Shown here one piece after another: positions 1-64,000 of a DNA stretch of 64,000 nucleotides. The position numbers and the translations under genes are program-made. Under the pieces are notes generated by a model. The model ran no database searches and was not told the DNA's origin. It was given only the letters and a program-made list of their open reading frames with translations. Every line of letters begins with the position of its first letter. The stretch's first letter is position 1. The DNA is from an uncultured Rhizobiaceae group bacterium (lineage in GTDB: Bacteria; Pseudomonadota; Alphaproteobacteria; Rhizobiales; Rhizobiaceae): NCBI GenBank assembly GCA_937958815.1, contig CALGMR010000006.1, positions 1-64,000 of the forward strand. The letters are read 5' to 3'.

Positions 1-131
1 CCGCAACCAATCCGACACATGCGTGCAGCGATGCCATCTGGCATCAACAAGACTGCGAAGAGAAGCGTGACCCGGATGAGCGACAAAGACCCGACAAACA
101 AAAAGGAAATGAGCTTGACCAAACCGCCCAA
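1..131 (-). CDS. possible N-terminal part of a small secreted or membrane protein, running off the left edge
   Basis: Minus-strand frame from a TTG reads MGGLVKLISFLFVGSLSLIRVTLLFAVLLMPDGIAARMCRIGC, which resembles a hydrophobic signal; incomplete. Confidence 0.25.
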   Translation of the reverse strand, partial: MGGLVKLISFLFVGSLSLIRVTLLFAVLLMPDGIAARMCRIGC

Positions 132-178
132 TTAGAGAAGCTGTCATTCGCCAATTGGCAGGAACGTTTCCTCTTTAC

Positions 179-1408
179 TTAAACAACCGCCGCACGGTCT
201 TTCAGCTTCAACCATCCCAAGCTCAGCAGGCAAATGCCCACCACTGGGAAAACGATATAATTGATCACGTCCCACCCTTGCGTGCCTTGGAAGGCATTGA
301 GTGTTTGGCCGGACATAAACGACCCGACGGCAACCATTCCGAAAAGGATGAAGTCGTTTGCACCTTGAGCTTTGGCTTTTTCTTCAGGACGATAAGTGTC
401 TGTCAGCATGGCTGTTGCGCCAATGAACCCAAAATTCCAACCGATGCCCAACAATATGAGCGCCACATAAAAATGGGTGAGTGAGATACCGGACAGTGCC
501 ACAAGCGCGCAAATGGCCAGAATGACCAGCCCTGCCCCGACAATGCGCTCTTTGCCAAATTTGGCGATCAGATTGCCTGTAAAAAAGCTCGGGCCAAACA
601 TGGCCATCACATGCCACTGAATGCCCCAAGTGGAATGGTTGGGTTCAAAACCGCACAACGCCATCGCGAGCGGAGCGCCCGTCATCACAAATGACATGAG
701 TGCATAGGTGCCAACAGCACATGTGACAGAAACGATGAATTTCGGTTGGCTCACGATTTGCGACAATGGCCGTCCTGTATCTGCACCCTTGCGATCTTCC
801 TTGCTCATCGGTTTTTCAAACTTCAAGAACGACAAAACGATCATCCCTGCAAACAGCAAGAAGGTCCCTGCAAAATACGCACCCGCGAATTCAACAGGCG
901 TGAAAAAATCGCTCATATAGATCGCTGTTTGTGGGCCCACGATTGCAGCAAACAATCCACCCGCAAGCACCCAAGAAATCGCCTTGGGTTTGAAATCGGT
1001 TGTGCCTTGGTCAGCGGCTGCAAAACGATACTGTTGGGTGAATGCCCCACCAGCACCATTCATCAACATACCGATGCAGAACATCCAGAAATTGCCCTGT
1101 ATGATTGCCCAAGTAGACAGAAGCATTCCAGCCATGCCCACCACGCAGCCAGACATGAAACCCAAACGACGCCCTATGCGAGACATCAACATCGCGGCGG
1201 GCAATGCCATCAATGCCACACCGATATTGTACCCCGTCACGGGAGCCGTCGCTAAGGACTTATCCTGCCCCAGCAAATAAAAACCCGCCAAACCGCCCAA
1301 TGCGATAGAAATAGGCGCAGCGGCACCCGTAAGCGCTTGCGCAACAGACAATATGAGCGCATTGCGCCGTGCAGAGGCATTGGGGTCAGTAATTGCTTCA
1401 GAGGTCAT
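179..1408 (-). CDS. MFS transporter
   Basis: About 12 hydrophobic segments and an MFS-like pattern (LMSRIGRRLGFMSG); likely start is MTSEAITDP, since the longer ORF start overlaps thiL. Confidence 0.85.
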   Translation of the reverse strand: MTSEAITDPNASARRNALILSVAQALTGAAAPISIALGGLAGFYLLGQDKSLATAPVTGYNIGVALMALPAAMLMSRIGRRLGFMSGCVVGMAGMLLSTWAIIQGNFWMFCIGMLMNGAGGAFTQQYRFAAADQGTTDFKPKAISWVLAGGLFAAIVGPQTAIYMSDFFTPVEFAGAYFAGTFLLFAGMIVLSFLKFEKPMSKEDRKGADTGRPLSQIVSQPKFIVSVTCAVGTYALMSFVMTGAPLAMALCGFEPNHSTWGIQWHVMAMFGPSFFTGNLIAKFGKERIVGAGLVILAICALVALSGISLTHFYVALILLGIGWNFGFIGATAMLTDTYRPEEKAKAQGANDFILFGMVAVGSFMSGQTLNAFQGTQGWDVINYIVFPVVGICLLSLGWLKLKDRAAVV

Positions 1409-1415
1409 GCGGTGC

Positions 1416-2393
1416 TCAAAAATGACGGTAAGACGTAGCGTCTTGAGACACTGGCACACCATCCACATTGAGGGAAACAATGGAATCGCTCTCCCCCGTT
1501 ATTTCACCGATTTCGCCTAGGATGATGTTTTCCGCTTTCGCCGCCTTGATGCACTCCGCAACTCGCTCAGGCACCACCGTGAACAGTGTCTGATAATCGT
1601 CTCCCCCGCCCAAAACAGAATTCCAGAGTTCAGGTGCTCTATCGATTAAACTCGCGAGTTGAGATGACAGAGGGATTTTGTTGCGTTCCACATGGGCAGA
1701 AACTTGAGATGCGACCGCCATTTTCTGCAGATCACCCAAAAGCCCATCAGAGACATCCATGGAGGCCGTTGCAAAGCTTTCAACAATGGATTGCAAACCA
1801 AACGGCGGTTCGGGAAGTTCATAACATTGCTTGAAGAACTCAGCTTGGGATTTAGAAATGTCGTGGTGTTGATTTTCCAGCACCCAATGGTGGGCTGCAG
1901 AGTTACCAATCGTACCAGACACCAGAATTTTGTCGCCGGCACTTGCACCTAATCGACTGACATACTTTCCGGCTCGTACTGAACCCATCATCGTGACCGA
2001 CACATGCAAATGGTCAGGAGATTTGTAGGTGTCACCGCCAGTAAGCTGCAGGCCGTAATGTGTTTGATCTTCAACTAAACCCGTTGTGAAAGACGCGAAC
2101 TCTTCGTCACACCAGCGGTCAGGCACGCCAAGCGCAAGCGAATAATGTTCAGGCGTTCCGCCTTTTGCGATGATGTCGGAGACATTCACGCGCAAAGCTT
2201 TTTGGGCGATGCGTGCGGGAGTTTCATCACCGAAAAAGTGTACAGTTTCGGCAATGGAATCTTGCGTGATGATCCAATCAAAACCTTCGCGCGGCTTCAA
2301 CAGCGCGGCATCATCTTTCAAATCAAAGGAATTGGGCCCGGCAAGTGGTGCCAGATATTTGGCAATCAGTTCAAATTCGCCAGAGCGGCTCAC
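1416..2393 (-). CDS. thiL: thiamine-monophosphate kinase
   Basis: [53 protein letters not shown] are typical of ThiL; adjacent to nusB. Confidence 0.95.
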
Positions 2394-2908
2394 TCAGCCT
2401 CTCCGGCAGCGGTCGGCGCTGGCGTTTCGGCCTTGGCATCCAATTCGCCTTCGCGCAAATTGCGGCCAATGCGATCCAGCACGCCGTTGACCATCTTGCT
2501 TTCGTCACCTTCAAAAAAGGCTTTGGTCACTTCCACATATTCGCTCACGATCACACGGGCACCCACGTCTGCACGGTTGATGAGTTCGAACACAGCAGCG
2601 CGAAGAATGGCGCGCAAAATTGAATCAATACGCGACAAAGGCCAATCTTCAGTCAGTGATTTATGGATTATGGGATCAATCGCTTTTTGATCGCGCACCA
2701 CTCCGGCCACGACACCACGGAACCAAGATGGATCGGCGTCGCGGTATTTTTCTCCGTCGATTTCTCCGCCCAAGCGGAAGTTTTCGTATTCGGCGACAAT
2801 TTCCGTAAGCCCCGCTCCGCCAATATCCATTTGGTACAATGCTTGAACGGCGGACAGACGTGCTGCGCCGCGTTTGTTTGCGGGTTTGGGACCATCGGAC
2901 TTAGACAA
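2390..2908 (-). CDS. nusB: transcription antitermination factor NusB
   Basis: [17 protein letters not shown] and [31 protein letters not shown]. Confidence 0.95.
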
Positions 2909-3341
2909 GGAACTTCTCGCGCAATTTGATCATGTCCAACACTGCGGAAGCCGCGTGGCCACCTTTGTTCAAGTCATCTTTTTTCGCACGGGCCAAAGCT
3001 TGCGCTTCGTTCTCCGTGGTTTGAATGCCATTGCCCAGCGCGATACACTCCGCAATTGTGAGGTCCATAATCGCACGGGCGGATTCAAACGCCACAATAT
3101 CATAATGTGTGGTTTCGCCACGAATGACACAACCAAGGGTGATGAACCCATCATATTGCGTGCCGACGCGCGCCATACCTTCCAGCGCCATTGACACTGT
3201 AGCCGGAATTTCAAGAACACCGGGAACCGGGACATAATCCCAAGTCGCACCTTCTTTTTTCAGCACTTCTTCCGCTCCCTCAACGAGGGATTTGGAAATA
3301 TGCTCGTAGTACGGCGCGTCGATGATCAAAATATGAGGCAT
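2901..3341 (-). CDS. ribH: 6,7-dimethyl-8-ribityllumazine synthase
   Basis: [17 protein letters not shown] and [26 protein letters not shown]; likely start [12 protein letters not shown] (ORF extends to 3398). Confidence 0.95.
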
Positions 3342-3401
3342 AGCTTGCTCGATGATTTGGTATAGCGCTTCAAAAACACGGGCAAGCCGCCTTGGCAAGG
3401 G

Positions 3402-4004
3402 CTAATCGGAGGTCGCAGGAAATTCAGTTAATCTGGCCGCATATCTGGCCATGGTATCGATCTCGATATTCATCATATCGCCGAGTTCGGTTTGCCCCCA
3501 AGTGGTGACTTCTTGAGAATGGCGAATAAGCAGCACATCAAACTCAACACCGTCGACCGCATTGACGGTTAAAGACGTGCCATTGAGGGTGATTGACCCC
3601 TTTGGGGCAATAAACCGTGCAAGGGATTTCGGCGCCTCTATTGTATATCTCGTGGCTTCGCCTTCGTCCTGAACCTTAACCACCTTTGCCATGCCATCCA
3701 CATGGCCAGAAACGATATGACCGCCCAATTCATCGCCCACCTTTAAGGCGCGTTCCAAATTGAGCTTTTGACCTTGAGTCCATGTTCCAGCGGTGGTGAG
3801 GCGTAGCGCCTCTTCCCATGCTTCGACATCGAAAGTGGTGTCCGTTTTGGACACGACGGTCAGGCAGACGCCTTCATGGGCTATGGAAGCACCAATATCG
3901 ATCGTGCTTGTGTCGTAAGACGTTGAAACTGTGAACCGACGCCCTCGCGGCAATTGCTCCACTTTTTCCAACGTTCCGATATCTGTGATGATGCCCGTGA
4001 ACAT
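3402..4004 (-). CDS. ribE: riboflavin synthase alpha subunit
   Basis: MFTGIITDIGTLEKVE, duplicated lumazine-binding domains, GGHIVSGHVDG. Confidence 0.95.
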   Translation of the reverse strand: MFTGIITDIGTLEKVEQLPRGRRFTVSTSYDTSTIDIGASIAHEGVCLTVVSKTDTTFDVEAWEEALRLTTAGTWTQGQKLNLERALKVGDELGGHIVSGHVDGMAKVVKVQDEGEATRYTIEAPKSLARFIAPKGSITLNGTSLTVNAVDGVEFDVLLIRHSQEVTTWGQTELGDMMNIEIDTMARYAARLTEFPATSD

Positions 4005-4006
4005 GG

Positions 4007-5098
4007 TTAGACCTTTTTATAAATGTTCATTGTGTCGTCGCCCAAAACCATGTGGCGTGCAAGTGTGAAACCGGCTTCAAGATCGGATGCTGCAAGGGGA
4101 GATGCAAATCCTTCTTCCCCAATTTCAATTGGGCCCGTGAGCAAAACAATCTCGTCAACCAATCCTGCCTTCAAAAAAGACTGTGCAACTTTTGCACCAC
4201 CTTCCACCATGAGCGTTGAAACACCGGACGCAGCCATGTCTTCTAAAATTTCAGGAAGCGCAAGCTGCTCATTATGCGTTTCAGCCACGAACAAGCGCAC
4301 ACCTTTGTCGGTCAATGACTGAGGGAGTTCTGTCTTGGTGGAAATGACGTGGGTTGGAGTGGCTTTTGCACCCTTAGCCAAATTGGACGAAGGCGAAAGC
4401 GAGGCATTGGCGTCCATCACAAACCTTTGGGGTGAGCGAAATTCTAAACCGTTCAACCGACATGTGAGTTCGGGGTCATCAGCTTCCACAGTGCCACGCC
4501 CCACGAGGATAGCATCATTTTCAGCGCGCAAACGGTGGGTCACGGATTTTGCGATTGCGCCTGTTATTGGCACTTCTTGCCCTATCAGTCCCAATTTCCC
4601 GTCACTGGAAACGGCAAGCTTTAGAGTCACATAGGGGCGGTTTTTCAGTTTTCGATTCAAGTAGCCGCCAAGATCGTGCGCGGCAGTTTCAGCGCCCTGC
4701 CCCGTTTCAACATCAACACCAACTGCCCTCAACATTGCGTGGCCTTTGCCATCAACACGGTTGTCTGGGTCTGTCCATGCGGTGACAACTCGAGATACGC
4801 CTGCATCGATCAAAGCTTGTGCACATGGGGGGGTTGCCCCGTGATGGGCACAAGGTTCGAGCGAGACATATGCGGTCGCACCCTTTGCCTTTTTACCAGC
4901 CTGATCGATGGCCAAACGTTCCGCATGAGGACGTCCACCCTTTGCGGTGATGCCCTTGCCAACCACCACAGGAACATCACCATCGAACCGCACAAGTAAT
5001 GTTCCGACAGATGGATTGCTGGCCGTCAAACCACGATGACGCCGCGCCAAGCGAAGGCACGCATCCATGAAGCGTCGATCTGTTTTTGCATCTGTCAT
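4007..5098 (-). CDS. ribD: bifunctional diaminohydroxyphosphoribosylaminopyrimidine deaminase / 5-amino-6-(5-phosphoribosylamino)uracil reductase
   Basis: PHAERLAIDQAG and LEPCAHHGATPPCAQALIDAGV zinc deaminase motif; C-terminal reductase domain. Confidence 0.95.
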   Translation of the reverse strand: MTDAKTDRRFMDACLRLARRHRGLTASNPSVGTLLVRFDGDVPVVVGKGITAKGGRPHAERLAIDQAGKKAKGATAYVSLEPCAHHGATPPCAQALIDAGVSRVVTAWTDPDNRVDGKGHAMLRAVGVDVETGQGAETAAHDLGGYLNRKLKNRPYVTLKLAVSSDGKLGLIGQEVPITGAIAKSVTHRLRAENDAILVGRGTVEADDPELTCRLNGLEFRSPQRFVMDANASLSPSSNLAKGAKATPTHVISTKTELPQSLTDKGVRLFVAETHNEQLALPEILEDMAASGVSTLMVEGGAKVAQSFLKAGLVDEIVLLTGPIEIGEEGFASPLAASDLEAGFTLARHMVLGDDTMNIYKKV

Positions 5099-5122
5099 GG
5101 AATTAGAATGGCAGACCGAAGC

Positions 5123-5590
5123 CTACTCGTCATCGGGTGAATTATCAGCTTTGGCAATTTCACCCAAAATCTCGTCAAAATCAGCCGCTTCCGTGAAATC
5201 ACGGTAAACGCTGGCGAAGCGCACATAAGCCACATCGTCCAAGCCTTTCAGCCCTTCCATCACCATATGACCGATGTCATCAACGGGAACTTCTGAATCA
5301 CCAGAAGATTCCAAACGACGCACGATGCCGGAAATCAAACGTTCGATTCGATCTTGATCCACAGGACGTTTGCGCAAGGCAACTTCCACCGAACGCGCCA
5401 ATTTATCACGATCAAACGGGACTTTGCGGCCAGACTTTTTGACAACGGTCAATTCACGCAGCTGAATGCGTTCAAATGTTGTAAATCGGCCGCCGCAATC
5501 AGAACAGACACGGCGGCGACGAATGTTGTCCTCGGAAGGACGGGAATCCTTCACTTGAGTTTCATGAGAACTGCAAAATGGACAACGCAT
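5123..5590 (-). CDS. nrdR: transcriptional repressor NrdR
   Basis: [41 protein letters not shown] zinc ribbon plus ATP cone. Confidence 0.97.
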
Positions 5591-5606
5591 CTATAAATTC
5601 AATGAC

Positions 5607-6920
5607 TTAGAGGTCAGTGTAGATGGGAAACTGGTTTGTCAGCTCGATGACTTTAGCAGCCACAGCCTTTTCAACTTCCGCGTTGCCTTCTTCACCATTG
5701 GCCGCCAAACCATCCATAACTTCCAAGATGTATTGACCCACTTTTTGGAATTCAGCGACACCAAATCCACGTGTGGTTGCAGCTGGCGTTCCCAAGCGAA
5801 TACCAGATGTGATTGTGGGCTTTTCTGGGTCAAACGGCACACCGTTTTTGTTGCACGTCATGTTTGCGCGACCAAGGGCAGCTTCCGCAGCTTTACCAGT
5901 GACACCTTTTGGGCGCAGATCAACCAGCAGAACGTGTGTGTCCGTACCGCCTGACACCAAATCGAGGCCACCTGATTTCAGTGTTTCACCGAGCGCTTTT
6001 GCGTTGGCGACAACATTTCCGACATAAGAACGGTATTCCGGCGTCAACGCCTCACCGAAGGCCACGGCCTTGGCAGCAATCACATGCATCAACGGGCCGC
6101 CCTGAATGCCCGGGAAAATAGCTGAATTGATTTTCTTGGCCAGAGCTTCATCATTGGTCAAAATCAAACCACCGCGCGGGCCGCGCAGTGTTTTGTGAGT
6201 GGTGGACGTTGCCACATGCGCATGAGGAAACGGGCTTGGGTGCACCCCACCCGCCACAAGACCAGAGAAATGGGCCATATCAACAAGGAACCAAGCTCCC
6301 ACTTCATCGGCAATGGCGCGGAATTTCGCAAAATCAATCTGACGTGGATAAGCTGAACCACCAGCGATGATAAGTTTCGGCTTGTGTTCACGTGCCAGCG
6401 CTTCAACCTGATCAAAGTCGATCAAATCATCTTCTTTTTTGACACCATATTGGATGGCGTTGAACCATTTGCCGGACTGGTTTGGCTTTGCGCCATGTGT
6501 GAGGTGACCACCAGCATCCAGGCTCAATCCCAAAATGGTGTCGCCTGGCTGAATGAGCGCCTGAAACACAGCTTGGTTGGCCTGTGAACCTGAATTTGGC
6601 TGCACATTGGCAAATTCACAGCCAAACAATTTGGTGACGCGCTCAATCGCCAAATCTTCAGCAATATCAACATACTCACACCCACCGTAATAGCGGCGGC
6701 CTGAATAGCCTTCCGCATATTTGTTGGTCATGATAGAGCCCTGCGCTTCCAAAACGGCGCGTGACACGATGTTTTCAGACGCGATCAATTCAACTTCGTG
6801 TTGCTGACGCCCCAATTCGCCCTGCACTGCTTTGAACAAAGCAGCATCGGTGTCGGCGAGCGAGCGTGCGAAAAATGCATCGAGTGTTGAATTTGAAGAA
6901 GTGGTTTCAGCGTTGGCCAT
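5607..6920 (-). CDS. glyA: serine hydroxymethyltransferase
   Basis: [45 protein letters not shown] extends to 6938 with an alternative start. Confidence 0.97.
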
Positions 6921-6959
6921 GGGTGCAAATCTGCTCAATATCTAAGGGTTCAAAACGAG

Positions 6960-6984
6960 AAGCCGCCTCCCAAAGGAAAGCGGC
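6960..6984 (-). terminator. candidate intrinsic terminator downstream of the L,D-transpeptidase gene
   Basis: Minus strand GCCGCTTTCCTTTGGGAGGCGGC stem-loop followed by TTCTCGTTTTG. Confidence 0.4.
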
Positions 6985-7059
6985 ACACAAAAACTTCAAT
7001 TGTTCAAATGAGAGCAGCCGCCGATCTCGGCGACTTCTATCTTCCGAATGGCGACCTTA

Positions 7060-8358
7060 TTACTGGTTCAAAGCCAATTCGTCCACACCATCACGCTTGT
7101 ATATATCGTCGCGGAACTGCACCACACCGTTATCAGTGGACCATGCGCTGATATAAGTGAAATAGACAGGAACAGGTGCTGCAAGGCGAACGTCTGTTCT
7201 CTCACCAGAAGCAATGATGCTTTCGATGTTGGAACGCGTGCCTTCGGGCGTGTCTTTAGCAAGCCAAACCAGCAAATCACGCACGTTTTTCACGCGCACA
7301 CAGCCGGATGAATCGAAGCGTAAGAACTTGTTGAACAAGCCTTTTTGCGGGGTGTCATGCATGTAAACAGCATGAGGATTCGGGAAGTTGATTTTCACAG
7401 ATCCCATCGCATTGATGCGCCCGGGCTCTTGGCGGAAACGGTATTTCACTGCCTCTTCCGTGCTCCAGTCGATGGTTTCTGGCGGAATTTCGTTGCTGTT
7501 GCCATCAAAAACGAGAATTTTGTTGCGCGTCAGGTAAGTTGGATCCTTGCGCATTAATGGAATAATATCCTTGCGAATGATCGATTTCGGCGCTGTCCAA
7601 TAAGGATTGAGGTTCAACTCATAGATTTTGGAGTTCAAAATCGGTGTCTGGCGACTCACACGGCCCACAATTGCCGTATGGCGCTGGGACACACGGCCAC
7701 CCTCGACCGCTTCAATCTCGGCAGCTGGAATGTTGACCATCACATAACGGTCGCCCAGAAAGCCGGACATGGCGCGCAAGCGAACCAGATTTGTTTCTAA
7801 CTGGCCCAAACGAATATTGGCCGGCACGTTCATGGCGGCAAGGGAATAGCGGCCCAAAACACCATCGGCAGGCAAACCGTGACGACGCTGGAACCGTTTC
7901 ACAGCGGCACTGACATATGTGTCGAACTGATTTGAAATGCCAGCAGATGGTGACAAATCGCCAGAGATCATCAAACGCCTGCGCAAAACGCTTACGCTTT
8001 TAGAAGAAGATCCCAGTCTCAATTTTTTATTTGCTGGAACAACGGGCCAGCCACCGCCAGCAACGATGCCCTGATATTCGGCCAAAGCTTGTTGAATAAA
8101 ATCAATGGTTTGCGGTGCAAATACAGGCGTTTTGGAAGCAACATTTCGACGTTGTGTAGAGGCTGCATCAAACTTGGAATTCCAACGATCGCGGTTTTGG
8201 AAATTCAAAATCCGGTCAATTGCGGATTCTGCGTATGCAGATGGTGCGGCAACCATAGCAGCCCCTGCTGCACCCACTGCGCGCAGCAGTGAACGACGGC
8301 CTGCATTAGGCTTGTCCGCTTGGACGTTTGAATCCGTAATCTTCTTCATTTTCAACAC
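7060..8358 (-). CDS. ldtP: L,D-transpeptidase (YkuD/YcbB-like) with peptidoglycan-binding domain
   Basis: RRRLMISGDL...VSAAVKRFQRRHGLPADGVLG binding domain and YMHDTPQKGLFNKFLRFDSSGCVRVKNVRDL catalytic HxxxSxGCxR; symbol inferred from the nearby LdtR-like regulator. Confidence 0.88.
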   Translation of the reverse strand: MLKMKKITDSNVQADKPNAGRRSLLRAVGAAGAAMVAAPSAYAESAIDRILNFQNRDRWNSKFDAASTQRRNVASKTPVFAPQTIDFIQQALAEYQGIVAGGGWPVVPANKKLRLGSSSKSVSVLRRRLMISGDLSPSAGISNQFDTYVSAAVKRFQRRHGLPADGVLGRYSLAAMNVPANIRLGQLETNLVRLRAMSGFLGDRYVMVNIPAAEIEAVEGGRVSQRHTAIVGRVSRQTPILNSKIYELNLNPYWTAPKSIIRKDIIPLMRKDPTYLTRNKILVFDGNSNEIPPETIDWSTEEAVKYRFRQEPGRINAMGSVKINFPNPHAVYMHDTPQKGLFNKFLRFDSSGCVRVKNVRDLLVWLAKDTPEGTRSNIESIIASGERTDVRLAAPVPVYFTYISAWSTDNGVVQFRDDIYKRDGVDELALNQ

Positions 8359-8691
8359 CTTCGAATCGACAAGCGATTCAATTCTTCTAATTTCTTGGCA
8401 AACCTAGACGACACATCTTAACAGATGTTAACCACAACGCATTACGTAAGGTAACTTCGTTAAAAATACCATACCTTTTTTCTTGTGGCTTTTAAATGGG
8501 GCGAGATTGCAGGAAAGCTATAAGTTAAGGCGGGAAAACCAACTTATTCAACAAAAGGTGATCAACACGTCTTGGGGTTTTGGAGTTTCAAACCATTTTA
8601 AATCGATAAACGACCCATTTCACGACGTCTGCCTTATATGTCAGCCTTGCGATCATTGAGCCTGCCCTTGCATTGATCTAGCCTGTTTTGT

Positions 8692-9150
8692 TTGCACATT
8701 GCATTGTTTCAGTTTGAATTAGGACATCCCACTATGATTGCTTACGTCACCGTCGGTGCAGATGATATTACCACGGCAAAGCAATTCTACTGCGCGTTTT
8801 TGCCCGCTTTGAATTATCGATTGACGGAAGGGCCTGAGGGATTGAGTTACGCCCTGCCCGTGGAACCTGATCAGTCGGTCCTATTGCCCGATTTTTATGT
8901 AAAACCGACATTTGACGGCCAAGCCGCATCAGCTGGAAATGGAACAATGGTTGCGTTTGAAACCAACAGCCAAAGCCAAGTTCGTGAACTTCATGCAGCG
9001 GCACTGGCAGCAGGCGGATGTGATGAAGGACAGCCCGGTTTTCGCGACTCTTATGGGCCGCATTTTTACGTCGGATACCTTCGGGATCCTCAAGGCAACA
9101 AGATTGCTCTGTTTTCCAGCGATCCCAATGAACCTGGGCGCGATGATTGA
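8692..9150 (+). CDS. VOC family (glyoxalase-like) protein
   Basis: MIAYVTVGADDITTAKQFYCAFLPALNYR and FYVGYLRDPQGNKIALF; likely start at the internal MIAYVTV (8734). Confidence 0.85.
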   Translation: MHIALFQFELGHPTMIAYVTVGADDITTAKQFYCAFLPALNYRLTEGPEGLSYALPVEPDQSVLLPDFYVKPTFDGQAASAGNGTMVAFETNSQSQVRELHAAALAAGGCDEGQPGFRDSYGPHFYVGYLRDPQGNKIALFSSDPNEPGRDD

Positions 9151-9292
9151 AGCTGAGCACACGCTCGAAACTCAATGTGTTCGCCAAATACGACCTATTT
9201 AAAGGCCTTATAGAAATACGCCTGCCCGCCTCTTCGCAAAGAAGAAGCGGGTCTGAGGCATTTGCCCTTTCGGGCTTTCCAAACTCTGTAAA

Positions 9293-9805
9293 TTACAGAC
9301 GGTAGAGGATCTGGTCTGTCCAGAAACGCTCAAGACGGTGAAGTGCCTTGTTGAGTGTTTCAAAAGATTCAGAATCAATCTCACCGATCTGTTCAAGAGA
9401 CTGTGTGTGACGCTCATAAAGCGCATCAACAGTTTGAGCCACGTCGCGGCCTTGCTCTGTTAGGCTTACACGAACAGAACGACGGTCTGTGCGTGAGCGC
9501 TGGTGATGGATGTAGCCCATATCAACCAGTTTCTTCAGGTTGTAGGATACGTTTGACCCCAAATAGTAACCGCGGGTGCGCAACTCGCCTGCTGTCAATT
9601 CTGAATCGCCCAAGTTGTAGAGCAATAGCGCTTGAACAGCGTTGATGTCGCTGCGACCCTGACGATCGAATTCGTCTTTGATCACGTCAAGAAGACGACG
9701 GTGAAGACGCTCCACCAATGTCAAAGCTTCCAGATAAACTGGTTTGATGTTTTTCGTTTCTTGTGTGGGTGTAACTGCTACACCAATCATGTCTGTGTTG
9801 TTCAT
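9293..9805 (-). CDS. ldtR: MarR-family transcriptional regulator, LdtR-like
   Basis: Winged helix: YLEALTLVERLHRRLLDVIKDEFDRQGRSDINAVQALLLYNLGDSELTAGELRTRGYYLGSNVSYNLKKLVDMGYI resembles rhizobial/Liberibacter LdtR; likely start MNNTDMIGV. Confidence 0.88.
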   Translation of the reverse strand: MNNTDMIGVAVTPTQETKNIKPVYLEALTLVERLHRRLLDVIKDEFDRQGRSDINAVQALLLYNLGDSELTAGELRTRGYYLGSNVSYNLKKLVDMGYIHHQRSRTDRRSVRVSLTEQGRDVAQTVDALYERHTQSLEQIGEIDSESFETLNKALHRLERFWTDQILYRL

Positions 9806-9965
9806 TTTAGCCTCACTGTATTTTGACGGATATGTTTCCGCCTTGAGACCAAATGTAACCGTGACCCATAAAATTTGAGTCAAAGCACAAACTTAACCCA
9901 TTCTTACCAAAAATTTTTCAAACCATTGATTTTATTGACTTTAATAAATTTGAAAGGCTGGCGAT

Positions 9966-10400
9966 TCACACTTTCTTTTCGATGACTCGCAGTGCCAATT
10001 CGAAAACAAGATAAAATCCTAATGTTATGAGATGGAATAAAACAACACTTTGGTGAACCGCAAAGCTTTCGGGAAACTGCATAATCGCCACGATCTGAAA
10101 GCCTATGGCAATAAACCAGATGACACGCCCCCAAGACAATGTGGTCCACAAACCAACGGCCGCCACGGGATACAGCACAGCAAGCACGGCAATGTAGATT
10201 TTCCACTGGGTATCCATCAAATCGAAACGGCTGCGCGGGCCTTCGCCCCAAAACCCAATCAATTGCAACCATGCCAGGATAGTAAGCCCAACAAATGCGA
10301 GCGACAGCAGGCGCAGGAACGTGCTGTATAGAAAGCGCGTCACCGCAGCGGTTTTGCCGCTGGGTTTTGGTTTTGCCGATTCTTCCGCATATAAGGTCAT
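9966..10400 (-). CDS. small integral membrane protein of unknown function
   Basis: About four hydrophobic segments; start overlaps the stop of the upstream hydrolase gene. Confidence 0.7.
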   Translation of the reverse strand: MTLYAEESAKPKPSGKTAAVTRFLYSTFLRLLSLAFVGLTILAWLQLIGFWGEGPRSRFDLMDTQWKIYIAVLAVLYPVAAVGLWTTLSWGRVIWFIAIGFQIVAIMQFPESFAVHQSVVLFHLITLGFYLVFELALRVIEKKV

Positions 10401-11452
10401 GGAAGCTGCAGTTCCTCATTGCCCAAAAAGGCAAAGTGCGCGTCAATGTCTTTGGGGTCAACATCTGCAAGCGCTGCGGGCGACCAGATGGGGGCATTGT
10501 CTTTATCGATAATGGCAGCACGAATGCCTTCGTAAAACTCATTGCCAGTCAAAATGCGTTTGAGAATGCGAAATTCCATTTTCATGCACTCATCAATATC
10601 CAGCGCGCCGCCATCGCGGATTTGGCGAAAAGCGATGGCCAAACTGGTGGGGGATTTTCCATTCAGCACAGCCAGCGTTTTTGTTGCCCACTCGCCTATA
10701 TCCCCACCCTCGTCTTCCATCGTGTTCAGTTCATAAAATATGTCGGGGAGTGATGGCGCGCTGAATGCGCGTTCCACATATGCCGCATAAGCGAGATAGG
10801 GCGCTGCTTCAGGCTGTTGTGCAAAACCTGCAATTGCCAGCTCTGCGTCCGGTTCAGTAATCAAAGCATCTTCCAGCGCCGCAAAGCGATCCGACGGCAC
10901 ATAATGCGACGCCAGACCCAACGCCACACAATCAGAGCTTTTCATACGGTTTCCCGTGAGACCGAGATAGGGCCCCATATGATGCGTCAGGCGCGACAGA
11001 AAATAAGAAGCACCCACATCAGGAAAGAACCCAATCCCCACTTCAGGCATCGCGAAACCGATTTTATCACCCGCGATACGATGCGACCCGTGAAACGAGA
11101 CGCCAACACCGCCGCCCATGACAATACCGTCGACCAGCGCAATGTACGGTTTGGGAAACTTGCGAATGCGGGCGTTCAACGCATATTCGCGGGCGAAAAA
11201 GTCAAAATCGAAATTGCCAACCGTTCCAGTGTCGTAAAGATGCCGGATATCACCGCCCGCTGAAAACGCCCTGCCCTCGACCGCCTTTATGACCACATGT
11301 TTTACCGTGTTGTTCCGCTCCCAGATATCTAATTGGGCGTTGAGCGCCGTCAACATTTCATCGGTGACCGCGTTGAGCGTTTCCGGCTTGTTTAACGTCA
11401 CAAGGCCAGCGTGGCCTTTGTGTTCAAACAATATGTCTTGAGTTGAAGCCAT
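10397..11452 (-). CDS. enoyl-CoA hydratase/isomerase family protein (3-hydroxyisobutyryl-CoA hydrolase-like)
   Basis: GHAGLVTLNKPETLNAV, GRAFSAGGDIRHLYD, GIVMGGGVGVSFHGSHRIAG. Confidence 0.9.
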   Translation of the reverse strand: MASTQDILFEHKGHAGLVTLNKPETLNAVTDEMLTALNAQLDIWERNNTVKHVVIKAVEGRAFSAGGDIRHLYDTGTVGNFDFDFFAREYALNARIRKFPKPYIALVDGIVMGGGVGVSFHGSHRIAGDKIGFAMPEVGIGFFPDVGASYFLSRLTHHMGPYLGLTGNRMKSSDCVALGLASHYVPSDRFAALEDALITEPDAELAIAGFAQQPEAAPYLAYAAYVERAFSAPSLPDIFYELNTMEDEGGDIGEWATKTLAVLNGKSPTSLAIAFRQIRDGGALDIDECMKMEFRILKRILTGNEFYEGIRAAIIDKDNAPIWSPAALADVDPKDIDAHFAFLGNEELQLP

Positions 11453-11600
11453 TTAAAACGATGTGAAGTTGAACCAGAGATAGAGGATAGGATGGGCGTT
11501 TGGCACGGGCAATGTTGGAAGACAACAACAGTGACTTTTCCAACGGCCATATGCCGTGTTAGAGGTAAGCCAATATCAGTGTTCAGGTGCAAGTGCGTTT

Positions 11601-12614
11601 ATGTCCCACGAAATGAGTGAAATTGTTGATTCCGTCACGGGCAGCCGAAGATTGCGCCGCAATCGGCGTTTCGATTGGAGCCGCCGACTGGTTCAGGAAT
11701 CCACACTCACGGCCAATGACTTTATCTTGCCCGTGTTCATTATCGAAGGCACCGACCGCGCAGAAAACATTGACGCCATGCCCAATGTATCTCGCTACAC
11801 AACTGACCGCGCCATTGATGTGGTGAAAGAAGCGCGCGATCTTGGCATTCCAGCCATCGCCCCCTTCCCCAATGTCTCCATCGACAAGCGCGATGTAACC
11901 GGCAGCGAAATCAGCAATTCAGACAATCTCATTTGCCAGTTCACCCGTGCGATCAAAAAAGCTGTGCCTGATATTGGCATCATCACTGACAGCGCGCTCG
12001 ACCCGTTCACCAGCCATGGCCATGACGGTGTTTTGCGCGATGGCATTATTGTCAACGACGAGAGCGTTGCGCAGATTGTTAAAGGGTCTTTGGTGCAAGC
12101 CGATGCAGGGACAGACATTATCGCCCCGTCGGACATGATGGACGGACGCATTGGCGCTATTCGCATGGCTTTGGATGATGCAGGCCACAATGATGTGGCG
12201 ATCATGTCTTATACTGCCAAATACGCGTCAGGCTTTTATGGCCCGTACCGCGAAGCCATTGGCACAGATGGTCTGCTGCAAGGCGACAAGAAAACTTACT
12301 ACATCGACCCCGCCAACAGCGAGGACGCCATGCGCGAAGCCGAGCTCGACATTGCCGAGGGTGCCGACATGGTGATGGTGAAGCCTGGAATGCCGTATCT
12401 CGATATTGTGCGCCGCATGAAAGACACGTTCGGTATGCCAACATTTGCCTATCAGGTGTCGGGCGAATATTCGATGATCGAAAGCGCTGCGGCCAATGGA
12501 TATATCGATGGCGAGCGCGTGATGATGGAGAGCCTGTTGGCGTTCAAACGCGCAGGCGCTGACGGGATACTTACGTATCATGCGTTGAAGGCTGCACGCG
12601 TGTTGGCTTCGTAG
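11601..12614 (+). CDS. hemB: porphobilinogen synthase (delta-aminolevulinic acid dehydratase)
   Basis: RLRRNRRFDWSRRLVQESTLTANDFILPVFI, MSYTAKYASGFYGPYREA, MVKPGMPYLDIVRR; start MSHEMSEIV. Confidence 0.96.
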   Translation: MSHEMSEIVDSVTGSRRLRRNRRFDWSRRLVQESTLTANDFILPVFIIEGTDRAENIDAMPNVSRYTTDRAIDVVKEARDLGIPAIAPFPNVSIDKRDVTGSEISNSDNLICQFTRAIKKAVPDIGIITDSALDPFTSHGHDGVLRDGIIVNDESVAQIVKGSLVQADAGTDIIAPSDMMDGRIGAIRMALDDAGHNDVAIMSYTAKYASGFYGPYREAIGTDGLLQGDKKTYYIDPANSEDAMREAELDIAEGADMVMVKPGMPYLDIVRRMKDTFGMPTFAYQVSGEYSMIESAAANGYIDGERVMMESLLAFKRAGADGILTYHALKAARVLAS

Positions 12615-12721
12615 CTTTTTTAGCACTTTTCGCGAAACACTTCTTTACACACGCGAAACGCAGTTTTTCTTGATATTTCGCCCCAAAACCCCATGTTTGT
12701 AGAAACGAGAGGGCAAGATTT

Positions 12722-13186
12722 ATGAATAATTCTCAGATAATCGACAACGAAACCGGCGTGCGCGTGGTCACTGTTCAAGAGCTTGAAGGCGTTCGCACCG
12801 CGCGATTTATGAGCTTTTTGGTCGACTACGTGATCATCGGAATATTGTGTATTCCTTTGGCCATTGTGATCGGTTTTCTGGGCATCATTACATTGTCGCT
12901 CGGGTGGATGTTGTATCCCTTCCTCATTCCTGCGGTCGCGCTCATCTATGTGGCGCTTACTTTGGGCGGACCAGCTCAAGCAACAATTGGCATGCGCTTC
13001 ATGGGTGTCAGCATAAAGAGGCTTGATGGTGGGCGCGTCGATCCGTTTTTGGCGGTTCTTCATTCCATTCTGTTCTGGGTCATCCATTCTTTCGCTATGA
13101 TCATTCCCTTGTTCGCATCATTCTTTTCTTCAAAGAAACGTTTGATCCACGACGTTTTGCTTGGAACTTATATCAGTCGCGACTAG
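12722..13186 (+). CDS. RDD family membrane protein
   Basis: TARFMSFLVDYVIIGIL... GPAQATIGMRFMGV...KKRLIHDVLLGTYI pattern. Confidence 0.85.
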   Translation: MNNSQIIDNETGVRVVTVQELEGVRTARFMSFLVDYVIIGILCIPLAIVIGFLGIITLSLGWMLYPFLIPAVALIYVALTLGGPAQATIGMRFMGVSIKRLDGGRVDPFLAVLHSILFWVIHSFAMIIPLFASFFSSKKRLIHDVLLGTYISRD

Positions 13187-13235
13187 TTTAGTGTTGAAAC
13201 GCCTGATTTAGGCCTTGCACTGACGGGACAATGAT

Positions 13236-15065
13236 TTGGACTCCATCCATATGTGGCTGACCTTCGGGGTCATTGTCTGCACAATTGTTGGGTTTGCCAG
13301 TGAGAAATGGTCTATCGAAGGGATTTCCCTTTGCGCGGTGGCCACATTGCTGGCGATCTTCACTCTTATCCCGCAATCCTCATCAACACCAATCACAGCG
13401 CCTGACCTGATTTTGGGGTTTGCCAACCCCGCCCTGATCACAGTGTTGGCCTTGCTGGTGATCGGGCAAGCATTGTTCAACACCGATGCGTTGGAGCGCC
13501 CTGCTCAATTGCTATCCAAGGCTGGTGGTTCTTCTGCCCAACGCACAATCATCATTTTGCTAGTGGCTGCAGGTGTCACCAGCGCTTTCTTGAACAACAC
13601 CCCAGTGGTTGTGATGTTTATTCCGATCGTGGTTGCCATTGCAACGCAGCGAAATTTTTCGCCCGCATCCGCGCTGATGCCGCTGTCCTACGTGGGCATT
13701 TTGGGCGGCATGACCACATTGATCGGCTCCTCCACCAACTTGCTGGTGGCTGGCGTCGCCGAACGATATGGTGAAACGGTTGGCTTTTTTGACTTCACAA
13801 TTCCAGGCCTCGTGATTGCAGGTGTTGGGCTGGTTTATGTGTTGTTCGTTATGCCTGCGCTTTTAAGCAACCGAACAAAAGCGGAAGACTATAAAAACTC
13901 TGGCACAGGTCGTCAGTTTTTGGCGCAAATTCATATCAGCGATGGACACCCGCTTTACGGACAAGAGGCCGTGGCTGGTTTGTTTCCTGCACTGCAAGAC
14001 ATCACCGTGCGCTCTATCCAGCGAGGCGGCTCGAATATTCTGCCACCGTTTGAAGACATTTCTCTCTCAGATGGTGACATCATCATTGTTGCAGCCACAC
14101 GACGCGCCCTGATTAAGGCATTGTCTACAGGCGCAGCCACCCTGCCGGAACTCAAAAATGTCGATGATCTACCGGATCGTGAAAGCAACACGCTTACCGA
14201 AGTTGCCGAAGATTTCATTGTGGCGGAAGCGGTGCTGCCACCGGGGTCGCGTTATGTGGGGCGTACAGTGGAGACGTCCCGCATTCGCAACAATTACGGC
14301 ACGATGGTTTTGGGTGTTCAACGGCGCAGTGCCATGTCGCGCGGTTTGATGCGCACTATTCGATTGGAACCAGGCGACACATTACTGATTGGTGGATTGT
14401 TGGACGACATTGAACGCCTGCGCCAAAGCCGCGATCTTTTGTTGTTGGAGCGTTCTGCCTCAGAGGTTCCTCTGCGTTCAAAAGCGCCTCTCGCTATCGG
14501 CATATTCGCTTTAATCATCGCGGCAGCTTCATTTGGCTTCGTACCCATTGTGGCTGCGTCTTTGATCGGAGCCTATCTCGTCATTGCCACGGGATGCTTG
14601 TCCATCCGTCAGGCAGCAAACAGTTTTGACCGTCAGATATACATGATGGTGGGCGCATCTCTTGCTGCTGCGACGGCTATGGAGCGCACAGGCGGCGCGG
14701 CTTTCTTAGCTGATACTGTGGTCAGTGCATTGGAAGGTCAGACGCCAGCCATGGTGTTGTCGGTCTTGTTTATCGTTACCGCGTTTTTGACCAATGTTTT
14801 GTCCAACAACGCAACTGCCGTTCTGTTCACCCCTATCGCCATCGGCATTGCGCAAAAGCTCAATGCGCCCGTGGAAGCCTTCATCGTGTGCATTATCTTT
14901 GCCGCCAATTGTTCGTTTGCCACCCCGGTGGGGTATCAAACAAATTTGCTGGTGCTGGGGCCTGGTCGATATCGCTTCAACGATTACCTGAAAGCAGGCA
15001 TCCCGCTCATTATCATTTTGTGGATCACATTCTCTTTGTTTGCGCCAGGCTATTACGGGCTGTAA
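13236..15065 (+). CDS. SLC13 (DASS) family permease with TrkA-C/RCK_C domains
   Basis: LGGMTTLIGSSTNLLVAGVAERYG and a C-terminal repeat ANCSFATPVGYQTNLLVLGPG; central RCK_C-like segments. Confidence 0.88.
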   Translation: MDSIHMWLTFGVIVCTIVGFASEKWSIEGISLCAVATLLAIFTLIPQSSSTPITAPDLILGFANPALITVLALLVIGQALFNTDALERPAQLLSKAGGSSAQRTIIILLVAAGVTSAFLNNTPVVVMFIPIVVAIATQRNFSPASALMPLSYVGILGGMTTLIGSSTNLLVAGVAERYGETVGFFDFTIPGLVIAGVGLVYVLFVMPALLSNRTKAEDYKNSGTGRQFLAQIHISDGHPLYGQEAVAGLFPALQDITVRSIQRGGSNILPPFEDISLSDGDIIIVAATRRALIKALSTGAATLPELKNVDDLPDRESNTLTEVAEDFIVAEAVLPPGSRYVGRTVETSRIRNNYGTMVLGVQRRSAMSRGLMRTIRLEPGDTLLIGGLLDDIERLRQSRDLLLLERSASEVPLRSKAPLAIGIFALIIAAASFGFVPIVAASLIGAYLVIATGCLSIRQAANSFDRQIYMMVGASLAAATAMERTGGAAFLADTVVSALEGQTPAMVLSVLFIVTAFLTNVLSNNATAVLFTPIAIGIAQKLNAPVEAFIVCIIFAANCSFATPVGYQTNLLVLGPGRYRFNDYLKAGIPLIIILWITFSLFAPGYYGL

Positions 15066-15109
15066 TTTTACGCTTTTACTTCACCCGTTTGCGACGTAAA
15101 ACTTAAGAC

Positions 15110-15859
15110 ATGACCGCTCATTCGCTCGATACGCCGCAGTTCTATCTCACTGCGCCTTCACCTTGCCCTTACTTGGAGGACAGGCTTGAGCGCAAAGTGT
15201 TCACCCATTTGGTGGGTGAACGGGCCAAAAACCTTCATGAAGACCTGACCCATGGCGGTTTTCGACGAAGCCAGAACATTGCTTACCGTCCGGCTTGCGA
15301 AAACTGCAAAGCCTGCCTGGCCACACGCGTGTTGGTTGATCGGTTTCGGCCAACGAAATCCATGCGACGCGTCCTCAAAGCAAACGGCGACCTGCTGGGT
15401 GTCGAAGTCCCAAACGCGCCCACATCGGAACAGTATTCCTTGTTTCGACGCTATGTGGAATCTCGCCATGGTGATGGCGGCATGAGCGATATGACCGTGC
15501 TGGACTATGCCATGATGGTGGAGGACAGCCATATCGACACTCGCATGCTGGAATTCCGCAAACGCGGCCCCGACAGTTTTGCCACTGGGCGTGGCGAAGG
15601 TGAACTTGTGGCGGTCGTCCTTTTTGACCGCATCTCCACTGGCCTGTCCATGGTGTATTCGTTTTTTGATCCAACCATGGACAAGCGAAGCATTGGAACT
15701 TTTCTCATTCTTGATCATATCGAGCGTTGCAGGAAACTGGGGCTGCCCCATTGCCACCTTGGCTATTGGGTGGAAGGGTCACAAAAGATGGAATACAAAG
15801 CCCGTTTCAAGCCACAAGAACGCTTGACCATTGGCGGCTGGGAAGAGATTGACACGTGA
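15110..15859 (+). CDS. bpt: aspartate/glutamate leucyltransferase (arginyltransferase family)
   Basis: [67 protein letters not shown]. Confidence 0.93.
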
Positions 15860-16416
15860 GCAAACTGTTAAAAGATGTGGCACTGGACAAGGATCTCGCA
15901 GGTGCAGAAGGTCTTGACGCCAATAATATAAGCCGCGTTCGCATCCACTATCTGGTGGCGCAACACCATGCAGCATTGCAACAAGTTCAGTTTGCCGATG
16001 CCAAAGCTGCTGCCGTGATGACATTGATTGGTCTGCTTGCTCTACGGGGACCCATTGACTTGAGTGTTATTGACGCCGGCCCATTTCCTGTTGCCTTTGC
16101 TGTTATGTGCGCAACAGCAGTTTTCTGCTGCATCATCGCAGTGTTTCCTCGATATCCAAATAAAAGGATATCAACCAAAATATCGAGATCCGAGCACTGG
16201 TCCTGGCCCGCTCTTTCAAAGATGGAAGAAAGCTCAGATGATTATGCTGACTATATGCAAACCAGCGAAGTGTCAGAACTTGTACACTCCATTTCTATCA
16301 GCAATGTCATACTTGCGCGCGTGCTGAGACAAAAATTCATGTTCCTAAGATTGGCTTTTCTGTCGTCAGGCGCCTCTGTGCTTCTGATATTTGCGTATCT
16401 TGGCACAAGAACGTGA
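15856..16416 (+). CDS. Pycsar effector-like transmembrane protein (DUF5706/PycTM)
   Basis: [26 protein letters not shown], paired TM segments, C-terminal [35 protein letters not shown] overlap with bpt. Confidence 0.8.
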
Positions 16417-16426
16417 GTGGGGTTTT

Positions 16427-17362
16427 GTGAAACCTTCACAGCTGGAAAGTCAAGGCTCCAAGGGGCTGAGCCTTGCCTTTATTGGCGGCCTAGCCCTTTC
16501 GTTTGACATTCCCCTCATTCGGCTGGCTATGAGCGACCCTTACACTGTTATGGCCGCACGGGGTTTGGGCATTGCATTCATATTGTTCATCTATTGGCGT
16601 TTCTTTGCCAATAAAAGCGCGATGCCGAAATCGCTTTTGGCGGACAAAGACTTCATCATTGTTGGCGCTTTGTCTGGTGCCAACAACATCTGCTTCACTA
16701 TGGCTGTGTTCAATACGTCAACGGCTAATGTGGTGTTCATTCTTGCATTCAATGCCATGCTGGCGGCGCTTTTGTCTTGGCCAATGGTTGGCGAGAGGCT
16801 CAAATTGCACACTTGGTTGGCCATTCTTGCCACACTGGTTGGCGTTGGGATTATCGTTGCTGATGGGCTAGGCACCGGCAATTTATTTGGCGATGTTTTG
16901 GCGCTTATGTGTGCGGGCCTTCTAGCGCTTTCGCTTACGCTGACGCGCAAGAGCGGAAAGGATTTGTCGCTGGCTCCGGGCTTTGGTGGACTTGTATCTG
17001 CGGCCTTCGCGCTGCCGACCATTCTTCTCTTAGGCTATGAACTTCAAGTGCCAATTTGGCTGGCGCTGGATGCTTTGATTCTGGTGCCAATTGCGGGCAT
17101 CACATTATGGCTCGCACCGCGATTTATCACGGCGCCGCAAGTCGCATTGTTTTATTTGCTTGAAACGGTGCTGGCACCATTATGGGTCTGGATTGTCTTT
17201 TTTGAAGTGCCCAGCACCAACGTGTTTGTTGGCGGGTTCGTCGTGACCGCAGCTATCGGGCTACATGCGCTATACGAGCTTAAAGCGCCTGAGAAAAAGT
17301 GCTTGCAAGCACTTCGAAAGTTCTCGCGTTCACCACACCAAAACTCGCCAGTCCATAAATAA
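16427..17362 (+). CDS. EamA/DMT superfamily transporter
   Basis: About ten TM helices in two EamA repeats; GTG start assumed (ORF opens at TTG 16391). Confidence 0.85.
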   Translation: MKPSQLESQGSKGLSLAFIGGLALSFDIPLIRLAMSDPYTVMAARGLGIAFILFIYWRFFANKSAMPKSLLADKDFIIVGALSGANNICFTMAVFNTSTANVVFILAFNAMLAALLSWPMVGERLKLHTWLAILATLVGVGIIVADGLGTGNLFGDVLALMCAGLLALSLTLTRKSGKDLSLAPGFGGLVSAAFALPTILLLGYELQVPIWLALDALILVPIAGITLWLAPRFITAPQVALFYLLETVLAPLWVWIVFFEVPSTNVFVGGFVVTAAIGLHALYELKAPEKKCLQALRKFSRSPHQNSPVHK

Positions 17363-17465
17363 AAACCGCGGATAATAGAGCGACCAACAGCCCGTATTCA
17401 AGCGCAGTGGCGCCGGACTGATCAGCCCAAAAACTTTGGATTTTTTTTGAAATACTCACTTCCAA
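17280..17465 (-). CDS. Flp family type IVb pilin
   Basis: FWADQSGATALEYGLLVALLSAVFIYGLASFG: prepilin cleavage G/ATALEY with Glu at +5, then a hydrophobic helix. Confidence 0.85.
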   Translation of the reverse strand: MEVSISKKIQSFWADQSGATALEYGLLVALLSAVFIYGLASFGVVNARTFEVLASTFSQAL

Positions 17466-17558
17466 AGTCCGCCAATTGTTGTTGCTACAGGATTACCTGC
17501 CCCAACACTTTATAATTTGAGTATTAAGATGATGTGAAACCATATTTTTCAACAAAAA

Positions 17559-19844
17559 CTAGAACTTTCCGTTTTTCGGGAAGCCTTTTGGAACCATGCG
17601 GCCAGCTTGTGCCCGTTCGCCTATATATTCCATCAACTCTTCAGCAGAACGGGTATGCGTTCTATCGGCACTGTCTGTCCAACTCAAACCTGTTGAAAGT
17701 TTAAACGCGCTGACGTCTTTAATGCCGCCATCTTTGTATTTTTGCAGCCGCACACCCTTGCCGCGCCCCATTTCGGGCACTTGGTCCAATGGGACAATAA
17801 TGAGCTTTCGGTTTTCGCCAACAACAGCCAAATGATCTGGGGCATCATCACCAGTTTCCACGGTGTTGCAGATTACCGCTTCTGCAGGCACAGAGACATT
17901 CAGGACTTGCTTGCCCTTGCGTGTGTTGGCAATCACGTCTGCTTCTGCCACCACGAACCCATTGCCCAAGGTTGAAGCGACCAAGCGTTTGCGGCCAGGT
18001 TTGTGAACAAACACGCTGACGATATCCGCATCATTGTCCATATCCACCATAATGCGAACGGGTTCACCATGCCCCCTGCCACCGGGCAATTTATCGCCTT
18101 GTATCGTGTAGAATTTTCCTGCGGTGGTGAACATAAGAATGCGATCAGTGGTCTCTGCGTGGAACGCTGTTTTCAGCCTGTCGCCTTCTTTGAAAGTCAA
18201 GGTGCTGAAATCTGCCGCATGGCCCCGCAATGCGCGTATCCAACCTTTTTCTGAAACAACCACTGTGATCGGTTCTTTCTCGATCATGGCTTGTTGAACC
18301 GCTTCCATGTCGATCTCAACAGCTTCGGCAAATGTCGTTCTGCGCGCACCCAACTCGGTGTCTTTGCCGAACTTCTTTTTGGTTTGGCCTATTTCCCAAG
18401 CAATCGTTTTCCACTGCGCTTCTTCGCTGGCCAAAAGCGCATCAATGCCCGCTTTTTCCTCCAACAATGCTTCGTTTTCTTGACGAATTTCCATTTCTTC
18501 CAATTTGTGCAAGCGGCGCAAACGCAGGTTCAAAATGGCTTCTGCTTGATTTTCAGTAATTTCAAACCGCGCGATCAAAGCTTGTTTTGGAAAGTCTTCG
18601 GTTCGAATAATGCGGATCACTTCATCGATGTTCAAAAAGGCAACGAGATAGCCGCCCAAAACTTCTAGGCGTTTTTCGATCTGGCCAAGACGATGCTTTG
18701 ATCGACGCACCAACACATCTTTGCGGTGGTCTAACCATTCTTTCAGCACATCGCGAATGCTGAGAACCTTGGGCACTTTCCCGCCTGACAACACATTCAT
18801 GTTGAGCGGGAAGCGCGTTTCCAAATCGGTGGAACGGAACAATTGTTCCATTAAAAGATTTTCGTCAATTGAACGCGACTTCGGTTCCAAGACGATACGA
18901 ATGTCTTCTGCGCTTTCGTCACGGATGTCGGCCAGCAAAGGCAGTTTTTTCGCCAGCAGCAGCTCGGCCGTTTTCTCAATCAGTTTGGATTTTTGTACCT
19001 GATAGGGAATTTCAGTGATGACAATTTGCCAAGTGCCCCTGCCCGTGTCTTCTTTTTCCCAACGGGCACGGGTGCGGAAACCTCCCTTACCCGTTTTGTA
19101 GGCTTCAAGAATGTTTTCGCGAGTTTCAACAATCACCCCACCAGTGGGGAAATCTGGGCCTGGTATGAATTCCACCAGTTTATCAAAGCCTGCATTGGGA
19201 AATTTGATAAGGTGCAATGCCGCATTGCAGAGTTCTTCAGCGTTGTGCGGCGGAATGTTGGTGGCCATACCCACCGCAATACCCGCCGACCCGTTTGCCA
19301 AAAGATTGGGAAATGCACCTGGCAGGACCACCGGTTCTGTATCAGCTTCATCATAATTCGGGCGGAAATCGACGGCGTCTTCGGTAATGCCTTCCAAAAT
19401 CGACGTGGCAACGGAAGTCATTCGCGCTTCAGTATAACGCATGGCGGCTGGGTTATCGCCGTCAATATTGCCAAAATTGCCCTGTCCATCCACAAGCGGA
19501 TAGCGCTGGGCGAAATCCTGACTCAAACGCACGAGTGCATCATAGACAGACTGATCACCGTGAGGGTGATATTTACCGATCACATCACCGACAATACGCG
19601 CGCATTTCTTGAATGCCGTTTCTGGATTGAGCTTCAGCTCGCGCATGGCATGCAAAATGCGTCTATGCACAGGTTTCAAACCATCGCGCACGTCTGGCAG
19701 TGCCCTGCCCATGATCGTGGACAAAGCATAGGCCAGATACCGCTCTTCAAGAGCGCTCTTTAAGTCAATCGGTTCGATTCCGTCTCCAGAACCACCGTCA
19801 GAACCTGATCCGCCTGCTGGCGGGTGAATCGCATCGTTTCCCAT
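17559..19844 (-). CDS. parC: DNA topoisomerase IV subunit A
   Basis: [72 protein letters not shown]. Confidence 0.96.
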
Positions 19845-19991
19845 ATGTTCCCGATACCGTTTTCATGACAAATGGACAAGTCGCAAGCTGCTTGGGGCAA
19901 AAACAGTCACCAACTGTGCGACAAGTCACTTTCTCTCCACGATCTTAGCGCTAAGGTGCGTATGAGATTCCATTACAATGAGAGATAGTCG

Positions 19992-21500
19992 ATGTCGCCA
20001 ATTTTGCCACGCCCCACCTTGAAAAGAAAATCTCTGCCTGCAATTGCCGCTTTTGCAATCGCATTGGCGGGAACCACTGTTTCAGCTCAAGCTTTGGAGG
20101 GAAAAGCGCTTTTTGAAAAGCTTTTCAAAGACGGCACCAAAATCTCCTATAGCCAAATTTCTGAATCTGCAGGTGGTTCGTTTTCAGCCACCGGCGTCAA
20201 AATTGAGTACGCTGGCGGCGATCGTGTCTCCACCATCCAAGGGCTGGATGTGAAAGCTTTGAGAGAAACTGGCGACGGACGACTGGCTTTCGATTCGATC
20301 AGCGCCACAGAATTGACAGGCAAAGCACGCGGCAATGGCGGGCCTTTTACGATTGAAGGACTTTCCCTGACTGATTCTGAAATTCCTTACAAAATCTGGC
20401 AGGACGGCCTGACGGCGGAAGAAAAGAAGCAACGCATCAAAATTGGTGCTCTAGCCCTCACTGGCTTCAGCGCTCAACAACGACGCGGCGACACGTTCAA
20501 TGTGGGAAGTATGAACCTGCAAAATGCTGATGTTCCACTGGATTGGCAATACGACCCTGCCTCTGGTGTCAGTGCAAGCACGGCCGCAGCACCGATGACA
20601 TTCGACTTATTTGCATTGGCCGAACTTTCTGGCAGCACCAGCCAAGGCGTTAGCTGGGACGTGGCAAACATTACAATTGATGGTGCGAATATCCCCACCA
20701 GCATTGGAGCCAGCGTTGACCAATGGATGAAGGTTTATAGATCTGTTAGTGTTGGCAAGATCACCGCTGCACTTGGCGATATGCAAGTGTTCTCTATGGA
20801 CTCTATGACTGGGACGATAGGAAAACCAGATGGCGAAGGCACTATCCCGTCAAACAGCGAAATCAAAAACATCAATGTCAATTTGAAAGCTCTGCCTGAC
20901 CCACAGGCAAAAGCTATCGCGCAACAACTCGGCTATGAGACTGTTCAAATTGATATGGTGGGCGACGGAACCTACAATCCAAGTTCTGGTGCTCTTGGCA
21001 TCCAAAACTTCGCCATGAATTTCAAAGACATGGCCGACCTCAATCTCACCTACAATATGACGGGCTATACGAAGGACGTGGCAAACGCATTGCAGCAGGC
21101 GCAGGTGAAAATTGCTGGTGGTGCAAATCCGCAAACATCTTATGCGGAGCTGTTGCCAATTTTATCCAACTTGAAGTTGGACGACTTTAAATTTGGGTTG
21201 ACCGACAAGTCACTCACAGGTCGGTTGCTGGATTTTCAGGCGAAACAAATGGGCACAACAGGTGATCAGTTGGCGCAAGGGGCACCGATGATGATTGGTC
21301 TTGGAATGGGCGGACTGAACATGCCTGAATTCACTGAAATGGTGACGAAAGCTGTTGGGTCTTTTCTGACCAATAAAGGCACTCTGACCGTTGAAGCCGC
21401 ACCTGCGGAGCCTGTATCCATCATAAACGTAGTATTGGCAGGTCAAGCAGACCCGACGAAAGTTCCTGAAATGCTGAACCTGCAAATCTCAGGCAAATAG
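19992..21500 (+). CDS. secreted/periplasmic protein of unknown function
   Basis: Signal peptide (LPAIAAFAIALAGTTVSAQA) then a repetitive beta-rich sequence; no family recognised. Confidence 0.75.
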   Translation: MSPILPRPTLKRKSLPAIAAFAIALAGTTVSAQALEGKALFEKLFKDGTKISYSQISESAGGSFSATGVKIEYAGGDRVSTIQGLDVKALRETGDGRLAFDSISATELTGKARGNGGPFTIEGLSLTDSEIPYKIWQDGLTAEEKKQRIKIGALALTGFSAQQRRGDTFNVGSMNLQNADVPLDWQYDPASGVSASTAAAPMTFDLFALAELSGSTSQGVSWDVANITIDGANIPTSIGASVDQWMKVYRSVSVGKITAALGDMQVFSMDSMTGTIGKPDGEGTIPSNSEIKNINVNLKALPDPQAKAIAQQLGYETVQIDMVGDGTYNPSSGALGIQNFAMNFKDMADLNLTYNMTGYTKDVANALQQAQVKIAGGANPQTSYAELLPILSNLKLDDFKFGLTDKSLTGRLLDFQAKQMGTTGDQLAQGAPMMIGLGMGGLNMPEFTEMVTKAVGSFLTNKGTLTVEAAPAEPVSIINVVLAGQADPTKVPEMLNLQISGK

Positions 21501-21572
21501 CCTTTCTCAGATCGCGGTGCACGAACGTGCCGCGATCTGGTTTGCCATGCATAAACTTGATATGTTTGCGCC

Positions 21573-22040
21573 ATGAGCAGCCAGCTTTATTCAATTCAAT
21601 GCGAAAGCCCTTTTGGGCCGTTGACCATCACTGCAAACGAAGACGCACTCGTGTCGTTGGATTGGTCTGGGTGCGAGGACGCGACAGAAACACCTCTGCT
21701 TCGCGAAGCGTCAGATCAACTGGCCGCATATTTTTCCAAACAGCTGACTGTCTTTGACCTTCCGCTCGCACCAAAAGGTGACACTTTTCAACAATCTGTC
21801 TGTCAGGCGATGCTGGAAATTCCCTATGGTGAAACAACAACCTATGGTGCAATTGCAGACAATTTGCACACATTTGGCCAACCCGTTGGCAATGCATGCG
21901 GGGCGAATTCAATACCTATCATCATCCCATGTCATCGTGTGCTGGGGGCGAAAGGGCTTGGTGGCTATTCGGGCGAAGGTGGTGTTGAACGCAAAATACA
22001 ATTGCTCAAGCACGAAGGCGGTTTTCCCTACCTGCTATGA
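21573..22040 (+). CDS. ogt: methylated-DNA--[protein]-cysteine S-methyltransferase
   Basis: FQQSVCQAMLEIPYGETTTYGAIA and IPIIIPCHRVLGAKGLGGYSGEGGVERK. Confidence 0.95.
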   Translation: MSSQLYSIQCESPFGPLTITANEDALVSLDWSGCEDATETPLLREASDQLAAYFSKQLTVFDLPLAPKGDTFQQSVCQAMLEIPYGETTTYGAIADNLHTFGQPVGNACGANSIPIIIPCHRVLGAKGLGGYSGEGGVERKIQLLKHEGGFPYLL

Positions 22041-22637
22041 CGTTGTTTGAAACGCCACATAGAGCGCCACCAAAACAACAGCAATCAGTGCTGCTGCCAT
22101 CACCAAATTGATGGTGCGCTGGATACGTGGTGCGAGGTTCAATTGTCCCAAACTGACCCCAGCCCACATCCAGATGATGTGAATGGGAATCCAGATCGCA
22201 TTAAGGATCAAAAATTTCAGCGCAATTTCGACGATCAAACTTTCCGGCCAAAATGGATAATTCGAAAACGTGAACACGCCAACCGCATAAGCCTTAGGGT
22301 TGAAGACCTGCAACACGATCGCGCCCCAAAAACCGGGGGGATGGGTGGCTTCAATAAAACCAATTTTTGATCCTGCCAGTGCCACGCGCGAAGCCAGATA
22401 CAAAAGATAGCCAGACGACAAAATCATAAAAACCAGTCGGATATCTTGGCGCGCCAACAGCAGCGCTGCCAGGCCCGTTGCTGCCGCCAACATGACCAGA
22501 TTGGAACCGACAAACAGCCCTGTTCCATATGCCCAAGCTGCGCGGTAGCCAAAGGCTGAACCGACGCCAGCAAGGGACAAAACACCGGGGCCTGGTGACC
22601 CGAGAATGGCAAGCAAAGCCGTTGCGAAACTCAGCAT
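22035..22637 (-). CDS. LysE/RhtB family translocator
   Basis: LGSPGPGVLSLAGVGSAFGYRAAWAYGTGLFVG and FNPKAYAVGVFTF. Confidence 0.85.
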   Translation of the reverse strand: MLSFATALLAILGSPGPGVLSLAGVGSAFGYRAAWAYGTGLFVGSNLVMLAAATGLAALLLARQDIRLVFMILSSGYLLYLASRVALAGSKIGFIEATHPPGFWGAIVLQVFNPKAYAVGVFTFSNYPFWPESLIVEIALKFLILNAIWIPIHIIWMWAGVSLGQLNLAPRIQRTINLVMAAALIAVVLVALYVAFQTTS

Positions 22638-22689
22638 AAGCCAATCGATTCCTTACAATACGATCCTGATGGATTTTGGAACCGAATGC

Positions 22690-24015
22690 TTACTTCCCTT
22701 TTTCGAGGGTTTCAAACCGAAGTCCTTTTGCTGTGCGGTTGGGAAAACCTGCCCAATGGGTATGTTCAGGTTTGTTGGTGCCATCATCGTTTTTAGCCCA
22801 AACGCTTTTGTTGGCATCGGGCAGCAATTTCAAAAACGCATCCGCCTTTGCATCGCCCTTGATATGTTTGGCCATCCAAGCGGTGACAAAGTGCTGGGCA
22901 ATATTGTTCATGCGTGCGTTGTCCCAAACAGCATCGGTATAATGTTCAGAAACATTGAATTTGAGCGCTTCGTCAAATTTGAACGATTCCTTTGGTGCTG
23001 GCATTGGAGCGCCGGCATTGTGGTTTGCATTTTCATACGTGAGCAAAGAACGGTTTGCGTTGGTCGCATTTTGCCAGATGGCGCGAATGCCGCCTTCGTA
23101 GCCTGAAACATCGTCTACAGAACCGGCGACAAATAGCATAGGACGCTCAATGCCTTTCAGGGTTTCAGCGTCCCAGAAACCAAAATTCATTCCCCAAGGT
23201 GCAAATGCCACGGCCGTTTTGATGCGCGGGTCTGACAACGCTTTATGGCTATCTGAGCCACCTTTGTGAACGCCCAGCGTTCCGTGTGGACCACCCCATG
23301 CGTAGTCGATTGATGTTTGCGTGACGCCTCCCCCCATGGTGATTACAGCGCCATAGCCGCCCATGGAATAACCGATCACCCCAGTGTTTGAGGCATCAAC
23401 CAAGCCGTTTAAAAACGAGCCACTGTCTTTGGACAACCGATCCATCTCGTTTAGTGTGAAGAGCTGATCGTAAGGTCTGTTCACCAAAGTCGATCCAAAA
23501 GCCGCTTGGGTGCGATAAGTCGATTCCAGATGATCGATAGACGCCACCACATAACCTTTGGATGCTAGATTTTCAGCTAAGTGAGACAACAAAAAGCGGT
23601 TTCCCGGATAGCCATGGGAGACGATGATCAAAGGATATTTCTCGCCTGCAGGCTTGGCATCACGCACAGCCTTACCTTGCAATTCAACTTCGGTTTTTGC
23701 ATCACGCAGATAAGCTTTTAGGGCCGTGTCACCCGTCGCGCCTTGAGCTGCAGGATACCACACTTCCAATGTGAGCTTGCGATCATAGCGGGGCAACTCG
23801 GCGGGTTTCTCAGCCTTTGGATCAATTTTGACAATATCAATCTGGTTTGGATTTGTGATTTCCAGCGTTTGCACGCCCACAGCCAAATCACCATAAGCTG
23901 CCAATTCGGGTGCGCCGGGCAATTGGGTATCAATGCGATTTTCAGCTTGTGCTGTGGTCAAAGCAACCGACAGTGAGAGAAGAGTGAGTGTCGAAGTCTT
24001 CGTAAGCAAACGCAT
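22690..24015 (-). CDS. secreted alpha/beta hydrolase (PAF-acetylhydrolase/dienelactone hydrolase-like)
   Basis: N-terminal signal peptide; YPLIIVSHGYPGNRFLLSHLAENLASKGYVV; nucleophile elbow GYSMGGYG. Confidence 0.85.
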   Translation of the reverse strand: MRLLTKTSTLTLLSLSVALTTAQAENRIDTQLPGAPELAAYGDLAVGVQTLEITNPNQIDIVKIDPKAEKPAELPRYDRKLTLEVWYPAAQGATGDTALKAYLRDAKTEVELQGKAVRDAKPAGEKYPLIIVSHGYPGNRFLLSHLAENLASKGYVVASIDHLESTYRTQAAFGSTLVNRPYDQLFTLNEMDRLSKDSGSFLNGLVDASNTGVIGYSMGGYGAVITMGGGVTQTSIDYAWGGPHGTLGVHKGGSDSHKALSDPRIKTAVAFAPWGMNFGFWDAETLKGIERPMLFVAGSVDDVSGYEGGIRAIWQNATNANRSLLTYENANHNAGAPMPAPKESFKFDEALKFNVSEHYTDAVWDNARMNNIAQHFVTAWMAKHIKGDAKADAFLKLLPDANKSVWAKNDDGTNKPEHTHWAGFPNRTAKGLRFETLEKGK

Positions 24016-24239
24016 TAATTGTCTCCAATATGATCAAAGCCATCCACTTCCAAGTGGAAGCGTTAGGCGATTTTTTCTCGTCCTTTTGGCACGTATGAAA
24101 GGCTAGACCAGATTTGCGATCATTGGAAAGGCCTCAAATTTAAAAACTCTGACCATACATACTTTTGATAAATGCTTGAGCCAATTGCTTTTATTTACGT
24201 TTCAGCAAATGATGGTGGGGAAAGCGGCAGCTTTTAGGG

Positions 24240-24779
24240 GTGATAAAATTGACAAGCTTTAAAGAAAACCTTCCTGAACGCATTTATCGGCTGTTGCGCG
24301 ATGCGGAGAGGCTGAATGCCGTAAACAACAGCGGTATGATAGATTCTGATCCGGAATTGGTGTTCGACAGAGTTGCATCCACAGTTGCGTTGATTTTGAA
24401 AGTGCCGGTCGCGCAAGTCACCTTTATGGATGAACATCGCCAATGGTTGAAAAGCAGCGTGGGATTTGATGCTCAGGAGCTGCCCACTGAAACTTCGTTT
24501 TGTTCTTACACACTTGAAAACACCAACAATCCAACAGTTGCGCTTGATGCAACCAAAGACGAACGGTTTGCGGATAATCCCTTTGTGAAAGACAATCCAA
24601 ATGTGCGGTTTTACGCAGGTTTTCCGATTGAGTTTCAGGGACAGGCAATCGGCACAATCTGCGCATATGACATGCAACCCCATGACAAACTGACCACTGA
24701 ACAAAGCAAGGTTTTGGTGCAATTGTCGCGGGAGGTGACGGATATTCTAGAAAAACGAGCGCAAACGAACACCGTGTGA
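24240..24779 (+). CDS. stand-alone GAF domain protein
   Basis: VPVAQVTFMDEHRQWLKSSVGF...ETSFCSYTLEN...DERFADNPFVKDNPNVRFYAGFPI. Confidence 0.85.
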   Translation: MIKLTSFKENLPERIYRLLRDAERLNAVNNSGMIDSDPELVFDRVASTVALILKVPVAQVTFMDEHRQWLKSSVGFDAQELPTETSFCSYTLENTNNPTVALDATKDERFADNPFVKDNPNVRFYAGFPIEFQGQAIGTICAYDMQPHDKLTTEQSKVLVQLSREVTDILEKRAQTNTV

Positions 24780-24807
24780 TTGGAAATAACACAGAAACGA
24801 AGCGCCT

Positions 24808-25467
24808 CTATTTATCTTGAACGGGCGAACTCATATTATGCTCAAGTGCGGCGACTGATTGCTCAATTGTGATCTGCGCAGCCTTTAACAAATCCTGCTT
24901 GGTCAAGCAGAATTGCCCCGCCGTGTTATGCCCACGCGTTTGTGCCAACAAAGGCACGTGTATGAAGCCCGTGAGGTTAGCCTTCAATGCGCTGCAAAGC
25001 CCTGCCCGGGTCAGATAAAAAATGTAATTGCACAAATATCCACCCGCATCGTCCGACCATTGGACAGGCAAATTTTGCACTTCCAACTCTGCGGCAATCG
25101 CGGCCAATGGAAGCCCGGATGCCAGCTCGGATGCACCTTTGCAAATCGTCTTTTGTGACGGAGCTTCGCCTGAATTGTCCACACGGTTTGCCGCAATCTC
25201 ATTGCGTGCGACACGCTCCAGCCGAATGCCTGTCGCTTCGGCCGCCAAGCCAAAATTGATCACGATATGGGGATCAAAATCCTGCGCCAAATCGTTGAGC
25301 GCATCGCCAACAGCTGCATAATCGACAGGAATTATGGCTGATCGCAGCTCACAAATGTGAGTCAAATCAGAAGGTTGGAGCGTTTCGATCAACCATTGAG
25401 TCGGGTTCACAGGTGCACCTGGAAAAGGCGGAAATCCTGTGATGAGAACGCGCGGTCGATCTGGCAC
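24808..25467 (-). CDS. pcp: pyroglutamyl-peptidase I
   Basis: VLITGFPPFPGAPVNPTQ, INFGLAAEATGIRLERVARN, DDAGGYLCNYIFYLT. Confidence 0.88.
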   Translation of the reverse strand: MPDRPRVLITGFPPFPGAPVNPTQWLIETLQPSDLTHICELRSAIIPVDYAAVGDALNDLAQDFDPHIVINFGLAAEATGIRLERVARNEIAANRVDNSGEAPSQKTICKGASELASGLPLAAIAAELEVQNLPVQWSDDAGGYLCNYIFYLTRAGLCSALKANLTGFIHVPLLAQTRGHNTAGQFCLTKQDLLKAAQITIEQSVAALEHNMSSPVQDK

Positions 25468-25479
25468 GTTAAACCTGCC

Positions 25480-27264
25480 CTATTCTTTGGGCAGGTTTAG
25501 CTTCAGGTGGAGGTCTTTGAGTTGAGGTTTATCCACTTCACCCGGTGCGCCCATCAACAAGTCTTTGGCTTGTTGGTTCATCGGGAACATGGTGATTTCG
25601 CGCAGGTTCTTCGTGCCACACAACAACATTACGATACGGTCGACACCAGCGGCCATTCCGCCATGGGGTGGCGCGCCGTATTGGAATGCGCGGTAAAGGC
25701 CACCAAAACGTTCTTCTACCACGTCTTTGCTGAGACCTGTGATTTCAAACGCTTTGACCATGGTTTCAGGCAAGTGGTTGCGAATACCACCAGACGCGAT
25801 TTCAAAACCATTGCACACCATATCGTATTGCATGGCATCAATGGTGAGTGGATCTTGGTTTTCCAAAGCGTCCAAGCCGCCTTTTGGCATTGAGAACGGG
25901 TTGTGACCAAACTCCACTTTCTTGTTTTCTTCGTCCCACTCGTAAAATGGGAAGTCGACAATCCAGCAGAACTTGAAGGCGTTCTCATCGATCAAGCCAG
26001 CCTGCTCACCAGCGCGGTTGCGCGCCTCACCTGCAAAACTTGCAAACTTTGCGGGATCGCCTGCTGCGAAGAATACAGCATCACCCAATTCCAGACCGAG
26101 TTGCTGGCGGATGGCCTCTGCGCGTTCTTCACCAATGTTTTTGGCGATTGGGCCAGCAGCTTCAAACTTGCCTTCCAACTCGCGCCAGAAAATATAGCCC
26201 ATGCCCGGCTGGCCTTCGCTTTGCGCCCATGAGTTCATACGGTCGCAATGTTTGCGGCTGCCGGCGCCTTTGGTCGGGATCGCCCAAACTTGGTTTTTCG
26301 GGTCAGCGTCCAAAATGCCAGCAAACACGCCAAAGCCTGAACCGCGGAAATGCTCAGATACGTCTTGCATTTCAATCGGGTTGCGTAGGTCTGGCTTGTC
26401 GGAACCATATTTGCGAATGGCTTCGGCATGGGGAATGCGCGGCCAGTTTTTATCGACAGATTTCCCATCAGCAAAAGCTTCAAACACTTCTGTGATGACA
26501 GGTTCCATCGTTGCCAGAACGTCTTCTTGCTCAACAAAACTCATTTCGAGGTCGAGCTGATAGAATTCACCGGGCAAACGGTCGGCGCGCGGGTCTTCAT
26601 CGCGGAAACAAGGGGCGATCTGGAAGTAGCGGTCAAAGCCGGACATCATGATCAACTGTTTGTACTGCTGGGGCGCCTGCGGCAAAGCGTAGAACTGACC
26701 CGGGTGCAAACGACTTGGCACGAGAAAGTCGCGCGCGCCTTCTGGCGAAGATGCCGTCAAAATTGGTGTTGAAAACTCATTGAAGCCAACTGCATTCATG
26801 CGTTGGCGCATGTCAGCGATAATCGCCTGACGCTTCATGATGTTTTTGTGCAGTGTGTCACGGCGCAAATCGAGGAACCGGTATTTCAGACGAATGTCTT
26901 CTGGATATTCTTGCTCACCAAAAACAGGCATCGGCAATTCAGCCGCCTTTGAAAGAACTTCAATCTCACGGGCATAGATTTCAATATCGCCTGTGGGCAG
27001 TTCTTTGTTCACCGTCTCCTCGGAACGCGCTTTCACGTCACCATCAATTTTGATCACCCATTCAGAGCGCACAGTCTCTGCGGTGGCGAAGCCTGCGGAA
27101 TCTGGATCAATTACCACCTGCGTGATGCCGTAATGGTCGCGCAAATCGATAAACAACACGCCACCATGATCTCGAACCCGGTGAACCCAGCCTGAGAGAC
27201 GCGTTGTGCTTCCAACGTCTGACGCGCGAAGGTCGGCACAAGAATGACTGCGATAGCGATGCAT
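25480..27264 (-). CDS. aspS: aspartate--tRNA(Asp/Asn) ligase
   Basis: [70 protein letters not shown]; likely start at the internal Met. Confidence 0.96.
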
Positions 27265-27480
27265 GGGATTGTCCTGCAATTTAAATGGGTATTTGGATTG
27301 CCCACAAATAGGCAATTCTGGTTGGGCGGGTTTGGCCATGAGATACAGTTAAAGTCAAGGTTTGAGCGCCGCTGAAGGTCTGCAGAAACCAAAAAACGAC
27401 AATTCAGCCGCATTCTTTGCAAGACAAGCGTTTGAGACAGGCATAAGCTCGTGGGAACCATTGCCTGAAAGTCTCCCACG

Positions 27481-28722
27481 ATGCTGGCCATACGTCCTTT
27501 TTTACCACTCCTGATCGCTGCGGGCATATTGCTTGGTGGCAATGGGCTTTTCAGCACGTTGATCGCCGTCCGCGGGGCGCAAGAAGGCATGACAAACGGG
27601 CAAATTGGCTGGATGGGCACCACCTATTTTGCTGGTTTTCTGGTCGGCTGCATATTAGCACCGCGCCTGTTGCAAAGAGTTGGGCACATACGTGTTTTTG
27701 CCGCGCTCGCCTCGCTGGCTGCCACAGCCACCCTGCTGATGATTCTCTTGGTTGATCCATATATTTGGATGGAAGCACGTTTCATTATCGGAATGGCGTT
27801 CTCTGGCCTGTTTACGACGATTGAAAGCTGGTTGAACTCAGGCATTTCCAACAAAGATCGCGGCAAGGTTACGGGCGCGTATAGAGTTCTGGATATTTTG
27901 GTGGTGTCAGGGGCACAATATCTCATGCCCGTGTTTGGTACTGATGGTTTCACACTATTTGGTGTGATGGCCATGATGATTTCGTTTTCACTGATACCTG
28001 TGGCTTTGGGCGACCGGTCTAAGCCTGTGGCTCCTGAAACCGTCAAATTCGACTTACGAGCAATTTGGACTATTTCTCCCCTTGCCTGCACGGGGTGTAT
28101 CGCCATCGGTATGACCAATTCGGCGTTTCGATTTGTTGGTCCGCTTTATGCCCAAGATATTGGGCTCACACTGGCCAGTGTTGCCACGTTTATCTCACTT
28201 GGTGTCATTGGTGGGGCATTGCTTCAATATCCGCTTGGGATGTTGTCAGACCGATATGACCGACGTTGGGTTTTGGTCGCTGCCACACTGGGCGCAGTAT
28301 TTTCAGGTTTGTTTTTATCATTGTTCGCCGATGGAAATGTGAACCTCGTTTATGTGGGTATCTTTCTGTTCGGAGCATTTTCTCTCCCGCTCTATTCATT
28401 GTCCGCCGCACATGCCAATGACCGGGCATCCAAAGACCAGTTTGTTTTGCTGGCGGCAGGTTTGATGTTTTTCTACGGAATTGGCGCAACGCTTGGTCCG
28501 CCCATTTCATCACTCATGCTGGGTTGGTATGGACCGAAGTCGCTGTTTGCTTTCACAAGCATTGTTCACGGGGTATTGGTTGTCGCAACCCTTTGGCGCA
28601 TGTTGGCGCGCGAATCTGTGCCCGATGAAAGACGCGGGCCCTTTAGAATGCTGCTGCGCACGTCGCCCTACATGCAAAAGCTTTCGCGCGACCGAAACAA
28701 GGCTGGAGCATACAAAAAATAG
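27481..28722 (+). CDS. MFS transporter
   Basis: About 12 TM segments; GGALLQYPLGMLSDRYDRRWVL MFS signature. Confidence 0.88.
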   Translation: MLAIRPFLPLLIAAGILLGGNGLFSTLIAVRGAQEGMTNGQIGWMGTTYFAGFLVGCILAPRLLQRVGHIRVFAALASLAATATLLMILLVDPYIWMEARFIIGMAFSGLFTTIESWLNSGISNKDRGKVTGAYRVLDILVVSGAQYLMPVFGTDGFTLFGVMAMMISFSLIPVALGDRSKPVAPETVKFDLRAIWTISPLACTGCIAIGMTNSAFRFVGPLYAQDIGLTLASVATFISLGVIGGALLQYPLGMLSDRYDRRWVLVAATLGAVFSGLFLSLFADGNVNLVYVGIFLFGAFSLPLYSLSAAHANDRASKDQFVLLAAGLMFFYGIGATLGPPISSLMLGWYGPKSLFAFTSIVHGVLVVATLWRMLARESVPDERRGPFRMLLRTSPYMQKLSRDRNKAGAYKK

Positions 28723-28761
28723 GCTCTGGCGCTGCCGAACGCCATTGTTTATACCGCGCCC

Positions 28762-29913
28762 ATGAAAATTATTACCGATACAGCCGCTTTGGCTGATGCT
28801 TGTGAGAGCTTCGCGCAACACGACTTTGTCACTGTTGATACAGAGTTTCTACGTGAAACCACTTTTTGGCCCATTCTGTGCCTCATCCAAATTGCAGGGC
28901 CTGAGGATGAATGTATCGTTGATCCGATGGCCGAGGGCATCGATCTTGCTCCGTTTTTTGAACTGATGGCCGATACTTCTGTGGTGAAGGTTTTTCACGC
29001 AGCGCGACAAGATGTGGAAATCTTTTTCAACCTCGACGGACGCGTGCCCACCCCCATGTTCGACAGCCAAGTGGCCGCTATGGTTTGCGGTTATGGAGAT
29101 TCCATTGCTTACAACCAGCTTGTAGATCGCATTACTGGAGCGAGCATTGACAAGTCTTCACGCTTCACCGATTGGGCGCGGCGTCCCTTGACAGAAAAAC
29201 AGCTGAATTATGCCTTGGCCGATGTCACCCATTTGCGGGACATTTATTTGCATTTGAAAGCACAGCTGGAAAGACAAAAACGAACGTCTTGGGTCGATGA
29301 AGAGATGAAGGTGCTGACCAGCGCCGAGACCTATGATCTTCCCGTTGAGAAAGCCTGGACGCGTTTGAAAATGCGGGTGCGCAAGCCCCTTGATTTCGCC
29401 GTCATGCAGTCTGTGGCTCAGTGGCGTGAACAATCAGCGAGAGATCGCAATGTTCCCCGTGGCCGTGTGATCAAAGATGACGCGATTTACGAAATCGCCC
29501 AGCAACACCCCAAAGACAAAAACGCACTTGGCCGATTGCGGGCTTTGCCAAAAGGGTTCGAAAACTCACGCCACTGCGAAGGACTGCTTGAAGCTGTTGC
29601 TGTTGCCCACGAAATTCCCGTCGACGAATTGCCTGTGGTTCCGCGGCCTACCCGTTCGCCGGAAGGCACGGGTGCGGCCACAGAATTGCTTAAAGTTTTG
29701 CTCAAAGTCATTGCCGAACAACAGGGTGTGGCCAGCAAAGTGATTGCCACGGTCGACGATCTGGAGAAAATCGCTGCGGACGACAATGCAGATGTGCCTG
29801 CGCTTCAAGGCTGGCGGCTAGAAATGTTTGGCAAACAGGCTTTGGAACTCAAGCGCGGTGATATCGCGTTGGGCTTTGAAGATAAGAAAATTCAAGTGAT
29901 CGAATTGGAATAG
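28762..29913 (+). CDS. rnd: ribonuclease D
   Basis: DFVTVDTEFLRETTFWPILCLIQIAG DEDD exonuclease motif, then HRDC-like region. Confidence 0.95.
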   Translation: MKIITDTAALADACESFAQHDFVTVDTEFLRETTFWPILCLIQIAGPEDECIVDPMAEGIDLAPFFELMADTSVVKVFHAARQDVEIFFNLDGRVPTPMFDSQVAAMVCGYGDSIAYNQLVDRITGASIDKSSRFTDWARRPLTEKQLNYALADVTHLRDIYLHLKAQLERQKRTSWVDEEMKVLTSAETYDLPVEKAWTRLKMRVRKPLDFAVMQSVAQWREQSARDRNVPRGRVIKDDAIYEIAQQHPKDKNALGRLRALPKGFENSRHCEGLLEAVAVAHEIPVDELPVVPRPTRSPEGTGAATELLKVLLKVIAEQQGVASKVIATVDDLEKIAADDNADVPALQGWRLEMFGKQALELKRGDIALGFEDKKIQVIELE

Positions 29914-29922
29914 TGCCGCGGT

Positions 29923-32712
29923 TTAGGCAGTCTGTTCCAATTCGACTTCATCTTCGTCACCATTTGCCTTGCAAATGATGTTGAGGGTTTGCGCAACTGA
30001 CACCGGTGGCGAGAACAAGAAGCCCTGCATTTGATCGCACTCCAGTTCTTTCAACAAAGCGCGTTGACCTTCCGTCTCCACACCTTCAGCAACGATTGTC
30101 ATGCCAAGGCTCTTACCTAGATCAACAATTGCTTTTGCGATGCGATGATCGGATTTGTTGGCTTCAATTTCCTTGATGAACGCACGATCAACTTTCAGGC
30201 AATTCACCGGGAAATTTTGCAAATGAGTGAGCGAGGAATAGCCTGTTCCAAAGTCGTCAACGGCCACTCGTACACCGAGCTTGCTGATTTCTTTGAGGAT
30301 GAGTTTTGTCTCCTCAACGTTTTCAATCAGCATGTTTTCGGTGACTTCAATTTCCAATCGTTCAGCAGCCAAGCCGCTGTTGTCGAGCGCTTTTTGGATC
30401 ATGTCAACGACGTCGCACCGGGCAAATTGCACGGGAGAAATATTGACTGACACACTCAGCGGCTTACCCTGAACAAGTGGCCATTCGCTTGCAAGTTGGC
30501 AGGCATTGTTCACGAGGGTTTCGCTCAATTGAACAATCAGGCCTGTGCTTTCTGCAATGGGAATGAACTCGTCTGGCATCAACATGCCGTGCACTGGGTG
30601 TTCCCAACGCATCAAGGCTTCAAAACCATTCAATTGGCTATCACGCAACGAAATCAAAGGCTGGTAGTGGGCGAAGAACTCATCGCGCTCAATGCCTGCC
30701 CTCATATCTGTTTCTAGGTCCCGACGTCTTTGGGCACGGTCTTGCATGGATTGATGGAAGCGCACGCAACGCCCCTTGCCACGCGCCTTTGCATCGTAAA
30801 GAGCCATGTCGGCTTTCAAGATCAGTTCATCCAAGCTCTCGCCATCTTGTGGATAGACAGCAGCACCAATGGAGATACCAACAAAGAGTTCTAGCTCGTC
30901 AAGTTGGATAACTTCGTTGATCGCTTTGATGATCTCATTGACTGTATCGTCTGGATCACTGCCATCGGCCAGGCCAGGCAGCATGAGTACAAATTCATCG
31001 CCACCAAAGCGTGAAACCGTTGCATCAACTCCCGCGTGATCCAACAGTCTTGTGGCAATGGACTGCAAGACCAAATCGCCAGCATGGTGGCCAAACCCAT
31101 CATTGATCGCTTTAAAACCGTCCAGGTCTGAATACAAAATGGTGATTTTTTCACCGCTTTCGGCCGCTTTTTCAATAGCCTGTCTGGTGGCTTCGCAGAA
31201 GGACTTGCGGCTGCTGAGCTGGGTCAATTGATCAAATGCGCCCAATTCTTCGATTTCAGATTGGGCTTTTGCGTAGTTCAAACTTGTTGTTTTCGCGTTT
31301 GCCACAATCCGGGTCAAAGCGTTTAACTGGGTGTTTGGGTCAATTGTGGAATCCGAGACTTCATCGGTCAATTTGTTGACACCCGATTCCAGCACTGCCT
31401 GGTCTTTGAGCAATTGTTCAGCGCCAACACTGTCAAACTCATCATCGTGTTCAGCCAAATTGAGGCCGATTTGTTCAGCTTCGGGTGAAACACGCACCTT
31501 GACGAACATAGCGATCACTTTGAGGGCAACAAACGTAACTGCAAAAGACCAAACGAATGCCATGGTCGACCCACCAACCTGGATCAACAACTGTTCAAGG
31601 CGCGAGCCGGTCAAAAATTCTGAAGCGGCAAAAATGGCAACCAGGAGTGTGCCAACGAAGCCTGAGCCCAAATGGACAGCAATGGCATCAACTGGATCAT
31701 CTACGCGAAGTTTTTTGCTCAACAAATCTGCCGAGTAAACCGCTGTCAGACCACCCGCCAACCCGATAGCAGCAGCGGCATACATGTTTACAAAGGCGCA
31801 GCCAGCTGTAATTGCAACGAGGCCGCCCAAAATACCATTGGCAGATGTGCGTGGATGAGTTTTGCCCTTGGATCGGATTGCCGAATAAATAAGACCAGCC
31901 GCACCACCAAAACTAAATGCCACAATCGTGTTGAGAACGATTTGAGAAAACAAAGGTGAGTTAGGGTTCGCCGCCCCAGCGTTGAAGCCGATCCAACCGA
32001 TCATCAAAACCATTGTGCCAAAATTGCTGAGCACTGTGGAATGACCGCGAATTTTTGAAATTGACCCATCAGCTTTATAACGTCCGAGGCGAGGTCCGAG
32101 AACCAAGGCCGCGGCCAATGCGGCCCCTCCCCCGATCACATGGACAACCGTGGAGCCAGCATAATCCAGAAACCCAAGGTCGGCCAAGAATGCAGGGTTG
32201 TCAGGAATGAGCGTATTGCCCCAAGCCAAATGGCCAAAAACCGGGTAGATCAAACCAGCCATACAGAAAATCAGAAGAAGGTACGCGCTGAAATTCATAC
32301 GCTCGGACACAGCACCTGAAATAATCGTTGCAGCGGTTGCGCAAAATGCAAACTGATACATGAACATGAGACGTGTTTTCACATCGCTCAGTTCATAGCC
32401 GCCGAAACCGAAGAGACCTGATGAACCAGCGCCAAACATAATCGGCGCACCGATCAACAAGAACACACATCCGCAAACGATGAGATCGGTGATGTTCTTT
32501 TGCGCCACATTGATGGTGTTTTTTGAGCGAACATTGCCCGCTTCCAACATCAGGAAGCCTGCTTGCATAAACAAAACCATGATTGTGGCTGTCATGAGCC
32601 AGAGGTTTTCAATTGCTCCCAAAGCCGCAAGTGCCGGGTCTAATGAAAAAGATGGTTGAACCGATCCGCGCAATTCTAACATAGTACTCAACTCGGGCAT
32701 GCGCATACACAA
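29923..32712 (-). CDS. ammonium transporter (Amt) fused to GGDEF (diguanylate cyclase) and EAL (c-di-GMP phosphodiesterase) domains
   Basis: Amt: GFLMLEAGNVRSKNTINVAQKNITD, DYAGSTVVHVIGG, DDPVDAIAVHLGSG; GGDEF: SRFGGDEFVLMLPG (30991-31005); EAL: GFEALMRWEHP (30601-30621), VTENMLIEN, VDDFGTGYSSLTHL, LKVDRAFI, VAEGVETEGQ. Alternative starts at 32700 and 32682. Confidence 0.95.
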   Translation of the reverse strand: MCMRMPELSTMLELRGSVQPSFSLDPALAALGAIENLWLMTATIMVLFMQAGFLMLEAGNVRSKNTINVAQKNITDLIVCGCVFLLIGAPIMFGAGSSGLFGFGGYELSDVKTRLMFMYQFAFCATAATIISGAVSERMNFSAYLLLIFCMAGLIYPVFGHLAWGNTLIPDNPAFLADLGFLDYAGSTVVHVIGGGAALAAALVLGPRLGRYKADGSISKIRGHSTVLSNFGTMVLMIGWIGFNAGAANPNSPLFSQIVLNTIVAFSFGGAAGLIYSAIRSKGKTHPRTSANGILGGLVAITAGCAFVNMYAAAAIGLAGGLTAVYSADLLSKKLRVDDPVDAIAVHLGSGFVGTLLVAIFAASEFLTGSRLEQLLIQVGGSTMAFVWSFAVTFVALKVIAMFVKVRVSPEAEQIGLNLAEHDDEFDSVGAEQLLKDQAVLESGVNKLTDEVSDSTIDPNTQLNALTRIVANAKTTSLNYAKAQSEIEELGAFDQLTQLSSRKSFCEATRQAIEKAAESGEKITILYSDLDGFKAINDGFGHHAGDLVLQSIATRLLDHAGVDATVSRFGGDEFVLMLPGLADGSDPDDTVNEIIKAINEVIQLDELELFVGISIGAAVYPQDGESLDELILKADMALYDAKARGKGRCVRFHQSMQDRAQRRRDLETDMRAGIERDEFFAHYQPLISLRDSQLNGFEALMRWEHPVHGMLMPDEFIPIAESTGLIVQLSETLVNNACQLASEWPLVQGKPLSVSVNISPVQFARCDVVDMIQKALDNSGLAAERLEIEVTENMLIENVEETKLILKEISKLGVRVAVDDFGTGYSSLTHLQNFPVNCLKVDRAFIKEIEANKSDHRIAKAIVDLGKSLGMTIVAEGVETEGQRALLKELECDQMQGFLFSPPVSVAQTLNIICKANGDEDEVELEQTA

Positions 32713-32760
32713 ACGCGCGCAACCCCCTCCCGCTGAGAGAAGTGCTAAATACTTATAGTT

Positions 32761-32779
32761 AAAATAGAGTTTCTATTTT
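32761..32779. promoter_or_regulatory. AT-rich perfect dyad upstream of amt-GGDEF-EAL (possible operator)
   Basis: AAAATAG-agttt-CTATTTT, 7-bp perfect arms, 49 bp upstream of the 32712 start. Confidence 0.4.
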
Positions 32780-32814
32780 GGTGGGCGAAAACCTTAAGCT
32801 TTACCCATGTCAAA

Positions 32815-33801
32815 CTAGAACTTTGCTTCGCTGTCGACATGTCGCCCGTCAATCCAGCGGATTGTGCCTGATGATGAGCGCATGACCACTGTGTGGGTAT
32901 AGATGCCATCGTTTGCAAACCGCACACCTTTCAGCATGTTTCCATCAGTAACACCGGTCGCTGCAAACAATACATCGCCCGAAGCCATTTCTTCCATGGA
33001 GTAAGCTTTGTTCGGATCAGTCACACCCATTTTGGCGGCGCGCGCGGCTTTCTCTTCGGTATCGAGTATCAAACGGCCCTGCATTTGACCGCCAGTGCAA
33101 CGCAAAGCAGCAGCAGCAAGCACGCCCTCTGGTGCTCCACCGATCCCCATATAGAGATCTATGCCCGTCGCATCAGGTTCTGTGGTGTGGATAATGCCAG
33201 CCACGTCGCCATCTCCGATCAAACGAACAGGTGCGCCTGCCGCACGAATTTCTGCGATCAAATCAGCATGGCGCGCGCGATCCATCACACATGTGGACAC
33301 TTCAGAAACTTTGACGCCTTTTGCCTTGGCCACGGCGTGCAGGTTTTCGGTTGGTGTTGCGTCAATGTTGATCGTGCCTGCCGGATATCCAGGACCAATC
33401 GCGATCTTATCCATATAGACGTCTGGCGCGTAGAGAAGCTTGCCGCGATCCGCAATTGCAATAACCGCCAGTGAATTGGGTTGGTTTTTCGCGCAAATTG
33501 TTGTGCCTTCCAGCGGGTCCAGAGCAATATCTACGTCTGGGCCACCATATCCAACTTCTTCACCAATATAGAGCATCGGCGCTTCGTCACGCTCGCCCTC
33601 CCCGATCACAATGCGTCCGTTTATGGGCAGATTGTTCAATTCGGTGCGCATGGCATCCACAGCCACTTGGTCAGCTTTTTTCTCGTCTCCTTGCCCGCGC
33701 TCACGCGCAGCAGCGACAGCTGCGGCTTCAACCACCCGCGCCATTTCCATTGTCAACATCCGGTCCAGACGACCGCTTTGGCTTTTAGATGACATAGACA
33801 T
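32815..33801 (-). CDS. glpX: fructose-1,6-bisphosphatase class II
   Basis: RIVIGEGERDEAPMLYIGEEVG and DIALDPLEGTTICAKNQPNSLAVIA. Confidence 0.96.
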   Translation of the reverse strand: MSMSSKSQSGRLDRMLTMEMARVVEAAAVAAARERGQGDEKKADQVAVDAMRTELNNLPINGRIVIGEGERDEAPMLYIGEEVGYGGPDVDIALDPLEGTTICAKNQPNSLAVIAIADRGKLLYAPDVYMDKIAIGPGYPAGTINIDATPTENLHAVAKAKGVKVSEVSTCVMDRARHADLIAEIRAAGAPVRLIGDGDVAGIIHTTEPDATGIDLYMGIGGAPEGVLAAAALRCTGGQMQGRLILDTEEKAARAAKMGVTDPNKAYSMEEMASGDVLFAATGVTDGNMLKGVRFANDGIYTHTVVMRSSSGTIRWIDGRHVDSEAKF

Positions 33802-33921
33802 GAGATGTTCCTAGGTGGTTTGCCGCATTCGCTCCTGTTTATTCAAAGACATGCCGCAAACGCAACTTGATCTTCAAAACAAGGTTATCAGACCACAATT
33901 AAATCGATTGATGTCAATAAT

Positions 33922-35244
33922 TTAGGACAGTTTCTCAATTCTGATCATTTGAGCTTCACCAATAAGGCGTCCGTCAGAGCTCACGCCTTCCAACGCTGCC
34001 TTGATCGCCTGTTCGGTGGTTTCATGCGTCACGAGAATAATCGGGGCTTGGGTATTTTCGCCGCCAGACTTTGATTTTGGCTTCCGCTGCACGATGCTTT
34101 CCAACGAAATGTCCTGCTCTGCCATGCGTGTTGCAATGCTTGCCATTGTGCCCGGTTTGTCTTGCACCGTAAGGCGGATGAAGTACCCGCCTTCATGGGC
34201 GCGCATCTGCGAACGTTCGTGCGGCAGCAAAGAATGTGCTGGCTGACCGAGCGCTGGACCGTGTTGATGCCCGGGTTTCGATTTCGCAATATCACAAATG
34301 TCACCTGCGACTGCAGAAGCTGTGGCATCGCCACCCGCCCCTGGGCCAGACATCATCAAAGACCCAACCGTATCTGCTTCAATGGAGACAGCATTCGTGA
34401 CACCACCAATTTCGGCAATGGCTGAACCAAGCGGCACCATAGCAGGATGAACACGGCTTTCGACGCCGCTTGATGTTTTCGTGGCAACGCCCAGAAGTTT
34501 GATGCGATATCCCAGTTCACGCGCAGCTTCGATATCTTCAATGGTTATCTTTGTGATGCCCTCAAGATAAATCGCGTCGGGCGCAATGCGTGTTCCAAAC
34601 GCAAGGCTGGCCAGAATAGACAATTTGTGCGCGGTGTCGTTGCCCTCAATATCAAATGTCGGATCCGCCTCAGCAAAACCAAGATCTTGAGCGTCTTTCA
34701 AACAGGTTTCAAACGACAGGCCGTCATCTTCCATGCGCGTTAGAATATAGTTGCAAGTGCCGTTCAAAATTCCAAACACCCGCGTCACCGAATTGGCGGT
34801 GAGAGATTCACGCATGACTTTGATAATTGGAATGCCGCCTGCGACTGCAGCTTCATAATTTAAGAGCAGACCGTTTTGTTCGGCCATTTCGGCAAGTTCC
34901 ACACCGTGTTTGGCGAGCAGTGCTTTGTTTGCAGTGACAACATGTTTGCCACTTTCCAAAGCTGCTTTGACTGATGAATATGCAGGATCACCATCGCCGC
35001 CCATCAATTCAACATACACATCAATATCGTCGCTCTTGGCCAGAGCAACAGGGTCGTCGAACCATTTTGCGGAACTTACGTCGATGCCGCGATCTTTGTT
35101 TTTCGAACGCGCATTGACCCCCGTGATTGCAATGGCCTGGCCGCAACGGGTCGTCAACATTTCTTCTTTTTCTTGAACCATACGAACAAGGGCTGCACCC
35201 ACTGTTCCAAGACCTGCAATTCCAAGACGAAGATGATTGCTCAT
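33922..35244 (-). CDS. hom: homoserine dehydrogenase
   Basis: LRLGIAGLGTVGAALVRM, VVTANKALLAKHG, NGTCNYILTRME, C-terminal ACT domain. Confidence 0.96.
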   Translation of the reverse strand: MSNHLRLGIAGLGTVGAALVRMVQEKEEMLTTRCGQAIAITGVNARSKNKDRGIDVSSAKWFDDPVALAKSDDIDVYVELMGGDGDPAYSSVKAALESGKHVVTANKALLAKHGVELAEMAEQNGLLLNYEAAVAGGIPIIKVMRESLTANSVTRVFGILNGTCNYILTRMEDDGLSFETCLKDAQDLGFAEADPTFDIEGNDTAHKLSILASLAFGTRIAPDAIYLEGITKITIEDIEAARELGYRIKLLGVATKTSSGVESRVHPAMVPLGSAIAEIGGVTNAVSIEADTVGSLMMSGPGAGGDATASAVAGDICDIAKSKPGHQHGPALGQPAHSLLPHERSQMRAHEGGYFIRLTVQDKPGTMASIATRMAEQDISLESIVQRKPKSKSGGENTQAPIILVTHETTEQAIKAALEGVSSDGRLIGEAQMIRIEKLS

Positions 35245-35347
35245 AGCTGATATTTTTTCCGAAATGCGGGCGCGAACGAGCCCAAAGACATTGTCATTTC
35301 AATGCCTGTTTTGTTTGCGTTTTGCAATTGTTTGAGACGAGCGCTCG

Positions 35348-35713
35348 TTAAAAATTACGAGATTCAATTTCTCTTAAACGACGCCTTTTTTGGTCAGCAG
35401 CAAGTTTTTGCAATTCAGCAACTTCACGTTGATAAGTTGCCTGATTGTTTTGCGCCGCTTGTGCTGCGCTCGGGGCAGCATCTTGTGTCAATTCCGCTTT
35501 TGCCCGCGCGACTTCAGACTGAGACAATTGCTCAGTTGCAGGTTGCGGCTGATTATTAACACTGCCGAAGTCACCTGTGATTTTGGGCTGCCCTAAAGGC
35601 TGTGCTGTGCCCGTTGGGCTCAACAATTGCTCAGGGCTAGAGGTCACGCAGCCGGACAAGGCAATGCTTGAAAGAAGCACAAGGCCCGCAACACTGTAAT
35701 TTTTCAATCTCAT
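35348..35713 (-). CDS. small putative lipoprotein
   Basis: LLSSIALSGCVTSSPE lipobox; Ala/Gln-rich C-terminus. Confidence 0.65.
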   Translation of the reverse strand: MRLKNYSVAGLVLLSSIALSGCVTSSPEQLLSPTGTAQPLGQPKITGDFGSVNNQPQPATEQLSQSEVARAKAELTQDAAPSAAQAAQNNQATYQREVAELQKLAADQKRRRLREIESRNF

Positions 35714-35755
35714 GACACGGGCCTTAGCATTATATTGTGTTGGAACAAAGTTTGT

Positions 35756-36148
35756 TTACGCAAACACGGTTTGCCAAAACAAAACCACTGCCGCCACAGC
35801 ATAAAGCAAAATCACGGAAACCGTTCCACCAAACCGAAACGGCATTTTCGGATATTTATTGGTCATCCCAATGGGATGGGCAATTCGGCCCAAAACCAAA
35901 GCAATTCCGAAAATATGAAGAAGCCATGGCGCTGCGCCATTGGCCTCCATCAATCCCATGGCAATGAGAAGCAGCGGCGCGTTTTCTACAAAATTGCTTT
36001 GCGTGCGCATGCGACGGATGAGAACATCATTGCCACCGTCGCCAATACCAACCTTTGCAGCCTCCCTGCCCTTGATCACCCATGCAATAAGGGCAACGGC
36101 AATCAACATCAGGGGCGCAGCATAAAGTCCTGTTATCGGAAATGTCAT
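35756..36148 (-). CDS. MAPEG family membrane protein
   Basis: VLIRRMRTQSNFVENAPLLLIAMGLMEANGA...GRIAHPIGMTNKYPKMPFRFGGT. Confidence 0.88.
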   Translation of the reverse strand: MTFPITGLYAAPLMLIAVALIAWVIKGREAAKVGIGDGGNDVLIRRMRTQSNFVENAPLLLIAMGLMEANGAAPWLLHIFGIALVLGRIAHPIGMTNKYPKMPFRFGGTVSVILLYAVAAVVLFWQTVFA

Positions 36149-36153
36149 GAGGT

Positions 36154-37437
36154 TCAGATCTTTGCCAGAGCCTGATCAAGATCGGCGATCAGATCGTCCA
36201 CGCTTTCAATACCCACTGACAAACGCAAAACATCTGCGCCTGCACCAGCGGCAGCCTGTTGCTCATCATTCAACTGTCTGTGGGTTGTTGATGCAGGGTG
36301 AATGATCAAAGAACGGGTATCCCCGATATTGGCCAGGTGAGAGAAAATCTCCACGTTGGACACGACTGCGATGCCAGCGTCATATCCGCCTTTCACACCA
36401 AATGTGAACACAGCGCCTGCCCCTTTGGGCATATATTTTTGCTGCATGGCATGATGCTCATCATCTTTCAGACCAGCGTAAGACACCCACTCAACTTTGT
36501 CGTGGGCTTTCAAATGTTCGGCAACTTTCAAGGCGTTTTCGCAGTGGCGTTCCATGCGCAGAGCCAAAGTTTCGATACCTGCGATAATCTGGAACGCGTT
36601 GAATGGTGAAATTGCTGGGCCGAGATCACGCAGACCAAGCACGCGACATGCAATTGCAAATGCGAAATTGCCAAATGTTTCGGCCAGCACCATGCCGTTA
36701 TATTCTTCGCGCGGCTGGGTGAGGATTGGGAAGCGATCATCTTTCGCCCAATCAAACGTGCCGCCATCCACAATGATACCACCCATGGAATTGCCGTGAC
36801 CGCCAAGGAATTTCGTAAGCGATTCCACAACGATGTCTGCACCATGTTCAATCGGACGGCACAGATATGGTGTTGCCATTGTGTTGTCGACGATCAGTGG
36901 AATGTGATGCTTCTTGGCAACCGCAGCGATGCCTGCAATGTCCATCACCACACCGCCCGGGTTGGCAAGGCTTTCGATGAAGATTGCTTTTGTTTTCTTG
37001 GTGATCTGCGCCTCGAAATCTGCAGGGGCAAGACCTTCCGCCCATTTCACATGCCAATCAAAACTTTTGAACGACTGACCGAACTGGTTGATGGAACCGC
37101 CATAGAGTTTCTTCGCAGCAACAAATTCATCGCCTGGCTGCATCAAAGCATGCATGACCAAAAGTTGTGCCGCGTGACCGGAAGAAACCGCGAGAGCCGC
37201 CGTGCCACCTTCAAGGGCTGCAACACGTTCTTCGAGAACCGCAGTGGTTGGGTTCGTGATGCGTGTGTAAATGTTGCCGAAAGCTTGAAGGCCAAACAAA
37301 GATGCTGCATGGTCCACATCATCAAACACGAAAGAGGCTGTTTGATAAATCGGCGTGATGCGCGCGCCTGTGGCCGGATCAGGCTGTGCGCCTGCGTGAA
37401 TGGCCAATGTGTCAAAACCGGGTTCGCGGTTGCTCAT
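36154..37437 (-). CDS. metY: O-acetylhomoserine aminocarboxypropyltransferase / sulfhydrylase
   Basis: [53 protein letters not shown] lysine, [17 protein letters not shown]. Confidence 0.93.
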
Positions 37438-37773
37438 AATAGTGTCTCCCTAATGACCGCACATGCGCGGCCTAAAACTGATTAAGCTGTTATCAGCGAA
37501 GTTGCGCCGCAGGGCAAGGCAGGGTTTGTTTAAGACCGTGCTGAAGGGCAATAGATTTGCGTGATGGCCGCGGAAGGCGCAAAATTGTTTCGGTTGGTCT
37601 TTTGTGCGGCTTACGGCAGGAATGCGGACAAAGTGACTAAAGCAAGCCTGTCGCTGGCAGCACAACGTTGCATATATTCACTTATGCGACTTGCAGAAAA
37701 ATGCTATGGAAATTTGTCCGCCCATCCCTAACCGAAAACACTATTTGTGCCAAAACCCCTCAATGAGTGCGTA

Positions 37774-38226
37774 ATGAATGCACCTGAACGGCCAGAATAC
37801 GCGTCTGCGCTGGAAGCGCTTGAGCCGATCTTGTATGACTTGCCACCAGTCATTATTGCAATAGATGGTAGGGCTGGAACTGGGAAGACAACACTAGGAC
37901 GCTTTTTGTCTTGGAGATTCAACGTTTCTCTTTTGGAAACAGATTTGTTCCTAATTAAAGGTCAAAACGCTTTCATCTATAGAAATGCAGCGATTAAGAA
38001 AGTCATTCTATCTCGGATAAATAGTTGCCGCCCGATTATTGTTGAAGGGGTTGTTTCACTTAGCTTGTTGAAGAAACTCAACTTTGACACTGCTTTTCAT
38101 GTGCGGGTCGAATGCAATGACAGCGATTGTTCACCTTGGATGAATGAATTATGGGATATATACGCCTCTGAATTTACGTCAAAAATATCGGCAAGTTTAA
38201 CTCTTGATCTTCCAGTCAACACCTAA
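37774..38226 (+). CDS. small uridine-kinase-like P-loop NTPase
   Basis: VIIAIDGRAGTGKTTLGRFL Walker A, LLETDLF, RPIIVEGVVSL; ATG start assumed (GTG at 37747 possible). Confidence 0.7.
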   Translation: MNAPERPEYASALEALEPILYDLPPVIIAIDGRAGTGKTTLGRFLSWRFNVSLLETDLFLIKGQNAFIYRNAAIKKVILSRINSCRPIIVEGVVSLSLLKKLNFDTAFHVRVECNDSDCSPWMNELWDIYASEFTSKISASLTLDLPVNT

Positions 38227-38394
38227 GAACAATGCAAAACACTGACTGGGGCAGAGACATCTGAGACGCAGATAATTTGTCGCAAAAACCATCCTTTCAA
38301 CAACGGCATCTCCAGAGCAGCCATATCAATTATTTTCCTGTCGCAAATGGTACTCGCAAGACTTATTAACACCGACACTTCGACCTCAAATCGC

Positions 38395-38916
38395 TCACTC
38401 ATCCCGCAATCCAAAATGCTGAAAACCCTTCGCCAATTTCGGCTTTTTGCTTGAGATTGTGCGGCGGTTGAAGCCTGTCCAAGCTATTTCTCCGCACAGG
38501 CGCGCGTATTCGATTTTGGGGCAACGGTTTTGGACAACCTTGATGCCTTTGGCTTCCAGTTGCGCTGCAATATCGTCGTCACGAATGCCCAGTTGCAGCC
38601 ACACGACTTTCGGACGTTCCGGCATTTGGAAAATTTCCTCAACAATGCCTGGCAACGCTTCGGGCTTGCGGAAAATATCCACCATGTGGACGCTTTGGGG
38701 AAGTTCGGCGAGGCTTGCATACGTCATCGCGCCTGCGATTTGCTTTCCCGCCTGCCCCGGATTGATGGGGAAAACATCATAGTCTTTGCTGACCATATAT
38801 TTGACCACGAAAAATGATGGGCGCACCTGATTGGCGCTGGCACCGATGACCGCAATGGATTTTACGGATTTTAGAATATCGCGCAGATAGGCATCATCAT
38901 AATTGTCGTGGTTCAT
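38395..38916 (-). CDS. CoA-binding (Rossmann) domain protein
   Basis: SVKSIAVIGASANQVRPSFFVVKYMVSKDYDVFPINPGQAGKQIAG; VVWLQLGIRDD; VVQNRCPKIEYARL. Confidence 0.9.
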   Translation of the reverse strand: MNHDNYDDAYLRDILKSVKSIAVIGASANQVRPSFFVVKYMVSKDYDVFPINPGQAGKQIAGAMTYASLAELPQSVHMVDIFRKPEALPGIVEEIFQMPERPKVVWLQLGIRDDDIAAQLEAKGIKVVQNRCPKIEYARLCGEIAWTGFNRRTISSKKPKLAKGFQHFGLRDE

Positions 38917-38925
38917 CAGGTGGGC

Positions 38926-39756
38926 CTACTCGTCTTGCCATTCGGGTGTGCGATCTTCTAAAAACGCACCAATGCCTTCTTCGGCATCTTTGGCCAACAG
39001 GTTTTGGGTCATCACTTCGGCGGTGTGTGCGTAGGCATCGGCCAAGCCCATATCCGCTTGTTGATAAAACGCCTGTTTGCCGACTTTGAGCGTGTGGCTC
39101 GATTTTTTTGCGATGTTGCGCGCATATTGCAGCGTGACCTTTTGCAAATAATCGACCGGCACCACGCGATTGATCAGGCCAATTTCACGAGCATGGCTTG
39201 GGGTAATCGCCTCCCCCGTCAACAACATTTCCATGGCGTGTTTGCGCAGCACATTGCGCGACAAGGCCACCATGGGTGTTGAACAAAAAAGACCAATGTG
39301 AACGCCAGGTGTGCAGAAAGTTGCGTCTTCACTGGCAATCGCAAGATCACAGGACGCCACCAGCTGACAGCCTGCAGCGGTCGCCAAGCCGTTGACTTCA
39401 GCAATCACGGGCTTGGGGTGGTTCACAATCGACTGCATGACAGTGGCGCATGTTTCCATGAGCGTCTTGAAATAAGCCGCCCCTTTGTCATCGTCTCCGC
39501 GGTGAGGTGTCAGCTCTTTCAAATCGTGACCAGCGCAAAACAGATGTCCATTGGCCGCCAAAATGATCACGCGGGTTTCCGCATCTTGTTCTGCTTCATC
39601 AAGTGCAGACTGGAGACGAGCGAGCATCTCTTCCGACAGTGTATTTGCTGGCGGATTGTTTAAAACCAAACGCAGAACGCCGCCTTCCAGCTTTTGAATG
39701 GCCAAAGGTGTGCCGTCGAGAACTTCCGGTGTTTTGATCTTGAGAATTTCAGCCAC
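38926..39756 (-). CDS. enoyl-CoA hydratase
   Basis: GHLFCAGHDLKELTPHR and NGLATAAGCQLVASCDLAIASEDATFCTPGVHIG. Confidence 0.92.
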   Translation of the reverse strand: MAEILKIKTPEVLDGTPLAIQKLEGGVLRLVLNNPPANTLSEEMLARLQSALDEAEQDAETRVIILAANGHLFCAGHDLKELTPHRGDDDKGAAYFKTLMETCATVMQSIVNHPKPVIAEVNGLATAAGCQLVASCDLAIASEDATFCTPGVHIGLFCSTPMVALSRNVLRKHAMEMLLTGEAITPSHAREIGLINRVVPVDYLQKVTLQYARNIAKKSSHTLKVGKQAFYQQADMGLADAYAHTAEVMTQNLLAKDAEEGIGAFLEDRTPEWQDE

Positions 39757-39926
39757 AACAAAGGTTCCTCAATTATTCGATTGCCTCACCTCTAGATTGT
39801 TGCAAATCTCAACGCAACAAAATGAGGATTCTTGAATATGTCAGACACAACTGTGTTGAGAAAAGTCGGGCGCATCGAGTGCATATTCTTAAATCGAGCA
39901 TTTCATCTAAAGGGATAGGTCAAATC

Positions 39927-40376
39927 ATGAGCAACGTTCCAGCACCTGTGCTCAACGCAGATGAACTCAACGCTTATATAAAAGAAATCTATCCGCAAAT
40001 TCTGGATCAATATCCAGGTCATCACGTGGTGGAAGTTTCCCCCGGCAAAGTTGTGGTGAGAATGGATACGGATGAACGCCATATTCGTGCTGGTGGCACC
40101 GTTTCTGGCCCAACCCTCTTTTCATTGGCGGATATGGGCGGCTATGCCTGCGTCTTGTCTCATGTGGGGCGCGAAGCGCTGGCGGTGACAACCAATCTCA
40201 ACATCAACTTCATGCGCAAAGCCGAGCCCGGCTCTCTATTTGCCCATTGCAATATCTTGAAATTGGGCAAGCGGCTGATGGTTTTCGATTGCACGATTAC
40301 AGCTGGCTCGTCAGACGACATCATAGCCCATGCAACAGGAACCTATGCCATTCCACCGAGCAAAATTGGCAGCTGA
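39927..40376 (+). CDS. PaaI family thioesterase (hotdog fold)
   Basis: RHIRAGGTVSGPTLFSLADMGGYACVLS; start MSNVPAPVLN. Confidence 0.88.
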   Translation: MSNVPAPVLNADELNAYIKEIYPQILDQYPGHHVVEVSPGKVVVRMDTDERHIRAGGTVSGPTLFSLADMGGYACVLSHVGREALAVTTNLNINFMRKAEPGSLFAHCNILKLGKRLMVFDCTITAGSSDDIIAHATGTYAIPPSKIGS

Positions 40377-40433
40377 GACATGAAGACCGCTGCGAAGTAT
40401 GGGGTATAAGACGCCAGAATATGTCGGCGCTCT

Positions 40434-40479
40434 AAAAAATTGAAGCACGGCCCGACTTGGGCAAATCAGACCGTGCTTC
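40434..40479 (-). terminator. intrinsic terminator of the sRNA candidate (could also be read from + as the thioesterase 3' hairpin)
   Basis: Minus strand GAAGCACGG tctgatttgCCCaagtcGGG CCGTGCTTC AATTTTTT. Confidence 0.8.
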
Positions 40480-40562
40480 CCATATGACGCTTGGGGAAAC
40501 GCCAAATGCGCCCAAAACGCTCACTGCCTACCTGGCGGGGTGATGCAGTTTACGTAACGGCA
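40434..40562 (-). ncRNA. candidate intergenic sRNA, about 129 nt
   Basis: Own promoter TTGACA-N17-TAATAC (minus), no good ORF, predicted stem-loops ACUGC/GCAGU and GCGUUUUGGG/CCCCAAGCGU, and a 9-bp-stem terminator with U6. Confidence 0.6.
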
Positions 40563-40568
40563 ATTTTG

Positions 40569-40597
40569 GTATTACGTAAGGTAAGAAATTTTGTCAA
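40569..40597 (-). promoter_or_regulatory. sigma70-like promoter of the sRNA candidate
   Basis: Minus strand TTGACA (40592-40597), 17-nt spacer, TAATAC (40569-40574). Confidence 0.65.
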
Positions 40598-40720
40598 TCG
40601 TGAAATCGCAAATCGAGCAATTGAATTTGAAAAATTTCAATTTTTATATGGTAAAATAATACCGTATTTTTAATTCATTGTTTTTTATATGTAAATTTCA
40701 TACGCTCCGCAAAGTTCCAC

Positions 40721-40749
40721 TTGACCTACATTCAATTTTTTCTTAATCA
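40721..40749 (+). promoter_or_regulatory. candidate promoter of rplM-rpsI
   Basis: TTGACC (40721-40726), 17-nt spacer, TAATCA (40744-40749), about 100 bp upstream of the rplM ATG. Confidence 0.55.
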
Positions 40750-40847
40750 GGCGTCAACAGCTCTGCAGGAATGCGGGGCTTTGTTTTTGTGGCGATCCCA
40801 ATCGGTTCAAAAACAAATCAGTTTTAATCAACATTAGGTCCAACCCT

Positions 40848-41312
40848 ATGAAAACCTTTTCGCAAAAGCCTGCGGAAGTAGAGAAAAAATGGATTTTGAT
40901 CGACGCTGAAGGCGTTGTTCCAGGTCGTCTCGCTTCTTTCGTTGCAAACCGCCTTCGCGGCAAGCATAAGCCAACATTCACCCCTCACGTGGATGACGGC
41001 GACAACGTTGTGATCGTGAACGCAGACAAAGTTGCATTCACGGGCAAAAAATTCACAGACAAAAAATACTACTGGCACACAGGTTATCCTGGCGGCATCA
41101 AAGAACGCACAGCCAAAGCCCTTCTTGAAGGTCGTTTTCCTGAGCGCGTGATGCAAAAAGCTGTCGAGCGCATGATGCCTGGTGGTCCATTGTCACGTCA
41201 GCAGATGAGAAATCTGTATGTCTATGCAGGCCCTGACCACAAGCATGAAGCACAAAAGCCAGAGTCTGTTGACATGGCTGCGCTGAATTCCAAGAACAAA
41301 CGGAGCGCCTAA
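40848..41312 (+). CDS. rplM: 50S ribosomal protein L13
   Basis: [56 protein letters not shown]. Confidence 0.98.
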
Positions 41313-41314
41313 AC

Positions 41315-41899
41315 ATGGCTGAAATCAATTCTCTTGAAGAACTCGGTGGCGCTCTTGCTGGCAACACTGCTGAAGGTTCTGCACCAGAAGCTGCTGCTCC
41401 TTTGGCAGTGAACCCTGATGCGCCTGTCTATGAACAAAAACTGGACGACCAAGGTCGCGCCTATGCTACTGGTAAGCGTAAAGACGCTATCGCGCGTGTG
41501 TGGTTGAAGCCCGGTTCCGGCAAAATCATCATTCAAGGCGCTACGAAAAAGCGTGATGTTCAAAAGAAGAACGCTAAAGAAGGCACCAAAGCCTCTAAAG
41601 AGCGTGATTTTACTGAATATTTCGCACGCCCAGTGCTTCAAATGGTTGTCAAACAGCCTTTGATCGCTGCTGACCGTGAAACACAGTTCGATATCATTGC
41701 TACCGTTTCTGGCGGCGGTCTTTCCGGCCAAGCTGGTGCGTTGCGTCACGGCATTTCAAAAGCTTTGACACATTATGAGCCTGCCCTTCGCGGCACGTTG
41801 AAAGCTGGTGGGTTCCTCACACGCGACAGCCGTGTTGTTGAACGTAAGAAATACGGCCGCGCAAAAGCCCGTCGTTCTTTCCAGTTCTCAAAGCGTTAA
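41315..41899 (+). CDS. rpsI: 30S ribosomal protein S9
   Basis: [23 protein letters not shown] ... [24 protein letters not shown]. Confidence 0.97.
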
Positions 41900-41929
41900 G
41901 GCTCCCCGAAATTCACCTTACGGTGTATC

Positions 41930-41959
41930 AAAAGGCGGGCCTTACGGTCCGCCTTTTTT
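41930..41959 (+). terminator. intrinsic terminator after rpsI
   Basis: AAAGGCGG-gccttacggt-CCGCCTTTTTT. Confidence 0.9.
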
Positions 41960-42018
41960 GTTTGTGGATTTCTCTTTTGCAGAACCGCCCTACCACTTAG
42001 TGCTCATTGGAAAACGAC

Positions 42019-42987
42019 ATGACACGCGAAAAATATCCTGGCATGGACAATGCCTTTACCGCCAAGACACTGCACGATCAGTCGAAAGATCCGACTTACG
42101 CCGGCGCGCTTTCTTTTATGCGGCGGAAATATACGACGGATTTGACAGGCACAGATGCTGTGGTTTGGGGGCTTCCCTTGGACACCGCCACATCCAATCG
42201 GCCTGGCACCCGGTTTGGGCCACGCGGCGTGCGTGAAGCGTCATGCGGCATGGACAATGATCCGCAATATCCGTTCCAGTCTCGCTTGTTCGACGACATG
42301 GCTGTCATTGATTATGGCGACTGCTATTTCTACTACGGGCGGCAAGACCGTGTGCCGATGATTATTGAGGAATGCGCATCGACCATCATCAATGCTCCCT
42401 CGTCTCCGTATTTGCTTTCCATTGGCGGTGACCACTTTGTCACCTATCCGCTGTTGAAAGCGCATGCTGAGAAACACGGCCCGATTGCACTGGTGCAATT
42501 TGATGCCCATCAGGACACTTGGGATGATGAAGAAGGGGCTGTTGACCACGGAACGATGATCACTCGTGCTGTGAAGGAAGGCATTATCGATCCGGACAAA
42601 AGCATTCAAATCGGCATTCGCACCCATGCGCCAAAAGACTATGGCATCGAAATTCTCTATGCGCTTGATTGCCATGAAATGGGGCCGATTGAAATGGCCA
42701 AGCGCGTCTATGATCGTGTGGGCGGCGCGAACGTCTATCTGACTTTTGATATTGATTGCCTTGACCCTGCCTATGCGCCAGGAACAGGCACACCTGTTGT
42801 GGGTGGGCTCACTTCGGCGCAAGCGCTTTTGACGTTGCGGCATTTGAAAAATCTAAACGTTATTGGGTCAGATGTGGTAGAGGTTGCCCCCGCTTATGAT
42901 CACGCGGATATAACATCCAATGCAGGAGCGACGGTTGCCATGTATATGTTGGGAAATCTTTGGGAACGACGACATAAGAAGACCTAA
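42019..42987 (+). CDS. speB: agmatinase / arginase-family ureohydrolase
   Basis: SIGGDHFVTYPLL, VQFDAHQDTWDD, LTFDIDCLDPAYAPGTGTPVVGG metal-binding motifs. Confidence 0.93.
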   Translation: MTREKYPGMDNAFTAKTLHDQSKDPTYAGALSFMRRKYTTDLTGTDAVVWGLPLDTATSNRPGTRFGPRGVREASCGMDNDPQYPFQSRLFDDMAVIDYGDCYFYYGRQDRVPMIIEECASTIINAPSSPYLLSIGGDHFVTYPLLKAHAEKHGPIALVQFDAHQDTWDDEEGAVDHGTMITRAVKEGIIDPDKSIQIGIRTHAPKDYGIEILYALDCHEMGPIEMAKRVYDRVGGANVYLTFDIDCLDPAYAPGTGTPVVGGLTSAQALLTLRHLKNLNVIGSDVVEVAPAYDHADITSNAGATVAMYMLGNLWERRHKKT

Positions 42988-43057
42988 GACTTTGATTCAA
43001 CGTGTTGGCATTCTGAATCCGCCAACTGCCCCAAATACCTGATATATTGAGATGATT

Positions 43058-43972
43058 ATGAAACCGAAAATTTTTGTAGACGGCGAACATGGCACAACAG
43101 GCCTCCAGATTCTGGAGCGGTTGGGCAAGCGCGATGACATAGAACTGCTGTCCATTGCTCATGAAGATCGTCGTGATCAGGCGGTGCGGAAAGCGCTGTT
43201 GAACGAAGCTGATTTTGCAATTTTGTGCCTGCCCGACGACGCTTCGCGCGAAGCTGCAAGCATGGTTGCCGATGGCACCACGCGGTTGATTGATGCCTCC
43301 ACGGCACACAGAACCAACCCCGATTGGGTGTTCGGTTTTAAAGAGCTGGAACCCGGCCATGCGGACAAAATCGCCAAGGCACGTTTTGTGGCAAACCCTG
43401 GGTGCTATTCCACGGGCGCGATTGCCCTCATTCGCCCCCTCACCCAAGGCGGTGTTTTGCCCAAAGACGCGCTGATTTCGATCAATGCTGTTTCTGGTTA
43501 CACAGGCGGCGGCAAGGGTTTGATCGCGCAAATGGAAGGCGATGGCGAGGATGCAATTGACGCACCGCATTTCCTATACGCCACCCAGCTTGCCCACAAA
43601 CACGTTCCCGAAATCACCGAATATGGCCTGTTAGAAAACAAGCCGATTTTTTCACCAAGTGTGGGACGTTTTCCCCAAGGGATGATCGTGCAGTTGCCGC
43701 TCCATGTTGCAGCGCTGAATGCATCATCACGCAAAGACGTTCACGCGTATCTTGCCGCCCATTACAAAGGTTGCGAACATGTGCGCGTGGCCGATTTGGC
43801 GGAGAGTGACGCCGTTGCGCGCCTCGATCCAACCAAACTGGCGGATACAGACACAATGGAAATTCATGTGTTTGGCAGCGATGAACAAGTCAATCTCGTA
43901 GCCCTGCTCGACAATCTAGGCAAAGGCGCATCGGGTGCATGCGTTCAAGCCTTGGATTTGATGATTGGGTGA
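43058..43972 (+). CDS. argC: N-acetyl-gamma-glutamyl-phosphate reductase
   Basis: KIFVDGEHGTTGLQILERLGKRDDIELL; NPGCYSTGAIALIRPL. Confidence 0.94.
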   Translation: MKPKIFVDGEHGTTGLQILERLGKRDDIELLSIAHEDRRDQAVRKALLNEADFAILCLPDDASREAASMVADGTTRLIDASTAHRTNPDWVFGFKELEPGHADKIAKARFVANPGCYSTGAIALIRPLTQGGVLPKDALISINAVSGYTGGGKGLIAQMEGDGEDAIDAPHFLYATQLAHKHVPEITEYGLLENKPIFSPSVGRFPQGMIVQLPLHVAALNASSRKDVHAYLAAHYKGCEHVRVADLAESDAVARLDPTKLADTDTMEIHVFGSDEQVNLVALLDNLGKGASGACVQALDLMIG

Positions 43973-44249
43973 TCGCGGCGACCCTGCTTGTGTTCGGCAG
44001 GGATTCTGCGCAACAGCCCCGACCATTTTTGAAAAATTCCGATAAAGGTACCCGTATTCCGCAATTTTGCTCATAGAACGCTTGTTCCATGAGCACGCGC
44101 TCTCTTTGTGATTGGTACTTTTGATTTTTGGGGCTGCGTTTTGGTAATACAAACATCGGACTGTCTAAACACTCTTGATTTTCATAATTGAAAATATAAG
44201 CTTACTTTCTCCTCACAAAAGTGTCGTTTAAGAAGATCTTTTTTCAAAT

Positions 44250-45119
44250 ATGAAAAACATGAATTGGAATGACCTTAAGATTTTTCTTCTTGTCGCCGAA
44301 GGTGGTGGCTTGAGTTCAGCGGCTCGGAAGCTCAACACCAGCGTGCCCACGATTGGGCGCCGAATGTTGGTTTTAGAAGAAGCCGTAGGAAAGCCGCTGT
44401 TTCATCGTTCACAATCTGGATATTCCTTGACGAAAAATGGCGAAACGCTGTTGACCAAAGTTCGCCCCATAAAAGCTGCCATCTTTCCGTTGGAGGAATG
44501 GTTGGTTCCCGACCACAAAAGACCGCTCGTGCGTATTTCAGCAGGCACTGGGACAGCTGCTTTTCTGGCAGATCGCTTTTCAGAATTGTGGAGCAGCGCA
44601 GATTCATTTCAACTGGCCTTTGTGACCGCCGAAAAGCCTCTTGATATTTCACACCGAGAGGTGGAAATCGGAATTCGAAATCGACCCGCGGAGAGCGGAA
44701 ACCTTGCCTCTCGAAAGTTGCAAAAAGTTTGTTTCGCACCGTATTTCAATCGTCACATTCAGCAAAGTGAAGACTCCGGTTGGGTGGCCATCGATCATGA
44801 GAACGCGGTACACCCTGCTGCGCATTGGGTTCTCAATCAGAAAAATATGTCTGTGAATGCCTGGGCAAACTCACCGGCAACACTGCACAGCTTGATCAGA
44901 GCTGGAGCAGGCATAGGCGTTATGCCCTGCTTTATCGGCGACCGAGACCAAACTCTAAAACGTTACAGCCCCGTCATAGACGAACTCACGGAAAGCCAGT
45001 GGCTGGTAACCCACGGAGATGATCGCCACCGCCCTGAAGTGCGAACCGCTGCAGACCGCATAGTCAAAACTCTCCTAAAAGAAGGCCCGCTATTGTCAGG
45101 AGAACGCCCCATAGACTGA
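44250..45119 (+). CDS. LysR family transcriptional regulator
   Basis: MNWNDLKIFLLVAEGGGLSSAARKLNTSVPTIGRRMLVLEEAVGKPLFHRSQSGYSLT HTH. Confidence 0.92.
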   Translation: MKNMNWNDLKIFLLVAEGGGLSSAARKLNTSVPTIGRRMLVLEEAVGKPLFHRSQSGYSLTKNGETLLTKVRPIKAAIFPLEEWLVPDHKRPLVRISAGTGTAAFLADRFSELWSSADSFQLAFVTAEKPLDISHREVEIGIRNRPAESGNLASRKLQKVCFAPYFNRHIQQSEDSGWVAIDHENAVHPAAHWVLNQKNMSVNAWANSPATLHSLIRAGAGIGVMPCFIGDRDQTLKRYSPVIDELTESQWLVTHGDDRHRPEVRTAADRIVKTLLKEGPLLSGERPID

Positions 45120-45186
45120 CAATATTTCGTTTCACGGCAAAACGGAACACTTTGCAATTGGAACTTTAGCCCTCTAATCAGTCTGC

Positions 45187-45540
45187 ATGTTGCTGCTCGA
45201 CAATATCATTACGGACAAAGGGTCGAAATATTCTGTTTCTGGTGGGGTGTGCTGTTCTGCGGACGAGGCTAAAGCCTTTGTTGCGGAGTTAAAGCGCACG
45301 AAAAAGTTTGCAAAGGCCACCCACAACACTTGGGGTTTGATTTGCGAAGATGGTGCAATCAAAGCGGATGACGGGGAATCTGGTGCTGGCATGGTGATTT
45401 TGCGCATGTTGGAACGCGAAAACGTGCACAACCATGTGGTGGTGGTCACGCGTTGGTTTGGCGGCAAGCATTTGGGCGGAGATCGCTTTCGCCACGTTCA
45501 AACTGCGGTGCAAATGTATCTGGATGAAGCCAAACTCTAG
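45187..45540 (+). CDS. YigZ/IMPACT N-terminal domain (UPF0029) protein
   Basis: DEAKAFVAELKRTKKFAKATHNTWGLICEDGAIKADDGESGAGMVILRMLERENVHNHVVVVTRWFGGKHLGGDRF. Confidence 0.85.
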   Translation: MLLLDNIITDKGSKYSVSGGVCCSADEAKAFVAELKRTKKFAKATHNTWGLICEDGAIKADDGESGAGMVILRMLERENVHNHVVVVTRWFGGKHLGGDRFRHVQTAVQMYLDEAKL

Positions 45541-45619
45541 CGCATCCATCACGCATTAGTGCGAGTGCGACAGTGCAAATTCATTGCACGGTTTTGGTTT
45601 GCATTGCTAACACTGTGCC

Positions 45620-45997
45620 ATGCGCATTGCCTTGCTCTTCATATTTGTAACCTTACCCAGTTTAGTTCTCTCTGCTGAACGGGACGCGTTTTATGGCACT
45701 TGGGGCACACCCAAGCAATGCGCACGCGCACCCATAAAGGTGGGTGGGACGCTTTTGGCAAAGCCCTATGAGATTAGTTCAGGCTGGTTGCGGCAAGGCG
45801 ATTTCTGGTGCCGCTTGGACTGGGGGCGCCCTATAGAAAAGCGCGAGAACGGATTGTTTACAGCAGCCAATGCCCAGTGTGGCGAAGATTCTGTTCGCGG
45901 ATATTTCCTTCGCATGAAACTGTCAGACGAGAAGCTTACACTGCTGTGGGATTTCCCAGTCTCCAATGGCCCACTCAACAGATGCACCAAGCCGTAA
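45620..45997 (+). CDS. small secreted protein of unknown function
   Basis: Signal peptide MRIALLFIFVTLPSLVLSAERDAFYGTWG; four Cys in the mature region. Confidence 0.65.
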   Translation: MRIALLFIFVTLPSLVLSAERDAFYGTWGTPKQCARAPIKVGGTLLAKPYEISSGWLRQGDFWCRLDWGRPIEKRENGLFTAANAQCGEDSVRGYFLRMKLSDEKLTLLWDFPVSNGPLNRCTKP

Positions 45998-46129
45998 GCC
46001 GTAGAATTTCGAACCTGATCACTGATTGCTGATCTGGTGTGATTGGGCTTATTTGGGGCGCTGTCTATAGTGATCATCCGCGCTAAACCATGCGCGCAGA
46101 GTTTCACTGACTTGCAAAAGGGCTTTTCA

Positions 46130-47518
46130 ATGACGTCGACGAGCAACACAAAGTTCCCCGCCCTACTGACCGCATTATTGGTCATGTTTTCTTTCATCAC
46201 GTTTGGCAGCGCTTACGCGCAAAAGGCAAAGCCGCTGCCAGACTATGTGGTGAAGAAATTCGGCAAACCGCCAGCGATCCCAAATGGAGCCCTTTCCGCA
46301 GAACTCTCATCTGCGGTTCAGGTGGCGTTTGTGGACAGCATGGTTGAATCCACCTGGGGCAAAGAGCAGACGGATTCTTTGGAAACCATCACCAAGTCAA
46401 AAGACCCACGACTTGGGTGGATCATCAGCGACCTTATGCGCTTTGCAAACAGCCGTGATCTGAACTTTCTGCTCACCGCTGCTGCTTCCGAACTGTTGGG
46501 CAAGCAGATGAATGTTCAAAACAGTTGGGGAGACGTTACCGATCACCTCATTGCTTGGGACGTTCCAGCCCCGCCGGATTATCTTCGTGTGAAGCGTGCG
46601 ATTTTCACAAATATCGTGCCCGGTTGGGATAAGATATTTGTTGAAGGAAACATCGACTGGCGTCATGTTTCTTGGGGCGGCGTTTTGATTGATGACCGCT
46701 CTTACGACACGACGGATGATTTGTGCAATTGCATCCCAGCTGCTGATAATCCTGAGGTGAGCAGTGCTGCAGACGCAAAATGGTTGAAAGACGATGACAT
46801 TGTCTTTGGTGTTGAAGTAAACGGCGAATACCGTGCTTATCCCCGTCAAATCATGGAAGTGCGGGAAATGGTCAACGACACGTTAGGTGGCAGAGACCTC
46901 GGCATTCCCTACTGCACGCTTTGTGGCGCGGCGCAGGCCTATTTCACAGATCAATTGCCCGCAGGTGTTGAACGTCCAATTCTGCGCACGTCTGGTCTGC
47001 TCATTCGTTCCAACAAGGTTATGTACGATCTCACAACTTATTCCGTGTTCGATACATTTCTTGGAACAGCCGTGACCGGCCCTCTTGCCAAAAAAGGCAT
47101 CAAGCTCAAGCAGGCAACAGTTGTGACAACCGATTGGGGCACGTGGAAAAAGGCTCACCCGCAGACGACGGTATTGCTGGAAAAATATGCTCTTGGCCGC
47201 GATCCTGATTTCCGCAACGGCCGCGATGCCAATGGCCCCATCTTTCCTGTTGGCGATGTGGATCCACGCTTGTCCGTGCATGAAGACATCATTGGTGTGG
47301 TGACTGCATCTGGCAAGCCAGTGGCGTTCCAAAGAAGCAAAGCCATTGCAGCGCTCACGAAGGGCGAAGAAATCAAGTATGAAAACGTTCGCCTGAAACT
47401 GGATGGCGGCGGTGTGCGCGCCGAAGATGTGAGCGGTTCTGACCTTGGCAGCCATCAGGCATTTTGGTTTGCTTGGTCTCAATTCTATCCCAAAACGGCG
47501 CTTTGGCCGCAAACATAG
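46130..47518 (+). CDS. DUF3179 domain-containing secreted protein
   Basis: VFGVEVNGEYRAYPRQIMEVREMVNDTLGGRDLGIPYCTLCGAAQAYF ... GLLIRSNKVMYDLTTYSVFDTFLG. Confidence 0.85.
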   Translation: MTSTSNTKFPALLTALLVMFSFITFGSAYAQKAKPLPDYVVKKFGKPPAIPNGALSAELSSAVQVAFVDSMVESTWGKEQTDSLETITKSKDPRLGWIISDLMRFANSRDLNFLLTAAASELLGKQMNVQNSWGDVTDHLIAWDVPAPPDYLRVKRAIFTNIVPGWDKIFVEGNIDWRHVSWGGVLIDDRSYDTTDDLCNCIPAADNPEVSSAADAKWLKDDDIVFGVEVNGEYRAYPRQIMEVREMVNDTLGGRDLGIPYCTLCGAAQAYFTDQLPAGVERPILRTSGLLIRSNKVMYDLTTYSVFDTFLGTAVTGPLAKKGIKLKQATVVTTDWGTWKKAHPQTTVLLEKYALGRDPDFRNGRDANGPIFPVGDVDPRLSVHEDIIGVVTASGKPVAFQRSKAIAALTKGEEIKYENVRLKLDGGGVRAEDVSGSDLGSHQAFWFAWSQFYPKTALWPQT

Positions 47519-47539
47519 TGTTCAGCGGTGCGTGTCAGC

Positions 47540-49066
47540 TTACCTGACACTCCACTCCACGGGTTGTCGCAAAACGTTCGACAACCCTGAAATTCTGCGA
47601 TCCAAACGCTCGCCTTCCATTTCGGCCAAATGTTTTGGCACGGTTATTTCAAATATTTCATCGCCACGCCTGAATTCAATCTCCGGCAAAATTCCGGGCA
47701 TGGCGGCAGAGAATAAATATCCCACCCGGAACAGTGCACCCAATAGTTTTGCCCTTTCAGTGATGCGCTTGTTTGCAACAACGCCAATGGCTGGGCGTGC
47801 ATTGTCATTCACCAAACCTTCATGACGGTAAAAACTCGACAAAGCCAAATAGGCGCGACCTGGATGGTTCACACCGACGAAATTCGCGTTTGAAATCAGG
47901 TTCAAAGCTTGGTCGCCGCGATAGTCTGGATGGGAACGCCACGTAATATCAGCCAGCAAACAAGCTGCCTTGCGGAAGCGCGCCTCTTCTTTTGTTTCCT
48001 TCATACCAAAGGTTTTGAAAGCCTGCTTAGTCCACTGTGCCAATTCACGGGAATGTACAGGAGACCGCGCGCGCAGAACCGCCATTTCTTCGGCGGCCGT
48101 GATGAGAGGGTCCGCCTTTTTCACTTTGTCTGGCAGCAGTGAATATAAATATCCTTCACGCACACCAACCGCCGAAAAGACGATTTTGTCCGGGTTCATG
48201 ATATTGATGATTTCATTCAGCAAGATCGCACCATAAGGCAACAAATTGCGACGGTTGGAAGATACTGCGTTGATACCCCGCACCGCTGAACTTTTCGTGG
48301 TCGTCAGCCGTTTGCAGAGCTTTTTAGCCTCTTCCTGTGAAATTTCGTAGTTGTGCATCACGTGAAGGGGATAGTTGCATCGCGCCATATGCAGACGCCC
48401 CATGGCGCGCCATGTTCCGCCAACCGCATAAAATGTTTGACCTTTGGACGCTTTTAAAACGGGATTGTTTTTGAGAGCTTTCTTGACCAGATCGCGCGCG
48501 GCTTTAATTGATCCGCCGCTTTCATCTTGCAAGCGCAGACCTCCAAGTGGAAGCGTCAGCCCCTCACCCACAGGCTGTTTGTCAACGGCTGTAAACTCAA
48601 CACTGCCGCCGCCCATGTCAGCACTCACACCAACGGGGTTCATAAAGCCGCAAACGATTCCGTAGGCCGCATAGAGTGCTTCTTCTGCACCCGTCAAAAC
48701 ATGAATGGTGCTGCCCAAAGCCTTTTCGGCATCTTTTACAAATGCAGGCCCGTTTTCCGCTTCACGGGCCGCGGCTGTGGCAAGAGTGTAAATTTCATCA
48801 GCACCTGCTTGTTTCGCCAACATGCGAAATCGTTTCAAGCCTGCCAGCGCGCGCACAACACCTTCTTCATCCAACTTGCCTGTCGTGGCGATGTGTGCAC
48901 CGAGACCGCACAAAATCTTCTCATTGAACAGCGGCGTGGGAGAGCGTGACAAGCCTTCGTAGACAACGAGACGAACCGAGTTTGAACCAATATCGACGAT
49001 GGCCACTGGCGACAGTTTGCGCAAACGCCCTTGGGCTTTGAGAATGGATTTTAGTGTCCGTGCCAT
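47540..49066 (-). CDS. ppx: exopolyphosphatase (Ppx/GppA family)
   Basis: VAIVDIGSNSVRLVVYEGLSRSPTPLFNEK; SADMGGGSVEFTAV. Confidence 0.95.
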   Translation of the reverse strand: MARTLKSILKAQGRLRKLSPVAIVDIGSNSVRLVVYEGLSRSPTPLFNEKILCGLGAHIATTGKLDEEGVVRALAGLKRFRMLAKQAGADEIYTLATAAAREAENGPAFVKDAEKALGSTIHVLTGAEEALYAAYGIVCGFMNPVGVSADMGGGSVEFTAVDKQPVGEGLTLPLGGLRLQDESGGSIKAARDLVKKALKNNPVLKASKGQTFYAVGGTWRAMGRLHMARCNYPLHVMHNYEISQEEAKKLCKRLTTTKSSAVRGINAVSSNRRNLLPYGAILLNEIINIMNPDKIVFSAVGVREGYLYSLLPDKVKKADPLITAAEEMAVLRARSPVHSRELAQWTKQAFKTFGMKETKEEARFRKAACLLADITWRSHPDYRGDQALNLISNANFVGVNHPGRAYLALSSFYRHEGLVNDNARPAIGVVANKRITERAKLLGALFRVGYLFSAAMPGILPEIEFRRGDEIFEITVPKHLAEMEGERLDRRISGLSNVLRQPVEWSVR

Positions 49067-49093
49067 GTGTCCATCTCATACATAAGGGATTTC

Positions 49094-51325
49094 CTAAGCC
49101 TTGGCCTTAGCGCTTTTTTTGATCGTTTTTACGGTCAGTGTTGCTTCCGGATTTAAGATCGTTTGCGGTGCATCTTTCTTCAAAGATTTGCCACGCCCTG
49201 ACAGGCTTGGATTGTTCATAAAATATTCTTGCGCACTGAACGGCTTTTGGCCGTCTCGCAACTCCATGCGCTTTGAAGTACCGTCCGGTAAAATTTCCCA
49301 GCTTTGCTGATTGTCCATCATATTGCCCAGCATGATTTGATCCAGAACCTGTTCGCGCACAGTCGGATTTTCGACGGGAAACAAAACTTCTACACGACGA
49401 TCCAGATTGCGGGGCATGAGGTCTGGAGAACCTGCATAGACAATCGATTTTTTGGACGGCAGACCATAGCCATTGCCGAAGCAAAAAATGCGTCCATGTT
49501 CGAGAAAGCGACCAATGATCGATTTCACACGAATGTTTTCTGACAGGTCTTTCACCTGAGGGCGCAAGCAACATATTCCACGCACAATGAGATCAATTTG
49601 AACACCGTCTTGGCTGGCGGCATACAATTGGTCGATCATTTTTTTATCGACCAGCGAATTCATCTTCATCCAGATTTGCGCGGGCTTGCCAGCCTTGGCG
49701 TGTTTGCGTTCGGCATCGATCAATTTTGAAATGCTTTTGCGCAGGGTATTTGGCGATACCAGTAGCTTGGTCAAACCCTCAGGGGTGGCGTAACCGGTGA
49801 TAAAATTGAACACGCGCGCAACGTCCAAGGCGATGGCCTTATCGTCGGTAAAAAACGACAGATCGGTGTAGATTTTGGCATTGATTGGGTGATAGTTGCC
49901 CGTGCCTATGTGGCAGAAATTGACCAGATTTCCGCCCTCGCGTCGCACCACGAGCGACAGTTTGGCGTGGGTTTTCAGCTCGATGAACCCGTAGACAACC
50001 TGAACCCCTGCCCGCTCCAAATCACGGGCCCAGCGAATGTTGGCCTCCTCATCAAAACGCGCTTTGAGTTCCACTAAGGCCGTAACGGATTTGCCGTTTT
50101 CAGCAGCTTCAATTAACGCCTGTACAATCTGGCTGTCATTGGATGTTCGATACAGTGTTTGCTTGATTGCCACCACGTCGGGATCGCGAGCGGCTTGGCG
50201 CAAAAACCGCACCACCACATCGAAAGATTCATAAGGGTGGTGAACCACCAAATCTTTTTGACGGATTGCGGCAAAACAATCGCCATTGTGTTCACGAATG
50301 CGTTCTGGAAAACGCGGGGTGAAAGATTTGTATTTGAACCGCTTGGAACCTTGAGTGACAATCTCTTTCAAATCATCGAGTGCCAACATGCCGTCCAGCA
50401 CAATTGTTTCAGAAGACTGAACCCGCAATTCTTTGACCACAAAATCGCGCAAATTTTGCGGAGTGTCTTCGGTGAATTCCAAGCGAATGACCAGGCCACG
50501 TCGGCGTTGTTTCAATGCGCTTTCAAAGAGGCGCACAAGGTCTTCCGCTTCTTCCTGCACTTCAATGTCTGAATCACGGACAAGGCGGAACATACCGCTT
50601 TGGCGCATGTCATAACCTGGGAACAAACGATCGATGAACAGACCGATGACTTCTTCAACTGAAATAAAGCGCGACGGAGCTTTGGGCGTGCCATCGTCAC
50701 GTATTTTTGGTTGCGGCAAAGCCACAAAACGCTTCAACGGTTGCGGCAAGCGCAGCAAGGCTGTCATAGGTTTGCCGTCTTTGCGGCGCTCAAGATCGAG
50801 CACCAATGTGAGGCCCAGATTTGGCATAAACGGAAAAGGATGGGCTGGATCAATGCACAGCGGTGTCAGCACGGGGAAGATGTGGCTTAGAAAATGATCT
50901 TCAGCCCAGTTTCTCTCTTCTTTCGTGAGTTCCCCACTTTTCAACAAATCAAGTCCGCTGTCGGACATTTCAGCTTTGAGAGCGCGAAACAGTTCCAACT
51001 GTCTGGCCTGCAATCCAGCGATTTCGCGAGTGGCATTGTTCAGCTGCTCGTCAGGCGTTTGACCGTTGTCAGACAATGTGGAGACGTTTTCTCGCACCTG
51101 CCCTGCTAAACCCGCAATGCGCACCATCAAAAACTCGTTCAAATTGTCTGCCGAAATGGACAAAAAACGAAGCCGCTCAAGCAATGGGTTGCGCGTATTC
51201 TCTGCCTCCATCAAAACACGACGGTTAAACTGCAACCAGGAAATCTCCCGATTGATGTAGCGTGATTGATCTTTGGTCAAAGCGACGTTCATTTGGGTTT
51301 CCAGTTTTGGCGCAAACATTGTCAC
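49094..51325 (-). CDS. ppk1: polyphosphate kinase 1
   Basis: [65 protein letters not shown]. Confidence 0.97.
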
Positions 51326-51357
51326 TAGCTGAAAGGTATGACAGTTTTGCTAAGCGT

Positions 51358-52041
51358 CTATTCCTGCATTCCCAGTGATTTCAACGCAAGGGAAGCGAGT
51401 GGAATTGTTATGGCGCGTTTTTCTGCCAGTGAAGCTTGGTCTATTGCTTCAACCAGCTTTTGAGCAAATGCCAAAGAGCGTTCCATCCGTGTAGCGCAAT
51501 ATTCTACAACCGCCATGTCGACCATCATTTGACGATCAGCAAACAATTTGAACAAAACACCGCGAAGTAATTCATCATCCGGTTCATTCAATTCAACCAG
51601 ATGTGCCAGTTTCATGCGCGACTGGAGGTCAGGCAAAACGATGCCCCAATCACCCGGCCATCGGCGGCTGGTGAGCAACAAATTGCCCTTTCCCTGTCTG
51701 ACCATGTTTATGATGTGGAACAGGCGCGTTTCGCTGAAATTGCCCTGCACAATGTCTTCGACCACAAAATTTCCATAGGTTTGTTGGGGCAGTTCTTCGT
51801 CAGACCCCAAAGACGGCAGAATATGGGCTTGGGACCGCGCTGCCCAAATTTGAGCCAAATGGGTTTTGCCTGCACCTGTGGGGCCTGCCAGAATAACAAT
51901 TGGCGCAGGCCATTCTGGCCATGAATCCAAAAAATGCACAGCAGATGCATTTGCCTCCGTCACGAGAAGATCTTCACGCGCGGTGGCGGCTTCCAACGGC
52001 AGGTGCAACGGCAATTGACCCGAGGGTTTACGCTTAGACAT
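51358..52041 (-). CDS. hdaA: DnaA-homologous regulatory ATPase HdaA
   Basis: QLPLHLPLEAATAREDLLVTEANA, VILAGPTGAGKTHLAQIWA; next to ppk. Confidence 0.88.
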   Translation of the reverse strand: MSKRKPSGQLPLHLPLEAATAREDLLVTEANASAVHFLDSWPEWPAPIVILAGPTGAGKTHLAQIWAARSQAHILPSLGSDEELPQQTYGNFVVEDIVQGNFSETRLFHIINMVRQGKGNLLLTSRRWPGDWGIVLPDLQSRMKLAHLVELNEPDDELLRGVLFKLFADRQMMVDMAVVEYCATRMERSLAFAQKLVEAIDQASLAEKRAITIPLASLALKSLGMQE

Positions 52042-52056
52042 GAAACACTTCTACTA

Positions 52057-53220
52057 TCAGCCTGCAGGCTCATCTTTTCGGTCGTGACCGAGATAAAAAT
52101 CGCTTTGCAGATATTTCGCCAATGCAAACCGCACCAATACACCTATTGCAGCAGCCACGGGCACAGCAATAAGCAAGCCTGTGAACCCCATCAAGACACC
52201 AAATGCAGAAAGTGAGAACATCAACCAAACAGGGTGAAGACCAACGCTTTCGCCAACGAGTTTGGGTTGCAGAATATTGCCCTCAAAAAACTGGCCCACG
52301 GCAAAAATGATGATGATGAGCAACACCCACCAGAAATCTGGCCAGAATTGAACCAGCGCAACACCAACCGCGATAACCAGACCAATGAGCGAACCAACAA
52401 ATGGAATGAAACTGACCAGTCCGGCAAACATGCCAATCAACAATCCAAAATTCAGTCCTGCCAATGTTAGGCCAACGGCATAGAACGACCCAAGTATGAA
52501 ACACACAGACCCCTGCCCGCGCACAAAGCCGGCAATAGCTTTGTTGATGTCAGACGAGATGGATTCCAGATCGCTTTTGTGATCTCGCGGCAACCATGAA
52601 TCCACACGTTCAACCATGCGGTCCCAATCCAAAAGCAGATAAAACGCCACAATGGGTGTGATGACAAACAATGACAGCACGTCGACCAAGGCCTTACCAG
52701 AATTCCAAATCGACCCCAAAAGCGTGGTCAACCAACCGGCACCTTGTTGCAACACTTCATCGAGATTTTCACGAATATTGGCAGAGCCCTCGCCAATCAG
52801 ATTGCGCAACCATTCGCTTTCCGTATTCGCAATCAATGATTGGAGTTGGGTGATGTAGGACGGCATGCGTGCAATCAAGCCTGACAATTGGTGAGACAAA
52901 ACCGGCACCAGCAAAATGAGCGCAAGTGAAAACAGGAACACAAACACCAAAAGGATCAAGACCGTGGCAAACAATCTGCTCGTGCCCCATGATTCCAGTT
53001 TGTCGGCCACTGGATCAAGCATGTAGGCAAGTGCCATGCCTGCGATAAACGGCAGCAGGATGGAGCGGAATACATACATAAATAAGATGACCGCAACCAA
53101 TGCGCCCAACCAGAAGAACGCCTGTCGCTTTATGCTGTTTGAAAACACCGCCTCTTCAGTGGCTGTTGCTTTCGCTGTAGCCTTTGCGACTGTTTTCTTC
53201 GCTGCAGGTTTTTTTGCCAA
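52057..53220 (-). CDS. AI-2E family transporter (PerM-like)
   Basis: FIAGMALAYMLDPVADKLESWGTSR; LIGMFAGLVSFIPFVGSLIGL; EGNILQPKLVGESVGLHPVWLM. Confidence 0.92.
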   Translation of the reverse strand: MAKKPAAKKTVAKATAKATATEEAVFSNSIKRQAFFWLGALVAVILFMYVFRSILLPFIAGMALAYMLDPVADKLESWGTSRLFATVLILLVFVFLFSLALILLVPVLSHQLSGLIARMPSYITQLQSLIANTESEWLRNLIGEGSANIRENLDEVLQQGAGWLTTLLGSIWNSGKALVDVLSLFVITPIVAFYLLLDWDRMVERVDSWLPRDHKSDLESISSDINKAIAGFVRGQGSVCFILGSFYAVGLTLAGLNFGLLIGMFAGLVSFIPFVGSLIGLVIAVGVALVQFWPDFWWVLLIIIIFAVGQFFEGNILQPKLVGESVGLHPVWLMFSLSAFGVLMGFTGLLIAVPVAAAIGVLVRFALAKYLQSDFYLGHDRKDEPAG

Positions 53221-53222
53221 TG

Positions 53223-53780
53223 TCAGATTTCTCCATTTTGATTGGCCACACCGTTTGCAAACAATGCCAAGCCTTGGACGATATACGCAACTGCGGAAGC
53301 TGCTGTCAGCACTCCAGTGATATATTCTAGTGACGTTTGCAGCGTGGGTAGCGGGTATTCAAATCCAAGAATACCCAAAACCAGTGCTGCCAGCACAATT
53401 TGCACTGCGGTGTTCACCTTTGAAACCCACAAGGGTTTTATGGTGAACTCCTTTTCCAAAAGGAAAGCCAGCATAACCCCTAGCACGATAATCAGGTCCC
53501 GGCTCACCACCAATATCGCCAACCAAAGAGGGATATGCCCGAGATAGGCCAAAACAATGAACACGGAAACAAGCATCAGCTTGTCAGCGATAGGATCCAA
53601 AATCGTTCCAAATTCACTTTGTTGGTTCAACGCTCGTGCAACAGTACCGTCAACAGCATCTGACAAACCAGCGACAACAAACACGTAGAAAGCAAGAACA
53701 GGTTGATTGGACAGCAATGCCCAAACAATGAGAGGCACCAGCAGGACACGTCCCATGGTTATAAAATTTGCAATAGTCAA
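53223..53780 (-). CDS. CDP-alcohol phosphatidyltransferase family protein
   Basis: AGLSDAVDGTVARALNQQSEFGTILDPIADKLM matches the family D-D-R-D-D motif. Confidence 0.92.
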   Translation of the reverse strand: MTIANFITMGRVLLVPLIVWALLSNQPVLAFYVFVVAGLSDAVDGTVARALNQQSEFGTILDPIADKLMLVSVFIVLAYLGHIPLWLAILVVSRDLIIVLGVMLAFLLEKEFTIKPLWVSKVNTAVQIVLAALVLGILGFEYPLPTLQTSLEYITGVLTAASAVAYIVQGLALFANGVANQNGEI

Positions 53781-53950
53781 TTCAAACGTTTCCGCAGGCT
53801 ACGTTGTTGATCGAACACGCAGAATTGTGCGCTGGATATAGACTGATTGCAACAATCAGATCATACAGAATTCTACTGCTTGTTTTGCATCATCGATTGA
53901 CACGTGGCCGATTGCGCAGGACAATTTGGGAAGTACAAAGGAGTGATGCA

Positions 53951-54439
53951 ATGAAATTTAGACCTCAGTTTTTAGCAATTGGTTTGAGTGCTTGCTTCGC
54001 TCTTTCCTCTTTTCAACTTGCGCAGGCAGATGACAGCCATGCCGGCTATTACTATCCAGAGCCGCAAAGTTCAGAGGTTTATGAATCACCACTTGTCCCC
54101 CTGCCCAATGCCAACAAACGTACGCGCATTGGCTTCACTGTGGGCTTGGGCGCCCAACAAAGAAAACTGTCCCATGCGCCAGACTATCATGTATTCGCAA
54201 AAGGCGCTCAAGCCGAAAAAATGATCATCGTGGCCACCGCTGCGGGCAAATATGACACGCTGTACCGTCTGCGCGCTTTGTTGGCGGCCCTTTCGGCAGA
54301 AGCACGTTTGTCCCCCTTGTTCCAACAATCGCGAAACCCACAAAACCTTAACTTTCTCGATCTGGCGCGTTTGACCGGATTTACAAAAGTCACCATCACT
54401 GACGGCGATACGATCGCACACCGGATCGAAATCCAGTAA
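53951..54439 (+). CDS. secreted protein of unknown function
   Basis: Signal peptide MKFRPQFLAIGLSACFALSSFQLAQA; ORF opens earlier at 53804 but this is the likely start. Confidence 0.75.
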   Translation: MKFRPQFLAIGLSACFALSSFQLAQADDSHAGYYYPEPQSSEVYESPLVPLPNANKRTRIGFTVGLGAQQRKLSHAPDYHVFAKGAQAEKMIIVATAAGKYDTLYRLRALLAALSAEARLSPLFQQSRNPQNLNFLDLARLTGFTKVTITDGDTIAHRIEIQ

Positions 54440-54520
54440 AGCGATAAAAACTGACAGTTTTCCACCTCTTTTGTATCTCACCACAAGACGCTGAGACATT
54501 AGCGCCTTATAGAGACGGTT

Positions 54521-55588
54521 ATGAGCGATAAAGAACACAACAAATCCCCCCTCTCCTATGCGGATGCTGGCGTGGATATCGATGCTGGCAATTCGCTGGT
54601 GAATTCCATCAAACCCTTGATTGCAGCAACCATGCGATCCGGTGCCGATGGTTCTATCGGCGGGTTCGGGGGTGTTTTTGACATTGCGGCCACCGGCTAC
54701 AAAGACCCACTATTGGTTGCAGCCAATGATGGTGTTGGAACAAAACTCAAAATTGCCATTGATACAGGTTTGCACGACACAATCGGCATTGATCTTGTGG
54801 CGATGTGTGTCAACGATCTGGTTGTGCAAGGCGCCGAACCGTTGTTCTTCCTCGACTATTTCGCCACTGGCAAACTCGACAACGGCGTGGCTGAACAGGT
54901 GATCGCAGGCATCGCTAAAGGTTGCACTATTGCAGGTTGCGCGTTGATCGGTGGCGAAACGGCCGAAATGCCCGGTATGTACAATGAAGGCGACTATGAC
55001 CTTGCCGGGTTTTCAGTCGGTGCGGTTGAGCGCAACGATTTACTTCCCAAGACCGTAGAAGCTGGCGATGTCATTCTTGGCCTCAGTTCAAGTGGTGTAC
55101 ATTCTAACGGTTATTCGCTTGTGCGCCGTGTCGTTGAACGCAGCGGCCTTACTTGGGATGACGCTTCACCTGTGGGTGATGGAACATTGGCAGAAGCACT
55201 TTTAGAACCTACGCGAATTTATGTCCGCGGCCTGCTGGCGGCATTGAAAGCCCACAACAGCATTAAGGCATTTGCCCACATCACGGGTGGCGGACTGACC
55301 GAGAACATTCCGCGCGTATTGCCAAAAAATGTCAGTGCGGAAATTGATCTGGCAAAACTCTCTATGCCACCCGTGTTTTCATGGGTGAAATCTGTTGGCA
55401 GCATCGAAGACAGCGAAATGCTGCGAACATTTAATTGTGGCACAGGTATGATTGTTGTGGTTCCTGAGGCAGATGTTGAAGCGGTGACGAGCACGCTCAC
55501 GGCTGAAGGCGAAAACGCAACCATCATTGGCCGTTTGGTCGAAGGCGATGGTGAGGTGACCACCGTTGGCGCTGTGAATTGGTCATAA
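54521..55588 (+). CDS. purM: phosphoribosylformylglycinamidine cyclo-ligase
   Basis: [59 protein letters not shown]. Confidence 0.97.
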
Positions 55589-55591
55589 TTG

Positions 55592-56245
55592 ATGACAAAG
55601 CTTAAAGTTGCCGTTCTGATTTCTGGCCGAGGCACCAATATGGGTGCCCTCGCCCGTGCGACCATGGACCCGGACTTTCCAGCTGAAATCGTGATGGTTT
55701 TGTCGAACCGGCCCCATGTGGCGGGTTTGGACCTTGCGCAAGAACATGGAATTCCAATTCGCGTCATAGATCACAAAGAATACGAAAGCCGCGAAGACCA
55801 CGAGATAGCCGTAACCGAAGCACTAAAAGAGGCCGACGCTGAACTGGTTTGCTTGGCGGGTTACATGCGTATTTTGGGCGAAACATTTGTCAATGAATGG
55901 CGTGGGCGTTTGATCAACATACACCCAAGCCTGCTGCCGTCATTCCGCGGAATTGAGACCCATGAACGCGCGCTGGAACGCGGCATTCGCATTCATGGCT
56001 GTTCGGTCCATTTTGTAAACGCTGAACTGGATGCTGGGCCAATCATCGCCCAAGCTGCCGTGCCAGTTGTGCCTGGCGATACACCGGATACGTTGGCCGA
56101 TCGCGTGCTGGAAGCCGAGCACGTGCTTTATCCCCACGCGCTTTCACTGATAGCGACAAACAAGGTCAGGTGGTCAGGCGACAGTGCAGTCGCTGACAAC
56201 GATGTGGAAGCAAGTGACGTCGCCATTTTCGCACCAGTCGATTAA
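55592..56245 (+). CDS. purN: phosphoribosylglycinamide formyltransferase
   Basis: KVAVLISGRGTNMGALARA; LAGYMRILGETFVNEWRGRLINIHPSLLPSFRG. Confidence 0.96.
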   Translation: MTKLKVAVLISGRGTNMGALARATMDPDFPAEIVMVLSNRPHVAGLDLAQEHGIPIRVIDHKEYESREDHEIAVTEALKEADAELVCLAGYMRILGETFVNEWRGRLINIHPSLLPSFRGIETHERALERGIRIHGCSVHFVNAELDAGPIIAQAAVPVVPGDTPDTLADRVLEAEHVLYPHALSLIATNKVRWSGDSAVADNDVEASDVAIFAPVD

Positions 56246-58344
56246 GCAGCTTCGAGTCGCACTTTTGTGTCATGAAAAGACGCTGCACCATGGGGTGCAC
56301 TTGTGTCAGCGCTTGTTAAAGTGTTGATGCCTCGCCCGTCTTCATGGGCTTTGTTGGGCCAGATTCCCTCACACACAACCACGCCGCGTTTCACCCCATC
56401 AAACAATTTCACATGAACGATCACTGCGCCACGTTGATTGACGAGACGCACTTTTGTTCCTTCTTCAAACTCTAACTGAGCTGCATCTTCTGGGTGGAGC
56501 AAGACACACGGGCGCACCTCTTTTTTGATTGAAGCATCGGTATTGTTAAACGTGGAATTCAGAAACGAACGCGCTGGCGATGTGGTCATCCTAAACGGAT
56601 GTTCGCTATCTGCGTTTTCAGTGACATCCCAATGATCGGGAAATGTGGGCGCATCATCAACGGGGCCTTGTAGACCCATGGTTTCTGGTGGCCTGCCCCA
56701 CGGGACATCGTGCCAATCTGCTTTCAAGTGAAACTTTCCATCCCCATGGGCAAAGCCCTTTGCAAAGTGGCTGGTTTCAAAATCGGGTTGGCAATCTATC
56801 CATTTGTCGCGCTGAATATCTTCCAAACTTCCCCGACCACTGCGCTGTAGCAAGTCATCAATCAATTCATTGGCTGTCAGACCGAAGCCAGATTGATTTG
56901 CAATACCCAAACGCTTGGCCAATTCTTCAACAACGAAAAGGTTCGTTCGACATGTTGCGGGGCCCTCAATTAGTTTTGGCCCAAGAATGATGTGCTGATG
57001 TCCACCGCCGCGATAAATATCGTCATGTTCCACAAACATGGTGGCGGGCAAAACAATGTCGGCCAATTCAGCAGTTTCGGTCATAAATTGTTCGTGGACG
57101 GCGACAAACAAATCTTCACGCGCAAACCCCTCTTTGACCAGTTCTTGTTCGGGCGCGACTGATACAGGATTTGTGTTTTGCACCAACATGGCCGTCACAG
57201 GCGGGCCATCGTATAGTGAGGCCTTATCGCCTGTCAGCACCCGTCCTATTTTAGACTGATCCATTGATCTGACATTGGGATCGTCAAACTCACCTCCCTG
57301 GATGAAACTTCCATCCATTGCGTAAATTGCGGCGTTGGAATGAAATGCTCCGCCACCTTCATATTGCCATGCCCCCAAAACAGTGCAGATGCAGGTGGCT
57401 GCATGCATATTTACGGCGCCATTTCGGGTGCGGGTGAAACCATATCCCATTCGAAAATAGGTTCTCGGCCGTTCGCCCAAGAGCTTTGCAAACTCTTCAA
57501 TCTCTTCGACCGTGAGACCTGTGATGTCAGCTGCCCATTGCGGCGTTCTGGCTTGCAGATGTGATTCAAGTTCGTCCGGTACGTCGCTGTATTCTTTCAA
57601 GAATTCACGGTCCGCTTTTCCATCGCGGAACAGGCAATGCATTACCGCACATGCTAATGCCCCGTCTGTACCCGGGCGCAGCACCAAACCCAAATCGGCT
57701 TGTCTCACAGTGTCGTTTTCATACACATCAATCGCGACAATTTTTGCGCCTCGGTTTTTGCGCGCTTTCACCGCATGGGTCATCACATTAACCTGTGTGG
57801 AAACAGCATTCGTGCCCCAAATTACAACGCAATCAGACACGGCCATTTCACGCGGATCCGGCCCCATAAGTTTACCCGTTGCCGCAGCAAAACCTGTCCA
57901 TGCATTTGTGATGCAGATTGTATCATATTGTTTTGACCAACGCTTTGCGTGGCGTAAGCGGTTGATCGAATCTCGCTGCACCAAACCCATCGTGCCCGCG
58001 TAAACATACGGCCACACAGTTTCAGAACCGAATTTCTGTTCGGCTTGAATGAATTTCTCAGCGATCATATCCAGCGCGTCAGACCAATCAATGTCACCCC
58101 ACTGCCCGCTTCCTTTTGCGCCTTTGCGCATAACGGGCTTTAGCAACCGATCAGGATGGTTCACACGGTCCGCATAGCGTGCAACTTTTGCGCAGATCAC
58201 ACCATCGGTATAGGTGTTTTCGCGAGACCCTCTCACACGGCCAATCTTGTTGTTCGGCAACACCTCTACATCCAGCGCGCACGTGGACGGGCAATCGTGG
58301 GGACAAGCGGAATGGAGCGTTTTTATGTCGACTTGCTTGTTCAT
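56242..58344 (-). CDS. molybdopterin-dependent oxidoreductase family protein with N-terminal [4Fe-4S] motif
   Basis: HSACPHDCPSTCALDVEV...DGVICAKVARYADRVNHPDRLLKPVMRKG. Confidence 0.93.
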   Translation of the reverse strand: MNKQVDIKTLHSACPHDCPSTCALDVEVLPNNKIGRVRGSRENTYTDGVICAKVARYADRVNHPDRLLKPVMRKGAKGSGQWGDIDWSDALDMIAEKFIQAEQKFGSETVWPYVYAGTMGLVQRDSINRLRHAKRWSKQYDTICITNAWTGFAAATGKLMGPDPREMAVSDCVVIWGTNAVSTQVNVMTHAVKARKNRGAKIVAIDVYENDTVRQADLGLVLRPGTDGALACAVMHCLFRDGKADREFLKEYSDVPDELESHLQARTPQWAADITGLTVEEIEEFAKLLGERPRTYFRMGYGFTRTRNGAVNMHAATCICTVLGAWQYEGGGAFHSNAAIYAMDGSFIQGGEFDDPNVRSMDQSKIGRVLTGDKASLYDGPPVTAMLVQNTNPVSVAPEQELVKEGFAREDLFVAVHEQFMTETAELADIVLPATMFVEHDDIYRGGGHQHIILGPKLIEGPATCRTNLFVVEELAKRLGIANQSGFGLTANELIDDLLQRSGRGSLEDIQRDKWIDCQPDFETSHFAKGFAHGDGKFHLKADWHDVPWGRPPETMGLQGPVDDAPTFPDHWDVTENADSEHPFRMTTSPARSFLNSTFNNTDASIKKEVRPCVLLHPEDAAQLEFEEGTKVRLVNQRGAVIVHVKLFDGVKRGVVVCEGIWPNKAHEDGRGINTLTSADTSAPHGAASFHDTKVRLEAA

Positions 58345-58419
58345 CCTAGATCAGACCTGTTCAATTGCCGTCACACTTGATAGCAAGGCTTTTGTCTTTC
58401 GCAAACAGGCTTTTGCCCG

Positions 58420-59256
58420 ATGAATTACCGCCACGCTTTTCACGCTGGAAATTTCGCCGATGTGTTCAAACACATTTTCTTGGCGCGCATGATCACATAT
58501 ATGCAGCGCAAAGATAAGGCGTTTCGGGTCTATGACACCCATTCTGGCCTCGGCATTTACGATCTGGCATCCATAGAAGCTGAAAAAACGGGCGAATGGA
58601 TCGACGGTGTCGACAAGGTTATGAAAGCCAAGCCACCAAAGGAAGTTGGACGCTTGCTGACCGAGTGGGAAAGCGCCGTTGAAGCCGCAGGCGAGCAAAA
58701 ATATCCCGGATCGCCATTTGTGGCGCGGCATTTGTTGCGCAAACAGGACAGGCTGGCGCTGTATGAGCTGCATCCAGAAGATCAAGAAGTCTTGGCGGAG
58801 AACTTTGCGGGCGACTTCCAGACCCGTGTGAACCACCTGGATGGTTGGCTTGTTCCGAATTCCCATATCCCGCCCAAGGAAGCGCGGGGAATTATGCTTA
58901 TCGACCCTCCTTTTGAAGATGGGCACGATTTTGACCGCATGATTGATGCACTGGAAAAAGCGCGCAAACGCTGGGCGGGCGGAACCATTGCCCTGTGGTA
59001 TCCCGTGAAAAAGCGCGATCACACCGATGAATGGCTTGGAACGCTGAAAAGTCTACAATTTCCCAAACTGCTGAATGCGGAAATTTACATTCGTGAACCA
59101 AGATCTGCATCCATGTTGAACGGATGTGGCATGGTGATCGCCAACCCACCGTTCACACTGGCCAATGAACTGCATATTTTGTTGCCGTGGTTGGCCGAAG
59201 TGATGAAAAAAGATCGTGGCTCTGGCTACCGCCTGCAAGACTTATCACACCGTTGA
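58420..59256 (+). CDS. rlmJ: 23S rRNA (adenine(2030)-N(6))-methyltransferase
   Basis: MNYRHAFHAGNFADVFKHIFLARMITYMQRKDKAFRVYDTHSGLGIYDL; GIMLIDPPFE. Confidence 0.95.
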   Translation: MNYRHAFHAGNFADVFKHIFLARMITYMQRKDKAFRVYDTHSGLGIYDLASIEAEKTGEWIDGVDKVMKAKPPKEVGRLLTEWESAVEAAGEQKYPGSPFVARHLLRKQDRLALYELHPEDQEVLAENFAGDFQTRVNHLDGWLVPNSHIPPKEARGIMLIDPPFEDGHDFDRMIDALEKARKRWAGGTIALWYPVKKRDHTDEWLGTLKSLQFPKLLNAEIYIREPRSASMLNGCGMVIANPPFTLANELHILLPWLAEVMKKDRGSGYRLQDLSHR

Positions 59257-59320
59257 TAGTTGGCTTGGATCATTGACCAGGCTCAGCTTGTAACGCATCT
59301 TAGGCCATCTCTGATTCAAA

Positions 59321-59764
59321 TTGGATTGTGTCGTGTTTCAAAGTCTTGCCCAGGTCGTTGCCGCGTTGTTTATCGCCATGTCTGCCCTGATTGGGACCGC
59401 GTTTGCGGGGCCATTGGACAAGTTTGTACAGCCCGCTTTTCCTCAATGCCACAATGTGAAAGTGCTTGGGAAAATTGTTGAGCGGTTCAATTGGGCCGAA
59501 GAAAACACTTGGAAGCGCGGCTTTTTCCTCCAAGACATCGAACGCGTGCGTGAACGTGTGGTTCAAAACCATCCCGACAGGTTGATCCCGCGCCGCTATT
59601 GCCGAGCCCATGCACGCTTGACCAATGGCCGCCATCCCACTCTGTTTTTTCTGATTGAAGGCGGGCAAGGTTTTGCAGGCAATAGTTTCAACGTGGAATT
59701 TTGCCTCAACGGGTATGACCGTTGGAACGAATATAATGGCTCCTGCCGCACCCTCAATTACTAA
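59321..59764 (+). CDS. secreted protein of unknown function
   Basis: Hydrophobic N-terminal segment ending TAFAGPLDKF; Cys-containing mature part; modest support for start. Confidence 0.55.
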   Translation: MDCVVFQSLAQVVAALFIAMSALIGTAFAGPLDKFVQPAFPQCHNVKVLGKIVERFNWAEENTWKRGFFLQDIERVRERVVQNHPDRLIPRRYCRAHARLTNGRHPTLFFLIEGGQGFAGNSFNVEFCLNGYDRWNEYNGSCRTLNY

Positions 59765-59776
59765 ACTGGATTGAAA

Positions 59777-60376
59777 ATGTTGAAATTCTTATCGGCTGGC
59801 GCCTCGCCCTACGTTGCAAAGGCCGCCATGGCCGCCAAACACGCTGGAGTGGCCGTGGAAACAATCGCCGTGGACGCCACCAATGGTGACCCGCAGTTGG
59901 ATGCCGCGAACCCTTTGTCGAAGATTCCTTGTCTGGTTCTTGAAGACGGTAGCGGCGTGTATGACAGCCGTGCGATTACGCGTTATCTTGATCGAACTGG
60001 CAAGGGAAATCTGTTTCCCAAAAATGATCCGGAATTGGCTGCAGCTGAGCTGATGGAAGCCCATTGTGACGGGATCAATGATTGCGCAGTCGGATACATG
60101 TATGAAATGCGCTTTCGTCCTGAAGAAAAGGTTCATCAACCTTGGTTGGACCGTCTTTGGGGCAAAGCTGAGCGTGGGTTGGATGCCTTAAAGGGCAATC
60201 TTCCACCTTCCAAAAGTGAAATTCACATTGGCTCAATCGCCTTGGCCGCAACGCTTGGCTATCTTGATCTGAGGTTTACTGGCAAATGGGAAGATGGCCG
60301 TTCGGAACTCGTGGAATGGCGCGATGAATTTGATAAAAATCATCCTGAATTAAAAGCTCTAAAACCAAAAGCTTGA
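59777..60376 (+). CDS. glutathione S-transferase family protein
   Basis: MLKFLSAGASPYVAKAAMAAKHAGV; NPLSKIPCLVLEDGSGVYDSRAITRYLD. Confidence 0.92.
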   Translation: MLKFLSAGASPYVAKAAMAAKHAGVAVETIAVDATNGDPQLDAANPLSKIPCLVLEDGSGVYDSRAITRYLDRTGKGNLFPKNDPELAAAELMEAHCDGINDCAVGYMYEMRFRPEEKVHQPWLDRLWGKAERGLDALKGNLPPSKSEIHIGSIALAATLGYLDLRFTGKWEDGRSELVEWRDEFDKNHPELKALKPKA

Positions 60377-60465
60377 AACTAAAAAATTGAAACCCATATA
60401 GGCAGTCACTACGCTGGGAATGGTGCATTCATTTTTGGCCCAATCACTGTTTTACCGGTCAATTT

Positions 60466-61413
60466 ATGCTCGTCTATTTGCTTTTCATTCTTGGATTAGT
60501 GCTGCTTGTTGTGGGCGGTGATTGGTTGGTGAAAGGCTCGGTCGGACTGGCAGAAAAACTTTCCATACCGCCTTTGATCATTGGTTTGACGATCGTCGCT
60601 TTCGGCACTTCGGCACCTGAACTCGTTATTTCGTTGCGGGCGGCTCTTTCTGGAAATGGTGGCATTGCCGTGGGCAATGTGGTGGGTTCAAACATCGCCA
60701 ATGTGCTGTTGGTTTTAGGTGTCCCAGCTTTATTTGCATCTATTGCCTGCGCTGAAAAAGGGATTAAAACCTCCCTCTTTTTCCTCATCGGTCTGACGGT
60801 CGCTTTCATGTTGCAAATGGCTTATGGGCCGATTAACAGAATTGACGGTTTGCTTCTGTTAACGTGTTTGGCGGCATTCCTGACCCAGCAGATATTGGCC
60901 GCGCGACGTCACAAAAAATCTGAAGCGGGTGCTGACTACAAGGAAGAAGTCGGCAACATCCCGCGAAGTGGGCTCATCATCAGCGGGTTTATGGCTGCCG
61001 GTCTCATTGCTTTGCCTTTAGGGGCCACATTCACAGTGGATTCTGCCGTCGACATCGCCACACGCTGGAACATTTCCAAAGAAGTCATTGGTCTGACGAT
61101 TGTTGCCATCGGAACGTCACTTCCTGAACTGGCCACAGGAATTATGGCTGCCCGTCAAAAAAATGCATCCGTAGCCGTGGGCAATATTATCGGTTCAAAC
61201 CTTTTCAATATCGCTGCAATTATGGGAGTCACGGCCACAGTGACGAATGTCCCCGTGGGCGATCACATCATAAACTTTGATATGTGGGTTATGTTGGCTG
61301 TGACTCTATTGCTGATTGCGCTGCCAGTCTTCAAAGTCACACTTGGACGCACAGCGGGATGTGTTTTGACGATGGCCTATGTGGCTTACCTCTTCACAAC
61401 CGCTGCTCATTAA
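60466..61413 (+). CDS. calcium/sodium antiporter (CaCA family, YrbG-like)
   Basis: Duplicated alpha repeats LTIVAFGTSAPELVISLRAALSGNGGIAVGNVVGSNIANV and LTIVAIGTSLPELATGIMAARQKNASVAVGNIIGSNLFNI. Confidence 0.95.
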   Translation: MLVYLLFILGLVLLVVGGDWLVKGSVGLAEKLSIPPLIIGLTIVAFGTSAPELVISLRAALSGNGGIAVGNVVGSNIANVLLVLGVPALFASIACAEKGIKTSLFFLIGLTVAFMLQMAYGPINRIDGLLLLTCLAAFLTQQILAARRHKKSEAGADYKEEVGNIPRSGLIISGFMAAGLIALPLGATFTVDSAVDIATRWNISKEVIGLTIVAIGTSLPELATGIMAARQKNASVAVGNIIGSNLFNIAAIMGVTATVTNVPVGDHIINFDMWVMLAVTLLLIALPVFKVTLGRTAGCVLTMAYVAYLFTTAAH

Positions 61414-61437
61414 ACAAGGGATGCTTGGGCTCAATCA

Positions 61438-62196
61438 ATGGAAATTCGTAAAACAGCTTTGGTCACCGGTGGTTCTGCCCGAATAGGCAGAGCAATCTGC
61501 GAGGGTTTGGCAAATGCGGGATATGCAGTTGCTGTCCACTACAACGCATCTGGTAAAAACGCTGAGAAAGTGGTTGAGGCTCTGAGAACTCACGGGATAG
61601 AAGCTGTCGCCGTTCAAGCTGACCTTACCAACACAGAGCAGACGCGCGCTTTGATTGGCAAAGTGACCGATGAACTTGGGCCGTTGGGGGTTTTGGTCAA
61701 CAACGCATCCCTGTTTGAAGAAGACAGTTTTGATATGTCGGACGAAAAGTTGTGGGACGCTCATTTCGCGGTTCATGTGAAAGCACCCGCATTGCTGACA
61801 TCGGCCTTTGCGAAACAAGTGAGTGCAGAGGATCAAGGATTGGTGGTGAACATTGTCGATGAGCGCGTGTGGAAACTAACCCCGAATTTTGCATCCTACA
61901 CGCTATCAAAATCAGCTCTTTGGGCCGCGACCAAAACCATGGCACAGAAATTTGCTCCAAAAATTCGGGTTAATGCCATCGGCCCGGGTCCAACCCTGCC
62001 CAGCTATCGTCAATCCGACGAAGATTTTTCCAACCAGTTAAAAACCCTGCCTTTGCAAACGGGGCCTGATCTTACAGATTTCGCCAAGACGATTTTGTAT
62101 TTCACTGAAATGAAGTCGGTGACTGGTCAGATGATCGCGCTCGACGGGGGGCAGCATATCGGCTGGCTAACCCCAGACCAATCACTTCCGGAGTAG
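61438..62196 (+). CDS. short-chain dehydrogenase/reductase
   Basis: ALVTGGSARIGRAICEGLANAGYAVAVHYN; LVNNASLFEEDSF; YTLSKSALWAATKTMA; next to uvrC. Confidence 0.92.
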   Translation: MEIRKTALVTGGSARIGRAICEGLANAGYAVAVHYNASGKNAEKVVEALRTHGIEAVAVQADLTNTEQTRALIGKVTDELGPLGVLVNNASLFEEDSFDMSDEKLWDAHFAVHVKAPALLTSAFAKQVSAEDQGLVVNIVDERVWKLTPNFASYTLSKSALWAATKTMAQKFAPKIRVNAIGPGPTLPSYRQSDEDFSNQLKTLPLQTGPDLTDFAKTILYFTEMKSVTGQMIALDGGQHIGWLTPDQSLPE

Positions 62197-62247
62197 GAAA
62201 AGCGTCACGCATTCCGGAATTTGCTTCGCGCATGCTAAAGAGTTGTT

Positions 62248-64000
62248 ATGACTGACTCGCCCGCAAACACCGACCAAACAAAACAACCTGAACGCGCCAA
62301 ACCGCGCGATTCTGGTGATGTGATGTGGGAAGAAGTTGCTCCGCCTTCCGACAAAACAGGCGCGGAAGTCATCGCCGATTTCGTCAAACGGTTGCCATCA
62401 AAGCCTGGTGTCTACCGCATGATGAACAGAGCTGGCGATGTGCTCTATGTGGGCAAAGCAAAAAACCTGAAAAACCGTGTGCAGAACTATGCGCGTGGCG
62501 TGGGACATGGCGGAAATCGCACTGCGCGGATGATTGCCGAAACGGCAAATATGGAGTTCGTGACCACCAACACTGAAACCGAAGCGCTTTTGTTGGAAGC
62601 GAATCTTATCAAGCGTTTGCGCCCGCGCTTTAATGTTTTGATTCGAGACGACAAGTCGTTCCCTTACATCTTGCTTTCCGGTGATCATGAGGCGCCGGGC
62701 CTGTTCAAGTATCGCGGCGCCCGCACACGCAAAGGCCAGTACTACGGCCCCTTTGCCAATGCTGGCGCCGTGAACACGACCATCAATGCACTGCAACGAA
62801 TTTTCTTGATCCGCACGTGCACCGACTCATTTTATGCCAATCGCACGCGTCCTTGTTTGCAGCATCAGATCAAACGATGTGCCGCGCCTTGCACAGGAGA
62901 AATTTCCAAAGAGGGTTATGCGGATTTGGTGAAACAAACCAAAGATTTTCTGACGGGCAAAAGCCACGAAATCAAATCGCGGTTTTCCGAACGAATGCAA
63001 AAAGCTTCTGAGGAACTCGATTTCGAAACCGCCGCAATCTACAGAGATCGCTTGCAGGCTTTGTCTCATGTTCAGGGTCATCAGGGTATCAACCCTCAGA
63101 CGATTACAGAAGCAGATGTGTTCGCCGTTTATCAAGAAGGCGGGCAATTTTGCATACAGGTGTTCTTTTTCCGCACCGGGCAAAATTGGGGCAATCGGGC
63201 TTACTTCCCACGCGCCGACAAAAGTTTTGACGAACGCGAAGTGCTGGAAGCATTCGTCTCGCAATTTTATGACGACAAACCCATTCCCAAACTGGTTTTG
63301 CTCTCTGAAGATATTGAGCAATCGGACTTATTGGCGGAAGCGTTTACGTCAAAGGCTGGGCACAAAGTTCAACTCTACAAACCACAGCGTGGTGAGAAGA
63401 GAGATATTGTCAAACAAGTCCACCGCAATGCCCGTGAAGCCCTAGGGCGTAAGCTTGCCGAGAGTGCGACTCAAACCAAACTCTTAAAAGGGCTGCAGGA
63501 CGTGTTTCAATTGGACACCCTGCCCCGCCGCATCGAAGTTTACGACAATTCCCACATTATGGGTACGAACGCAGTTGGTGGAATGATTGTTGCTGGTGCC
63601 GACGGATTTGCCAAAAACCAGTACCGAAAATTCAACATCAAAGACACAGACCTCACTCCGGGTGATGACTTTGGAATGATGCGGGAAGTCTTTACCCGCA
63701 GATTCTCGCGCTTGTTGAAGGAACATGGAGCACAAGGCCCCACCGATTCAGATCACGACGATGCAGCAATACCGCCTTGGCCGGATCTGGTGTTGATCGA
63801 TGGTGGCGCGGGGCAATTGTCTGCAGTTGAAACGGTGATGGAAGAACTCGGTCTTTCAGGAAAGGTAAATCTCGTTGGGGTCGCCAAGGGACCAGATCGC
63901 GACGCTGGACGCGAAAGGTTTTTCAGAACCGGAATGCAACCGTTTTCTCTGCCTTTGCGAGACCCCACATTGTATTTCATTCAACGCCTGCGTGATGAAG
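62248..64000 (+). CDS. uvrC: excinuclease ABC subunit C (3' truncated by window edge)
   Basis: My translation of the open + frame: [13 protein letters not shown]...[34 protein letters not shown]...; [15 protein letters not shown]; absent from the ORF track because no stop is reached. Confidence 0.95.

Follow-up and report, generated by a model that had tools for sequence, protein, structure and literature searches.

A candidate sRNA gene divergent from rplM

Does the intergenic region upstream of rplM in this uncultured Rhizobiaceae-group bacterium hold a gene for a small RNA and, if so, to which family would the RNA belong and what might it control? In the window (the whole stretch of 64,000 nucleotides that was analysed), rplM (from 40848, plus strand) is preceded by a thioesterase gene (39927-40376, plus strand; 4HBT by Pfam), and the gap between the two measures 475 bp in this source genome (G000). 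The candidate sRNA gene lies in the gap on the minus strand, divergent from rplM and convergent with the thioesterase gene. A preliminary description had placed here the promoter TTGACA-N17-TAATAC and a strong terminator, and both are indeed present. The sigma70-type promoter (40569-40597) consists of the -35 element TTGACA at 40597-40592, a 17-nt spacer and the -10 element TAATAC at 40574-40569, while the intrinsic terminator (40434-40479) has a 17-bp stem (40479-40442), a 4-nt loop with CCC and the tail AATTTTTT. The predicted sRNA would extend from 40565 to 40434 on the minus strand, comprising about 130 nt with a start estimated at 40565-40561. The start proposed earlier, 40562, did not agree with the RNA printed beside it (AAUUGCC...), which begins at 40565.

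Because TAATAC matches TATAAT at only three of six positions, making it a weak -10, a promoter scanner did not list the sRNA promoter, and the promoter call therefore rests on the perfect -35 element together with conservation. We estimated how often a promoter of at least 9/12 followed at 60-250 nt by a terminator of at least 12 bp, on either strand, arises by chance: such a pair appeared in 6 of 2000 dinucleotide-preserving shuffles of the 475-bp gap.

As the preliminary description had claimed, the transcript holds no credible reading frame: no ORF of at least 12 codons was found inside it in any of the four genomes checked (G000, G008, G012 and G001). The only hint that the locus might encode a small peptide is a 30-codon GTG-initiated frame in G000, which runs past the predicted 3' end; neither G008 nor G012 retains its GTG, and G012 also carries a frame-shifting deletion, making a peptide product extremely improbable.

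The element occupies the same place in genus-mates

A DNA search of 101 relatives returned two clear homologues, G008 (96%) and G012 (84%), both from the same genus group; the matching named records (L045 and L046) are uncultured Rhizobiaceae-group MAGs. In both genomes the element is divergent from rplM, and an extra gene beyond the terminator widens the gap. Inspection of the gap upstream of rplM in every genus member showed that G001 and G007 are organised in the same way, with largely rewritten stems and three retained hairpins. For G006 the promoter/operator alone is clear, the fold z being -1.8 and the U tail absent. Altogether, five genus-mates have an orthologous locus in this position. 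The gap between the thioesterase gene and rplM spans 475-495 bp in G000, G001, G006 and G007, compared with 177-257 bp in genus-mates lacking the element. When aligned with G012 in 30-nt blocks, the sRNA region is 77-90% identical, and most of the rplM-side flank 37-67%. The terminator tails of G012 and G007 are weak.

A covariance model built from the three close sequences (G000, G008 and G012) scored 28.8 bits in G007 and 19.7 bits in G001, in both at the syntenic place. These scores are low, and a whole-genome search with the same model did not recover either locus at E<=10. Applied to 200 family genomes, covariance-model search yielded nothing convincing beyond the genus, the matches being strong terminators and chance stems as judged by eye. 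In a tree of rplM, rpsI and ldtR, genomes G000, G008, G012, G001 and G006 fall on one side, and G007 is basal to a branch without the element (G009, G011, G004 and G002), with an insecure rooting. The simplest reading, subject to that rooting, would be that the element is ancestral in the genus and was lost once.

Since every carrier genome has the element in the rplM upstream gap, it could conceivably act on rplM in cis, through interference or through divergent transcription. We regard this as very improbable: most relatives have rplM without the element, the RNA points away from rplM, and the -35 element of the sRNA lies ~125 bp from the predicted rplM -35 (TTGACC, ~40722).

Three predicted hairpins are conserved, with compensatory changes

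The predicted RNA of the source genome has a fold energy of -58 kcal/mol, compared with -39 ± 3.5 kcal/mol in shuffles (MFE z -5.4). The same three-hairpin fold was obtained for four orthologues (MFE z -4.7 to -5.2), consistent with the two further stems that had been proposed. Hairpin I (40509-40562, minus strand) carries the C-rich segment CACCCCGCC at 40542-40534, hairpin II (40481-40508, minus strand) has the loop UUCCCCAA with CCCC at 40496-40493, and the C-rich stretch of the terminator loop is GCCC. The preliminary description had the first loop exposing a C-rich segment. The segment is present, but with a predicted unpaired probability of 0.50 it is only about half exposed, in contrast to the loops of hairpin II (CCCC) and of the terminator (CCC), which are predicted to be fully exposed. 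The CCCCAA of hairpin II is common to all five clear sequences (G000, G008, G012, G001 and G007); the hairpin I loop core CCCGCCA occurs in four of the five, G007 among them, and in G006 as well.

The relatives, in which the first description had left covariation to be examined, show compensatory changes. In the three close sequences, all 131 pair cells of the 44 pairs are intact; three pairs are kept by double compensation, and the other, one-sided changes preserve pairing. Sliding the structure by 1-3 columns left only 20-44% of cells paired. With G001 and G007 added, in what is an imperfect alignment, 84.6% of cells are paired versus 75.9% after shuffling, none of 500 shuffles reaching 84.6%, and slid structures pair in 28-44% of cells. 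The locus thus combines several features expected of a trans-encoded bacterial sRNA, namely an intergenic position, its own promoter and intrinsic terminator, no ORF, and a structure conserved in relatives. Judged from sequence comparison, the orthologues, their synteny and the conserved base pairs lend good support to a candidate sRNA that has a promoter and a terminator of its own.

The RNA resembles alpha-r14 in build but not in sequence

The preliminary description suggested membership of an alpha-r family and an Rfam scan to settle it. Our scan of the window and of the five orthologous loci matched no family, even at E<=10. This also holds for alpha-r7 (RF02342, ar7), which, like other Rfam families, is comparable to the RNA studied here as a rhizobial sRNA that stands alone and has hairpins and a terminator. 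Four whole genomes searched with RF02342 gave no match either, with controls equally silent.

The nearest parallel is alpha-r14 (NfeR1; RF02344, ar14), described as an antisense regulator with three hairpins, CCUCCUCCC in each unpaired loop and free stem sequence (PMC10746234). Both RNAs are ~120-130 nt long with their own sigma70 promoter, three hairpins, C-rich unpaired loops and stems variable in sequence, and their antisense logic is likely similar. In contrast to alpha-r14, however, the RNA described here lacks the anti-Shine-Dalgarno motif CCUCCUCCC, its loops being CACCCCGCC, UUCCCCAA and GCCC, gives no match to the alpha-r14 covariance model at its locus, and has another promoter operator. 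Moreover, a genuine alpha-r14 gene with CCUCCUCCC loops lies elsewhere in the source genome (C5:106307-106426, L242; 88.2 bits), and true alpha-r14 is also found in G001, G007 and G012, with 80-88 bits across these genomes. Because no Rfam family matched and alpha-r14 is encoded separately, we assign the sRNA to a putative new family rather than to alpha-r, one that is alpha-r14-like in build and may be so in action. The locus would add an sRNA gene missed by standard annotation (Rfam), and it suggests more than one origin in Rhizobiales for an architecture of several hairpins with recurring C-rich loops.

An operator-like palindrome in the promoter is shared with turgor and cell-wall genes

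The sRNA promoter contains an operator that the preliminary description had missed and that is new here: a 13-bp palindrome, TTACCTTACGTAA (plus strand TTACGTAAGGTAA), at 40572-40584 on the minus strand, which lies in the spacer and ends in the -10 element. Its register after the -35 is identical in six genomes. A second TTACGTAA at 40550-40557 (minus strand), near +5 and two helical turns from the first, persists in G008 and G012 but not in G001 or G007. Of 398 family genomes, only 4 contain an exact match to the composite TTGAC-N8-TTMCSTWACGTAA, each time at the sRNA locus.

The two strongest individual features of the locus are its operator and its terminator stem, as they would be if it were a DNA element and not an RNA gene, that is, a site for a transcription factor combined with a strong terminator, the latter also protecting the convergent thioesterase gene. 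This alternative is improbable, given that hairpins I and II, and not only the terminator, are conserved with compensatory changes, that a full -35 holds its register to the operator, and that the terminator has a U tail on one strand only.

The 13-bp motif recurs in the source genome, with five exact TTACGTWACGTAA sites and about eight sites with one mismatch (C2:238150, C4:120095, C8:123185, C10:56762, C13:166448 and others). Genes adjoining these sites encode L,D-transpeptidases (ldtP), MscS, MscL, an aquaporin, an SLT_2 lytic transglycosylase, a Scaffold/PG-binding protein related to L,D-transpeptidases, response regulators and small secreted proteins. In the window itself, TTACGTAAGGTAA occurs at 8442-8454, upstream of an L,D-transpeptidase gene (YkuD, ldtP-like; 7060-8349, minus strand), and the same site is found at the ldtP promoters of G012 and G001 and, with one mismatch, of G007. 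Within the genus, each of the six genomes that carry the locus also has TTACSTWACGTAA; G004 and G002 have it weakly, and the other seven lack it. The palindrome TTACGTWACGTAA thus appears to mark a set of turgor and cell-wall genes, genus-mates without the sRNA being mostly without the motif, and its neighbours point to control of turgor and the cell wall. A literature search with the motif string found no relevant paper.

Which protein might bind this operator? A MarR-family regulator, LdtR by its position beside ldtP, is encoded at 9293-9805 (minus strand), and LdtR mediates osmotic tolerance (PMC3999280). The osmotic-stress regulon of LdtR in Liberibacter and S. meliloti resembles the present case in that the operator described here lies at the ldtP promoter of this genome and the co-regulated genes are osmotic and cell-wall genes; the published LdtR site, ATATTCCTTGTATTTTAA, however, differs from the operator here. 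Since the DNA-binding region of LdtR is unchanged in genus-mates without the motif, and the published site is different, LdtR is treated here as no more than a candidate regulator of the sRNA. CenR was rejected, its published sites being TGA-N8-TGA or AgTCAC-N-GTgAct.

Proposed function

We propose that 40565-40434 (minus strand) is probably a stand-alone, trans-acting sRNA of ~130 nt that would act as an antisense through its C-rich loops and may form the RNA arm of a turgor/cell-wall regulon. Its own sigma70 promoter would start, and its own intrinsic terminator would end, the transcript. The three hairpins would present the short C-rich loops, leaving the stem sequences free to drift, and the loops would likely pair, assisted by Hfq, with G-rich ribosome-binding regions of mRNAs, thereby lowering translation. 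A DNA-binding regulator on the TTACSTWACGTAA palindrome overlapping the -10 probably gates synthesis of the sRNA. As the same palindrome also marks genes for L,D-transpeptidase, mechanosensitive channel, aquaporin and lytic transglycosylase, the sRNA may serve as the post-transcriptional arm of that regulon. The operator thereby offers a concrete tie between the RNA and osmotic and peptidoglycan genes, which makes regulator, trigger and targets directly searchable.

The C-rich loops may plausibly pair with Shine-Dalgarno regions. We searched for the complement of loop II before start codons with the pattern TTGGGGAA-N3-10-ATG. Candidate starts in G000 belonged to lipoprotein-like, secreted and alpha/beta-hydrolase-like proteins and a LuxR-like regulator (named by eye); none of them recurred in G012, and we therefore claim no target. 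This lack of a conserved target, the conservation of stems and fold despite divergent stem sequences, and the decoy-like repetition of a similar C-rich motif in the loops could also be explained by a real RNA that binds a protein, for instance as a titrating decoy, and engages in no antisense pairing. We consider such a role unlikely, as the loops are C-rich and not GGA-type, and the nearest architectural parallel, alpha-r14, has been described as an antisense regulator.

A further reading is offered tentatively, and we would not put it quite at even odds: the RNA would represent a new family, alpha-r14-like in build yet unrelated in sequence, and would serve as RNA arm to a so far undescribed regulon for turgor and the cell wall, with TTACSTWACGTAA as the control site; one branch of the genus would have lost the RNA at the same time as most of the operator sites.

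Further elements upstream of rplM

Two additional features were observed on the rplM side of the gap. The first is another palindrome, GGTAAAATAATACC (GGTATTATTTTACC), at window positions 40650-40663 upstream of rplM. It can be recognised in almost every member of the genus, with or without the sRNA, and is degenerate in G006. The second is a terminator-like hairpin with a T-rich tail at window positions 40759-40780 (plus strand), in the predicted rplM 5' leader. In alignment it has a counterpart in several genus-mates with bases changed on both arms (GGCCTCGCAT...TGCGGGGCC), and it is possibly an L13 leader or attenuator.
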